From assembly GCA_020853635.1 (NCBI GenBank), contig JADYYN010000181.1:1-48746 (forward strand): a DNA stretch of 48,746 nt. The letters are read 5' to 3'. The DNA is from Gemmatimonadaceae bacterium. Lineage in GTDB: Bacteria; Gemmatimonadota; Gemmatimonadetes; Gemmatimonadales; Gemmatimonadaceae. Each line of letters starts with the position of its first letter. Position 1 is the first letter of the stretch. Position numbers and translations under genes: made by a program. This document shows, in pieces, positions 1 to 48,746 of the stretch. The notes below the pieces were generated by a model. That model saw nothing but the letters and a program-made list of their open reading frames with translations. It ran no database searches and was not told where the DNA came from.

Positions 1-336
1 CTTCGGCAATCCCAGGAGCTTGAACTTCGAGCGACCGCATTCGAGCGTGATCCGCTGATCGCCGGTCGCCGAGATCTTCACCGGTGCTGGCGGGAGTTCG
101 CGTGCGATCTCGCTCAACTTGCGCGCAGGGATGGTGATCGCGCCGACCGCTTCGACATCGGCCGTCACTTCGGTGCTCACGGCGATGTCGAGATCCGTAC
201 CCGAGATCCGGATCCCCTTATCGGTCGTCTGCACGAGGAGGTTCGCCAACACCGGCAAGGTCGTCTTGCTCGGCACGGCGGGCGTGACGGCTGCGAGTCC
301 TTCCTGGAGCTTCTCGCGCGTGATGGTGAAACGCAT
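1..336 (-). CDS. dnaN: DNA polymerase III beta subunit (sliding clamp), N-terminal part
   Basis: Ring-shaped processivity clamp that tethers DNA polymerase III to DNA. Only the first 112 codons are inside the window; the gene continues past the left edge. The protein opens MRFTITREKLQEGLAAVTPA and goes on with the typical clamp domain 1 pattern (LPVLANLLVQT, GTDLDIAVSTEV, AITIPARKLSEI). The ATG at 336 is preceded by a purine-rich stretch and fits the family N-terminus exactly. It lies downstream of dnaA on the same strand across a 233-base origin region, the usual dnaA-dnaN order. Identification is secure; the C-terminal two-thirds cannot be assessed. Confidence 0.95.
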   Translation of the reverse strand, partial: MRFTITREKLQEGLAAVTPAVPSKTTLPVLANLLVQTTDKGIRISGTDLDIAVSTEVTADVEAVGAITIPARKLSEIARELPPAPVKISATGDQRITLECGRSKFKLLGLPK

Positions 337-569
337 TCGGATCAGGGCCGAGGGATGGTCATGTGGAACACGGGGACTGCCTGTTGTTTCTAAAGCTTAA
401 TTCTTAATTCGTAGCAGTAGTAGTAAGGTGTGGATTGTGGATGAACGCGGCAACCCGTTGCTGCGTCTCGCCATTCCGCACCGATCTCATGTGCGACCAC
501 CGTGGGGCGCCGGGGAGAACCTGTTGGCGAACGTACCCGGAACCCACACCCACGTGGGAAGTTGTGGGT
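337..569. other. oriC: Replication origin (oriC) between dnaA and dnaN
   Basis: On the dnaA coding strand, two overlapping DnaA boxes (TCATCCACA at 444-436 and CAATCCACA at 437-429) are followed by CC and then a run of DnaA-trio triplets (TTACTACTACTGCTAC, 426-411). Next comes an AT-rich stretch with the heptamer CTTAATT repeated twice (396-409). This box - trio - AT-rich order is the basal origin unwinding element described for Bacillus subtilis, in the same orientation relative to dnaA and dnaN. The AT-rich block stands out in DNA this rich in GC. The dnaA-proximal half has a 9-bp inverted repeat at 540-548/563-571 with CCACA cores. The role is inferred from architecture and gene context. 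Confidence 0.85.
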
Positions 570-571
570 TC
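540..571. repeat. Inverted repeat at the dnaA stop codon
   Basis: Arms GAACCCACA (540-548) and TGTGGGTTC (563-571) are perfectly complementary and enclose a further 10-bp palindrome CCCACGTGGG (549-558). The right arm overlaps the dnaA stop codon. No T-run follows on either strand, so a simple intrinsic terminator is unlikely. The CCACA cores resemble degenerate DnaA boxes in opposite orientation. Confidence 0.5.
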
Positions 572-1967
572 ACGTGGAATGTCGGACCGTTTCCCGCACC
601 TTCTCCACACGCAGCCTGAACTCCGCATTCTCCTTCATCATCTCCCCCACGCGCTCGAGGGAATGGATGACCGTGGAGTGGTCGCGGCCGCCAAAGGCCT
701 GGCCGATCTCCACCAACTGCAGGCCGAGCACTTCACGGGCCAGGTACATCGCGACCTGGCGCGGGACGGTGAGGTTCTTGGTGCGGGTCTTCGACTGCAG
801 TCCTTCCACCGTGGTGCTCCATTCGGCGGCAACACGCTGCTGAATGAGGCCCATCCGATCCTGTCGCTCGGGTCGTGATTCTGCGGCATCATTCGCCCGC
901 AACTTGTCGCGCAACGCCTCGCGCGCGAGGTCCACGGTGATGACGCGGTGTTTCAGCGAGGCGAACGCGAGGAGCTTGATGATCGATCCCTCGAGCTCGC
1001 GGACGTTCGACTGCACGTGATCGGCGATGAAATGCAGCACATCATCGGGGATCGTGTGCTCGAGGTGGTCCATCTCGGCCTTGCGGCGGAGGATGGCGAT
1101 GCGGTGTTCGAGATCGGGCTGCCCGACATCGGCGACCATGCCCCAGGCGAAGCGGGAGGCGAGGCGGGCTTCGAGCTTGGGGATCTCCGACGGCGGGCGG
1201 TCGGAGGTGAGTACGATCTGCCGGCCGGCTTCATAGAGGGCGTTGAACGTATGGAAGAACTCTTCTTGGGTGGAGTTCTTGCCCCCGATGAAGTGCACGT
1301 CGTCAACGAGGAAGAGGTCCGTCTCGCGATAGCGGCGCCGGAAGTCCTGCATGGCGCCTTTGCCGATGGACGTGATGACGTCGTTGGTGAACTGCTCGGT
1401 GGTGATATATGTGACGCGGGTGTTCGGCGCGCGGCGGAGGATCTCCTGCGCGATGGCCTGCATCAGATGGGTTTTGCCGAGTCCGGTGGGTCCGTAGAAG
1501 AAGAGGGGATTGTAGGTCTTCCCCGGGGCCTGGGCGACGGCCATGGCGGCCGCGGCGGCGAGGTCGTTGGACTTGCCGATGACGAAGGTATCGAAGGAAT
1601 ACCGTTCGTTGAGGGAGCTCAGTGTGACATTCGCCGGCTGCTTCTCTGGCTCCATGATGGCTCTTTCCTGCCCCTTAACTGGCACGAAAAGATCCATCTG
1701 CGAGCGCTGAAGGCGCTCGGCCTGAACGCGCAACTCGATCTTCAGCGGGTGCCCGACGGCGACCGGCGCGAGCGATTCTAGGATGGCGGTATGGCGACGC
1801 TCGTTCCACTCGACCGAGAACTGGTCGGGTGCGTTCAGCATCAGCGAATCGCCGGTGAGCTCCGCTGCAGTGAGCGGGGCGAGCCAGGTGTCAACTATGT
1901 GATCCGAAAGCTGAATGCGCGCTCTGTCGAGGAGGCGCGTCCAAACTTCGGTGGCGGTGAGGGACAT
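570..1967 (-). CDS. dnaA: Chromosomal replication initiator protein DnaA
   Basis: AAA+ ATPase that binds DnaA boxes and opens the origin. The 465-aa length is normal. Domain I (about residues 1-85) is followed by a short linker, the AAA+ domain with Walker A GPTGLGKT (159-166) and Walker B LFLVDDVHF (218-226), and a C-terminal DNA-binding domain with the DnaA signature GRDHSTVIHS (427-436). The ATG at 1967 gives the family N-terminus. Upstream there is a promoter (-35 TTGACT, 17-bp spacer, -10 TAGCTT) containing a DnaA box, with a second box in the leader, so autoregulation is likely. The origin lies just downstream. Identification is certain. Confidence 0.98.
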   Translation of the reverse strand: MSLTATEVWTRLLDRARIQLSDHIVDTWLAPLTAAELTGDSLMLNAPDQFSVEWNERRHTAILESLAPVAVGHPLKIELRVQAERLQRSQMDLFVPVKGQERAIMEPEKQPANVTLSSLNERYSFDTFVIGKSNDLAAAAAMAVAQAPGKTYNPLFFYGPTGLGKTHLMQAIAQEILRRAPNTRVTYITTEQFTNDVITSIGKGAMQDFRRRYRETDLFLVDDVHFIGGKNSTQEEFFHTFNALYEAGRQIVLTSDRPPSEIPKLEARLASRFAWGMVADVGQPDLEHRIAILRRKAEMDHLEHTIPDDVLHFIADHVQSNVRELEGSIIKLLAFASLKHRVITVDLAREALRDKLRANDAAESRPERQDRMGLIQQRVAAEWSTTVEGLQSKTRTKNLTVPRQVAMYLAREVLGLQLVEIGQAFGGRDHSTVIHSLERVGEMMKENAEFRLRVEKVRETVRHST

Positions 1968-1982
1968 TCCTGGCCGTGCGGA

Positions 1983-1991
1983 TGTGGATAT
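1983..1991 (-). promoter_or_regulatory. DnaA box in dnaA leader
   Basis: ATATCCACA on the minus strand, one base from the TTATCCACA consensus. It lies just after the predicted transcription start of dnaA and is the second box of the autoregulatory region, 29 bp from the box in the spacer. Confidence 0.55.
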
Positions 1992-2005
1992 CTTCAGGGG
2001 GGTCG

Positions 2006-2034
2006 AAGCTATCCCTCCCGTGTGGACAAGTCAA
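2006..2034 (-). promoter_or_regulatory. dnaA promoter containing a DnaA box
   Basis: On the minus strand, -35 TTGACT (2034-2029), a 17-bp spacer and -10 TAGCTT (2011-2006). The DnaA box TTGTCCACA (2029-2021) starts at the last base of the -35 and fills the upstream half of the spacer. A bound DnaA would occlude RNA polymerase. The start codon is 38 nt below the -10. Confidence 0.7.
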
Positions 2035-2076
2035 CGCTCGTGTATGCAAACCACCGGACATGCCGCATGCCTTGGG

Positions 2077-2105
2077 TTGACCTAAGCCATGAGCCCAGCT
2101 ACGTT
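2077..2105 (+). promoter_or_regulatory. rpmH operon promoter
   Basis: -35 TTGACC (2077-2082), 17-bp spacer, -10 TACGTT (2100-2105), 45 nt upstream of the rpmH ATG. It is divergent from the dnaA promoter, with about 40 bp between the two -35 elements. Confidence 0.65.
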
Positions 2106-2150
2106 TAGCGGTCTGTCCAGCCGTGCATTTTCTCGCCTTTTGGAGCAACG

Positions 2151-2315
2151 ATGGGGAAGCCGACTTACCGCCCGCGCAACAAGCGTCGCATCAAGACGCA
2201 CGGATTCCGCGCGCGCATGGAAACCAAGTGGGGGCGCGAAGTGCTGAGCCGCCGCCGCAAGAAGGGCCGCAAGCGCCTCACGGTGAAGCTGCCGTCGAAG
2301 TACGCTGGCGCCTGA
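2151..2315 (+). CDS. rpmH: 50S ribosomal protein L34
   Basis: Small, very basic protein of the large ribosomal subunit, 54 aa. The sequence has the full family pattern: [20 protein letters not shown], then a conserved core with [10 protein letters not shown]. It lengthens the usual 44-47 residue protein slightly at the C-terminus ([11 protein letters not shown]). A GGAG-containing ribosome binding site (2142-2145) precedes the ATG. It is divergent from dnaA, next to the origin, and leads rnpA, yidD, yidC and mnmE, the standard order in bacteria. Confidence 0.97.
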
Positions 2316-2346
2316 GATCGCGCTCCGCTTCCCGCCGACTCGGCGG

Positions 2347-2682
2347 TTGACGCGGTCGGCGGACCTCGAAGCGGTACGCCGTGAAGGGAAGCGATTCCGA
2401 ACCGCCACGCTCGAGGTTCGGTACATCGCTTCCCTTTCGCATCAGACCCGACTCGGTGTGATCGTCCCGCGACACAAGCGGAGTGCGGTCGACCGGAATC
2501 GCGTGAAGCGGAGACTCCGCGATCTGCTGCGGACGCGTGTAGCACCAGCGCTCGTCTCACGTGCGTCGCTCGACGTGGTGGTCCGGGCATTCCCTGAGGC
2601 GTACGCGATGGATCATGCCGCACTGGCGGTCGAAGTGGAGCGCATACTGCGACGACTCGTCGAGGCATCGACGCCGTCGTGA
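2347..2682 (+). CDS. rnpA: Ribonuclease P protein component
   Basis: Protein cofactor of RNase P, which trims tRNA 5' ends. It carries the family RNR motif in [15 protein letters not shown] and is basic throughout. The only standard start codon is TTG at 2347, giving 111 aa and no clear ribosome binding site. The residues encoded just upstream in frame ([18 protein letters not shown]) look like the conserved RnpA N-terminus. True initiation may therefore be further up, at CTG 2305 or the ATC at 2317, with the first possibility overlapping the end of rpmH. The C-terminus overlaps yidD by 4 nt (GTGA). Confidence 0.92.
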
Positions 2683-2918
2683 AATGGGTGCTGATCTTCT
2701 TCGTCCGCGGATATCAGGTGCTGCTCTCTCCGCTGCTGCCGCCGGCATGTCGTTACACGCCGAGCTGCTCGCACTACGCCATCGACGCCCTCGCGAAGCA
2801 TGGGGCGATTCGTGGCAGTTGGCTCGCGGCGCGGCGCATCGCGCGGTGTCATCCGTTCCATCCGGGCGGTCACGATCCTGTCCCGGACCCTCAGCCCAAG
2901 TCCTCTCGTGATGGATAA
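2679..2918 (+). CDS. yidD: Membrane protein insertion efficiency factor YidD
   Basis: Small membrane-associated protein that assists YidC-dependent insertion. At 79 aa it has the family features: an N-terminal amphipathic/hydrophobic stretch ([17 protein letters not shown]), the conserved [11 protein letters not shown] with two cysteines, and CHPFHPGG(H/Y)DPVP near the C-terminus. Start is GTG at 2679, overlapping the rnpA stop (GTGA), which suggests translational coupling. Its stop overlaps the yidC start by 8 nt. Confidence 0.95.
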
Positions 2919-4629
2919 GCGTTTCTTCCTCGCGTTGCTGCTCACGGTCGGCGTCATCCTCGTGACGCCACGTCTGTTCCCCGGGCCGCCGATCCCGGTG
3001 ACGAGCACCACAGGTGATTCTCTGGTGGGGCCGACGGTCGGCACGATGGACTCGACCGGCACTGCCGCACGACAGAACGCCGTGAGCACGGCGACCGCCA
3101 CCGGAACGCCGGCCACCATGCAGGCCGCGAGTGCGGACACCACCGCCCGCTTCACGCCCGAGACACTGCGACTCGAGAACACGGTCGCCGCGTACTACTT
3201 CAGCACGCTGGGCGCCTCGTTGATGTCGGCCGAGCTGCCGAACTATCAGCGCCTCAACGGCGACAGCGGCGTCGTGCGTCTGCAGCACGGCGCCGAACCG
3301 CTCATCCGGTATCGTCTGATCAGCGGTCGCGATACCATCGCGCTCGACCGCCTGCCCTTCACGGCCACCGAAGAACGCCTCGGCGCCGAACAGCGGCTGA
3401 CGTTCACCGCGGCGGTGAACGGCGGCACGGTGCGGATCGCGTACACGCTCTCGGTCGACAACTATCTCGCCGGCATCACGGTGCGCGCCGAGGGGATCCC
3501 GGCGCCGGCGTTCCTGCTCACGTCGCTGCCGACGGGGTTCGATTCACAGGAGCGGAACATCAAGGAGGACGTCCGCAGCCTCGGATACGCGGTGCGGACC
3601 GTCGCCGGGAGCGAGGAGCTCATCCACTTCTCGAGCCCGGATCCCGGCGAGCGCCTCGTGCGCCCAGGGCCGTTCAGTTGGGCGGTGGCGAAGAGCAAGT
3701 ACTTCGTGGTGGGACTCATCACACGCGATACGACGGCCGCCGGTGCGATCGCCGAGGTGCAGGTGCGCGGTGCGGAGCGTGTGAACAAGGAAGCGGTGCG
3801 CGCGGAGGCGACCGCCATCACACCGCTAGGCCCCTCGGGCGTTGCGTACGATCTCTACGCCGGTCCGCAGGAATGGAAGCGCCTCATCGCGCTCGGCCAG
3901 GAGTTCGAGAACGCGAACCCGGTCGGCGGGTGGTTGAGCGGCATCGTGCAGCCGTTCGCGACCATCGTGATGCGCATGCTGCTGTGGATGAAGTCGACGC
4001 TGGGGATCGGCTACGGATGGATCCTGGTGATCTTCGGCGTCGCGCTGCGCCTGTTGCTGTGGCCGCTCAACAGCAAGATGATGCGCACACAGATCAAGAT
4101 GTCGAAGCTCGCACCTGAACTACAGGAAGTGCAGAAGAAGTACGCGACCGATCGCGCGAAGCAGCAGGAAGCGATGATGAAGGTCTATGCCGATCACGGC
4201 ATGAACCCTTTCTCGCAGCTCACGGGCTGTCTGCCCGCCTTGCTGCCGATGCCGATCTTCATGGCGCTCTTCTTCGTGTTCGGCAGCACGATCGAGTTCC
4301 GCGGCGTGCCGTTCCTGTGGTTCCCGGACATCTCGGTGGCCGATCCGCTCTATCTGATCCCGATCCTGATGGGTGCGACGATGTACCTGCAGACGTGGAT
4401 CTCGCAGCGCAACGTGCCGCCGAATCCACAGATGCAGATGATGACGTGGATGATGCCGTTGATGATGACGGGCTTCGGGTTCTTCTGGGCGGCAGGCCTG
4501 AACCTCTACTGGTTCGTGCAGAACTTGGCGGCGATCCCGCAGACGTGGCTGATCGCGAACGAGCGCGCGAAGGCGCAGGGCACGGTCGTGGCGGTGGTGT
4601 CGGATGGGGGCGGGAAGTCCAAGCGCTGA
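2911..4629 (+). CDS. yidC: Membrane protein insertase YidC
   Basis: Inner-membrane insertase/chaperone of the Oxa1 family, working alone or with SecYEG. The start is ATG 2911 ([20 protein letters not shown]), giving 572 aa with an N-terminal membrane anchor. It has a long periplasmic beta-sandwich domain (about residues 60-340), as in Gram-negative YidC. The C-terminal conserved core has five-helix topology and the conserved groove arginine in [15 protein letters not shown]. The coiled-coil loop ([20 protein letters not shown]) and the Met-rich [12 protein letters not shown] segment are present. It overlaps yidD upstream and mnmE downstream. Confidence 0.97.
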
Positions 4630-6019
4630 TGTCCGCGGCGATACCATCGCCGCGGTGGCGACGGCGGCCGGCACGGGCGCTCTCGCCGTCCTCCGAGTGA
4701 GTGGGCCCGCCGCGGCGACGATCGCGGCGGGCCTCGTCACACCTTGGCCGCTCATCGCGCGGCGTGCCACGCGCGTGCGACTGGCCGACCCGGACACGGG
4801 CGCGGTGCTGGACGACGCGGTCGCCACGTGGTTCTCGGCGCCGCACTCCTTCACCGGCGAAGACGTGCTCGAACTCTCCGTGCACGGTGGTGGGTATGTG
4901 AGCGCGCTGGTGCTCACAGCGCTCGTCGCCCGCGGCGCTCGCCCGGCGTTGCCTGGCGAGTTCACCGAACGCGCGGTGCGTGCGGGGAAGCTCGACGTGT
5001 TGCAGGCCGAAGCGATCGGCGACCTGATCGCGGCGCGTTCGCGTGCGACCCACCGCGCCGCACTGCGTCAGCTCTCCGGCGCACTCACGCGACAGCTCGC
5101 CGAGTTGCGCGAGGCGCTGCTGCACATCGAGGCCCTGCTCGCGTACGAGATTGATTTCCCCGAGGAGGACGACGGCCCGCAGCCTCGGTCTCGTGCAACC
5201 GAGGCCGGTGTGGCGGTCCTCGGGGTGCTCGATCGTCTGCTCGCCACATTGCCACAGGCAGTGCGGGCACGCGAGGGGATGCAGGTCGTGCTCGCGGGTG
5301 CACCCAACGCGGGCAAGTCGTCGTTGTTCAATGCGCTCCTGGGCGACCCGCGGGCGATCGTGAGTGATGTGCCGGGGACGACGCGCGATGCCATCGAAGC
5401 GATGCTCGATGCCGACCCGTGGCCGTGGCGGTTGATCGACACCGCGGGGCTGCGCGACGCGAGCGAACCGGTGGAACGGCTTGGTGTGGAGGTAAGCGAG
5501 CGTCGTCTCGCCGGTGCCGATGTGGTCTTGGTCTGTGCGGACGATGATGACCGCCTTGCCCACACCCTCGCGCAGATCGCGGCACTCTCACCGGCGCGCC
5601 GCGTCGCGGTGCGTACGAAGGTCGACGACGCGCGTGCGGCGGCGATGTGGACGCCCTCGCCGGCGCTAGACGCGGTGTTGCGGGAACCTGGTGCTGCGGG
5701 CGCCGTCGCGGTGAGCGCGATTCACGGTATCGGTCTCGACGCACTCCGCGCCGCGTTGACGGCGGTCGCGCAGGCCGTGGAGCCCGAGCCCCCGGAGTCA
5801 CAGCCCATGATCCTGCGCGCGCGTCACGCCGCCGCGCTCCGCAGCGCACGCGAGGAAGTCACGGCATTCCTCGACGCGTGGGAATCGCAGTCACTTCCGG
5901 CGCCGGTCGTAGCGACGCATCTCCGCGCCGCGGTGCACGCGATGGACGAACTGATGGGCACGATCGACATGGACGACATCCTCGGCCGTGTCTTCCGGGA
6001 TTTCTGCGTGGGCAAGTAA
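4604..6019 (+). CDS. mnmE: tRNA uridine-5-carboxymethylaminomethyl(34) synthesis GTPase MnmE
   Basis: With MnmG it makes the cmnm5U34 modification at the tRNA wobble position. It has an N-terminal tetrahydrofolate-binding domain (DTIAAVATAAGTGALAVLRVSGP), a central helical region and an inserted G domain. The G domain shows G1 GAPNAGKSS (about 231-239), G2 TTRD and G3 DTAG. The C-terminus ends FRDFCVGK, containing the catalytic cysteine of the C(I/V)GK motif. The length (471 aa) fits. The ATG at 4604 overlaps yidC by 26 nt; it is the only plausible in-frame start before the conserved DTIAA. It ends just before a bidirectional hairpin. Confidence 0.96.
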   Translation: MGAGSPSADVRGDTIAAVATAAGTGALAVLRVSGPAAATIAAGLVTPWPLIARRATRVRLADPDTGAVLDDAVATWFSAPHSFTGEDVLELSVHGGGYVSALVLTALVARGARPALPGEFTERAVRAGKLDVLQAEAIGDLIAARSRATHRAALRQLSGALTRQLAELREALLHIEALLAYEIDFPEEDDGPQPRSRATEAGVAVLGVLDRLLATLPQAVRAREGMQVVLAGAPNAGKSSLFNALLGDPRAIVSDVPGTTRDAIEAMLDADPWPWRLIDTAGLRDASEPVERLGVEVSERRLAGADVVLVCADDDDRLAHTLAQIAALSPARRVAVRTKVDDARAAAMWTPSPALDAVLREPGAAGAVAVSAIHGIGLDALRAALTAVAQAVEPEPPESQPMILRARHAAALRSAREEVTAFLDAWESQSLPAPVVATHLRAAVHAMDELMGTIDMDDILGRVFRDFCVGK

Positions 6020-6057
6020 TCCACCATCCCATATCCGCTATCCACCATCCAGCATAA
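6019..6057. repeat. GGATGG-type degenerate intergenic repeat, copy 1
   Basis: Immediately after mnmE the minus strand reads as degenerate GGAT(G/A)G units (GGATGGTGGATAGCGGATAT, then GGGATGGTGGAT). Similar tracts occur at about 7171-7200, 24325-24340 and 28450-28487, always in gaps between genes. Confidence 0.5.
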
Positions 6058-6063
6058 CGACAA

Positions 6064-6093
6064 CGCGCGGCCGGCCCCGGAGCCGGTCGCGCG
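6064..6093. terminator. Bidirectional hairpin between convergent genes
   Basis: 12-bp stem CGCGCGGCCGGC / GCCGGTCGCGCG (one G-T wobble) with a 6-nt loop, in the gap between mnmE (+) and the Zn-protease gene (-). The flank on the minus-strand exit is T-richer (TTGTCGTT) than on the plus exit. It probably terminates transcription of both genes. Confidence 0.6.
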
Positions 6094-6121
6094 TGTCCAC
6101 CTAGCGGTACACCGATTGAGT

Positions 6122-7060
6122 TTATGCTGTTCGGCTGGCCGCGTCGGCGAGGTGCATGAGTTCCTGCGCTTCGGCGCGGAGCGCCCAAGCGATCCCACGT
6201 TCGGCGATGGCATCCTCCACCATCTTGGCGCCGATCCAATATCCCGCGCGCTCCGGCAGGATGTAGCGTTGCACGGTGCGCGCTTCATCGCTCATGCCAC
6301 CGGAGAGCCAGCGCAGACGCAGGCCGAGGCCGGCGCGGTCGAGGTCGTCGGTGACGACGCGCGAGAGCACGGACTCGAGTTCGCGCACGCGAGCATACTG
6401 ACGGCGCTGGAATCCGTAGTACTCCCAAGGCGCGTGGCCCGGGCTCAGCAGTCGCGAGGCGTGGACGGCAAGTCCTTCATTGACGAGATGCTCGCGGAGT
6501 GTTGCGGCACGCCCCGTCTCCCAATACGAATAGAAACCACCGCCGGCGCCGATCACGCGGCGCATCTCGGCGCGGCTGACGGGCGAGGTGTAGCGCACAC
6601 AATGCGCGATCTCGTGCGCGAGCCACATGGGGATGAGCTCGGGGTCGAGCCCGAGCCCGCGCGTGGACGGATTGGCGACGCTGGTGAAATGCTCGAGACA
6701 GACAAACGCGACGCCACGGCCACCGACGACGAGCTCGCCGGCGTTCGCGGCGCCGACGCCGGCCATGAGGACGACGTCGATCGTGGAGTCGATCTCGAAG
6801 AGTTCGTGACAGGCGGCTTCGGCCTGGCGCGCGAGGGCGACGACGTCGGTGCGCTCGAGCATGGTGCGCAGGTCGCTGCGGTCGGCGCGGACGGTCTCGC
6901 GCACGACGTCATTGAAGTGCGGCCCGGTGGGCTCGATGACGTAGTTGTGCCAATACGCCCCGAGAACCGCGCGGTGCGTCTCGAAGTAGCGGTGGTACGC
7001 TGCGACAGGATCGCTGCTTTGGAGCACAGCGAAGAAGTCGGGCAGCAGGTTGATCAGCAT
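6122..7060 (-). CDS. Predicted Zn-dependent protease, DUF2268-like
   Basis: A 312-aa protein from ATG 7060 with a gluzincin-type zinc motif HEIAH (residues 149-153) and a candidate third ligand in NEGLAVHAS (Glu195). This matches DUF2268 predicted Zn-dependent proteases. No signal peptide or membrane segment is seen, so it is probably cytoplasmic. The substrate is unknown. A TTG at 7108 would add 16 residues (MIPRDSVDRSTPRPHR) and sits close to the predicted transcription start, so that start is not excluded. A promoter (-35 TTGTCT, 17 bp, -10 TATTGT) and a perfect CRP-type palindrome at 7206-7221 lie upstream. Family call is good; function is inferred. Confidence 0.8.
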   Translation of the reverse strand: MLINLLPDFFAVLQSSDPVAAYHRYFETHRAVLGAYWHNYVIEPTGPHFNDVVRETVRADRSDLRTMLERTDVVALARQAEAACHELFEIDSTIDVVLMAGVGAANAGELVVGGRGVAFVCLEHFTSVANPSTRGLGLDPELIPMWLAHEIAHCVRYTSPVSRAEMRRVIGAGGGFYSYWETGRAATLREHLVNEGLAVHASRLLSPGHAPWEYYGFQRRQYARVRELESVLSRVVTDDLDRAGLGLRLRWLSGGMSDEARTVQRYILPERAGYWIGAKMVEDAIAERGIAWALRAEAQELMHLADAASRTA

Positions 7061-7119
7061 TCGGTGGGGTCGAGGCGTGCTGCGATCAACGGAGTCGCGC
7101 GGGATCAATCACCGGGCGA

Positions 7120-7148
7120 ACAATACCAGTCCACGTGATTCCAGACAA
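7120..7148 (-). promoter_or_regulatory. Promoter of the Zn-protease gene
   Basis: Minus-strand -35 TTGTCT (7148-7143), 17-bp spacer, -10 TATTGT (7125-7120). The transcription start would fall near 7112, giving a leader of about 50 nt to the ATG at 7060. Confidence 0.55.
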
Positions 7149-7170
7149 GAGGACGTGAAAGGGAACAACA

Positions 7171-7200
7171 TTAGATGGTGGAGGATGGAGGGTGGATGGC
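7171..7200. repeat. GGATGG-type degenerate intergenic repeat, copy 2
   Basis: Plus strand AGATGGTGGAGGATGGAGGG and following TGGATGGCGG, in the gap below upp. Same unit style as the tract after mnmE. Confidence 0.45.
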
Positions 7201-7205
7201 GGGGG

Positions 7206-7221
7206 TGTGACGGACGTCACA
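7206..7221. promoter_or_regulatory. CRP/FNR-type palindrome
   Basis: TGTGACGGACGTCACA has the half-sites TGTGA and TCACA separated by 6 bases, exactly the CRP consensus; arms of 7 bp are perfect with a GA centre. It is centred about 100 bp upstream of the predicted start of the Zn-protease transcript, a possible activator position. It lies within the 66 bases below upp. No CRP-family gene is visible in the window. Confidence 0.55.
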
Positions 7222-7287
7222 ATCAGCGGGCGCACGTCCGTGCTCGCGACGGCGCGAGTGGCACCGGGAACTGCGCGAGCGACTCCG

Positions 7288-7935
7288 CTACCGAGTGCCG
7301 AACAAGCGATCGCCCGCGTCGCCGAGTCCGGGGAGGATGTAGCCGTTCGCGTTCAGCTCGCGGTCGAGCGAGGCGGTGAAGATGTGCACATCGGGATGCG
7401 CGGCGTGCAGTCGCTTCACGCCTTCCGGTGCGGCGACGAGGCAGAGGAACTTGATGCGCTGGGCGCCGGCCCGCTTGAGTGAGGTGACTGCGCTCGCCGC
7501 ACTGCCGCCGGTGGCGAGCATGGGATCGAGCAGGAAGAAATCACGTTCCGCGGCGTCGCCCGGGACCTTGAAGTAGTAGTCGACCGGCTCGAGCGTGTCG
7601 TGGTCGCGGTAGAGCCCGATGTGTCCGACACGCGCCGACGGCACGAGCTTGAGCACTCCTTCCACCATGCCGAGTCCGGCGCGCAGGATCGGCACGAGCG
7701 TGAGCTTCTTGCCGGCGACGCGCTGTCCGGTGGTGGTCTCCAGCGGAGTTACGACCTCGGCGGATTCGAGCGCGAGATCGGCGGTGGCTTCGTAGGCCAT
7801 GAGCATCGCGATCTCGTCGACGAGTTCCTTGAAGATCTTCTTGGGCGTCGCCTGATCGCGAAGGATCGCGAGCTTGTGCTGCACGAGCGGATGCGAGACG
7901 ACGGTGAGTCCGGGCAGCGCGGGGGTGGTCAGCAT
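7288..7935 (-). CDS. upp: Uracil phosphoribosyltransferase
   Basis: Pyrimidine salvage: uracil + PRPP gives UMP + PPi. The 215 aa from ATG 7935 match the family length (about 208-215). The N-terminus reads [20 protein letters not shown], the regulatory flap region and [27 protein letters not shown] follow, and the PRPP-binding loop is [15 protein letters not shown]. The C-terminal uracil-binding part has [16 protein letters not shown]. An in-frame extension further upstream is not family-like and overlaps the divergent small gene, so ATG 7935 is preferred. Only 27 bases separate it from the divergent gene at 7963. Confidence 0.97.
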
Positions 7936-7962
7936 GGTCGAAAAGTTAGTATCTTCGGCAGC

Positions 7963-8139
7963 ATGAAAGAATATCAGGCGGTGATCCTGCGGCTGTCGCG
8001 CCATCAGCGCGAGGATGAAGATGCGCTCACCGACCTGCTCAACGAACGCAGTCGCGGCGGGTGGGCGCCGACGATGATGTCGCAGGACGGCCTGCGGCTG
8101 ACGGTGGTCTTCGCGCGCGACGCCGAGGCGGAACGCTAG
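7963..8139 (+). CDS. Small DUF4177-like protein
   Basis: A 58-aa protein, [20 protein letters not shown] with a later [15 protein letters not shown] and RLTVVFARD. This is the DUF4177 layout: a short beta strand starting with KEY, a helix, GW, then hydrophobic strands. Function of the family is unknown. It is divergent from upp with 27 bases between the starts. The hexamer TAGTAT (7947-7952) ends 10 nt before the ATG and there is no ribosome binding site, so a leaderless or near-leaderless transcript is likely. Compact composition and codon use are consistent with a real gene. Confidence 0.75.
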
Positions 8140-8209
8140 CCACCGTGGTCCTCGTCTCTTCCGTGCCGCGTGTCGTCCGCGCGCACACCGCCTCTCCAAC
8201 TCCATCGCC

Positions 8210-9604
8210 ATGCGACTGACGTTCCAGGGAGCGGCCCGTGAGGTCACCGGGTCGGCCCATGTAGTGCGGGTGAAGGACCGCACGATCCTGCTCGACTGCG
8301 GCTTGTTCCAGGGTCGCCGCGCCGAGGTGAGCGCGAAGAATCGGCGGTTGCCCGTGCCGGTCGAGGAGCTCGACGCGGTCGTGCTCTCCCATGCGCATAT
8401 CGATCACGCCGGCCGGCTGCCGTTCCTCGTCAAACAAGGATTCCGCGGGGATATCCACGCGACGGCGGCGACCCGTGACCTCTGTGAGGTGATGCTCGCG
8501 GACTCAGCCTTCATCCAGGAGAAGGACGCGGAGTTCCTGGCCCGGCATCGGAAGTCGGCGGAGGAGCCGCTCTATACCATCCGCGATGTGTCGAGCACGC
8601 TCAACCTGATGCAGCCGCATCGCTATCACGACCGGTTCGAAGTGGTGCCGGGTGTCTGGGCGCGGTTCACGGATGCCGGGCACATCCTCGGCTCCGCATC
8701 GGTGGCGCTGGAGTGGGAGGACGGTGCCGTGACGCGCCGACTCGGCTTCAGCGGGGACATCGGCCGCTCCGGATTGCCGATCATCCGCGATCCACAGCCG
8801 CTGGAGGACCTCGACTGGCTGTTGCTGGAGTCGACCTACGGCAACCGCGACCACACGAGTGTGGAAGGCGCGCGTGAGCAGCTGGCGAAGGTGGTGCGCG
8901 AGACCGTCGCCCGAGGCGGGCGTGTGTTGATCCCCGCGTTCGCGGTGGGGCGCACACAGGAACTGGTGTACGACCTGCATCAACTCGTCCACGAAGGGAA
9001 GATCCCCTCGGTGCCGGTGGTGATCGACAGCCCGCTCGCCACGAAGGCGACGGAGGTGTTCCGCGAGAACACGACGATCTTCGACGACACGGAGTCGATG
9101 GTGAAGTCGCACAACCGCGACCGCGCCGCATTGTTCGATTTCGAGTTGGTGCAGTTCACGCCGGACGTCGAGGACTCGAAGGCGATGATGCGCAAGCCGG
9201 GCCCGATGATCGTGATCGCGGCCTCGGGCATGGCCGAGTCGGGACGGATCCTGCATCACCTCGCGCACTCGGCGAGCGATCCGCGGACGACGATCCTGAT
9301 CGTGGGCTTTCAGGCGGAGCACACGCTCGGGCGGCGGATCGTGGAGCGGCGGCCGGTGATCAAGGTGTACGGCGAAGAGTTACCGTTGCGCGCCCAAGTC
9401 GAGATCCTGACCGGTTATAGTGCGCATGCGGATCGGCGGGAGTTGCGCGCCTGGCTGGATGCGGTGCGCGCGACCTCGCCACGGTTGGCTGATGTCTTCC
9501 TCGTGCATGGGGAGCGCGAGGCGCAGGACGCATTCGCTGCGGATCTCACGGCGGCTGGTTATCGAACCACGGCACCTGAACCTGGATCACATGTCTCGCG
9601 CTGA
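8210..9604 (+). CDS. MBL-fold beta-CASP ribonuclease (RNA-specificity exonuclease family)
   Basis: A 464-aa metallo-beta-lactamase-fold nuclease of the CPSF/Ysh1-like bacterial group (COG1236-type), predicted to cut or trim RNA. Zinc motif SHAHIDHAG is at about residues 60-68, motif 3/4 ligands lie in GHILGSA and FSGDIG, and the beta-CASP domain includes STYGNRDH and VIDSPLA. The C-terminal motifs are [15 protein letters not shown] and GYSAHADR, followed by VHGE. All catalytic residues are present. The last 14 bases overlap the start of the TetR gene, so the two are co-transcribed. The exact RNA substrate is unknown. Confidence 0.93.
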
Positions 9605-10148
9605 CGCATCAGAACGGATCATCGAAGGCGCAGTACGATTGGGGATCGCGCGCGGAGTGGGCGCGATGAGTCTGCAGGCGATCGCCACGGCGAGCGGCGT
9701 GAGCAAGGCGCTGGTGCTGTATCACTTCCAAGGCAAGGCCACGCTGCTGCGCGGGGTGGTGGACGCGCTCGCCCGCGGTGGTGCGGCGCGGTTGCAGCGT
9801 GCGGCACAGCACCCGGACGCGATGGCTGGCTGGCGCGCGCTCGTGCTCGACGAGGTCGCGCGCGGAGACGCGGCGCTGCTCACGGCGCTGTCCCTCGAGG
9901 AAGACGTCGACGTGGAGACGTCGCAGCGGGCGCGTGTGGCGCGTGAAGACGCGGCCACGGCACTCGCCGTCGCAGTGCTCGGTGGCGTCGGACAGTCGCC
10001 CCGCGTCCCGGCACCGTTCCTCGGACGACTGGTGCTGCGCCAGATTGACGGACTCGCGGTGGCGGCGGCGCGCGGCGGGGTGGCGGACACGGCCCGCGAT
10101 GCAGAACTCGATACGTTCGCCCTCGCGTTGCTGGCCCTCGGCAAGTAG
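9591..10148 (+). CDS. TetR-family transcriptional regulator
   Basis: A 185-aa regulator with an N-terminal TetR helix-turn-helix: RIIEGAVRLGIARGVGAMSL, then IATASGVSKALVLYHFQGKATLL (residues about 27-50). The Ala-rich C-terminal helical domain would bind an unknown ligand. Start is ATG 9591 within the end of the upstream ribonuclease gene. The coupling suggests regulation of that gene, of its own operon or of the following DUF218 gene. No operator could be assigned. Confidence 0.9.
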   Translation: MSRADASERIIEGAVRLGIARGVGAMSLQAIATASGVSKALVLYHFQGKATLLRGVVDALARGGAARLQRAAQHPDAMAGWRALVLDEVARGDAALLTALSLEEDVDVETSQRARVAREDAATALAVAVLGGVGQSPRVPAPFLGRLVLRQIDGLAVAAARGGVADTARDAELDTFALALLALGK

Positions 10149-10190
10149 TCGCCGTACCCCTCGCGCGGTCGCTGCGGTAGTTTGCGCGTC

Positions 10191-10796
10191 ATGCCACCAC
10201 GTCCGCCTTCCGCGTCGCGCCGCCGGCTGCTGCTCTCAGTGGTCGGGGTGACCGCGGGGCTGTGGCTGTGCTCGGCGACGGCGGTGTTGTGGGTCGCGGC
10301 ACGGGACCGCGCGGCGCCGTCGGATGCGATCGTGGTGTTGGGCGCGGCGCAGTACCGTGGGCGCCCGTCGCCGGTGCTGCGTTCACGGCTCGATCATGCG
10401 GTGGGGCTGTACGCGCGTGGACTCGCGCCGCAGGTGGTGTTGACGGGTGGCATCGCGGAGGGTGATACCGCGAGTGAAGCCGCGGTGAGCCGCCGCTACG
10501 TGATGGGCGCGGGCATCCCGGAGTCGGCGCTGTTGCTCGAGAACGAAGGGCGCACCACAAGCCAGTCGTTGCGTGCGGTCGCGCAGTTGCTCGGCGCGCG
10601 GGACCGCGAACGCGTGATCCTCGTCTCCGATCCATTCCATCTCTTGCGGGCGGGCATCGTCGCGCGCCGGCACGGACTCACCGTGCGGACATCCCCGACG
10701 AGCACCGGTGACCTCCTGGGTCGCATCGCGCGGCAACCCAGCTACTTCTTCTCCGAATCCGTGAAGGCGCCGGTCGCCTTCCTGTTCGAGTGGTGA
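10191..10796 (+). CDS. DUF218 / YdcF-SanA-like envelope protein
   Basis: A 201-aa protein with one N-terminal membrane anchor (LLLSVVGVTAGLWLCSATAVLWV) and a DUF218 domain. The domain shows SDAIVVLGAA, SRLDHAVGLYARGLAP and VVLTGG. The E-A motif follows in SEAAVSRRYVMGAGIP, and LVSDPFHLLRAGIVARRHG comes near the end. SanA, YdcF and ElyC of this family act in envelope homeostasis; the biochemical role is unclear. ATG 10191 lies 7 nt after the hexamer TAGTTT (10178-10183) without a ribosome binding site. Its stop overlaps the start of the M16 gene (GTGA). Confidence 0.88.
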   Translation: MPPRPPSASRRRLLLSVVGVTAGLWLCSATAVLWVAARDRAAPSDAIVVLGAAQYRGRPSPVLRSRLDHAVGLYARGLAPQVVLTGGIAEGDTASEAAVSRRYVMGAGIPESALLLENEGRTTSQSLRAVAQLLGARDRERVILVSDPFHLLRAGIVARRHGLTVRTSPTSTGDLLGRIARQPSYFFSESVKAPVAFLFEW

Positions 10797-12085
10797 TCCT
10801 GATGCGCATCCCGGTCGAGACCTACACGCTGCCCAACGGACTCCGCGTGATCCTCTCGGAGGATCACGCGACGCCGGTGGTCGCCGTGAACCTGTGGTAC
10901 CACGTCGGCTCGGCGAACGAACGCGAGGGCCGCACCGGCTTCGCACACCTGTTCGAGCACATGCTGTTCCAAGGCAGTGAGCACGTGGGTGCCAACGAAC
11001 ACTTCGAACTCGTGCAGCGCGCCGGCGGCACGCTCAACGGCTCCACGTGGCTCGACCGCACGAACTACTTCGAGACCATGCCGGCGCACCAGCTGGAGCT
11101 CGCGCTCTGGCTCGAAGCCGACCGCATGGCGCGGCTCCTCCCGGCGATGACGCAGGAGAAGCTCGACACGCAGCGCGATGTGGTGAAGAACGAGCGCCGC
11201 TGGTCGGTGGACAATCAACCGTACGGCACGTGGTGGGAGAAGCTGCCCGCGCTGTGCTTCCCGCCGTCGCATCCGTTCCATCATTCGTTGATCGGATCGA
11301 TGGAAGACCTCAGCGACGCGAGCCTCGACGATGTCGCGACGTTCTTCCGCACGTACTACACGCCCGACAATGCGGTGCTGACGATCGCCGGCGATTTCGA
11401 TCGCGCGGATGCCCGCGTGATGGTGGAGCGCCACTTCGCGGCGATCCCGCGTGGGAGCGGTCGCCCACCGCTCCCGTCGATGGATCTGCCGGCGACGTTC
11501 GGGGGCACACGACGCGAGACCGTGGAGGACGAGGTGGTCGCGCCGCGGCTCTTCCTCGCGTTCCGCGTGCCGCCGGCCGGCAGCGCGCCATGGTATGCGG
11601 CGAGCCTGATGGGCGCTGTGCTCGGCACCGGCGATGGGAGTCGCCTGGCGCAGGCCTTGGTGCGCGAACAGCGCATCGCGTCGTCAGCGGGCGCGTATAC
11701 GTTCGATCTCGCCAAGGGCAGTGATCTGTTGATCTGCGATGTGACGGCGCATCCCGGCGTGAGCGCCGAGGCCTTGGAGGCCGCGGTGGTCGCGGAGATC
11801 GAGCGGATCCGGCGCGACGGTGTGAGCGAGCCCGAGCGGGCACGCGCGCTCGCGTTGCTCGAGACCGGCTGGATCTCCGCGCTGCAGTCGGCGGGCGCGC
11901 GGGCGGACAAACTCTCGCAGTTCGCGACGTATCACGGCGATCCCTCGCGCGTGAACGACGAACCGGCGCGCCACGCGGCCGTGACGACGGGCGACCTCGC
12001 GCGATTCGCGGCGAGTCATCTGGGTCCGGAGAATCGTGCATTCCTCATGTACGTCCCGCGCGCGAGCGCATCGGAGGCCGCATGA
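10793..12085 (+). CDS. M16 zinc peptidase, catalytic subunit
   Basis: A 430-aa pitrilysin-family peptidase with the inverted zinc motif HLFEH (His52, Glu55, His56) in GRTGFAHLFEHMLFQGSEH. A downstream glutamate in RDVVKNERR serves as a third ligand. No signal peptide is seen, so it is probably cytoplasmic, in contrast to the second M16 pair at 25.3-28.2 kb. Start chosen is GTG 10793 because it forms a GTGA overlap with the DUF218 stop; ATG 10802 is an alternative. The next gene encodes the inactive partner (ATGA overlap). Such pairs form heterodimers like mitochondrial processing peptidase. Confidence 0.93.
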   Translation: MILMRIPVETYTLPNGLRVILSEDHATPVVAVNLWYHVGSANEREGRTGFAHLFEHMLFQGSEHVGANEHFELVQRAGGTLNGSTWLDRTNYFETMPAHQLELALWLEADRMARLLPAMTQEKLDTQRDVVKNERRWSVDNQPYGTWWEKLPALCFPPSHPFHHSLIGSMEDLSDASLDDVATFFRTYYTPDNAVLTIAGDFDRADARVMVERHFAAIPRGSGRPPLPSMDLPATFGGTRRETVEDEVVAPRLFLAFRVPPAGSAPWYAASLMGAVLGTGDGSRLAQALVREQRIASSAGAYTFDLAKGSDLLICDVTAHPGVSAEALEAAVVAEIERIRRDGVSEPERARALALLETGWISALQSAGARADKLSQFATYHGDPSRVNDEPARHAAVTTGDLARFAASHLGPENRAFLMYVPRASASEAA

Positions 12086-13455
12086 GCGTATCGACGCGAC
12101 CGACGCCGGGTGCCGTGCGACCGTACGAGTTCCCCGCCGTCCATCATCATGTGCTCAGCTCCGGCATGCGACTGGTCGTGGTGCCGATGCCGCGGTTGCC
12201 GCTGGTTTCGGTCCTCGCGTTGGTGGATGCCGGAGCGGCCGGCGAAGCGAACACCGTGGCCGGCGTGGCGCAGCTCACGGCGCGCACACTCGTGGAGGGC
12301 ACGCACACCCTCGATGGCGCGGCGCTCACGTCACGGTTCGAAGGGCTCGGCACCTCGCTCGGCGCCGGTGCGGACTGGGATGCGAGCACCGTGCGCTTCA
12401 CCGTGACGCGCTCGCGACTCGCCGAGGCGTTCGCACTCTTCGCGGACTCGTTGCGCGCGCCCGCGTTCGCTGAAGGGGAAGTGATCCGCCTCCGTGATGA
12501 GCGGTTGGCGGACCTCGCGCAACAGCTCGCCGAGCCGCGTGGGCTCGCGGATCAGCGCTTCAGTGGCTTCGTGTACGCGGGCGCCTCGCGATTCGCCCGG
12601 CCGGTGGGCGGCACCGTGAGTACTGTGCGTGCGCTCGACCAGGATGCGGTGCGACAGTTCCATGCGGCGCACTACGGCGCGGCAACGACGACGCTCCTCT
12701 TCGTCGGCGACATCACGGTGGAGGATGCCGAGCGGTTGGCCGAGGCGGAGTTCGGTCGATGGACCGGCGCGGCTAGCCCCACGCCGGGTATCGTGGCGCA
12801 GGCCGCGTCCTCGTCGCGACGCACGGTGATCGTCGAGAAGCCCGGTGCGCCGCAGTCGGAGTTGCGCGTGGGACACCTGGGCGTGCCACGCGAGCACCCC
12901 GAGCATCTCGCGATCGTCGTCATGAACGCGATCCTCGGTGGGCTCTTCTCGTCGCGGATCAATCTCAATCTGCGCGAGAAGCACGCGTTCACCTATGGTG
13001 CTTCGTCGGGATTCGATTGGCGGCGTGCGGCGGGGCCGTTCGCCGTGCGTACCGCGGTGAAGACAGAGGTCACCGGACGCGCGGTGGAGGAGATCCTGCG
13101 CGAGATCGACGCGATGCGCGCCGCACCGCCGAGTGCGGACGAGGTCGCGCTCGCGACGGATTATCTCGCGGGGGTGTTCCCGATCCGCTTCGAGAGCACG
13201 GATGCAGTCGCTGGCGCGTTGGCGAGTGCGCTGACGTTCGGGTTGGGTCCCGAGTGGTTCGTGCGATACCGCGAGCGGATCCGTGCGATCGGCCCGGCCG
13301 AGGTGCATGCGGCGGCGCGTGCGCACTTGGATCCGTCGCGACTTCTGCTGCTCGCGGTGGGTGATGGTGATGCGATCGCGGAGCCACTCGCGGCGCTCGC
13401 GGTGGGCGCACTCACACGTCACGCGAGTGACGCTGACCCTGCGGAGGCGAAATGA
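12082..13455 (+). CDS. M16-family inactive partner subunit
   Basis: A 457-aa M16 homologue lacking the HxxEH zinc motif: the equivalent segment reads VAGVAQLTARTL. It keeps the C-terminal substrate-binding signature (GLFSSRINLNLREKHAFTYGASSGF) with the R/Y pair typical of non-catalytic subunits. It is coupled by ATGA to the active subunit upstream and by ATGA to the Nudix gene downstream. The likely role is to form the substrate chamber with the upstream peptidase. No signal peptide is seen. Confidence 0.92.
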   Translation: MSVSTRPTPGAVRPYEFPAVHHHVLSSGMRLVVVPMPRLPLVSVLALVDAGAAGEANTVAGVAQLTARTLVEGTHTLDGAALTSRFEGLGTSLGAGADWDASTVRFTVTRSRLAEAFALFADSLRAPAFAEGEVIRLRDERLADLAQQLAEPRGLADQRFSGFVYAGASRFARPVGGTVSTVRALDQDAVRQFHAAHYGAATTTLLFVGDITVEDAERLAEAEFGRWTGAASPTPGIVAQAASSSRRTVIVEKPGAPQSELRVGHLGVPREHPEHLAIVVMNAILGGLFSSRINLNLREKHAFTYGASSGFDWRRAAGPFAVRTAVKTEVTGRAVEEILREIDAMRAAPPSADEVALATDYLAGVFPIRFESTDAVAGALASALTFGLGPEWFVRYRERIRAIGPAEVHAAARAHLDPSRLLLLAVGDGDAIAEPLAALAVGALTRHASDADPAEAK

Positions 13456-13994
13456 CTATGGGTCGCATCGACGGGACACGGATGTGGCAGCACCGATTCC
13501 TGGATTGTCATCTCGACACCGTGCGGATGCCGGATGGCACGACGCACGAGCAGGTGTTGATCCATCATCCTGGTGCGGCGGCGGTGGTGCCGTTCCTGAG
13601 CGATCCGCGCGGACCTGATCCGCAGATCCTCTTGATCAAGCAATACCGCTACGCGACCGGGGGGACGATGTGGGAGATCCCGGCGGGTCGTCTCGAGCCA
13701 GGCGAGGCACCGATCACGTGTGCGCATCGCGAGCTGCTCGAGGAGACCGGGTGTACAGCGACCTCGATGGATCCAATGACGTTCATGTGGACGACGCCGG
13801 GATTCACCGACGAGAAGATCCACCTGTTCCTCGCGAGTGGCTTGACCCGCGGCGCGACCCAGCACGAGGCGGACGAGTTCATCGAGGTGGTGAGCCTGCC
13901 GCTTTCGGAGGCGCTGGGCATGATCGGTACTGGGGAAATCACCGATGCGAAGACGCTGATTGGGCTGATGTTCGCGGCGGGGTACCGGACCTAG
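13452..13994 (+). CDS. Nudix hydrolase, ADP-ribose pyrophosphatase-like
   Basis: A 180-aa Nudix protein. The Nudix box spans about residues 78-100, with G79, the central glutamate of PGEAP, REL, LEE and TGC all in register. An upstream MWEIPAGRLEPGE matches ADP-ribose/NDP-sugar pyrophosphatases (NudF type), as does the QYRY motif in LIKQYRYATGG. It would hydrolyse ADP-ribose or a similar nucleoside diphosphate derivative. It is the last gene of the DUF218-M16-M16-Nudix run and is followed after 26 bases by a strong terminator. Confidence 0.9.
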   Translation: MTMGRIDGTRMWQHRFLDCHLDTVRMPDGTTHEQVLIHHPGAAAVVPFLSDPRGPDPQILLIKQYRYATGGTMWEIPAGRLEPGEAPITCAHRELLEETGCTATSMDPMTFMWTTPGFTDEKIHLFLASGLTRGATQHEADEFIEVVSLPLSEALGMIGTGEITDAKTLIGLMFAAGYRT

Positions 13995-14020
13995 TCGGTT
14001 CGCTGGTTCTAGTAATGAAG

Positions 14021-14061
14021 CGCGGCGATTTCCCTTCGGGGAGGTCGCCGCGTCCTCTTTT
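14021..14061 (+). terminator. Rho-independent terminator with C(UUCG)G tetraloop
   Basis: 14-bp stem 14021-14034 / 14039-14052 (two G-U pairs) closed by the stable tetraloop C(UUCG)G, then CCTCTTTT. It ends the Nudix operon. Confidence 0.88.
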
Positions 14062-14124
14062 GGGGACACGAGTCTCACGAATTCGGGACACATCGGCAGA
14101 TTACAGGACGATTAATATGTTGAT

Positions 14125-14148
14125 CTACAAGCACTTACGAACTTGTAG
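14125..14148. promoter_or_regulatory. Perfect inverted repeat upstream of ECF sigma gene
   Basis: CTACAAG (14125-14131) and CTTGTAG (14142-14148) are separated by 10 bases, so half-sites lie about 17 bp centre to centre. The repeat ends 4 bases before the sigma-54-like -24 element. It is a candidate operator; the regulator is unknown. Confidence 0.5.
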
Positions 14149-14152
14149 ACTG

Positions 14153-14167
14153 TGGCACACCCCCTGC
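14153..14167 (+). promoter_or_regulatory. Sigma-54-like -24/-12 promoter
   Basis: TGGCAC-N5-CTGC gives GG and GC exactly 10 bases apart, as required for RpoN promoters; the -24 hexamer is perfect and the -12 has C for T. It lies 53 bases before the sigma-factor ATG. No good sigma-70 promoter is visible in the same gap. Confidence 0.5.
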
Positions 14168-14219
14168 CTATCAGTACTCACGAGCAGGCCACCGCGATCG
14201 ACTCGTTCGGGGGGAGCCC

Positions 14220-14858
14220 ATGGGAAGTGCAGCACTGAAGTACTCAACCGCGCCGTTCACGTTTCGGACACTTAATGACCTTAAGTCGCTCGAAGATGGC
14301 GCTTTGGTGTCTGAATATCTGGCCGGTCAGACGCGCGCGTTCGACGCGATCGTCGACCGCTATCAGACGCGGCTCCTGAACTTCATCTACCGCACCGTCG
14401 GTGATCGCGAGCGCGCCGAGGACCTGGTGCAAGAGGTCTTCATCCGCGTCCATCGTCACCTCGCGCGATTCGACCGGAGCAAGAAGTTCTCGACCTGGAT
14501 CTACACGATCGCGTCGAATCTGGCGAAGAACGAACTCCGCAACCGCTCGCGCAACCCGATCGTGCTCTTCCAGACCATGACCTCGGGGTGGGACGACGAA
14601 GAGCGTCCGCTCGAGTTCGAGGATCCGGCGGGCCGCCCTGACGACCTGTTCCGCAAGCGCCACGTGCGCCAGTTGGTGGAGCAGACGGTCGCGCAGCTGC
14701 CGCAGCATCACCGGGAAGTGTTCGTCCTCCGGGAGCTCGAGGGCCGCTCCTACGAGGAGATCGCCGAGATCACGCACTGCAACCTCGGCACCGTGAAGTC
14801 GCGTTTGAATCGCGCACGCAGCTCGTTCGCGGAGATCATCGAGCCGGCTCTGCAGTAG
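14220..14858 (+). CDS. ECF-type RNA polymerase sigma factor
   Basis: A 212-aa sigma factor of the RpoE/ECF group. Region 2 reads FDAIVDRYQTRLLNFIYRTV with EDLVQEVFIRVHRHLARFD and FSTWIYTIASNLAKNELR. A short acidic linker (about 115-140) follows, then region 4 with LPQHHREVFVLRELEGRSYE and EIAEITHCNLGTVKSRLNRA. A GGGGGGAG ribosome binding site precedes the ATG. It is monocistronic, ending at a terminator. A sigma-54-like promoter and an inverted repeat lie upstream. The small ZAS-like protein further downstream could be its antagonist, but it is beyond the terminator. Confidence 0.93.
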   Translation: MGSAALKYSTAPFTFRTLNDLKSLEDGALVSEYLAGQTRAFDAIVDRYQTRLLNFIYRTVGDRERAEDLVQEVFIRVHRHLARFDRSKKFSTWIYTIASNLAKNELRNRSRNPIVLFQTMTSGWDDEERPLEFEDPAGRPDDLFRKRHVRQLVEQTVAQLPQHHREVFVLRELEGRSYEEIAEITHCNLGTVKSRLNRARSSFAEIIEPALQ

Positions 14859-14911
14859 CAGGTACCGGAAGGGGGGTGGGACCTCCGAAGGCCTGCAGAC
14901 CGGAACGCGGA

Positions 14912-14950
14912 ACGTCCACTCGGGGTACCGAGTGGGCGTTTCGTCATTTC
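14912..14950 (+). terminator. Rho-independent terminator after ECF sigma gene
   Basis: 12-bp stem ACGTCCACTCGG / CCGAGTGGGCGT (one wobble) with loop GGTA (14924-14927), followed by TTCGTCATTT. Confidence 0.8.
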
Positions 14951-14990
14951 CGTCCTCTCGTCGGCCGCGGGCGTCCCCCACCCCCACCCG

Positions 14991-15329
14991 ATGTCCTGCT
15001 CCCGGTTCCGTGCCCATCATCTCGCCTGGCTCGATCACGCGCTGACCGCGCGTGAGCGCGCGGCCCAAGACGCACATCGTGAGTCCTGTGCCGCATGTGC
15101 GCGCTACGACATGCTCGTGCGCGGCGGGTTGCTCCAAGCCCGCCACCTCGCGCCGCTGCGTCCGACGCGGCAGTTCTGCCGCCGTCTCCGCGCGCGAATC
15201 GCCCAAGAGACGAGGGCTCCGGCGGCCGCTATATTGCCCACGTATGGCATCCGTCACCATCAAGGCGCTCAAGTCGGCACTGGAGACCGGTCGATTCGAT
15301 CCGGTCTACCTGTTTCACGGCGCGGATGA
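14991..15329 (+). CDS. Small ZAS/zf-HC2-like protein, possible anti-sigma factor
   Basis: Open frame of 112 aa. Its first about 75 residues look like a zinc-binding anti-sigma domain: HHLAWLDHALTARERAAQDA, then HRESCAAC, which fits the H-x3-C-x2-C ZAS motif. A helix and a third cysteine (FCRRLRARI) follow. There is no transmembrane segment, so it would be a soluble ZAS protein. The last 29 codons run out of frame over the start of holA and look unconserved. It lies 132 bases after the ECF gene, separated from it by a terminator. No ribosome binding site is seen. The gene is plausible but not certain. Confidence 0.5.
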   Translation: MSCSRFRAHHLAWLDHALTARERAAQDAHRESCAACARYDMLVRGGLLQARHLAPLRPTRQFCRRLRARIAQETRAPAAAILPTYGIRHHQGAQVGTGDRSIRSGLPVSRRG

Positions 15330-16302
15330 CTACCTGAAAGAAGAGAAGGTCCGCGCGTTGATCGATCGCGCGACGGAGCCGTCGACGCGCGACTTCAATC
15401 TCGAGGTCCTGCGCGGCGCGGAAACCGACGTCTCTCGCCTCTCAGGCGCGCTGGAAGCGCTGCCGATGCTCGCCGAACGCCGCGTAGTGGTGTTGCGCGA
15501 CCCCGGCGCGATGAAGAAGCCAGCGCGTGAACGACTCGAGAAACATCTCGCGCATCCGGCCGCCGATACCTGTCTGTTGTTGGTGGTGCCGAGCGGCACG
15601 AAGCCGGAGGCGGATCAGCTCAAACAGGCGAGTGCGGTGGAGTTCCGCTCACTCACCGAGGACGAGTTGGTGCAGTGGATCGCGCACCAGGCACAGACGG
15701 CGTGTCAGACGACCATCGCGCCGGATGCGGCCGCGCTGCTCGCGAGCTACGGCGGCAACGACCTCGCGCTGCTCGCCGGTGAGCTGCAGAAACTGGCGGC
15801 GTATACCAACGGCGGACCGATCGGGCGCGACGCGATCGAAGCGGTCACCGGTGTGCGTCCCGGACACACGCTCGCGGATCTGCTGGACCTCGCGGCGGCT
15901 CGAGAGACGACCAAAGCCGTGGCACTGGTGGAGGAAGTCCTGTCGCAGCCCAAGATGTCGGGTGTGACGACAGTCCTCGCACTGACAGCGCAGACGCTCG
16001 CGATCGGTTGGGGACTCGCTGCGCGGGCGCGCGGCTTGCCGGCCTCGCGGCTGGAGAGCGAGTTCTTCACGCTGCTCAAGGAGGGCGGCGGTGTGTACAC
16101 CGGACGCTCATGGGGCGACGCGGTGAAGTGCTGGGCGAAGGCCCTGCCGAAATGGACGTCGGCGGACATCGATCACGCGCTCCCACATCTGCTCGCCGCG
16201 GACGCCGCACTCAAGGACACGAAGGTCTCGAGCGAAGCGCAGATCGTCACGTCGTTGCTCCTGGCCATCACCCCGAACACGTCACGTCGGAAGGCCGCAT
16301 GA
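15244..16302 (+). CDS. holA: DNA polymerase III delta subunit
   Basis: Clamp-loader subunit that opens the beta clamp. The 352 aa from ATG 15244 carry the HolA features: ALETGRFDPVYLFHGADDYL at the N-terminus, the beta-binding helix region ALPMLAERRVVVLRD, and an AAA-like second domain (LASYGGNDLALLAGELQKLA). The C-terminal collar domain ends with DAALKDTKVSSEAQIVTSLL. The hexamer TATATT (15230-15235) is 8 nt before the ATG with no ribosome binding site, suggesting a leaderless mRNA starting inside the preceding small gene. The stop overlaps the SPOR gene (ATGA). Confidence 0.94.
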   Translation: MASVTIKALKSALETGRFDPVYLFHGADDYLKEEKVRALIDRATEPSTRDFNLEVLRGAETDVSRLSGALEALPMLAERRVVVLRDPGAMKKPARERLEKHLAHPAADTCLLLVVPSGTKPEADQLKQASAVEFRSLTEDELVQWIAHQAQTACQTTIAPDAAALLASYGGNDLALLAGELQKLAAYTNGGPIGRDAIEAVTGVRPGHTLADLLDLAAARETTKAVALVEEVLSQPKMSGVTTVLALTAQTLAIGWGLAARARGLPASRLESEFFTLLKEGGGVYTGRSWGDAVKCWAKALPKWTSADIDHALPHLLAADAALKDTKVSSEAQIVTSLLLAITPNTSRRKAA

Positions 16303-17291
16303 CCGTATTGGCTCGCACGAAGTCCATGTCGCATCACATCGCGGTGCTGATCGCACTCGTGCTCGGTGCCACACTCCCGCGCACGTCGGTCGCGCAGGTG
16401 GTCGTCACCGCCCCTTCGGTACCCGGGACACGTGCGGATTCCATCGCGGCACTGTTGCGTCGCGCGCAGCGCTTGGTGAACGACGGGCAAGGCGCCGAGG
16501 GGCGCGCGCTCGTCGACTCGATCCTCGAGGTCGCAGACCCGCTCTCACCGGAAGAGGGTGAGGCGCTGTACTGGCGCGCACGTCTCGCGGAATCGTGGGA
16601 AGCCGCGCAACGGGACTACCTCCGACTGATGCTCGAGCACGAGCGCTCGCCGCGGTACGGCGAAACGATGCTGCGACTCGCGCAGGGCGAATCCGCGCGC
16701 GGTGACCGCGAAGCCGCGATCCGCTACCTCGAACGCCTCGCGCGCGAGGCGCCGGAGAGTGCCGCGCGCGCCGAAGGCGGACTCTGGCACGGTCGCTTGC
16801 TCGTGGAGCGCGGCGCACGGGTCGAGGGATGCAGCGTGCTCCGGGACTCGCGCGGCCTCGTGCCGGCCGGGCAGATCGAACTCGAGAATCAGTACGACTT
16901 TCTATTGCGCGGGTGTCCGGAACCTGGGGCGGGAAGCGCCGCGCCGAGTGTCGCACCGAGCGCCGCGCCAAGTGTCACACCGCCGACGCCACCCACTGTG
17001 ACGCCACCTGTGGTTGCGGCGCCGGTTGGGCCGACGCCAGCGGCAGCGCCCGCGACGAGCGGTACGGTGTGGTCCGTACAGATCGCGGCGGTGAGTTCGC
17101 GGAGCGAAGCCGCGGCCCTATCACAGAAACTGACGGCGAAGGGTTACGCCGCACGCGTCGATGGTGATGCCGCGCCGTACCGCGTGCGGTTCGGGCGCTA
17201 CGCGACGCGCGCCGCCGCCGCCGCCGCCGCCGAGTCGTACAAAACGAAGGAGAAGGCCGCGGCCTTCGTAGTCGAGGTGCCGCGCGGGTGA
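16299..17291 (+). CDS. Exported SPOR-domain protein with helical repeats
   Basis: A 330-aa secreted protein. It has an N-terminal signal peptide (IAVLIALVLGATLPRTSVAQ, cleavage near VAQ-VV) and a helical TPR-like region (about 40-220) with repeated ARLAES, LRLAQGES and YLERLAREAPES segments. A Pro/Ala/Ser/Val linker (about 225-265) follows, and a C-terminal SPOR domain (WSVQIAAVSSRSEAAALSQK onward). SPOR domains bind denuded septal peptidoglycan, so a periplasmic role in cell-wall processes or division is likely. The SPOR end contains a run of seven alanines encoded by a GCC microsatellite. It is coupled by overlap to holA and mutS. Confidence 0.85.
   Translation: MTVLARTKSMSHHIAVLIALVLGATLPRTSVAQVVVTAPSVPGTRADSIAALLRRAQRLVNDGQGAEGRALVDSILEVADPLSPEEGEALYWRARLAESWEAAQRDYLRLMLEHERSPRYGETMLRLAQGESARGDREAAIRYLERLAREAPESAARAEGGLWHGRLLVERGARVEGCSVLRDSRGLVPAGQIELENQYDFLLRGCPEPGAGSAAPSVAPSAAPSVTPPTPPTVTPPVVAAPVGPTPAAAPATSGTVWSVQIAAVSSRSEAAALSQKLTAKGYAARVDGDAAPYRVRFGRYATRAAAAAAAESYKTKEKAAAFVVEVPRG
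17211..17231 (+). repeat. GCC trinucleotide microsatellite
   Basis: Seven tandem GCC units encoding an Ala7 run inside the SPOR domain. Gain or loss of whole units would stay in frame. Confidence 0.75.
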
Positions 17292-19948
17292 GCAAGGACG
17301 TCAGCGCGACGCCGTTGATGACGCAGTACCGGGAGATCAAGGCGCGACATCCCAACGCGATCCTGTTCTTCCGGATGGGCGACTTCTACGAGATGTTCTA
17401 CGAGGACGCCGAGGTCGCGGCACGCGCACTCGATCTCACGCTCACGTCGCGCAACAACGGCGGCTCGGCCGAAGTCCCGCTGGCCGGCGTGCCGGTGAAG
17501 GCCGCGTCGGACTACCTGCGCCGGCTCGTGCAGCAGGGATTCCGCGTCGCGATCTGCGAACAGATCGAGGACCCCAAGCTCGCGAAAGGCATCGTGAAGC
17601 GCGCCGTGATCGAGACGATCACGCCGGGCGCCGCGTTCGCGGACGACCTGCTCGATGTCGCGCGCAACAACTTCCTCTGCGCACTCCACGCACTCGGCGA
17701 CGAGGTGGGCATCGCAGCGGCTGATCTCTCGACGGGTGAGCTGCGCCTCATCCGCTGCGGTGTGCGCGACGCCGACGCCGCGCTCGCGCGCCTCGCACCG
17801 CGCGAAGTGTTGATCGCGCCGGCGCGCGCCGAACAGGAGAGCGCACTCGACCGCCTCGCCGCGGCGAGTGGCGCGCTGGTGACGACGCGTGAGGCCTGGG
17901 AGTTCGAGCCCGCGCTCGCCGAGGACGCGCTCGCACAGCAGTTCGCGGTGCAATCGGTGGAAGGATTCGGAATCGGTGCGGCGGATGCGGTCGCCGTGGG
18001 CGCCGCGGGTGCGCTGCTGCGCTATCTGCGCGAGCTGCAACCGGGTGGGCTGCCGCATCTCGCGCGGCCGGTGCTCGAGCGTCCGGGTGGCACGATGCCG
18101 CTCGACGAGATGACGCGACGTAACCTCGAGCTCGTGGAGTCGCTGCGCGCGGCGAACGACACAAGCGGCACCCTGCTCGGCGTGCTCGACCGGACGCAGA
18201 CGCCGATGGGTGCGCGACTGCTCCGTCAGTGGATCCTCGCGCCGCTCACTGACGTGGTGGCGATCACCGAGCGACTCGACGCGGTCACCGCGCTGTTCAC
18301 CGATGCGTTGGCGCGTGCGGCACTCCGCGAGGCACTCGATGGCGTGCGCGACGTGGAGCGTCTGGCGGGTCGCACGGCCGCGGGCCGTGCGACGCCGCGC
18401 GACGTGAGAGCGTTGGGCGATTCTCTCGCGCGACTTCCTGGAGTGCTCGCGGCCCTCAATCGTACATCGCGCGGTGGCATGCTCGCCGCGATCGCCGAGG
18501 GCTGGGATGACGCGAGCGCGCTCGCGCGGGAGATCCAGCAGACACTTGTGGAGCGGCCACCGCTGACGGTCGGTGACGGTGAGACCCTCGCGGCGGGAGT
18601 CGCTGCGACACTCGACGAGCTCCGCGCGGTCGCAACCGGCGGCAAGGATGCGATCGCGGCGTTGCAAGCCGAAGAACGCGCGCGCACCGGCATCAGCTCG
18701 CTCAAGGTCGGCTACAACCGCGTGTTCGGGTACTACATCGAGATCACCAACGCGAACCGCGGTGCGGTGCCCGCCGACTATCAGCGCCGTCAGACGTTGA
18801 CCGGCGCGGAGCGCTACATCACGCCGGCGCTGAAGGAGTTCGAGGAGAAGGTGATGGGCGCGACCGAGCGCATCGAGACGCTGGAGCGCGAGCGGTTCGA
18901 GGCGCTGCGTGCGGCGGTCGGCGCGGAGGTGCGTCGGCTGCAGGCCATCGCCCAGCGCTGCGCTCAACTCGATGTGCTCGCGGCGCTCGCCGAGGTGGCC
19001 GCGCGCGAGGGCTACGTGCGTCCAGTGGTCGACGACGGGCCGGCGCTGGACATCGTGCGCGGCCGGCATCCGGTGGTGGAGCGGATGATGCCGCGCGATC
19101 AGTTCATCCCCAACGACGTCACCCTCACGCCGGATGCGCGGATGATCATCCTCACCGGCCCGAACATGGCCGGCAAGAGCACGATCCTGCGGCAGATCGG
19201 TCTGCTGGTGCTGATGGCGCAGATGGGGAGCTACGTGCCCGCGTCGTCGGCGCACGTGGGTGTGGCCGACCGCGTGTTCACGCGTGTGGGCGCGAGCGAC
19301 AACCTGGTGCGCGGGCAGTCGACGTTCATGGTGGAGATGTCGGAGACGAGCGCGATCCTGCACACGGCCACCGCGCGCAGTCTCGTGTTGCTCGACGAGA
19401 TCGGCCGCGGCACGGCAACGTGGGATGGATTGTCGATCGCGTGGGCGGTGAGCGAACATCTGCATGAGCGGGTGGGCTGCAAGACGGTGTTCGCGACGCA
19501 CTACCACGAGCTCACGCAGTTGGCCGACGAATTCGTATCAGTTCGTAACTATAACGTGGCCGTCCAGGAAGTCGGGGAGCGCATCCTCTTCCTGCATCGG
19601 CTCAAGCCGGGCGGCGCGGACCGGTCCTACGGCATCGAGGTGGGACGGCTCGCCGGCCTGCCGGCGCCGGTGATCGCGCGGGCACGCGCGCTGCTCCGCG
19701 TGCTCGAGGGCGAGCAGTTGGTGCCGGCGCTCGGGGGCGCGGTGCGCGCGGGCAGCGCCGCCGGTGTCGCCACAGGCAGCGGCGCGCGTTCAGCCCCGCT
19801 ACCGGCCGACCAGCTGGGCCTGTTCGGTGCCGCGCTCCCTGACCCGATCGTCGAACGGTTGAAGGGCGTCGATGCCAATGCCCTCACGCCCATGCAGGCG
19901 CTCGCGCTCCTTGCCGACCTCTCGGCCGACGCACGCACGCGTCAGTAG
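17288..19948 (+). CDS. mutS: DNA mismatch repair protein MutS
   Basis: Mismatch recognition ATPase. The 886-aa length is full. Domain I has the mismatch-contacting motif in FFRMGDFYEMF (F-x-E, about residues 36-43), followed by connector, lever and clamp domains. The ATPase has Walker A GPNMAGKST (about 623-631) and Walker B LVLLDEIGRGT. The DNA-sensing helix-turn-helix follows and the C-terminus ends in a Leu-rich tail. A hydrophobic LGLFG near residue 845 may contact the beta clamp. GTG start overlaps the SPOR stop (GTGA). Identification is certain. Confidence 0.98.
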   Translation: MSKDVSATPLMTQYREIKARHPNAILFFRMGDFYEMFYEDAEVAARALDLTLTSRNNGGSAEVPLAGVPVKAASDYLRRLVQQGFRVAICEQIEDPKLAKGIVKRAVIETITPGAAFADDLLDVARNNFLCALHALGDEVGIAAADLSTGELRLIRCGVRDADAALARLAPREVLIAPARAEQESALDRLAAASGALVTTREAWEFEPALAEDALAQQFAVQSVEGFGIGAADAVAVGAAGALLRYLRELQPGGLPHLARPVLERPGGTMPLDEMTRRNLELVESLRAANDTSGTLLGVLDRTQTPMGARLLRQWILAPLTDVVAITERLDAVTALFTDALARAALREALDGVRDVERLAGRTAAGRATPRDVRALGDSLARLPGVLAALNRTSRGGMLAAIAEGWDDASALAREIQQTLVERPPLTVGDGETLAAGVAATLDELRAVATGGKDAIAALQAEERARTGISSLKVGYNRVFGYYIEITNANRGAVPADYQRRQTLTGAERYITPALKEFEEKVMGATERIETLERERFEALRAAVGAEVRRLQAIAQRCAQLDVLAALAEVAAREGYVRPVVDDGPALDIVRGRHPVVERMMPRDQFIPNDVTLTPDARMIILTGPNMAGKSTILRQIGLLVLMAQMGSYVPASSAHVGVADRVFTRVGASDNLVRGQSTFMVEMSETSAILHTATARSLVLLDEIGRGTATWDGLSIAWAVSEHLHERVGCKTVFATHYHELTQLADEFVSVRNYNVAVQEVGERILFLHRLKPGGADRSYGIEVGRLAGLPAPVIARARALLRVLEGEQLVPALGGAVRAGSAAGVATGSGARSAPLPADQLGLFGAALPDPIVERLKGVDANALTPMQALALLADLSADARTRQ

Positions 19949-19978
19949 ATTCGCCGTACCCCTTCCCCCCGTCCTCCG

Positions 19979-21376
19979 ATGACCGACCATACCCGCAACC
20001 GCCGTCCCTACGCGAACGTCCTCGAGACCATCGCGTGGACCCCGCTGGTCCGCCTCTCGCGCGTCACGCAGGGCATCAAGACGCCGGTCTACGGCAAGGC
20101 GGAGTTCTTCAATCCCGGCGGCAGCGTGAAGGACCGCATCGGCTTGCCGATGATCGAGGACTTCGAGCGCTCGGGTCTGCTCAAGCCCGGCGGCACGATC
20201 GTCGAGGGCACGAGCGGCAACACGGGCGTGGGCCTCGCGCTCGCGGCGGCGCTCAAGGGTTACAAGTGCATCTTCACCATGCCCGACAAGATGTCGCAGG
20301 AGAAGGTGCGACTCCTCAAGGCCTTCGGCGCTGAGGTGATCATCTCCCCGACGGCGGTGCCGGCGGATCATCCGGACAGTTACACGTCGATGGCGAAGCG
20401 GATCGCGGCCGAGACACCGAACGCCGTGCTGGCGAACCAGTTCTACAACCAGGTGAACCCGCAGGCGCACTACGACACCACGGGTCCGGAGTTGTGGGAG
20501 CAGACGGAAGGGCGGATCACACATTTCGTCGCCGGCGCGGGAACGGGTGGCACGCTCACCGGAACCGGGCGCTATCTCAAGGAGAAGAACCCGAAGGTGC
20601 AGATCGTCGGCGCCGATCCGGTGGGATCGATCCTCGCCGAAGTGTGGCGATCGAACGGTGCCAACAAGCCGCAGGGCGCACCGTACAAGGTGGAAGGCAT
20701 CGGTCAGGACAAGATCCCGGGCACGCTCGATCTCTCGGTCATCGATGAATACCAGACGGTGAGCGACCGCGATGCGTTCGCGATGGCGCGCCGACTCACG
20801 CGCGAGGAAGGGTTGTTCGTCGGCGGTTCGGCGGGACTGATCGCGCACGCGGCGCTGTCGGTCGCGCGTCGCATCAATGATCCGGACGCCTGCGTGGTGA
20901 CCGTGCTCTGCGATACCGGCGAGCGGTACCTCTCGAAGGTGTTCAACGACGAATGGATGCGCGAGAACCAGATGCTCGACGCGGAGAAGATGACGCTCGG
21001 GCAGTTGCTGAGTGCGAAGGGCGGTGACATCCCCGCGCTGGTGAACACCACGCCGGGCGCGTCGGTGCGGCAGGCACTCGGGCTCATGAGCCTGCACAAC
21101 GTCTCGCAGCTCCCGGTGATGGACGGTGCGAACTGCGTGGGCTCGGTGAGCGAGAGCGTGCTGAGTGTGCGCGGTCTTGAGGACACCAAGGTGTTGGAGC
21201 GCACGGTAAGCGACGTGATGGATTCGCCGTTCCCGGTGGTGGATGCGCAGATGCCGGTGGACGCCGCCGTGAAGATGCTCGGCCGGAACAATCCGGCGGT
21301 GCTGGTGCGCGACCACGGTACGGTGCAGGGGATCCTGACGCGTTCGGATCTGCTGCAGTTCCTGATGGCGCGATGA
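19979..21376 (+). CDS. Cystathionine beta-synthase with CBS-pair domain
   Basis: PLP enzyme of transsulfuration: serine (or O-acetylserine) + homocysteine gives cystathionine. The 465 aa consist of a fold-II PLP domain (1-320) and a C-terminal pair of CBS motifs (about 340-465). The PLP lysine is Lys51 in FFNPGGSVKDRIG. The phosphate loop is GTSGNTGVGLALAA, and GAGTGGTLTGTGRYLKEKNP is also conserved. The C-terminal Bateman domain separates it from plain cysteine synthases and probably binds an adenosyl ligand for regulation. A cysteine synthase function cannot be excluded. The stop overlaps ddl (ATGA). Confidence 0.9.
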   Translation: MTDHTRNRRPYANVLETIAWTPLVRLSRVTQGIKTPVYGKAEFFNPGGSVKDRIGLPMIEDFERSGLLKPGGTIVEGTSGNTGVGLALAAALKGYKCIFTMPDKMSQEKVRLLKAFGAEVIISPTAVPADHPDSYTSMAKRIAAETPNAVLANQFYNQVNPQAHYDTTGPELWEQTEGRITHFVAGAGTGGTLTGTGRYLKEKNPKVQIVGADPVGSILAEVWRSNGANKPQGAPYKVEGIGQDKIPGTLDLSVIDEYQTVSDRDAFAMARRLTREEGLFVGGSAGLIAHAALSVARRINDPDACVVTVLCDTGERYLSKVFNDEWMRENQMLDAEKMTLGQLLSAKGGDIPALVNTTPGASVRQALGLMSLHNVSQLPVMDGANCVGSVSESVLSVRGLEDTKVLERTVSDVMDSPFPVVDAQMPVDAAVKMLGRNNPAVLVRDHGTVQGILTRSDLLQFLMAR

Positions 21377-22329
21377 GCGTGCGTCCGTTGCGGATCCTGG
21401 TGCTCAAGGGCGGCGACTCGTCGGAGCGCGAGGTGTCACTCTCGAGCGGTACTCGCGTGAGTGCGGCGCTCGCGACGCGGGGACACACCGTGTTGGAGGC
21501 GGATCCCTCGGGCGATCCGCTCGCGGTGTTGCCGTCGGCGAAATCCGTGGATGTAGTATGGCTCGCATTGCACGGCGGGACCGGCGAGGACGGGACGATC
21601 CAAGCGTTGTTCGAGCTCGCGGGCGTGACGTACACGGGCAGCGGGCACCTCGGCAGCGCAATCGCAATGGACAAGGACCTGTCCAAGATCCTGTTCCGGG
21701 CGGCCGGGGTAGGAACGGCGGACTGGTGGATGCTGCGCGCAGGCGAGCCGACGGACTGGCGGACGCCGGCGTACGTGGACCGTGCGGTGGCGGCACTTGG
21801 GCTTCCGATCATCGTCAAGCCGTCGAAGCAGGGGTCGACGGTCGGGCTCGGACTCGTGAAAGCGACGGAGCAGCTGGTCCCGGCGATCATCGAGGCGTTC
21901 AAGCACGATGACGAGGTGATGCTGGAGGCGTACGTTCCGGGGCGGGAGTTGACGGTGGGCGTCTTGGGGGATTGGGTGATGCCGGTTGGCGAAATCATCC
22001 CCAAGCACGAGATTTACGACTACGAGTGCAAGTACACGGCGGGGATGGCCGACGAGCTGTTCCCGGCGCCGCTCCCCCCGGCGATCCGCGATGAAGCGCA
22101 GCGACAGGCGCGACTCGCGTATGCGGCACTCAAGTTGCGCGGATGTGCGCGGATCGACTTCCGCTTGCGTCCTGATGGCGGGCTTTTCTGTCTTGAAGCG
22201 AACACGTTGCCTGGGATGACGGGGACGAGCCTCGTTCCGCAGGCGGCGCTGGCGGATGGTGTGGACTTTCCGGAGTTGTGCGAGCGGATCGCGCTCGACG
22301 CGCTGCGGATTCGGGGAGAACAGGAATGA
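21373..22329 (+). CDS. ddl: D-alanine--D-alanine ligase
   Basis: ATP-grasp enzyme making the D-Ala-D-Ala dipeptide for peptidoglycan. The 318 aa show the family motifs: VLKGGDSSEREVSLSSG at the N-terminus, ALHGGTGEDGTIQ, YTGSGHLGSAIAMDK, IIVKPSKQGSTVGLG and EAYVPGRELTVGVLG. The metal-binding end is ARIDFRLRPDG followed by EANTLPGMT. The serine/tyrosine specificity loop (EIIPKHEIYDYECKYTAG) is typical for D-Ala. It is coupled upstream to the CBS gene and downstream to the QueE-like gene by ATGA overlaps. Confidence 0.96.
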   Translation: MSVRPLRILVLKGGDSSEREVSLSSGTRVSAALATRGHTVLEADPSGDPLAVLPSAKSVDVVWLALHGGTGEDGTIQALFELAGVTYTGSGHLGSAIAMDKDLSKILFRAAGVGTADWWMLRAGEPTDWRTPAYVDRAVAALGLPIIVKPSKQGSTVGLGLVKATEQLVPAIIEAFKHDDEVMLEAYVPGRELTVGVLGDWVMPVGEIIPKHEIYDYECKYTAGMADELFPAPLPPAIRDEAQRQARLAYAALKLRGCARIDFRLRPDGGLFCLEANTLPGMTGTSLVPQAALADGVDFPELCERIALDALRIRGEQE

Positions 22330-22991
22330 CGGAACCGATGTCGATGGTCGCCGCCGCTCTGGCGGGGGTGCCCGCAGGGGTGCAGGCGATCGGCCCGTGG
22401 GCCGGTCGTCGGCAGCTCTTCGTGCGCTTCGCCGGCGAAGCGGAGACCGCGACGATGTATGGGGCACCGGCGTTGGTGCGCGAGATCGATCGGCAGTTGG
22501 GTCGATCGGCGTTCCACTCGATCGTGATCGGTGGCCGCGACCCGTTGGGGAACCTGCCGTTCCTGCATGCGGCGCTCAACGCGGCGAAGCCGCGCGTGCC
22601 GGTGATGCTCGATACCGACGGCCAGCGCCCGCAGGAACTCACCGAGGTGCTTGAGCACTTCGCATTGGTCCAGGTGACCGTGGACTTCAGCGGCGGCGAA
22701 GCGTCGTTCGACCACGCCATCGCGTCGTTGGCGGTGGCGGCGAAGCACGGCACGCCGCACGCGCTGGTGTTCCTCGCGCGCGAAGACACGCCCGACTCGC
22801 AGATGCTCCGCTTGGTGGAAGAAGCGCGGCGCACCAGTGCGTCGGTGCAGGTGGTCATCCATCCGTTCATGAGCGGGGATGCCGCACCGACGCTGGATCG
22901 GCGCTGGGCGACCTTGCTCGAACAGGCGATGGGGATGCACGCCGACGTCCGTTTGGCGATGCGTCTGCCGGCACCCACGGGGCTGCGCTGA
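22326..22991 (+). CDS. Cysteine-free QueE-like (degenerate radical SAM fold) protein
   Basis: A 221-aa protein with no cysteine at all. It aligns by eye with 7-carboxy-7-deazaguanine synthase (QueE). GPWAGRRQLFVRFAGEAETA occupies the place where QueE has FVR-AGC and the CxxxCxxC cluster motif. HSIVIGGRDPLGNLPFL matches the TISGGNP / TGGEP motif. MLDTDGQ matches LETQGT, and the C-terminal ADVRLAMRLP matches the NVR..PQLH end. Without the three cysteines it cannot hold a 4Fe-4S cluster, so radical SAM chemistry is excluded and the role is unknown. It is coupled to ddl by ATGA and lies two genes upstream of queF. The homology call is inference from motif order. Confidence 0.6.
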   Translation: MTEPMSMVAAALAGVPAGVQAIGPWAGRRQLFVRFAGEAETATMYGAPALVREIDRQLGRSAFHSIVIGGRDPLGNLPFLHAALNAAKPRVPVMLDTDGQRPQELTEVLEHFALVQVTVDFSGGEASFDHAIASLAVAAKHGTPHALVFLAREDTPDSQMLRLVEEARRTSASVQVVIHPFMSGDAAPTLDRRWATLLEQAMGMHADVRLAMRLPAPTGLR

Positions 22992-22995
22992 GCCG

Positions 22996-23922
22996 ATGGC
23001 GCCGGTGAACGCTTCCTCACCCTCCGCATCAGGCGCGTCGGAGAAGCCGCGCGTGGTGTTGTGGGTGATCGCAGCGATCGCGGCGGTGCAGTTCCTGCAG
23101 TGGACGCTGGTGTTGCCCGAGGATGTGCAGCAGCTGCTCGGCTTCCGACGCAGCGACCTCGAGACGGGTCGCTGGTGGACAGCGCTCACCTATCCGTTCG
23201 TGCACGCGGACGTGTCGCTCGCGCTGGTGAACGGGTACGCGTTGGCGGTGTTCGGCTCGCGACTCGAACGCGAATGGCACGGCCGCCGCTTCCTCGCGTT
23301 CCTCGGTGTCGCCGCGATCGGCGGGTGGATCCTGCATCTTTTCCTCGGCGGGAGCGGGGTGATGCTCGGGGCGTCGTCCGCGGCGTTCGCGACACTCGCG
23401 GCGTACGGTCTGCGCTGGGGTCGCGACGAACACGGCGTGGTGGCAGGGCTTGAGGTGCACGGTCGTTGGCTGACCTTGTTCGCGGGCACGGTGTTGCTGC
23501 TCGTCGGACTGCGTGAGCACGTGGGGGGCGGCGTGGGATTCCTCGCCCACCTCGGTGGCATCGGCGCCGCGTGGCTGTTCGTGCGCCTCGCGCCGGTGCA
23601 GTTGGTGGAACGGCTGCGCGAAGGGGTGAATGCGCTCCCCGACGAGCCGCCGGACGATCAACTCCCGCGCGCAGTGCCCAAGACGATGCCGCGTTCCCGT
23701 GCGCGCGATCGCGAGTCGATCGACGACGTGCTCTCGCGCACCAACGCCGCGGCTGCGCGTCGCGCGACGCCACGGCGCCGCGTGAAACCCGAGGATCCGC
23801 CGACGGCGCCGCTGTCGCTCGATGCGATCCTCGACAAGATCTCCGCCGAAGGGATGGCGGGTCTGACCGACGACGAACGTCGCGTCCTTGATGATCATTC
23901 CCGTCGCTTGCGCGACGGGTAA
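22996..23922 (+). CDS. Rhomboid-family intramembrane serine protease
   Basis: A 308-aa membrane protein. About six transmembrane helices span residues 20-200. The catalytic serine lies in GASSAAF (Ser127, GxSxxxF motif), the catalytic histidine in FLAHLGGIGAAW (His185), and the conserved H...N of helix 2 is in FVHADVSLALVNG (His70, Asn79). A cytoplasmic C-terminal region of about 100 residues is charged and ends SLDAILDKISAEGMAGLTDD, then RRVLDDHSRR, a tail seen on many bacterial rhomboids (DUF6576-like). The substrate is unknown. It starts 4 bases after the QueE-like gene, so it belongs to the same transcript. Confidence 0.92.
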   Translation: MAPVNASSPSASGASEKPRVVLWVIAAIAAVQFLQWTLVLPEDVQQLLGFRRSDLETGRWWTALTYPFVHADVSLALVNGYALAVFGSRLEREWHGRRFLAFLGVAAIGGWILHLFLGGSGVMLGASSAAFATLAAYGLRWGRDEHGVVAGLEVHGRWLTLFAGTVLLLVGLREHVGGGVGFLAHLGGIGAAWLFVRLAPVQLVERLREGVNALPDEPPDDQLPRAVPKTMPRSRARDRESIDDVLSRTNAAAARRATPRRRVKPEDPPTAPLSLDAILDKISAEGMAGLTDDERRVLDDHSRRLRDG

Positions 23923-23936
23923 CTCCTAAGAGAGCC

Positions 23937-24326
23937 ATGCCACAACCGGAACTGCTCGAGACCTTCCCGAATCCGTATGCGGACCGGGACTATGAGATCT
24001 TCATGACCACCCCCGAGTTCACCTCGCTCTGCCCGTTGGGCGGCGTGGAATCGGACGCGGCGGAGCTGGCGTTGCTGCAGGGCGGCGCGCCCGACTTCGC
24101 GACGATCAACATCACGTACGTGCCGGACAAGGAGTGCATCGAACTGAAGAGCCTGAAGCTCTACCTCTGGAGCTTCCGCAACGACGGCATCTTCTACGAG
24201 CGCGTCGTAAACCGAATCTACGACGACCTCATGGCCAAGGCGAAGCCGCGGTCGATGAAGATCGTGGGGGACTTCAATGTGCGCGGTGGACTGAAGTCGG
24301 TCATTACGGTGGATAGCAGAAAGTAG
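23937..24326 (+). CDS. queF: NADPH-dependent 7-cyano-7-deazaguanine reductase, divergent
   Basis: Reduces preQ0 to preQ1 in queuosine synthesis. The 129-aa protein is of the short unimodular type. It keeps the NADPH/family motif ELKSLKLYLWSFRNDG, the catalytic cysteine in FTSLCP and the aspartate in PDFATI. Between Cys-Pro and PDF there are 18 residues where Bacillus QueF has four, i.e. an insertion of about 14 (GGVESDAAELALLQGG). The FHE motif reads FYE here, so the usual active-site His is Tyr. N- and C-termini are shorter than in Bacillus. It is the last gene of the ddl run, 14 bases after the rhomboid gene, and is followed by a terminator. Confidence 0.9.
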   Translation: MPQPELLETFPNPYADRDYEIFMTTPEFTSLCPLGGVESDAAELALLQGGAPDFATINITYVPDKECIELKSLKLYLWSFRNDGIFYERVVNRIYDDLMAKAKPRSMKIVGDFNVRGGLKSVITVDSRK

Positions 24327-24340
24327 ATGGCGGATGGTAG
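24325..24340. repeat. GGATGG-type degenerate intergenic repeat, copy 3
   Basis: AGATGGCGGATGGTAG immediately after the queF stop; short version of the tracts near 6.0 and 7.2 kb. Confidence 0.4.
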
Positions 24341-24342
24341 AC

Positions 24343-24380
24343 GGGGCGGGCGCACGTTGTGCGCCCGCCCCATTCGTTTT
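24343..24380 (+). terminator. Rho-independent terminator after queF
   Basis: Perfect 13-bp stem GGGGCGGGCGCAC / GTGCGCCCGCCCC (24343-24355 / 24359-24371) with loop GTT, followed by ATTCGTTTT. The opposite exit towards pheA has no T-run, but the hairpin may still slow transcription from that side. Confidence 0.88.
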
Positions 24381-24399
24381 GCGTGCGGCCGGCGCGCGG

Positions 24400-25290
24400 C
24401 TACACCGGAGAGATGTGGCCGGAGCTCCAGCCGATGCTGCCGCGGCGGCCGGCGCCGAAGCGCGGGTACGTGCCGAGGAGACGGGTCTCGACCGCCGCCG
24501 CTGCGATATCGCGCACAACCGCCTCGGCGGCGGCATCACCGACCTGGTGATCGAACTCGATGAAGAAGCGATAGCTCCACGGCTCACCCGTGGGACGGGG
24601 TTCGAGGCGGCGGATGTTCGCGCCGTGGCGCGCGAGCGGTGTGAGCGCGTGCAGCAACGACCCCGGACGGTCCTCGGTGGTGAGCGTGATCATGGTGCGC
24701 GCCGGAGTGCCGGCCGGAAGCGGCGACGGCGTACGCGAGATCGCGATGAACCGCGTCTGATTATCTGGTCGGTCCTCGATGTCGGCGTGCAGGATGGCCA
24801 AGTCGTAGTGCGCGGCGGCGCGGCGACTGGCGACCGCTGCGAGCTGCGGGTCGTCGACGCGCGATACGTCCATCGCGGCACCGGCGGTGTCGTACACCGG
24901 ATGCACTTCGAGCTGCGGATGTTCGGCGAAGAACTTTCCGCACTGCGCCAGTGCGACCGGATGGCTCAGCACCGTGGTCACGCGGTCGAACGTCGTGTTG
25001 TGTGAGGCGAGCAGGCAGTGGTGGACGGCCACGACCGTCTCCGCGATCACGAAGAGTCCGGCCATCGCACTCAACGCGTCGTGGCTCTGCGAGATGGAGC
25101 CGACGATGGTGTTCTCGATCGGCAGCACACCGCGGTCGGCGATGCCCGATGCGACCGCGGCGGTCACGTCGGCGAAGTCGCGATAGGGGAGCCGCTCCAC
25201 GTCGCCGCCCCAGAGCTGCTGGATCGCTTCATCGCTGAAGGAGCCGAGCTCGCCCTGAAGCGCGATGCGGAGTCGTCGGTCGGTGGTCAC
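24400..25290 (-). CDS. pheA: Prephenate dehydratase
   Basis: Converts prephenate to phenylpyruvate in phenylalanine synthesis. The 296 aa comprise a catalytic domain (1-185) and an ACT regulatory domain (about 198-275). Catalytic features are LQGELGSFSDEAI, LPIENTIVGSI and the conserved TRF in DNQTRFIAISR. ASRRAAAHYDL is also present. The ACT domain has EDRPGSLLHALTPLARHGAN and the ESRP-like LEPRP, so feedback inhibition by phenylalanine is likely. There is no chorismate mutase domain. Start is ATG 25290; the N-terminus MTTDRRLRIALQGELGSFSD fits the family. It ends just before the shared terminator hairpin. Confidence 0.95.
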   Translation of the reverse strand: MTTDRRLRIALQGELGSFSDEAIQQLWGGDVERLPYRDFADVTAAVASGIADRGVLPIENTIVGSISQSHDALSAMAGLFVIAETVVAVHHCLLASHNTTFDRVTTVLSHPVALAQCGKFFAEHPQLEVHPVYDTAGAAMDVSRVDDPQLAAVASRRAAAHYDLAILHADIEDRPDNQTRFIAISRTPSPLPAGTPARTMITLTTEDRPGSLLHALTPLARHGANIRRLEPRPTGEPWSYRFFIEFDHQVGDAAAEAVVRDIAAAAVETRLLGTYPRFGAGRRGSIGWSSGHISPV

Positions 25291-25297
25291 TCGGCGG

Positions 25298-26752
25298 TCA
25301 CTCTTTCGTGAGCTCGTTCACGTCGCGGACGGTGATGGTGCCGAGTCGCAGCGCTTCGATGCCGGCGCGGATCTGGTTGAGATCACCCACCACGACGATG
25401 AACGCGTTCTCGGCGGGCACATAGCGCTGCGCGACGCGCTGCACGTCGGCCACCGTGACCGCCTCGACCTTCTCGACGAACGACCGCAGCTCATCGAGCT
25501 TGAGATTCCACGCCGAAAGTGATGCCATCTGCCCCGCGATCTGCGCGACACTCTCGAGGTCACCGGGGATGGCGAGGGTGAGGTACGCCTTGGCGCGTGC
25601 CAGTTCTTCGGCACTCACCGGTATGTCGCGGATCGCCTTCATCTCGCGGAAGAACTCGACCAGCGAGCTGTCGGTGACGTTGGTGCGCACGCTGGAGTTG
25701 GCTGAGAACGGCCCGGGCAGCGGACGCCACGCGAAGCCGGTGCCGGCGCCGTACGTGTAGCCCTTGGTCTCACGCAGCACGGTGTTGAGTCGTGAGGAGA
25801 ACGACCCGCCGAGGATGGTGTTCATCACACTGATGGCCGCGTAGTCCGGACTCGTGCGCTCGACGCCGGGCGCCCCGATCACGATGACCGACTGCGCCGC
25901 GCCGGGCTTGTCGACGAGGATCACCTGATTGCCCTGCGCCCGCACCGCGTTCACGAGCACCGGCGCCGGCCGACGTTCCGGCCCACGTGCGGCCCACTTG
26001 CCGAAACGTGTCGCGATGAGTCGTTCGGCATCGGCGGCCGAGAGATCGCCGACGATGTAGAACGTCGCGCGCTCGGGGCGGATGCTGCCGTCGTAGGCGT
26101 TGCGCACGGTCGCGGAGTCGAGCGCGGCGGTGGAGGCTGAGTCGCCGCCGAGTGCGCTGCGGTACGGGTGACCCTTCGGAAAGATCGCCTGATTAATCGC
26201 GAGGCTCGCGAGCGAGTTGGGCTGGTCCTTCTGCTGCAGGATGGACGCGAGACGCAGGTCGCGCTGACGACGCACTTCCGCGGCGGCGAAGGTGGGGCGG
26301 AGGACCACGTCGGCCATGAGGTCGAGTGCGGCCTCGAGGTTGCGCCGCGAGACCTTCAACGACACGGTCGTGAAGTCCCAGCTGGCGCTCGTGAAGAGCG
26401 ACGCGCCGAGGTAGGCGAGTTCGGATTGCAGCGCGTTGGCGTCGCGGGTACCGGCGCCTTCGTCGAGGAGGTTCGCAACGAAGGTTGCGAGGCCGGGCTG
26501 GTCACGATCGAGCCGTCCGCCTCCGGCGAGTGTGAGCGTCACCTGCACGAGCGGGAGTTCACGATGTTCGACGACGTGCAGTGCGGGGCCGTTGGCGAGG
26601 CGCTTGGTCGTCGCCGTGGGCACGGTGAGCGGCGGCGTCGGCGCGAGTGCGGGTGCCTTGGTGCGATCGAAGGCGACCTGCTGTGCGGGCAGTGTGGCCA
26701 GCGCGACATGCGCGAGCGCAAGCGCCGCGACGAGGGAACGAGAGTTGATCAC
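25298..26752 (-). CDS. Exported M16-family inactive partner
   Basis: A 484-aa M16 homologue with an N-terminal signal peptide (SLVAALALAHVALATLPAQQ). It lacks the HxxEH zinc motif; the equivalent segment is PGLATFVANLLDEGAG. It keeps the C-terminal signature LGGSFSSRLNTVLRETKGYT with the R/Y pair. Start is GTG 26752, overlapping the stop of the active subunit (GTGA). It likely forms a periplasmic heterodimer with that subunit. The stop lies 7 bases before the pheA start, so the genes may be co-transcribed. Confidence 0.92.
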   Translation of the reverse strand: MINSRSLVAALALAHVALATLPAQQVAFDRTKAPALAPTPPLTVPTATTKRLANGPALHVVEHRELPLVQVTLTLAGGGRLDRDQPGLATFVANLLDEGAGTRDANALQSELAYLGASLFTSASWDFTTVSLKVSRRNLEAALDLMADVVLRPTFAAAEVRRQRDLRLASILQQKDQPNSLASLAINQAIFPKGHPYRSALGGDSASTAALDSATVRNAYDGSIRPERATFYIVGDLSAADAERLIATRFGKWAARGPERRPAPVLVNAVRAQGNQVILVDKPGAAQSVIVIGAPGVERTSPDYAAISVMNTILGGSFSSRLNTVLRETKGYTYGAGTGFAWRPLPGPFSANSSVRTNVTDSSLVEFFREMKAIRDIPVSAEELARAKAYLTLAIPGDLESVAQIAGQMASLSAWNLKLDELRSFVEKVEAVTVADVQRVAQRYVPAENAFIVVVGDLNQIRAGIEALRLGTITVRDVNELTKE

Positions 26753-28182
26753 TGGACGATCCCCCGGGTGGCGGCGAGTTCCTTCTTGCCCTGCGGGACG
26801 ACGCTGAGCGTCACGCGCCCGCTCAACAGATACTGCTTCACGACGCGCTGCACATCAGCGGCCGTCACCTTGCGATAGCGGTCGAGGTCCTGCTGGAAGA
26901 AGTCGGCCTTGCCGGTGGCGTAGAAGTAGGCGTTGAGTTGATCGGCCTTGGCGTCGGAGAACTCCAGGCGATTGAGGAAGCTCGCCTCGATGGCGTTCTT
27001 CGCTTGGCCGAGCTCACGCGCGGTGGGCCCGCTCGAGGCGAGTTTCTTGAGTTCGACGTCGACCAAGTTCTTGAGCGAGTCGAGCTTGAAGCCCGGCCGT
27101 GCGGTGACCTGGATCTGGAAGTCGCCGTCGAGCCGCTTGGACGAGTTGAACGCGTTGGCGTTGGTGGCGACTTCCTTCTCGTACACCAGCGCCTGCGTGA
27201 GGCGCGAGTTGCGCGCGCCGGCGAGGATGTAGCTCGCGACATCGAGGGCCGCGTCGTCGGGCGAGAACTCCTTCACCGTGTGCCAGGCGAGATAGAGGCG
27301 CGGGAGTTGCACGCGGTCTTCGAGCACCACGACCGTATCACGCAGCGTGAACGCTGCGGGTGCCGCGGGGCGCGTGATGGCCGGACCACGCGGGATCTCG
27401 GAGAACATCTGCCGCATGAGCGCCTTCACCGAATCGGGATTCACCGCGCCCGCGACCACAATGCTCGCGTTGTTGGGCGCATAGTAGGTGCGGAAGAACT
27501 GCTTCACGTCTTCGAGCGAGGCGGCGGAGAGATCGGCCATGGAGCCGATGGTGCTCCACGAGTAGGGATGGCCCTTGGGATAGATCGTGGCGGAGAGATT
27601 CTCCCACGCCATGCCATAGGGCTGGTTCTCGTAGTTCTGTCGGCGCTCGTTCTTCACGACGTCGCGCTGGAGATCGACCTTCTCCTGGTCCATGGTCTCG
27701 AGCATCCAGCCGAGGCGGTCGGCTTCGAGCCAAAGCATGAGCGGGAGCGCGCTGGCCGGGCCCGACTCGTAGTAGTTGGTGCGATCAGTGGTGGTGGAGC
27801 CGTTGTTGTTGGCGCCGGCGGCTTCGAGGAGCCGATCGAACTGCGGATAGGGCGCGTTCTTGGAGCCCATGAACATCAGGTGCTCGAAGAGATGCGCGAA
27901 GCCCGTGCGCCCGAGCCGCTCATCGCCGGAGCCGACGTGGTACCACACGTTGGTGGTGACGACCGGAACCGAGCGATCCTCGTGGATGATGAGCACGAGG
28001 CCGTTGGGGAGCGTGTCGACGACGACCGGGACACGGAGGGGAGCACCTTGGGCGGCGGCCTCGGAGGGAGCCGCGCTCGCGGCGACGCAGGCGAGGGCAA
28101 CGGCGGGGAGCAGCGCCCCGCGCAGGTGGCGCAACGCGTGACCAAGTGAGTGACGAAGCGAGCGACGCAGGAGGCGATGCAT
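26749..28182 (-). CDS. Exported M16 zinc peptidase, catalytic subunit
   Basis: A 477-aa pitrilysin-family peptidase with the zinc motif HLFEH (His97, Glu100, His101) in GRTGFAHLFEHLMFMGSKNA and the third ligand region RDVVKNERR. The N-terminus (from ATG 28182) is basic then hydrophobic (ALLPAVALACVAASAAP), a signal peptide; a longer in-frame extension upstream lacks family or signal character. The exported pair is a close relative of the cytoplasmic pair at 10.8-13.5 kb. It probably degrades peptides in the periplasm. It is divergent from the tRNA-Phe gene. Confidence 0.93.
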   Translation of the reverse strand: MHRLLRRSLRHSLGHALRHLRGALLPAVALACVAASAAPSEAAAQGAPLRVPVVVDTLPNGLVLIIHEDRSVPVVTTNVWYHVGSGDERLGRTGFAHLFEHLMFMGSKNAPYPQFDRLLEAAGANNNGSTTTDRTNYYESGPASALPLMLWLEADRLGWMLETMDQEKVDLQRDVVKNERRQNYENQPYGMAWENLSATIYPKGHPYSWSTIGSMADLSAASLEDVKQFFRTYYAPNNASIVVAGAVNPDSVKALMRQMFSEIPRGPAITRPAAPAAFTLRDTVVVLEDRVQLPRLYLAWHTVKEFSPDDAALDVASYILAGARNSRLTQALVYEKEVATNANAFNSSKRLDGDFQIQVTARPGFKLDSLKNLVDVELKKLASSGPTARELGQAKNAIEASFLNRLEFSDAKADQLNAYFYATGKADFFQQDLDRYRKVTAADVQRVVKQYLLSGRVTLSVVPQGKKELAATRGIVQ

Positions 28183-28331
28183 TCGCGGAGTGGCTGAGGG
28201 TGAGGACTGGTGTCCGTCCAGAGTGGAAGCTATGCCGAAAGCGTCGGCGGCGGCACTCGCGCGCCGGGCCGTGATTCGCGGCAAGTGCCTCCCCGGCAGC
28301 GGGTTACTCCGGTGACGGACCACCGGAGGGG

Positions 28332-28360
28332 TTGGCTTGCCGAGGGGGGACGACTAGTTT
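28332..28360 (+). promoter_or_regulatory. tRNA-Phe promoter
   Basis: -35 TTGGCT (28332-28337), 17-bp spacer, -10 TAGTTT (28355-28360), 11 bases before the tRNA 5' end. Confidence 0.6.
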
Positions 28361-28371
28361 TCGCAGACTCC

Positions 28372-28444
<73 letters not shown>

Positions 28445-28449
28445 TTTGT

Positions 28450-28487
28450 AGGTGCAGAAGGTGGATGGCAGATGCGGGAGGGTGGAA
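28450..28487. repeat. GGATGG-type degenerate intergenic repeat, copy 4
   Basis: GGTGCAGAAGGTGGATGGCA and GATGCGGGAGGGTGG downstream of the tRNA, the same purine-rich unit style as the other copies. The rest of the gap (28488-28573) holds only a possible -10 element, TATTCT at 28549. Confidence 0.35.
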
Positions 28488-28573
28488 CTACTCCCGACGT
28501 CCACGAGATGAATGGCGGTATGAGCGTGAGTTCCGCATCTTGTGCGGGTATTCTCACACCTGAGCCTCCCGCC

Positions 28574-29926
28574 ATGACTGCGACCGCGCCGCGACCGGCT
28601 GCCCCCACGCTCGCTCCTGCTGACCTCGATGCGCTTTGGATGCCGTTCACGGCGAACAAGGCGTTCAAGGCCCGTCCGCGTCTCCTCGCCTCGGCGAAGG
28701 ACATGCACTATGTGTCGGACGACGGCCGGCGGATCCTGGATGGCACCGCGGGACTGTGGTGCGTGAACGCGGGGCACTGCCGCGCGCCGATCGTCGACGC
28801 GATCGCGAAGGCGGCAGGCACCCTCGACTTCGCGCCCGGCTTCCAGATGGGACACCCGGCGAGCTTCGCGCTCGCGCGGAAGGTGGTGGAGATCCTGCCC
28901 ACGGGGTTGGAGCATGTGTTCTTCTCCAATTCCGGCTCCGAGGCGGTCGATAGCGCGCTCAAGATCGCGTTGGCGTATCACCAGTCACGCGGGGAGAAGC
29001 AGCGCACGCGGTTCATCGGACGTGAGCGCGGCTACCATGGTGTCGGGTTCGGCGGGATCTCGGTGGGCGGTATCGCGCCCAACAAGGCCGCGTTCAGTTC
29101 GCAGCTGTTGCCGGCGGTCGATCACATCCCGCACACGCACGATCTCGCGAAGAACGCGTTCTCCAAGGGCATGCCGGCACATGGCGCGTCGCTGGCTGAC
29201 GCGCTCGAGGCGGTGGTCGCCAAGCACGGAGCCGAGACCATCGCGGCGGTGATCGTCGAGCCGGTGGCGGGATCGACCGGAGTGCTGATCCCGCCGGTGG
29301 GATACCTCGAGCGACTGCGTGCGATCTGCGATCGCCACGGTATCCTGTTGATCTTCGACGAGGTGATCACCGGGTTCGGTCGTCTGGGCACGCCGTTTGC
29401 GGCGCAGTACTTCAACGTGATGCCGGACATGATCACGCTGGCGAAGGGCATCACGAACGCCGCCGTGCCGATGGGCGCCACCGTGGTGACGGGGAAGATC
29501 TACGACACCGTAGTCAACGCGACCGAACGCGGCATCGAGTTCTTCCACGGCTACACCTACAGCGGGCATCCGTTGGCGTCGGCGGCGGGCCTCGCGACGC
29601 TGCAGCTCTACGCGGACGAACAGTTGCTCACGCGTGCGGCCACCATGGCGCCGGTGTGGGAGCAGGCGGTGCATTCACTCCGCGACGCGAAGCACGTGAT
29701 CGACGTGCGAAACCTCGGCCTCGTGGCAGGGATCGAGCTTGCCACACGGGACGGCGTGCTCGGCGCGCGCGCTTACGATGCGTTCGTGGATGCGTTCTTC
29801 AACGAAGGTGTGCTGATCCGCACCACGGGCGATATCATCGCGTTGTCGCCTCCGCTCATCATCTCGGAGGAGCAGATCTGGGAGTTGGTGGGGAAGGTGA
29901 AGAGGGCGGTTGAACGGCAGGTGTGA
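28574..29926 (+). CDS. Class III aminotransferase, beta-alanine--pyruvate type
   Basis: PLP-dependent omega-aminotransferase of 450 aa. It has DLDALWMPFTANKAFKARPR and GLWCVNAGHCR at the N-terminus, both typical of beta-alanine:pyruvate transaminase. FFSNSGSEAVDSALKIAL, EPVAGSTGVLIPP, the PLP-contacting aspartate in IFDEVITGFGR and the catalytic Lys291 in TLAKGITNAA follow. It would convert beta-alanine to malonate semialdehyde with pyruvate as acceptor. The convergent neighbour encodes an acylating semialdehyde dehydrogenase, which supports this substrate. Start is ATG 28574; frames reaching into the tRNA are spurious. Substrate assignment is inference. Confidence 0.9.
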   Translation: MTATAPRPAAPTLAPADLDALWMPFTANKAFKARPRLLASAKDMHYVSDDGRRILDGTAGLWCVNAGHCRAPIVDAIAKAAGTLDFAPGFQMGHPASFALARKVVEILPTGLEHVFFSNSGSEAVDSALKIALAYHQSRGEKQRTRFIGRERGYHGVGFGGISVGGIAPNKAAFSSQLLPAVDHIPHTHDLAKNAFSKGMPAHGASLADALEAVVAKHGAETIAAVIVEPVAGSTGVLIPPVGYLERLRAICDRHGILLIFDEVITGFGRLGTPFAAQYFNVMPDMITLAKGITNAAVPMGATVVTGKIYDTVVNATERGIEFFHGYTYSGHPLASAAGLATLQLYADEQLLTRAATMAPVWEQAVHSLRDAKHVIDVRNLGLVAGIELATRDGVLGARAYDAFVDAFFNEGVLIRTTGDIIALSPPLIISEEQIWELVGKVKRAVERQV

Positions 29927-29988
29927 GAAGGGAGATGTGAGATGTGAGGTGGGCTACCTCTCATGTCTCCCCTCTCCCATCTCCCCTC
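29927..29988. repeat. Purine/pyrimidine mirror region between convergent genes
   Basis: GGGAGATGTGAGATGTGAGG followed by ACCTCTCATGTCTCCC can form an imperfect hairpin around GGGCT. It likely serves as a two-way transcription stop and resembles the other intergenic purine-rich tracts. Confidence 0.4.
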
Positions 29989-31485
<1,497 letters not shown>

Positions 31486-31512
31486 CGGAGGACCCTCGTC
31501 AGTGCGGGCGGT

Positions 31513-31995
31513 TCAGCCGCGTGCGAGGAGTCGCGTGCGGCGTAGCTCGAGCGCGGCCAGCACGCCGAGGATGGTGATGGAGACGGCGGAGATGGCGCAC
31601 CAAGGGCAGAAGGTCTTCAGGATGAAGAACTCCGCGTACTTGAGGCGCAGGGTGAAGAGGATGGCGGGGTAGATGAGGGCTGCGAGTGCCAGCGCGGGGC
31701 CGCGTCGGTCCGCACGGTCCCCTGTCGCGCCGACCAACGCAACGATGACGATGAGCGTGTACCCGATCGCGCCGATGAGCGCGACGTCAACACCGAGGAA
31801 CCAGCTCCACGAGGAGAACTGCACCGCGGCGCAACCGCCGGTGCCGCCACAGGCCAACGCCCCTGCCTTGCCGAGTTTCCAGAGGTGCAGATAGGTGGCG
31901 ACGAACGCGTTCGCGAGCGCCATCACTGCCATGATCTGACGATAACTCAGACCAAGGATGCCGTCACGCGGCGCGGAAGGGACGGAGGAGCTCAC
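31513..31995 (-). CDS. Vitamin K epoxide reductase (VKOR) family protein
   Basis: A 160-aa inner-membrane protein with about four transmembrane helices. It has the VKOR cysteines: a loop pair Cys49/Cys55 (CGGTGGC) and the quinone-side CPWC (Cys130, Cys133). These proteins reoxidise a thioredoxin-like partner and drive periplasmic disulfide formation. No fused or neighbouring thioredoxin domain is seen. The start chosen is GTG 31995, 7 nt below the hexamer TAGCTT (minus strand, 32008-32003); an ATG far upstream (32073) would add 26 residues that look unlike the family. The upstream barrel gene encodes a protein with a Cys pair. Confidence 0.85.
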   Translation of the reverse strand: MSSSVPSAPRDGILGLSYRQIMAVMALANAFVATYLHLWKLGKAGALACGGTGGCAAVQFSSWSWFLGVDVALIGAIGYTLIVIVALVGATGDRADRRGPALALAALIYPAILFTLRLKYAEFFILKTFCPWCAISAVSITILGVLAALELRRTRLLARG

Positions 31996-32075
31996 CGGAG
32001 GAAAGCTAATCGCAATCGCCGACGAGGACGACCGTGTGCCGTCGCCATGGCCGGCGAGGAGTGGCCATCGCACAC

Positions 32076-33377
32076 TCAGCCGCCGAGTTCGTCGAGTCGC
32101 GGGTTCACGATGGTGTTGTAGATGGACCCGAACGTGAAGCTCAGTCCGACGGACCCACCGTACCGGTACGATGTCGCGAGGGCACGCTGTCGTGTGAGGA
32201 CTTCGTCATCGGTGGCGTCGCCGCGCGGCAGGTAGAGCTGGTCGTTGACCTTCGCGGCTTCGCCACGGAGTTCGAGCGAGAGGCCGCGGGAGATACGGAA
32301 CGTGGCGCGCCCGTTGAAGCTCAGGTTGTATGCGTCGTTGTTGTGCAGGAACCGGAAGTACCGCAGTGAGGCGTCGACTGTGCCCCAGGCGAGACGAGAC
32401 TCGCCCGCCACGATGGCTCGGGCGACCGGGCGCGTCTCCGAGAGTCGTCCGAAGACGGTCTCCTCCGCGTAGTTATACCGCCGCGCTCCCACGGCGACGA
32501 GGGCGATCATCTGTCGGCTGGTCGCTTCCCGCCACGGGAAGACATTGTACTCCGCACTCACGTCCACCGCGCCGTACGCGTCCTGGTTGCGGAACTCCGA
32601 GAGCCCGCCCGACACCCGGGTCCCGACGGACCAGTGGTCACTGATCGACTTGACCAGTCGACTGTTCACATCGACGCTGCGGAGGATAAACGTGCGCTCG
32701 GACCCGTCCGACAGCTTGAACGAGTTCGCCCGGTACTCGCTCTGCGCGTGGAACGTGTACTTCCAGATCTCGGTCACGCGCGTGACATCAATGGAAGGAT
32801 TGACCTGATAGTTGCTCGACCGGCTCTCGGCGTTGGCGCTGCCGTTCACGCGTGCGCGGTACACCCAGAAGTTCCACGGATCGTTGACCGACGACAACAC
32901 GCTGGGTGCATCGTCCGTGGGCGCGGTGTACCGCACCGCGAAACGCGCGGCCTCGCTGGAGCGCATGGCGAACGGCACCAAGCCGAGTTGCATCACCCGA
33001 GCGAGCTCTCGGCGACGCATGTCCTCGCTCGAATTGGGCGCGACGAACGCGACGAGTGTGTCGCTTCGCGCGGCGTATCTGCGGCGACCGAGGAACCCGA
33101 TGGTGTACTCCGTACCGCCGGCTCCCGTGCCGAGCCCGGTCACCAGTACGTGTACGTCGGCGTCGAGACGGTCGAGCGTGAACAGCGCGAACGGGAGCTC
33201 GGTGACGAGGAAGTTCCGATCGCAGCCGCCCGTGGGGCAGTCGAGGAACACCCGGAGGCGCGACGGCGTCGCGGTCGAGTCTTGGGCGGTCGCCGACGAG
33301 CCGACAGCGAACACGAGCGTGAGTAACGCGGCGAAGCGCGCCGCGAAGAGGCGGGCAGAACGGAGCATGAGGGGCAT
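32076..33377 (-). CDS. Outer-membrane beta-barrel protein with Cys-pair N-terminal domain, copy A
   Basis: A 433-aa exported protein (from ATG 33377: signal peptide RLFAARFAALLTLVFAVGSS). An N-terminal globular part has the pattern VFLDCPTGGCDRNFLVTELP and DADVHVLVTGLGTGAGGTEY. About 270 residues of alternating aromatic strands follow, as in outer-membrane barrels, ending FGSIYNTIVNPRLDELGG. The Cys pair C-x4-C probably forms a disulfide. It is a clear paralogue of the gene at 39604. TATGCT (33389-33384, minus strand) lies 6 nt before the ATG, so the mRNA may be leaderless. I know no function; family members appear unnamed. Confidence 0.8.
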   Translation of the reverse strand: MPLMLRSARLFAARFAALLTLVFAVGSSATAQDSTATPSRLRVFLDCPTGGCDRNFLVTELPFALFTLDRLDADVHVLVTGLGTGAGGTEYTIGFLGRRRYAARSDTLVAFVAPNSSEDMRRRELARVMQLGLVPFAMRSSEAARFAVRYTAPTDDAPSVLSSVNDPWNFWVYRARVNGSANAESRSSNYQVNPSIDVTRVTEIWKYTFHAQSEYRANSFKLSDGSERTFILRSVDVNSRLVKSISDHWSVGTRVSGGLSEFRNQDAYGAVDVSAEYNVFPWREATSRQMIALVAVGARRYNYAEETVFGRLSETRPVARAIVAGESRLAWGTVDASLRYFRFLHNNDAYNLSFNGRATFRISRGLSLELRGEAAKVNDQLYLPRGDATDDEVLTRQRALATSYRYGGSVGLSFTFGSIYNTIVNPRLDELGG

Positions 33378-33440
33378 TAGCGAAGCATACGCGCGAGCCG
33401 CCCTCAGTGTTGTACCGCGAAACACGCCGACCAGCCGAGT

Positions 33441-34454
33441 CTATTCCGTGTGCCGCAGCCCCAATCGCACGATCCGGTCGAGCAGTTTCGGGTACGCGAG
33501 CCCGTCGTGCGCCGCCGCCTGTGCGAACTCCTCCTCGCGCGCGATGTCGGGGTTCGGGTTCGCCTCGAGGAAATACGTGCGCCCCTCACTGTCGAGGCGG
33601 AAGTCGATGCGGGCGTAGCCCGTGAGCTCCAGGATGCGGTAGATGCGCTTGCTGTCATGCAGCAGACGCTCCTCGCCGCCATCGGGCAGTCCCTTCGCCG
33701 CGCGGATCACCACACCCTTCCGCGCCTGATAGTCGGGGTCGTGCTTGAGTCGCGCGGTCGCGATGAGCGGTGCGTTGGGCTCGGACTTCTCGGTGAGCAA
33801 CTCCCACGGCGTGAACGCCGCAAGCCGGTCGTTCCCCAGCACACTCACATATAACTCGCGCCCCTCGATGAACTGTTCGGCGATGGCGTCGGTGCCGATG
33901 CGCTCGTGCACGAAGCGTACGCGTTCGACCAGCTTCTCGTCGGAGTCGACCACCGAGGCCTGCGAGATGCCCAGCGACGAATGCTCGATGAGTGACTTGA
34001 CGATGAGAGGGAACGCGAGGTGACGCGGCCGTTTGACTTTGCGTCCGAGCGGGAACACCGCGAAGTCAGGGACACGGATGCGGTGATACGTGAGCAGCTT
34101 CTTGGAGAGCGCCTTGCCGCGCGACAGCATGAGGCCGCGCGGATTGCAGCCGGTGTACGGCACCTTGATGAGCTCGAGATACGCCACGACGTTGTGGTCA
34201 TAGACCGTCTCGCCGTGGAACTCCTCGAGCAGGTTGAACACGATGTCGGGCTTGACCGCGTCCACCGCCTCCTTGATGGGCCGCAGCTCCCACTGCACGC
34301 CGAGCACGTGCACGTCGTGCCCGATCTCGCGCAGCGTGGAGATCACGTCGAACTCGGTCTTCACCTCGAATGCTTCGCGCTTGCTCAAGGCATCGGCATC
34401 GTCCGGCGGGACCAGATCCGGGTGCGTCAGCACCAGAATGGTGAGCCGCTTCAT
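33441..34454 (-). CDS. ATP-grasp ligase, D-Ala-D-Ala-ligase-like
   Basis: A 337-aa ATP-grasp enzyme with the Ddl arrangement. The N-terminus has ILVLTHPDLVPPDDAD and IVFNLLEEFHGE, then PYTGCNPRGL and the ATP-binding lysine Lys153 (PLIVKSLIEHSSLGIS). EQFIEGRELYVSVLG follows, and the metal-binding end is ARIDFRLDSEGRTYFLEANP with NPDIA. The catalytic residues for carboxylate activation are present. It probably joins an amino acid or peptide carboxylate to an amine; the substrate is unknown. It overlaps the zinc peptidase gene by 4 nt (ATGA) and follows tldD-tldE, which suggests peptide modification. It is distinct from the housekeeping ddl at 21.4 kb. Confidence 0.88.
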   Translation of the reverse strand: MKRLTILVLTHPDLVPPDDADALSKREAFEVKTEFDVISTLREIGHDVHVLGVQWELRPIKEAVDAVKPDIVFNLLEEFHGETVYDHNVVAYLELIKVPYTGCNPRGLMLSRGKALSKKLLTYHRIRVPDFAVFPLGRKVKRPRHLAFPLIVKSLIEHSSLGISQASVVDSDEKLVERVRFVHERIGTDAIAEQFIEGRELYVSVLGNDRLAAFTPWELLTEKSEPNAPLIATARLKHDPDYQARKGVVIRAAKGLPDGGEERLLHDSKRIYRILELTGYARIDFRLDSEGRTYFLEANPNPDIAREEEFAQAAAHDGLAYPKLLDRIVRLGLRHTE

Positions 34455-35479
34455 ACGGCGATCCAGTCCCGGCGTCCCTGGCCAACGAGGAAGCCCATCG
34501 TGCGCGCGGTGAGCAGCACGAGGAAGTCGGTCAACAGTTGCCGTTCATTGCCGGGAACACGCAGGCGCAGCTCCTTGCAGCGTCCGATCATGTCGCCGAG
34601 CACTTGGTCGAGGGAGAACTGGTATTCACCGGTCCAGCGGGAGACGATGCGGCGGATGTCGCCGCGATGGCGACGGAGGAAACTCGCGGCCGTGGGGCGG
34701 GCGCGATGGCGGGGATCATCGGAGAAGAGGCGTTGCAGGTCATCATCGTACGTCTTCGGATACTCGACCGAATATATCGCCTGCCGATAGGTGTAGTGCT
34801 CGAACAGCGTGCGCTTCATGAGCCGCAGCGGATCGACGACCTCGCGATTGCGATGCGAGGGCGTGACGCCTGCGAGTTCGGTCATGAGCCGGTCGACGTA
34901 CTCGAGCTTCTGCAACGCGGGCCATCCGGCGTAGCGCTTGCGCCAGTCGCTGCGCGGTCGCAGCCACACGGCGAACGTCTCCGCGAAATCCTCATCGGGA
35001 TGGCTTTGCGCGTACCAGCGACGCAGATGCTGTACGTAGCGCTTGCTCGCCGGGTTGGGGCGATAGGCGTCGGGATACTTGATGGACGATTTGCCGAAGA
35101 GTCGCTGCCACTCGCGCCGCCGATGCAACTGGTAGCCATGTTGGATGGCGTGTCCGCATTCGTGGCGGATGATCTTCATGCACTCGTGATGTGTGCCGCC
35201 CTCCACCTCGATGAGCTGCGTGCGTTCGAGCTTCATGAGTCGCGGGTGCAGCAGGTAGAACGGCACGGCGAAACCCGAGACGCCGCCCGGCGAGAACCAC
35301 TCGTCGGAGACCCAGACGTGCGGCTTGAGCTTGAGGCCGCGACCCTCGAGCTCGTCATGCAACTCATCGACGCAGCCCTGCACCCAGGTACCCTCAAGCC
35401 GGAGCCCGAGGTCCTTGAAGCGCATCAACAACAAACGCTCATCGGTCCATTGGGCCCACGGGTACCTGGAGTTGGGCAT
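34451..35479 (-). CDS. Putative zinc-binding metallopeptidase
   Basis: A 342-aa protein with the zinc motif HECGH (106-110) in MKIIRHECGHAIQHGYQLHR and a probable third ligand Glu167 in DEDFAETFAVWL, as in gluzincin-like peptidases. No signal peptide or membrane segment is visible. It is rich in Arg and Trp. It matches in layout the 'putative zinc-binding metallopeptidase' proteins that accompany ATP-grasp genes. The substrate is unknown. It starts 7 bases after the tldE stop and overlaps the ATP-grasp gene by 4 nt, so it works in the same unit. Confidence 0.8.
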   Translation of the reverse strand: MPNSRYPWAQWTDERLLLMRFKDLGLRLEGTWVQGCVDELHDELEGRGLKLKPHVWVSDEWFSPGGVSGFAVPFYLLHPRLMKLERTQLIEVEGGTHHECMKIIRHECGHAIQHGYQLHRRREWQRLFGKSSIKYPDAYRPNPASKRYVQHLRRWYAQSHPDEDFAETFAVWLRPRSDWRKRYAGWPALQKLEYVDRLMTELAGVTPSHRNREVVDPLRLMKRTLFEHYTYRQAIYSVEYPKTYDDDLQRLFSDDPRHRARPTAASFLRRHRGDIRRIVSRWTGEYQFSLDQVLGDMIGRCKELRLRVPGNERQLLTDFLVLLTARTMGFLVGQGRRDWIAV

Positions 35480-35486
35480 CAGTCGG

Positions 35487-36905
35487 TCAGACCGCGTCCG
35501 ACAGGCTGGTGAAGCTGAAGTCCCTGGCTTTCAATGTGGGTACCACACTGCCACCCTCGGCGACGCGCACGGACGGACCGACAGCTTCGAGATTGTTGAG
35601 CAGGAAGAGCGGCGAGTCGTTGAAGCGGAAGTTCTTGATGGAGCGCGAGATCCTGCCGTTCTCAACGAGGAAGGTGCCGTCGCGCGTGAGACCGGTGTAG
35701 ACGAGTGTGCGCTGGTCCACCGCGCGCAGGTACCAGAGGCGTGTGACGAGTACGGCGCGTTCTGTGTTCTTGATCATCTCGTCGAGTGACGACGCCCCAC
35801 CGAGCATCTTGAGTCCGCCGCCGAATCCACCACCACCGGTGGGCGTCACGCCCTTCCGCTGCGCCCAGAACCGCGTGTAGGCGAGTTGTTTGAGCACCCC
35901 GTTCTCCACCCAGACCTGTCGACCGGCGGGCAACCCATCCCCGTCGAACGGTGCCCCGAGGATCTGCGGATCGGCGGGGTCCGTGAGCAGCGTGACGCGC
36001 GAGTCCATGATGGACTGCCCGAGCTTGGTCCCGCCGCCGCGCACGCTGAACGGTGAGCGCCCTTCGTCGGCGGAGCGCGCGTTCATGGCACCGCGCACCG
36101 AGCCGATGAGATCCGACACCGCCTGCGGCTCGAATATCACCGTGTACCGACCCGGCTCGATCGCCTGCGGATTGCGCGAGGCGCGCGATTTCTCGATCGC
36201 GCGCGTGGCGATGCCGGCGAAGTCGATCTTGCTGAAGTCGTTCTCGTCGGCGCCGATCCACCCCGACCCGGTACCGTCGTTGGTGCGCACCGTGAGTGTG
36301 TAGTTGGCACCCGTGCTGCGATGATACGCGAACAACCCCGCGCTAGTGCCCAACGCCGTCGCGCGCGCCGAACATTCGATGAAGCCGGCGACCGTGAGAT
36401 CCTTCGCACGCCGCGCGGGCTCGAGGGCTGTGAGTGCGGCCTTCGCACGATCCTCGGCGCTCAGGTTCGCGGTGGAGTCGAACCACGCGGGGATGGTGGC
36501 GTAGGTCTGCGGTCCGAGCTCGGGCATGAGTTCGGGATCGTCCGGTGCCAAGCGCGCGAGCGCTTCGGACTGCGCGACGGCGCGCGCCAACCCCTCGGGC
36601 GAGACGTCGTTGGTGGAGACACTCGCGCGCTTCTTGCCGACGACCGAGGTGATGGAGATCGACGCGTCGTCGGTGATGCCGGAGGTCGACATCTGGTTGT
36701 CGGCGAATCGGAGGTTCGTGTCATACGAACTGCCCACACTCACGCGGCAGGCATCAGCCTTGGAGAGCTTGAGCGCGCGCTGCACGATGTCCTCACACTC
36801 GGCGCGCGACAGGACGAGCGCTTCGTCCATCACGCCGTGGCGAAGCGCGGCGTCGTGCGCGAGCAGACGCTTGGGCGCGTCGGGAATTCGATGCAGCGTG
36901 CTCAC
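35487..36905 (-). CDS. TldE/PmbA-type subunit of the TldD/E peptidase
   Basis: A 472-aa homologue of TldE/PmbA, the non-catalytic partner of TldD. The N-terminal domain reads LSRAECEDIVQRALKLSKAD, with SYDTNLRFADNQMSTSG. The central part has VRTNDGTGSGWIGADENDFS and EPGRYTVIFEPQAVSDLIG. The C-terminus ends with NFRFNDSPLFLLNNLEAVGP. It lacks HExxxH. Start is GTG 36905 in a GTGA overlap with tldD; the first codons (STLHRIPDAPKRLL) contain no signal peptide, although TldD carries one. An alternative Met lies at residue 26. Extended upstream frames read over tldD and are spurious. Confidence 0.9.
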   Translation of the reverse strand: MSTLHRIPDAPKRLLAHDAALRHGVMDEALVLSRAECEDIVQRALKLSKADACRVSVGSSYDTNLRFADNQMSTSGITDDASISITSVVGKKRASVSTNDVSPEGLARAVAQSEALARLAPDDPELMPELGPQTYATIPAWFDSTANLSAEDRAKAALTALEPARRAKDLTVAGFIECSARATALGTSAGLFAYHRSTGANYTLTVRTNDGTGSGWIGADENDFSKIDFAGIATRAIEKSRASRNPQAIEPGRYTVIFEPQAVSDLIGSVRGAMNARSADEGRSPFSVRGGGTKLGQSIMDSRVTLLTDPADPQILGAPFDGDGLPAGRQVWVENGVLKQLAYTRFWAQRKGVTPTGGGGFGGGLKMLGGASSLDEMIKNTERAVLVTRLWYLRAVDQRTLVYTGLTRDGTFLVENGRISRSIKNFRFNDSPLFLLNNLEAVGPSVRVAEGGSVVPTLKARDFSFTSLSDAV

Positions 36906-38527
36906 AGTGTGCGCCCCGTGTTGATGACGTTGATGTTCTTGAAGCGCACCGGCGGACATCCGTGGCTCACGGCGTTGCTCTGGCCGGGCTGGCCCTTGCC
37001 GTCGTTGAAGGTGCCGCCGAGTTCGTAGGAGGACTTGCCGCCGAGCAGATCGACGGCGTTCCAGAAGTCCGGCGTGCGCATCACGTAGGCGACATCTTTG
37101 AGCTGACCAACGATCGTGCCGCTCTTCACCTCGTAGCAGACCTGTGCGCCGAACTGCGCGTTGTAGCGCTGCTGGTCGATGGAGTACGACGAGCGGCCGA
37201 TCATCACGATGCCCTTGTCGGTCGCGGAGACGATGTCGTTGAGCGAGCGATCGACCTTCTGGTCCGGGACGATCGAGACATTGGGCATACGCTGGAACGC
37301 GACGTCGCCCCAGCTCTGCGCATACGAGCAGCCGTGCGAGCGCACGGGCATGTTGTTCTTCTCGTACCAGGGGCGCAGCCACTCGGCTTGTTCGCGCGTG
37401 GTCTGATAGTCCCAGAAGATGCCGTTCTTGACGATGTCGAACGTCTCTGGCTTCACGCCGTCGTCGTCGTAGCCGATGGTAGCGAGCGCGTTGGGCTCCG
37501 AACGATCACCGCGGATGGTGAGATGGTCGGGCCCCAGTCGCAGCTTGCCGAGCACATCGTTGGGCGGTGCGATGAACGAGGTGCCGGCGTAGTTGGCTTC
37601 GTAGCCCATCGCGCGGTCGAGCTCGGTGGGATGCGCGATCGACTCGTGGATGGTGAGGAAGAGCTGCGAGGGATGCAGGATGAGATCCCAGCGCCCTACA
37701 TCGACGGGGCGAGCGGTGAGCTTCTCACGCGCCTGCTCGGCCCACACGGTGGCGTTCTTGACGATGTCGTTCTCGAGCACGTACTCCCAGCCGCGGCCCA
37801 TCGGTTGCACGACTTCGGGACCGCGCGTGGCGGTCTCGGTGCGATCGTCGGAGACCGCGGTGCACGACATGGTGACCCAGCTGCGCACGACGTCCTGCGT
37901 GATCATCGAGCCTTCGGAGTTCGCGTAGGAGCGTTCCTCCTTCACGAACGAGAGGTTCGAGTTGACGAAGCGGATGTTCTTGACCTTCATCGCTTCGGCG
38001 TTGGCGGCCATGAGCAGTGCGACCTTGTCTTCGACGGCGATCGACCACGGGTCGATGGTGTAGCTCGACTTCCACGTGGCGTTGGGATGCACGTCGGTAG
38101 GCGCGAGTCGCACGAGGCGATCGCGAGCGACGCGATTGGCCTTCGCGAGCGCGACCGCCTGTTTGGCGGCGCGTGCGACACCGTCCTTGGTGAGCGAGCG
38201 CGTGGCAGAGAATCCCCACGTGCCATCGACGAGCACGCGGACGCCGCAGCCGATGGTGTCGGTGTCGGAGACCTGCGTGACCTGTTGCTCACGCGTGCCG
38301 AGGTTCTGGCGGCGCTGGCGCTGGATGCGGGCGTCGGCCCAGGAGGCGCCGGCGAGCTTGGCGGCGGTGAGGGCTTCTAATAGAAGGACCTTCACCTGCG
38401 GGTCGGGCTCGGTGCGCTCGTTGAGGATCGGCGAGCGGGTGCCGGTGGCATCGACGCGGCGCGCGGTCAGCGCGAGGGCGCTGGCGGCGAGGCCGGTCGT
38501 GGCGAGGAAGTCGCGACGGGAGGTCAT
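36902..38527 (-). CDS. TldD-type metallopeptidase subunit with Tat signal
   Basis: A 541-aa homologue of TldD, the zinc subunit of the TldD/E protease that cuts peptides by a non-standard groove. The zinc motif HESIAH (HExxxH, about residues 291-296) is in FLTIHESIAHPTELDR. Family regions CGVRVLVDGTWGFSATRS and TIGYDDDGVKPETFDIVKNG are present. The N-terminus TSRRDFLATTGLAASALALT is a textbook twin-arginine signal, so it is exported folded. E. coli TldD is cytosolic, so this location is different. Start ATG 38527 is defined by the Tat signal. It leads the leftward operon tldD - tldE - zinc peptidase - ATP-grasp. Confidence 0.92.
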   Translation of the reverse strand: MTSRRDFLATTGLAASALALTARRVDATGTRSPILNERTEPDPQVKVLLLEALTAAKLAGASWADARIQRQRRQNLGTREQQVTQVSDTDTIGCGVRVLVDGTWGFSATRSLTKDGVARAAKQAVALAKANRVARDRLVRLAPTDVHPNATWKSSYTIDPWSIAVEDKVALLMAANAEAMKVKNIRFVNSNLSFVKEERSYANSEGSMITQDVVRSWVTMSCTAVSDDRTETATRGPEVVQPMGRGWEYVLENDIVKNATVWAEQAREKLTARPVDVGRWDLILHPSQLFLTIHESIAHPTELDRAMGYEANYAGTSFIAPPNDVLGKLRLGPDHLTIRGDRSEPNALATIGYDDDGVKPETFDIVKNGIFWDYQTTREQAEWLRPWYEKNNMPVRSHGCSYAQSWGDVAFQRMPNVSIVPDQKVDRSLNDIVSATDKGIVMIGRSSYSIDQQRYNAQFGAQVCYEVKSGTIVGQLKDVAYVMRTPDFWNAVDLLGGKSSYELGGTFNDGKGQPGQSNAVSHGCPPVRFKNINVINTGRTL

Positions 38528-38656
38528 CTGGGGACTGGGTCCTGTGAGGGGGCGACCGGGTATCCGGACTCGCGGGGGAGAATGTCGCGTCAACGCAGGG
38601 TGATGGCAAACGTTGGCGTTCGGAGGTCTCCGCGCGCTCGCGGCGGGGGGTCGCTG

Positions 38657-38685
38657 TTGACCAATGATAGCTAAAAAGCTATCGT
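38657..38685 (+). promoter_or_regulatory. Toxin-antitoxin promoter with operator
   Basis: -35 TTGACC (38657-38662), 17-bp spacer, -10 TATCGT (38680-38685). The perfect palindrome GATAGCT-AAAA-AGCTATC (38666-38683) fills the spacer and covers the first bases of the -10. The ATG of the antitoxin is 5 bases after the -10, so the mRNA should be leaderless. Confidence 0.75.
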
Positions 38686-38690
38686 TCGGG

Positions 38691-39023
38691 ATGTCGGATG
38701 AACTCGAGTACGCGGCAGCTCCCATCGTTCGTCTCGTTCGCGAACGCGCCGGGTTGAGTCAGCGCGCGCTCGCTGAGCGTGCGCTGACGGCGCAGTCCGT
38801 GGTGGCCCGCATCGAGTCGGAGGACACGAGTCCCACGTGGGATACGCTGCAGCGACTCGCTCGCGCCGGGGGATTCGAGATCGCCGCGCAGCTGGTGCCT
38901 CTTGTGGAGCCGGAGACGCACATGTTGGCTGATGTGGCGCGCATTCTTTCGCTCACACCCGAAGACCGCCTACGCGAAGTGGCGAACATCTCGCGCTTTG
39001 TCTCCGCCGCAGTGCGCAGATGA
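38691..39023 (+). CDS. XRE-family HTH protein, probable antitoxin
   Basis: A 110-aa protein with an N-terminal Cro/C1-type helix-turn-helix: VRLVRERAGLSQRALAERAL, then SVVARIESEDTSPTWDTLQR (about residues 10-55). A C-terminal tail (LADVARILSLTPEDRLREVA) could bind the partner. Start ATG 38691 is 5 nt after the -10 element, so initiation is probably leaderless; a start at 38664 would sit inside the promoter. It overlaps the nucleotidyltransferase gene by 4 nt (ATGA). The palindrome in its promoter is the natural autoregulatory operator. Antitoxin role is inferred from gene order. Confidence 0.85.
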   Translation: MSDELEYAAAPIVRLVRERAGLSQRALAERALTAQSVVARIESEDTSPTWDTLQRLARAGGFEIAAQLVPLVEPETHMLADVARILSLTPEDRLREVANISRFVSAAVRR

Positions 39024-39517
39024 CCACGCCGATCCTAGATCCCGAGCGCTTGGTGAAGGCGCTCGATGCGGAGGGGGTCCGATTCGTGTTGGTCGGCGCA
39101 CTGGGTGCGCGACTCTTCGGGTTCCCCCGAGTGACAGCCGATGCGGACATCACCCCTGCGATCGATGCAGACAACATGGAGCGACTCGCCCGCGCGCTTC
39201 GGGCACTGCATGCTCGCGTGTTCACGGAGTCGATCCCCGAGGGTCTTTCGTTCGACGTGAGCGCCGCGATGCTTGCGCGGTCCTCACTCTGGAACCTGAC
39301 GTGCGACGCGGGTCGACTCGACCTCGTCTTCGAACCGCTGGGCACGAGAGGCTTCGACGATCTCGCGACGACCGCTGTGCCGTTCGACCTCTTCGGGGCA
39401 CGCGTGCTGGTCGCACCATTGCGCGACACGCTGCGCATGAAGGAAGCGAGTGGTCGACCGCAAGATCGCCAAGACGCGATGCTCATTCGCTCGATGCTCC
39501 AGCAGCAAAACGGATGA
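39020..39517 (+). CDS. Nucleotidyltransferase-fold protein, probable toxin
   Basis: A 165-aa protein with a minimal nucleotidyltransferase core: FVLVGALGARLFGFPRVTAD with DADI, matching the G(G/S)xA...G...R.T.D.D pattern of AbiEii/MNT-type and DUF6036-like enzymes (Asp41, Asp43). LDLVFEPLGTRGFDDL and LRDTLRMKEASGRPQDRQDA follow; the K-x-A-x-x-R-x-K/Q-D end is typical of this fold. Paired with an XRE regulator, it is likely a toxin that transfers a nucleotide to a tRNA or protein; the target is unknown. A non-toxic enzyme cannot be excluded. Confidence 0.8.
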   Translation: MTTPILDPERLVKALDAEGVRFVLVGALGARLFGFPRVTADADITPAIDADNMERLARALRALHARVFTESIPEGLSFDVSAAMLARSSLWNLTCDAGRLDLVFEPLGTRGFDDLATTAVPFDLFGARVLVAPLRDTLRMKEASGRPQDRQDAMLIRSMLQQQNG

Positions 39518-39545
39518 GCAAAGCGCGGCGGTCCTGAACACCGCA

Positions 39546-39557
39546 CGAAACGTTTCG
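39546..39557. promoter_or_regulatory. LacI-family-like palindrome
   Basis: CGAAACGTTTCG is a perfect 12-bp palindrome with the central CG and AAA/TTT arms common in LacI/GalR-family operators. It lies 46 bases before the GTG start of the barrel gene. No LacI-type gene is in the window. Confidence 0.4.
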
Positions 39558-39603
39558 GACGTCGCTGACATCGAAGGGTGGTCCTCTCACCCTCGAGTGT
39601 CCT

Positions 39604-40917
39604 GTGTATCAGTTGCTGGCTGGTGTCGTTCTCGCGGCCGTCCTGCTCGTTCCACTGCAGGCGCATGCGCAGACCAGTGGACAAACTGCCGCACCGCCGA
39701 GCGACTCGACCCAGAACGCGGCGCTCCGTGCGTTCCTCGACTGCAACGAGCGAGGCTGCGATCGCGACTTCCTGGTGACCGAGATGGTCTGGGTGAACTG
39801 GATGCGCGACCGGCTCGATGCCGACTTCCATTTGTTGGTGACGTCGCTGACCACCGGCTCCGGCGGACGACAGTATCAGGTGGTAGCGATTGGGCAGCGC
39901 GCGTTCGCGGGGAAGACGGACACGCTGATGTTCACCACACAGCCCAACGATGCGGATGACACCATCCGTCGTGCGCTGCTTCGGAGCGTCGGGCAGCTGT
40001 TGCTGCCGCACGCGGCGCGCGGTGCCCTTGGGTCACGTCTGACCATCGCGTACAGCCCTCCTGACAGCAGTACATTGGCGTCCGCAGCTCCAGCCAACGA
40101 CCGCTGGGACTTCTGGACGTACAGCATCTCGCTGAACGGCTTCCTCAATGGGGAATCGCAACAGACGTTCAGCGAGGTGTGGAACGAACTCTCCGCGAAT
40201 CGCACGACGGAGCGTTGGAAGGTGCGTGTAGGCGCCAACATCTCGTACAACGAGTCGAAGTTCACGCTCGACAGCGGCGAGACGTTCACGGCGATCCGTC
40301 GTTATGCCGGAGGGTCCGCGTTGGCCGTGCGCAGCGTGGATGACCACTGGTCGCTCGGGGGTCGCCTATCCGCTTCACGCTCGGACTTCTCCAACACGGA
40401 TCTCGTGTCGCAGGCTGCAGTGGCCGCCGAGTGGAACTACTTCCCCTACAAGGATTTCACTCGGCGCAAGTTCGCCGTGTTGTACACCGTGGGTGTGCGC
40501 GATCTCCGGTACCGCGAGGTGACGATCTACGACCGACTCCAGGAGCGTCGTCCACTTCACACGCTCGACGCCTCGTTCGGCGCGCGCCAGCCGTGGGGTG
40601 AGGCGAACATCACGCTGTACGGAAGCCAGTATCTCGACGGCCTGAAGTACTACAACGCCGGCGTCTGGGGAAACGTGGAAGTGCGACTCGGTCGCGGCCT
40701 CTCGTTCAATGTGGATGGGCGGCTCACACGCGTGCGCGATCAGCTCTTCCTCCCGCGCGGTGGACAGTCCGACGCAGAAGTGATCGCGCGGCAGCAGGCG
40801 TTGGCGACCAACTACCGCTACTTCGCGTTCTTCGGTGTGCGCTACCAGTTCGGGTCGATCTTCAACTCGGTGGTGAACCCGCGGTTCGGGAACATCTCCG
40901 GGGCGGATGATTTCTGA
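39604..40917 (+). CDS. Outer-membrane beta-barrel protein with Cys-pair N-terminal domain, copy B
   Basis: A 437-aa exported protein (signal peptide LLAGVVLAAVLLVPLQAHAQ). It shares the full layout of copy A at 32.1-33.4 kb: FLDCNERGCDRDFLVTEM, DADFHLLVTSLTTGSGGRQY, DHWSLGGRLSASRSDFSNTD, QLFLPRGGQSDAEVIARQQA and the C-terminal FGSIFNSVVNPRFGNISG. The Cys pair (DCNERGCD) and its spacing are conserved. Start is GTG 39604 just before the signal peptide, 86 bases after the toxin gene. The molecular role is unknown. It may be expressed under the palindrome at 39546. Confidence 0.8.
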   Translation: MYQLLAGVVLAAVLLVPLQAHAQTSGQTAAPPSDSTQNAALRAFLDCNERGCDRDFLVTEMVWVNWMRDRLDADFHLLVTSLTTGSGGRQYQVVAIGQRAFAGKTDTLMFTTQPNDADDTIRRALLRSVGQLLLPHAARGALGSRLTIAYSPPDSSTLASAAPANDRWDFWTYSISLNGFLNGESQQTFSEVWNELSANRTTERWKVRVGANISYNESKFTLDSGETFTAIRRYAGGSALAVRSVDDHWSLGGRLSASRSDFSNTDLVSQAAVAAEWNYFPYKDFTRRKFAVLYTVGVRDLRYREVTIYDRLQERRPLHTLDASFGARQPWGEANITLYGSQYLDGLKYYNAGVWGNVEVRLGRGLSFNVDGRLTRVRDQLFLPRGGQSDAEVIARQQALATNYRYFAFFGVRYQFGSIFNSVVNPRFGNISGADDF

Positions 40918-41077
40918 TGATCGCCCGCGGTGATCGCTTGCACCCTGTGGCGTGAACCCTTAGGGCCGCACCCGACGCAACTCCCCTCACAGTTCGCAAG
41001 GCAGCTCCCGACTGTTTGCCGTGTCCGACGCATGTATCCATCACGCGTTGGTCATCCCATTCATCGGAGCTTTCCCA

Positions 41078-41710
41078 ATGCGTTTCGTTCGCAGCCTCGT
41101 CCTCGGCGGTCTCCTCGCGTCTCTTGCTGCGCCGCTTGCGGCACAGTCCAGTGCGGAGGGTGTGTGGATGGTGCGCGTGCGCGCCCTCTCGCTCACTCCG
41201 GCGGACAAGTCGGATGCGATCCCGTCGCTCAGTGTGCCGGAAGATGCGATCACCGTGAGCACGAAGATCTTCCCGGAGATCGACATCTTGCGGTTCTTCG
41301 GCACGCACTTCGCGGCAGAACTCGTGCTGACGTATCCGCAGGAACACGATGTGGAACTCAGCGACACCAAGATCGGCACGTTCAAGCATCTGCCGCCGAC
41401 ACTGCTCGCGCAGTACCACTTCATCCCGGACGGGACGTTCCGTCCGTACGTCGGGGCCGGTGTGAATCTCACACTCATCTCGGACGTCGATATCAACGTG
41501 CCGGGTGTGGGTGCACTGGACCTCGAAGACAGCTCGATCGGCTACGCGGTGCAGCTGGGCGCCGACATCAAGCTCCGGCCGAAGCAGTTCCTCAACATCG
41601 ATGTGAAGAAGGTGGGGATCGGGTCGGATGTGCTGTCGGCGGGCAGCAAGGTGTCGGCCGTGAAGGTCGATCCGTGGCTGATCAGCGTGGGGTACGGGTT
41701 CCGGTTCTGA
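41078..41710 (+). CDS. OmpW-family outer-membrane protein
   Basis: A 210-aa protein with a signal peptide (RSLVLGGLLASLAAPLAAQS) and an eight-stranded barrel of the OmpW type. WMVRVRALSLTPADKS is at the start, GTFKHLPPTLLAQYHFIPDG and RPYVGAGVNLTLIS are the family signature, and it ends VDPWLISVGYGFRF with a C-terminal aromatic residue for barrel assembly. OmpW proteins form narrow hydrophobic channels. Start ATG 41078 has GGAG (41066-41069) as ribosome binding site. The 160 bases before it contain no gene. Confidence 0.92.
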   Translation: MRFVRSLVLGGLLASLAAPLAAQSSAEGVWMVRVRALSLTPADKSDAIPSLSVPEDAITVSTKIFPEIDILRFFGTHFAAELVLTYPQEHDVELSDTKIGTFKHLPPTLLAQYHFIPDGTFRPYVGAGVNLTLISDVDINVPGVGALDLEDSSIGYAVQLGADIKLRPKQFLNIDVKKVGIGSDVLSAGSKVSAVKVDPWLISVGYGFRF

Positions 41711-41736
41711 CGCTGATGCAGTTGGTGTATCGGGTT

Positions 41737-41789
41737 CGGAAGCCTACGGCAAGCCGTGGAAATCCCTCGCGGCGAGCCGTAGGCTTCCG
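41737..41789. repeat. Perfect 14-bp inverted repeat between ompW-like gene and tex
   Basis: CGGAAGCCTACGGC (41737-41750) and GCCGTAGGCTTCCG (41776-41789) enclose 25 bases and end 6 bases before the tex ATG. There is no T-run. It may terminate ompW-like transcripts, or fold in the tex leader and affect translation. Confidence 0.55.
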
Positions 41790-41795
41790 CATCCT

Positions 41796-44099
41796 ATGGC
41801 CGACCCACTCGCTCCCGTTCTCATCGCCCGCGTCGCCGCCGAGCTTTCGCTCGCGCCCGCGCAGGTCCAACGCACCCTCGCGCTGTTCGACGAAGGTGCC
41901 ACGCTCCCGTTCATCGCTCGCTACCGCAAGGAAGTCACCGGTGGCCTCGACGAGGTGCAGCTCCGCGACGTCCGCGAGCGTGCGGAGTACCTGAAGGAGC
42001 TCGAGGACCGCCGCGCGGCGATTCTCAAGAGTGTGGAGGAGCAGGGCAAGCTCGACGATGTGCTCAAGGCCGCGATACTCAAGGCCGACACCAAGCAGGT
42101 ACTCGAGGACCTGTATCTCCCGTTCAAGCCCAAGCGGCGGACGCGGGCGATGATCGCGCGCGAGCGGGGGCTCGGGCCGCTCGCGGAGGCGCTCTGGTCG
42201 GGATCCGTGGACGACGCAGCCGCGATGTCGGCAGCGGCGGGTTACGTGCTCGCCGGCCTGGACGGCAAGGAGAGCGAGGTGCCCAGCCCCGAGGCCGCGC
42301 TGCAAGGCGCGCGCGACATCCTCGCCGAGCAGTTGAGCGAGGACGCGGCGGTGCGTGGGTGGGTGCGTGAGGTCACGCGCGCGAAGGGCGTGGTGACGAG
42401 CCAGGTGGTGGCGGAGAAGCGCCGCGACGACTCCAAGTTCAAGGACTACTTCGAGTATCGTGAGCCGCTGGGGACCATCCCGTCGCATCGCATGCTCGCC
42501 ATCCGTCGCGGCGAAGCCGAGGGCGAGTTGTTGTGGCGCGTGGAAGCGCCGGTGGATGAGATCACGGCGCGACTGACGCGCGAGACCGTGGGTGATCGCA
42601 AGGCGGTGCAGCAGCTCGGGCTGGTGGCGCAGGACTGCTACAAGCGCCTGCTTGCGCTGGCGATCGAAGGAGAACTGCGGCTCGAACTCAAGACACGTGC
42701 GGACGATGAGGCGATCACCATCTTCGGCCGTAACCTCGAGCAGTTGCTGCTCGCGTCACCGGCAGGCGAGAAGCGGGTGGTGGGTCTCGACCCCGGCTTC
42801 CGCACCGGTGTGAAGGTCGCGGTGGTGAGTCAGACCGGTGCGCTGGTGCATACCGATACGCTGTACCTGCATCAGGAGGATCGCTTCGCCGGCGCTATCC
42901 GTGCGCTGGTGGCGCGGTTCGAGCCGGAGCTGATCGCGATCGGCAACGGTACGGCGAGTCGCGAGACGGAAACGATGACCAAGGCCGCCCTCCGCGAGCT
43001 CGATACACCGCGTCCGCAGGTCGTGGTAGTGAACGAAGCCGGCGCCTCGGTCTACTCGGCGAGTGACATGGCGCGGGCGGAGTTCCCGGAGCTTGATGTG
43101 TCGCTGCGCGGTGCGGTGTCGATTGCGCGCCGTCTGCAGGATCCGCTGGCGGAGTTGGTGAAGATCGACCCTAAGAGCATCGGCGTGGGGCAGTATCAGC
43201 ACGACGTGAACCAGACGCGGCTCAAGCAGCGACTGGATGACACGGTGATGAGCTGCGTGAACCGTGTGGGTGTTGAAGTGAACACCGCCTCGGCAGCGCT
43301 CTTGGGTTACGTGGCGGGCATCGGGCCGTTGTTGGCGCAGTCGATCGTCTCGCTGCGCGACAAGGAGGGCGGGCTCAAGAGCCGCGACGCACTGAAGGCC
43401 GTGCCGCGCTTGGGCGCGAAGGCGTTCGAACAGGCGGCGGGCTTCCTGCGGGTGCGTGGTGGCGCGCATCCGCTTGACGCGAGCGCGGTGCACCCCGAGC
43501 GCTACGCGCTGGTGGAGCGCATGGCGGCCGACCTCGGCGCGGAAGTGCGTGCGTTGGTGGGGAACGAGAGTCTTGTTGAGAGCATCGCGCTGGAGCGCTA
43601 CGTGAGCGGCGATGTGGGCATGCCGACGCTGCGCGACATCGTGAGTGAACTCAAGAAGCCGGGGCGCGATCCGCGTGCGGCATTCGAGCCGCCTGCGTTC
43701 CGCGACGACATCACCAAGCCGAGTGACTTGGCGACGGGCATGGTGCTCGAGGGTGTGGTGACCAACATCGTCGCGTTCGGTGCGTTCGTGGACATCGGGG
43801 TGCACCAGGATGGGCTGGTGCACGTGAGTCAGTTGGCGGATCGGTACGTGCGCGACGCGAACGAGGTGGTGAAGGTGGGGCAGCGCGTGCAGGTGACGGT
43901 GCAGAGTGTGGATCTGCCGCGGAATCGGATTGCGTTGACGATGAAGAAGGAGGGCGGGGCGGGGGGCGCGGGTGGGAAGCCTGTGCGGACGGATGCGAAG
44001 GCGGGGGTGAAGCCTGTGGGGAAGGGTGTGGTGAACAAGGCGCCGGCGTTCGTGCCGCAGAAGGGGGCGGTGGCGCCGAATGGGATGCGGTTCAAGTAG
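41796..44099 (+). CDS. tex: Transcription accessory protein Tex
   Basis: A 767-aa RNA-binding protein homologous to Tex/Spt6 core. The N-terminus reads IARVAAELSLAPAQVQRTLA, followed by ATLPFIARYRKEVTGGLDEV. The YqgF-like RNase H-fold domain begins VVGLDPGFRTGVKVAVVSQT. HhH motifs (AALLGYVAGIGPLLAQSIVS and LKAVPRLGAKAFEQAAGFLR) follow. The S1 domain spans about residues 648-717 (GMVLEGVVTNIVAFGAFVDI). The C-terminal tail is basic and Gly-rich. Start ATG 41796 lies directly below a hairpin and lacks a clear ribosome binding site. Identification is certain. Confidence 0.96.
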   Translation: MADPLAPVLIARVAAELSLAPAQVQRTLALFDEGATLPFIARYRKEVTGGLDEVQLRDVRERAEYLKELEDRRAAILKSVEEQGKLDDVLKAAILKADTKQVLEDLYLPFKPKRRTRAMIARERGLGPLAEALWSGSVDDAAAMSAAAGYVLAGLDGKESEVPSPEAALQGARDILAEQLSEDAAVRGWVREVTRAKGVVTSQVVAEKRRDDSKFKDYFEYREPLGTIPSHRMLAIRRGEAEGELLWRVEAPVDEITARLTRETVGDRKAVQQLGLVAQDCYKRLLALAIEGELRLELKTRADDEAITIFGRNLEQLLLASPAGEKRVVGLDPGFRTGVKVAVVSQTGALVHTDTLYLHQEDRFAGAIRALVARFEPELIAIGNGTASRETETMTKAALRELDTPRPQVVVVNEAGASVYSASDMARAEFPELDVSLRGAVSIARRLQDPLAELVKIDPKSIGVGQYQHDVNQTRLKQRLDDTVMSCVNRVGVEVNTASAALLGYVAGIGPLLAQSIVSLRDKEGGLKSRDALKAVPRLGAKAFEQAAGFLRVRGGAHPLDASAVHPERYALVERMAADLGAEVRALVGNESLVESIALERYVSGDVGMPTLRDIVSELKKPGRDPRAAFEPPAFRDDITKPSDLATGMVLEGVVTNIVAFGAFVDIGVHQDGLVHVSQLADRYVRDANEVVKVGQRVQVTVQSVDLPRNRIALTMKKEGGAGGAGGKPVRTDAKAGVKPVGKGVVNKAPAFVPQKGAVAPNGMRFK

Positions 44100-44111
44100 T
44101 ATATTCTCGGT

Positions 44112-44300
44112 ATGCGCGACACGAGCGATGACGCCCAAGCCGTTCAGATCGACGCGTTCCGCCGCATGAGTCCGGCCGAGCGCGTGGCGTCAGCGTTCGA
44201 GGCGAGTGAGTGGTTGATGTCGGTTGCGCGGGTGCGGACTGCGCCCGCGGTTGATGTGCGTGCGGTATTAAAGCCAAAGGACGGAACGTGCGCGGAGTGA
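44112..44300 (+). CDS. Small hypothetical protein (62 aa)
   Basis: Encodes QIDAFRRMSPAERVASAFEA and SEWLMSVARVR, then a variable tail. The RxMSPAERxxxAxxxSE pattern resembles small proteins often found beside toxin-antitoxin-like or nucleotidyltransferase genes. I cannot name a family with certainty. The hexamer TATATT (44100-44105) begins one base after the tex stop and ends 6 nt before the ATG, so it has its own likely leaderless promoter. It converges on the small gene at 44322-44504. Confidence 0.6.
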   Translation: MRDTSDDAQAVQIDAFRRMSPAERVASAFEASEWLMSVARVRTAPAVDVRAVLKPKDGTCAE

Positions 44301-44321
44301 ACGCGTAGACGTTCGAGCCGG

Positions 44322-44504
44322 TCACGGCGATGGTCGCTCCGCGACGCGTATTGCGCGCGCGAGTAGCTCGCCGAACTCGACGAGTTCGGCATTCATGCGA
44401 AGACGCTCATCGATCGTGCGACGCAGGTTCTCACGCAGCAGGCTGCGATCGACATCGCGCTTGTAAAGCTCGATGACGGCGTCCGGAGTGTTGTCTGGAC
44501 TCAT
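44322..44504 (-). CDS. Small conserved hypothetical protein (60 aa)
   Basis: Encodes PDAVIELYKRDVDRSLLREN, then RRTIDERLRMNAELVEFGEL. This helical pattern (AVIELYK.DVDR.LLRENLR.T..ERL) recurs in many bacteria next to nucleotidyltransferase-like partners, and such proteins may be antitoxin-like. No partner gene is adjacent here. Start ATG 44504 lies in a TATGAGT half-site that is repeated as a palindrome 27-40 bases upstream, a possible autoregulatory operator. The function is unknown. Confidence 0.7.
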   Translation of the reverse strand: MSPDNTPDAVIELYKRDVDRSLLRENLRRTIDERLRMNAELVEFGELLARAIRVAERPSP

Positions 44505-44544
44505 AGGGCTGACGGGTGGGTGCCGCCCACTATGAGTACTCATA
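44498..44544. promoter_or_regulatory. Triple TATGAGT operator-like region
   Basis: A 14-bp perfect palindrome TATGAGTACTCATA (44531-44544) and a further half-site ACTCATA (44499-44505) that contains the start codon of the small gene. GTGGG-TGCCG-CCCAC lies between them and can form a small hairpin. The remaining gap to 44698 shows nothing else I can identify. Confidence 0.5.
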
Positions 44545-44698
44545 CCGAGGCAACTCCGCCAACAACGCACTGAGGGGGAAACTGGCGCCCAATTGTGCGC
44601 CGATGCCAAAACCGCCCGGCGAAGCTGTCTGGGTATCTCGTTGTGCGGACACGAGCTGCAGAAGGCACATCACAGGCACGGAGGATGCCAAGAAGAAC

Positions 44699-46711
44699 CT
44701 ACCCCCGCACCGCCTTCACCACCGCAGCAGCCGTGATCCCATACTCCTCATACAACTTCTGATACGGCGCACTCGCACCGAACGTCTCGATCCCGATCAC
44801 GACTCCGTCGAGCCCCACCCAACGCTGCCACGACATCGGGTGCGCAGCCTCCACCGCCACACGCTTCACACCCGTCGGCAACACAGAGTCACGATACGCC
44901 GCATCCTGCGCCGCGAACACTTCCATGGAGATCACCGACACCACCCGCGTCGCCGTCCCCGCCGCCGCGAGCTCGGCCTGCGCCTTGAGCGCGATCTCCA
45001 CTTCCGAGCCGCTCGCCATGATCACAGCCTTGAGCGCAGCACCCGCCGGCGCATCCTTCAGCACATACGCACCCTTGTGCGCGCCGCTCACTGCCCCATG
45101 CGTCGTACGATCGATCAACGGCAGCTTCTGCCTAGTCAACACGATCGCGCTCGGCCCCGTGCGATAGCTCAGCGCCATGCGCCACGCTTCCGTCGTCTCA
45201 GCCGCATCAGCGGGGCGCAGTACAAGCAGCCCCGGAATGCATCGCAACGTAGAGAGATGCTCCACCGGCTGGTGCGTCGGGCCGTCCTCGCCGAGTCCGA
45301 TGGAATCGTGTGTGAACACATAGATCACCTGCTGCTTCATCAACGCCGCGAGGCGGATGGCAGGCCGCATGTAGTCGGCGAACACGAGGAAGGTGCCACC
45401 GTACGGAATCACGCCGCCGTGCAGCGCCATGCCGTTCATGATGGAGCCCATGCCGTGCTCACGGATGCCGAAGCGGAAGTTGCGGCCGCTGCGCTTGGTG
45501 GCGGAGAAGAGGTCGGCGCCCTTCACATCCGTGAGGTTGGACCCCGTGAGGTCCGCCGAGCCACCGATCAACTCCGGCAACACGTTCGCCAGGCCGTTGA
45601 TCACCACACCACTCGCCGCGCGGCTCGCGACGTTGCCGTTGCTGGCGTCGAACTGCGTGAGCGACTTCTCCCAACCCGCCGGGAGATCGCCGTGCCAACG
45701 ACGTCCGAGCTCCTTCGCGTCGTTCGGATGCGCCTTGGTGAACTCCGCGAACTTCTTCATCCACTCGGCCTGCAGCGCCACTCCGCGCGCCTTGGCCTCG
45801 CGCCAGTGTGCCAGCGCCGTGTCCGGCACGAAGAACGGTTCGGTGCTCGGAAATCCGTACGCCTGCTTGGTGAGCAGGATCTCGTCCTTGCCGAGCGCTT
45901 CGCCGTGTGCCTTGGCGGTGTCGGCGCGGTTGGGTGAGCCGTAGCCGATGATGGTCTTGGTGCAGACGAGTGTGGGCCGCTGCGTGTCGGCCTTGGCCTC
46001 GGCGATCACGCGATCGATCGCGGCCTGGTCGTTCACGTCGGCGAGGTGCAGCACCTGCCAGCCGTAGCTCTCGAAGCGCTTCGCGACATCGTCGCTCGAA
46101 CTGAGCGACACGCGGCCGTCGATGGTGATGTTGTTGTCGTCCCAGAACCCGATGAGCTTGCCGAGCTTCTGGTGGCCCGCGAACGACGCGGCTTCGTGCG
46201 AGATGCCTTCCATGAGGCAACCGTCGCCGGCGATGAACCACGTGTAGTGGTCGATCACATTGTGGCCATCGCGATTGAACAACGACGCGAGGTGCGCTTC
46301 GGCGACCGCCATGCCGACCGCGTTCGCAACGCCCTGACCGAGCGGGCCGGTGGTGGTCTCCACACCTGCGGTGTGTCCGACTTCAGGATGTCCGGGTGTC
46401 TTGCTGCCCCACTGCCGGAAGTTCTTGATCTCGTCGAGCGAGAGGTCGTAGCCGCTCAAGAACAGTGTGGAGTAGAGCAGCATCGATGCGTGGCCCACCG
46501 AGAGCACGAAGCGATCGCGGTCCTTCCACTGCGGATCGGCGGGATTGTGCTTGAGGTGGCGCGTGTAGAGCGCGTAGGCGAGCGGCGCGAGGGCCATCGG
46601 TGTGCCGGGATGTCCCGACTCGGCCTTCTGCACGGCGTCCATCGACAACGTACGGACAGTATCGATCGCGAGCTTCTGCAGCTCGGGCGAAACTGGGGCG
46701 ACAGCGGTCAC
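44699..46711 (-). CDS. tkt: Transketolase
   Basis: Thiamine-diphosphate enzyme of the pentose phosphate pathway, transferring a two-carbon ketol unit. The 670 aa from GTG 46711 match the family length. The N-terminal PP domain has [20 protein letters not shown] and [20 protein letters not shown]. The ThDP motif is [19 protein letters not shown], with the metal ligand N in [11 protein letters not shown]. The Pyr domain has [19 protein letters not shown] with the catalytic Glu, and [29 protein letters not shown]-like [20 protein letters not shown] closes it. GTG 46756 would add 15 residues; neither start has a strong ribosome binding site. Confidence 0.96.
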
Positions 46712-46803
46712 TTGTAGTGCTCCGGCGGATGATCGCCCGCGTGGCGTCGCGGGCACGGAGGACGCGCATTCTTTGCAGCAGGGGGCTGCGTCCCGCCGGA
46801 AAG

Positions 46804-48746
46804 TTAGCCGGGTCGGCGTCGCGACGCGATGCGTTCGGCGCCGATGGTTGCGAGGACCATGATGGTCTCCTGCGGGTTCACGCCGAGCGCGGTGGGGAGG
46901 AGCGAGCCGTCGGCCACAAAAACCCCGGGTGCGCCATAGACCTCACCGTGCGGGTCGGTGCCGGCAGTCTGCCGGTCGGAGCCGAGCCGGCAGGTGCCGT
47001 TCACATGGGCGGAGAACAGGGCGATATCGTTGGCGCGGAAGGGGCGTCCGCGGAGCGCGTCGATGTCGGCGGGGGAGCGCAGGGTGACGCAGCGCTTGTG
47101 GCCGGAGAGGACTTCACGGGCGCCAGCGGCGAAGTGCAACCGCGCTGCGGCCACGAGCCCCTGCTCCATGTGCCGCGCGTCCGCGGGGTTGAGTGCGTAG
47201 CGGATGGACGTGGTCCCGTTCCGGCGCAGTCGCACCTCGCCGTCTGAGTGGTCCTGCTGCGCGCCATCGCGGGTGAGGACGATGAGTGTGCCGATGTTGG
47301 GGAATCGGCGCATCACGTCGCGGTGCGTGGCGCCGACGCCGGGTGCGGCGACGGCGGCGAGTCCCGGATGCAGTGGCGGGCACTCGATCCACGCGCCGTA
47401 GCCGGCGCGGTCCTGGCGCAGGTACTCGTCGCAGAGCGTGCTGAGCGGGATGCCGCTCGAGCCGACCATCTCGCGGTCGTAGATGCCGAAGAGACCGGTG
47501 GTGGGATGCAGACGGAGGAATCGCCCGGTGCCGCCGCCGCCCATCTGTGAGCGCTGCAGCAGCACCGGCGTCTCTACCGCACCACCGGCGACTACGACGA
47601 TCGGCGCTTCTGCGGTGAGGGTGCGCACCGCGCCCGATGTGCGCGCGGTGTGCGTGAACGTCACCCGCTTCTTGGGGAAGGAGCCACCGCGTTCGATCAC
47701 CTCTATACGAAGTGCGCGCGCGTCGGGCAGCAGTCGCGCGCCCGCGGCCTGTGCGCGCGGGAGATACGTCTGCAGTCCGCCCTGTTTGGCACCGGTGCGG
47801 CAGCCGTAGCCGCAGAAGCCCGTGCGCACGCAGTCCTTGGCGTTGATCGCCGCCGCGCGTGCCGACCAGCCGAGTTGGCGCGCGCCGTCGAGGACGATGC
47901 GGTTGTTGGGCGAGTGGGCGTCGTCGGGCACGACGCGCGAATGCACCTCGTCCTCGATGCGCGCGAAGTAGGGCGCGAGATCCGCGGCACGCATGCCTTC
48001 GGCGCCGTGCCGTGTGGCCCATTCGTCGAGCACCCAGTCGGGCGTGCGCAGCATCACCATCCAGTTCACGGTGGTGCCGCCACCGACACCCACACCTTGC
48101 ACGAACGAAACACTGAGGTCGTCGGTGGTGCGCTGTCCGCCTTCGGCGTAGAGTGCGTCGAACATGCGGCCTTCGTCTTCGGTGAAGTCGGCGCCGCTGC
48201 GGAGTGCGCCGGCTTCGAGGATGAGCACGTCCATGCCGGCTTCGGCGAGTCGCGCGGCGGCGACGGCACCGCCGGCGCCGGTGCCGATGCCGATGGCGTC
48301 GGCGGTGAGGGTGTCGGCGTCGCGGACCGCAGCGGTTGCGCGCGGTTCAAGCGTGAGTGCTGAGAGCGCAGCCGCGCGCGGCGGCTGCCGATGCGCGGCG
48401 TCGGGCAGCGAGGCGCGCAGCACGGGCTCGGCGTCGCTCGGCGAGCCGGGCAGTGCGCCCTCCCACGGTACCGCCGGACCTCGCGCGTGGTACGGCCCGT
48501 GGTACCCGATCTCCTTCTGCGCCTCGGGCGTCGTGTACTCGGTGAGGAGAATCGTCTTGCGGACGGCCTGCACCAGCAGCCGGGCGAGTGCCACCTGCGA
48601 CTCGGCGAGGCGGGTAAGCACACGGACCTGCTGCTCCGCCGAGAGCTGCACGAACGGTTTGGGCGGCAGGCCGGCGAACAGCGAGGCCAGCCGCGAACCG
48701 ACCAGTGCGACGGCGGCGCTCAGCTCGCGGCGCTTGTGCGGAGCGA
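46804..48746 (-). CDS. GMC-family oxidoreductase with N-terminal helical domain, truncated at window edge
   Basis: FAD-dependent oxidoreductase of the glucose-methanol-choline family; 647 codons are inside the window and the start lies beyond the right edge. The frame stays open to the last base. The FAD-binding motif [20 protein letters not shown] is followed by [28 protein letters not shown] and [15 protein letters not shown] are typical of GMC proteins. The C-terminus [20 protein letters not shown] with [20 protein letters not shown] is the GMC_oxred_C signature. About 140 residues precede the FAD domain ([20 protein letters not shown] region), as in long-chain alcohol oxidase-like enzymes. 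Substrate is unknown; an alcohol or sterol is possible. Confidence 0.92.

Follow-up and report, generated by a model that had tools for sequence, protein, structure and literature searches.

In Escherichia coli, TldD and TldE act together as a protease on microcin B17 and CcdA. Some substrates of the twin-arginine (Tat) pathway leave as heterodimers in which one partner only carries the signal (PMC10924467), and for Gemmatimonas TldD the substitution of Asp for the Cys that serves as third metal ligand has already been noted or proposed (PMC5810440). ATP-grasp ligases can likewise be encoded together with a protease, as in the RimK/RimB and RloC/RloA pairs (PMC12239564). The locus described here lies in a window of 48,746 nucleotides (the whole stretch of DNA that was analysed) and places tldD and tldE beside genes for a zinc peptidase and an ATP-grasp ligase. 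We found that these four genes are two separate units, which adjoin one another only in Gemmatimonas and its close relatives.

Gene layout of the locus

All four genes are on the minus strand and run head to tail in the order tldD, tldE, pep, lig. The first, tldD (36902..38527), encodes a 541 aa TldD-family metalloprotease subunit with a Tat signal, and PF01523, PF19290 and PF19289 all score above their cut-offs in it; tldE (35487..36905) has a GTG start and encodes a 472 aa partner of the TldE/PmbA family, as assigned by Pfam, that is without a signal. Then come pep (34451..35479; 342 aa), a zinc peptidase of the Pfam family Peptidase_Mx (PF15887), and lig (33441..34454; 337 aa), a Ddl-fold ATP-grasp ligase with the Pfam domain Dala_Dala_lig_C (PF07478). 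The spacings are −4, +7 and −4 nt: the tldE start lies over the tldD stop in a 4 nt overlap (GTGA), tldE and pep are separated by 7 nt (35480–35486), and pep and lig again overlap by 4 nt (ATGA). The open reading frames, coordinates, spacings and families thus bear out the arrangement described in an earlier note on this DNA. An RNA element was rejected, as Rfam returned no matches within 30000–42000. That note had also remarked that no RiPP precursor is visible nearby, and this held when a linked short peptide gene was looked for, as no conserved small gene appeared in flank comparisons of related loci across taxa. With no flanking sequence conserved across taxa, a RiPP or graspetide cluster, or a precursor peptide, was rejected.

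Separation of the pep-lig pair from tldDE

We compared the loci of the best 80 pep homologues, one of which is on a contig that ends before the next gene. Wherever the contig goes on, lig directly follows pep (79/79), and in 71 loci the two genes overlap by exactly 4 nt. Besides Gemmatimonadota and Alphaproteobacteria, a single genome of the Planctomycetota has the pair, and no other neighbour is common to different taxa. Among 119 genomes of one class, the set on which all co-occurrence statistics are based, 29 of the 30 that bear pep also have lig (Fisher p = 2.8e-22). Two of 33 lig-bearing genomes (G066 and G118) have no adjoining peptidase, so the ligase can exist alone. At 32–44% identity the pair also occurs in reversed or convergent order; in the reversed form lig comes first and the peptidase has added zinc ribbons. 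The distance matrices of pep and lig are correlated (r = 0.97, partly from species relatedness) and the alphaproteobacterial pairs fall inside Gemmatimonadota, so that pep and lig probably move between genomes together. Plasmid carriage was rejected, as a search of 72,556 plasmids gave no match to pep; one remote ligase (30% identity) is on a Thioflavicoccus plasmid.

Over the same 119 genomes TldD showed no association with pep (p = 0.50) or with lig (p = 0.27), and within the family, too, TldD and the pair are independent (9/12 vs 7/9, p = 1). That pep and lig co-occur and TldD does not track them argues for two modules. The earlier note had proposed one common four-gene system, an idea to be given up if the genes scatter in related genomes, and across the 80 loci and 119 genomes they do scatter: none of the Alphaproteobacteria, and only a minority of the Gemmatimonadota loci, have tldDE with the pair, tldDE is without the pair in G039, G090 and G116, and tldDE lies upstream of the pair only in Gemmatimonas and close relatives, where the gap still measures 1.1 kb in one locus and 2.1 kb in another. 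A single system, in which ligase and peptidase make a peptide that exported TldD/E trims, would fit the co-directional and nearly contiguous genes seen here and in G139, G131, L009, L012 and L018; given the statistical independence and the gaps even inside the near clade, the scattering has already largely refuted it, and we consider it highly improbable. The linkage of tldDE with the pair at genus level, seen in eight genomes, could nevertheless reflect more than synteny. Of the peptide ligation and trimming system suggested in the earlier note, what survives, with strong support, is pep and lig as a conserved gene pair; TldD/E, which occurs independently, falls outside it.

The TldD/TldE module

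The locus has what is expected of a heterodimeric TldD/TldE protease: adjacent subunit genes, PmbA_TldD domains 1–3 in both proteins, a HExxxH motif in TldD and a third metal ligand. The motif reads HESIAH (37631..37648, minus strand) and aligns with HEAVGH 262–267 of E. coli TldD, and the best solved relatives of TldE are PmbA/TldE structures such as 5nj5_B. The E. coli complex is alike in pairing a TldD that has HExxxH with a TldE that lacks it, and in having all three domains; E. coli TldD, however, has no Tat signal and uses Cys454, whereas the TldD described here has a Tat signal and, near its C terminus, Asp at the position of Cys454. In its homologues the equivalent stretch reads FND, FFD or FGD in the correct frame, two alignment rows (L141 and L144) being out of frame and so outside the Asp count.

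At the N terminus of TldD, MTSRRDFLATTGLAASALALTARRVDA, a twin-arginine motif is accompanied by a stretch of moderate hydrophobicity, and the Tat-type signal peptide spans residues 1–28 (MTSRRDFLATTGLAASALALTARRVDAT; 38444..38527, minus strand). The features of a Tat substrate (RR motif, hydrophobic stretch and cleavage region) were all read there by motif, and all signal calls in this analysis rest on hydropathy and motif rather than on a dedicated signal-peptide predictor. The RR motif is present in all 30 Gemmatimonadota TldD homologues read, and nearly all TldE homologues of the phylum are without a Tat motif. The asymmetry pointed out in the earlier note, a signal on TldD and none on TldE, is therefore real and recurrent in Gemmatimonadota; it suggests export as a heterodimer and makes Tat hitchhiking of TldE plausible, as part of a separate TldD/E module and not of a four-gene system. 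Known hitchhiker heterodimers are alike in carrying the signal on a single subunit, and we found no report of Tat hitchhiking by TldD/E in the literature searched. By the same reading of hydropathy and motifs, neither TldE, pep nor lig has a recognisable signal, which agrees with the earlier view that peptidase and ligase look cytoplasmic; the question of topology raised by this is largely gone because the modules are separate. With a Tat signal on TldD and none on TldE, the complex known as a protease in E. coli would be located in the cell envelope in many members of the Gemmatimonadota, and the two subunits would provide a clean test case for Tat hitchhiking.

The pep-lig pair and its proposed function

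lig scores 90.6 bits against PF07478 (cut-off 24), and its AlphaFold model (pLDDT 89.9) has Ddl structures as its closest PDB folds (TM 0.77/0.84). Nine DdlB positions that serve ATP/Mg catalysis are invariant or conserved in 79/80 among 80 lig homologues. They include K114 (34113..34115; DdlB K97), the ATP-phosphate Lys, in 80/80; R282 and D284 of R282-I-D284 (33603..33611; DdlB R255 and D257), the catalytic Arg and a Mg ligand, also in 80/80; and the Mg ligands E297 and N299 of E297-A-N299 (33558..33566; DdlB E270 and N272), in 79/80 and 80/80, all on the minus strand. The fold and these ATP/Mg residues are shared with DdlA/B, whereas most D-Ala-binding residues are replaced: the positions of DdlB E15, S150, Y216, G276, S281 and L282 are mostly changed among the 80 homologues, with Ser kept at S150 in 12 (lig of the present locus among them) and His at Y216 in 48. 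Several of the substitutes are acidic or aromatic, and the D-Ala2 pocket of lig has turned acidic (E308, E309). A separate true Ddl, in which all sixteen compared positions are kept, is encoded 11 kb away at 21373–22329 of the window. The likeness of lig to Ddl is confined to fold and ATP site, and we rejected a role as D-Ala-D-Ala ligase, as most of the 80 homologues lack the D-Ala-binding residues and curated scores are low. The Ddl-like ligases of the pair, which many genomes of Bradyrhizobium and Gemmatimonadota carry, invite the name D-alanine–D-alanine ligase by similarity but are very likely a different kind of enzyme, with a zinc peptidase as an almost constant partner.

pep scores 32.3 bits against PF15887 (cut-off 27), and all 61 aligned homologues match the family at E<1 and keep HExxH. 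The zinc motif is HECGH (H106–H110; 35150..35164, minus strand), with H106, E107 and H110 invariant in the 61 sequences; so are Y156, H160, E163 and E167, in and after YAQSHPDE (Y156–E163; 34991..35014, minus strand). Y156 and E163, 7 residues apart, are likely the catalytic Tyr and the third zinc ligand, and the Tyr/Glu pattern recurs in the remote form of the peptidase, which bears double zinc ribbons. Only residues 104–173 fall within the Pfam core; both ends of the protein are peculiar to the group of pep, and zinc ribbons take their place in a sister group. The pep profile found no sequence relatives in the PDB, and its structure model, which is moderate (pTM 0.66), gave no significant fold match, the best being PPEP-1 and the lethal factor core at E ~0.3. 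pep shows the residue pattern of lethal-factor/PPEP-like (M34) zincins, HExxH with Tyr-x6-Glu, but with this fold score any resemblance to them is one of the core and remote at most, and nothing points to a toxin. The literature searched offered nothing on the function of PF15887, and an earlier mention of the pair in amidoligase surveys is possible.

Known ATP-grasp enzymes often produce dipeptides or N-acyl amino acids, and a small-metabolite pathway, in which lig makes such a compound as an osmolyte or signal for the peptidase to recycle, with no protein target involved, would suit a two-gene unit that has no dedicated partner or precursor. We give this tentative standing only, since the double zinc ribbons of the distant peptidase are more typical of macromolecular contacts and no transporter, acetyltransferase or other gene is conserved nearby. 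Another reading is a novel peptide- or amine-tagging system that works reversibly and that passed in one piece from Gemmatimonadota into Alphaproteobacteria: lig, with its acidic D-Ala2 pocket (E308, E309), would couple a carboxylate to a positively charged amine on a macromolecule, for instance a polyamine or the side chain of a lysine, and the PF15887 peptidase, zinc-ribbon-guided in the distant form, would take off or mature the tag. This we regard as unlikely. A Van-type or cell-wall precursor module, with lig making a D-Ala-D-X (depsi)peptide and the peptidase removing D-Ala-D-Ala in the way of VanA and VanX, shares the logic of Ddl-fold ligase plus zinc peptidase, and the frequent His falls at the Y216 position, which sets acceptor choice in D-Ala-D-Lac ligases. 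It is improbable nonetheless: E15 and S281, which bind D-Ala, are mostly replaced, lig is far under the listed Van and Ddl curated cut-offs (e.g. 59.6 vs 775 bits for VanA), the partner is an HExxH protein of PF15887 and not a VanX-type dipeptidase, and no further neighbour is common to the loci.

The reading that we somewhat favour is that of two tandem modules, an exported TldD/TldE protease and a cytoplasmic pair for reversible or edited amide ligation. TldD, with its Tat signal and catalytic HExxxH, would carry TldE through as a folded heterodimer that degrades or trims peptides in the periplasm. lig, whose catalytic residues are kept, would use ATP to turn a carboxylate into an acyl phosphate and join this to an amine, probably one other than D-alanine since most residues that bind D-Ala are lost; the zinc peptidase would cut or mature the product. 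By analogy, the most likely role of lig is amide-bond formation on a substrate other than D-Ala, which the partner would then trim or remove; activity, substrate, direction of the cycle and Tat hitchhiking we infer. A pair so compact, conserved and portable could reveal new amide-forming and amide-cleaving chemistry. The cycle would run in the manner of RimK/RimB, and the resemblance to RimK/RimB and RloC/RloA lies in an ATP-grasp ligase gene beside the gene of a partner protease. In those systems, however, retropepsin-like aspartic proteases are teamed with RimK or RimK-related ligases, whereas here a PF15887 zincin accompanies a Ddl-type ligase, so that the comparison is one of working principle and not of membership.

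The gene cluster and its surroundings

The four genes lie head to tail on the minus strand of the window, precisely where the earlier note had placed them: tldD (38527-36902) and tldE (36905-35487), which share a GTGA overlap and both match PmbA_TldD domains 1-3 in Pfam, are followed after a 7-nt gap by the peptidase gene (35479-34451; PF15887, Peptidase_Mx), which has an ATGA overlap with the ligase gene (34454-33441; PF07478). The source genome is a Gemmatimonas-like assembly (completeness 83.7%), and the same gene order recurs in a relative (G139, locus L180) whose TldD, peptidase and ligase are 97% identical to those of the window. Two paralogous proteins with a signal-like N terminus bracket the cluster (32076-33425 and 39604-40917); they match no Pfam family, resemble an outer-membrane barrel by eye, and have relatives near the cluster in other genomes too (L012, L099, L180). 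Downstream is a VKOR-family gene (31513-32073), whose conservation nearby is limited to Gemmatimonas relatives. At 38664-39517, a divergent XRE-type HTH gene overlaps by 4 nt a nucleotidyltransferase-like gene (by eye, no Pfam match), resembling an AbiE/MNT-like toxin-antitoxin pair.

Linkage and co-occurrence of the four genes

One scan of genome contigs with the peptidase as query yielded 80 loci. The ligase gene lies immediately downstream in 79, which are all those where the contig continues, and the exact 4-nt overlap is found in 71 of the 79. No gene other than the pair was common to at least six of 25 diverse loci, and flanking sequence was common only within narrow groups. Same-strand tldDE upstream of the pair occurred only in the window, L009, L010, L012, L018, G008, G131 and G139, all of them Gemmatimonas and near kin, with a spacing from a few bases up to 1.1 kb (L010), or 2.1 kb and two further ORFs (G008). 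In a set of 119 genomes from the class, the ligase was present in 29 of the 30 that had the peptidase (Fisher p = 2.8e-22), whereas neither peptidase (p = 0.50) nor ligase (p = 0.27) was associated with TldD, nor was the peptidase within family (p = 1.0), these values being descriptive as genomes are not independent events. Despite this non-independence, the contrast between co-occurrence of the pair and independence of TldD is plain. Because tldDE linkage is so restricted and TldD is associated with neither partner, the four genes are scattered in related genomes, and the single four-gene system that the earlier note had proposed is not supported. We conclude that the cluster comprises two modules, TldD/E and the peptidase–ligase pair, and that the pair, being conserved, portable and easily mis-named, is the more interesting.

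Adjacency of the pair persists at 32-44% identity in other genera and families. The arrangement is convergent in G036 and G012, and in families f2 and f10 many genomes have it reversed, with the ligase first. Loci L116-L132 have Peptidase_Mx proteins directly after a Ddl-like ligase (e.g. L123:7700-8635), and both reversed-order loci scanned (L118, L123) encode N-terminal double zinc ribbons in these proteins. Because adjacency withstands both a reversed order and a remodelled partner, functional coupling of ligase and peptidase is strongly indicated; G066 and G118, with a ligase lacking an adjoining peptidase, are exceptions. Peptidase and ligase distances across 51 loci were correlated (r = 0.97). 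In a concatenated tree (quick method, midpoint root), 25 alphaproteobacterial pairs formed one clade, sister to a Gemmatimonadota locus within Gemmatimonadota diversity, so a single transfer would be the simplest reading. An earlier published mention of the pair is possible.

Folds and residues of the ligase and peptidase

The ligase gave a good AlphaFold model (pLDDT 89.9, pTM 0.88), to which Ddl enzymes are the closest solved folds (TM 0.77/0.84). When residues of 80 homologues were mapped onto E. coli DdlB numbering, K97, K144, E180, E187, K215, R255, D257 and N272 were invariant (80/80) and E270 was kept in 79/80, so ATP- and Mg-dependent chemistry would be expected to be intact. E15, Y216, G276, S281 and L282 are replaced in the window ligase and most homologues; S150 is replaced in 68/80 and is Ser in the window ligase, and H63 is retained in half. 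In EcDdlB, contacts to the phosphorylated D-cycloserine inhibitor come from E15 and R255, and those to D-Ala2 from Ser281 and Tyr216 (PMC5717164). The second-substrate pocket has turned acidic (E308, E309). A genuine Ddl in the window (21373-22329) keeps 16/16 mapped positions and scores 185 bits against PF07478, versus 92 for the ligase. The replaced substrate-site residues, together with this comparison, argue that the protein is an ATP-grasp ligase and not a Ddl; amide formation would follow from its family. Elsewhere in the window's assembly (L157, contig C177, 6948-9631), two Ddl-like ATP-grasp proteins adjoin, one of which also carries a fused SET methyltransferase domain (PF00856); they may form a further ligase system that has no name yet.

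All 61 aligned peptidase homologues match PF15887, with H106, E107, H110, Y156, H160, E163 and E167 invariant. The Tyr-x6-Glu spacing, also present in the reversed-order form, corresponds to that which separates the catalytic Tyr from the third zinc ligand in lethal-factor/PPEP zincins. These zincins topped a fold search with the peptidase model, but since E was only about 0.3 and model pTM 0.66, the likeness may be a remote core resemblance at most. No signal peptide was apparent on the peptidase.

Probable TldD/TldE export and a proposed division of labor

Window TldD retains HExxxH and, in an alignment excluding the out-of-frame rows L141 and L144, has Asp at the third ligand position instead of the Cys of E. 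coli TldD, as already noted for Gemmatimonas (PMC5810440). The Tat signal that the earlier note saw on TldD and not on TldE recurs: RR-x-F-(L/I/V) begins 30/30 TldD from Gemmatimonadota genomes and named relatives, and a Tat-type motif is lacking in nearly all of 29 TldE from these loci (L147 and L154 show RR; the L140 start is ambiguous). Two further tandem tldDE pairs in the window genome (L156, contig C163, 7301-13543) likewise have the motif on each TldD only. G008 (L145) and G108 (L106) contain comparable double arrays. Contig C219 (L001) of this assembly holds another copy of tldD and tldE, with 91% and 86% identity to those at window 35487-38527, which may stem from strain mixture or MAG contamination and not from genuine duplication. 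Because the E. coli proteins assemble into a single TldD–TldE heterodimer that is active only with both present (PMC5810440), co-export of the folded pair appears the likeliest route.

We propose that a Tat-exported TldD/E protease would trim peptides in the periplasm, and that a cytoplasmic ligase would use ATP to form an amide on an acceptor other than D-Ala, which may be cationic; the zinc peptidase would edit or reverse the amide made. Pairing of an ATP-grasp ligase with a protease is a known theme, exemplified by RimK/RimB and RloC/RloA, which resemble the window pair in this pairing but belong to different protein families (PMC12239564).
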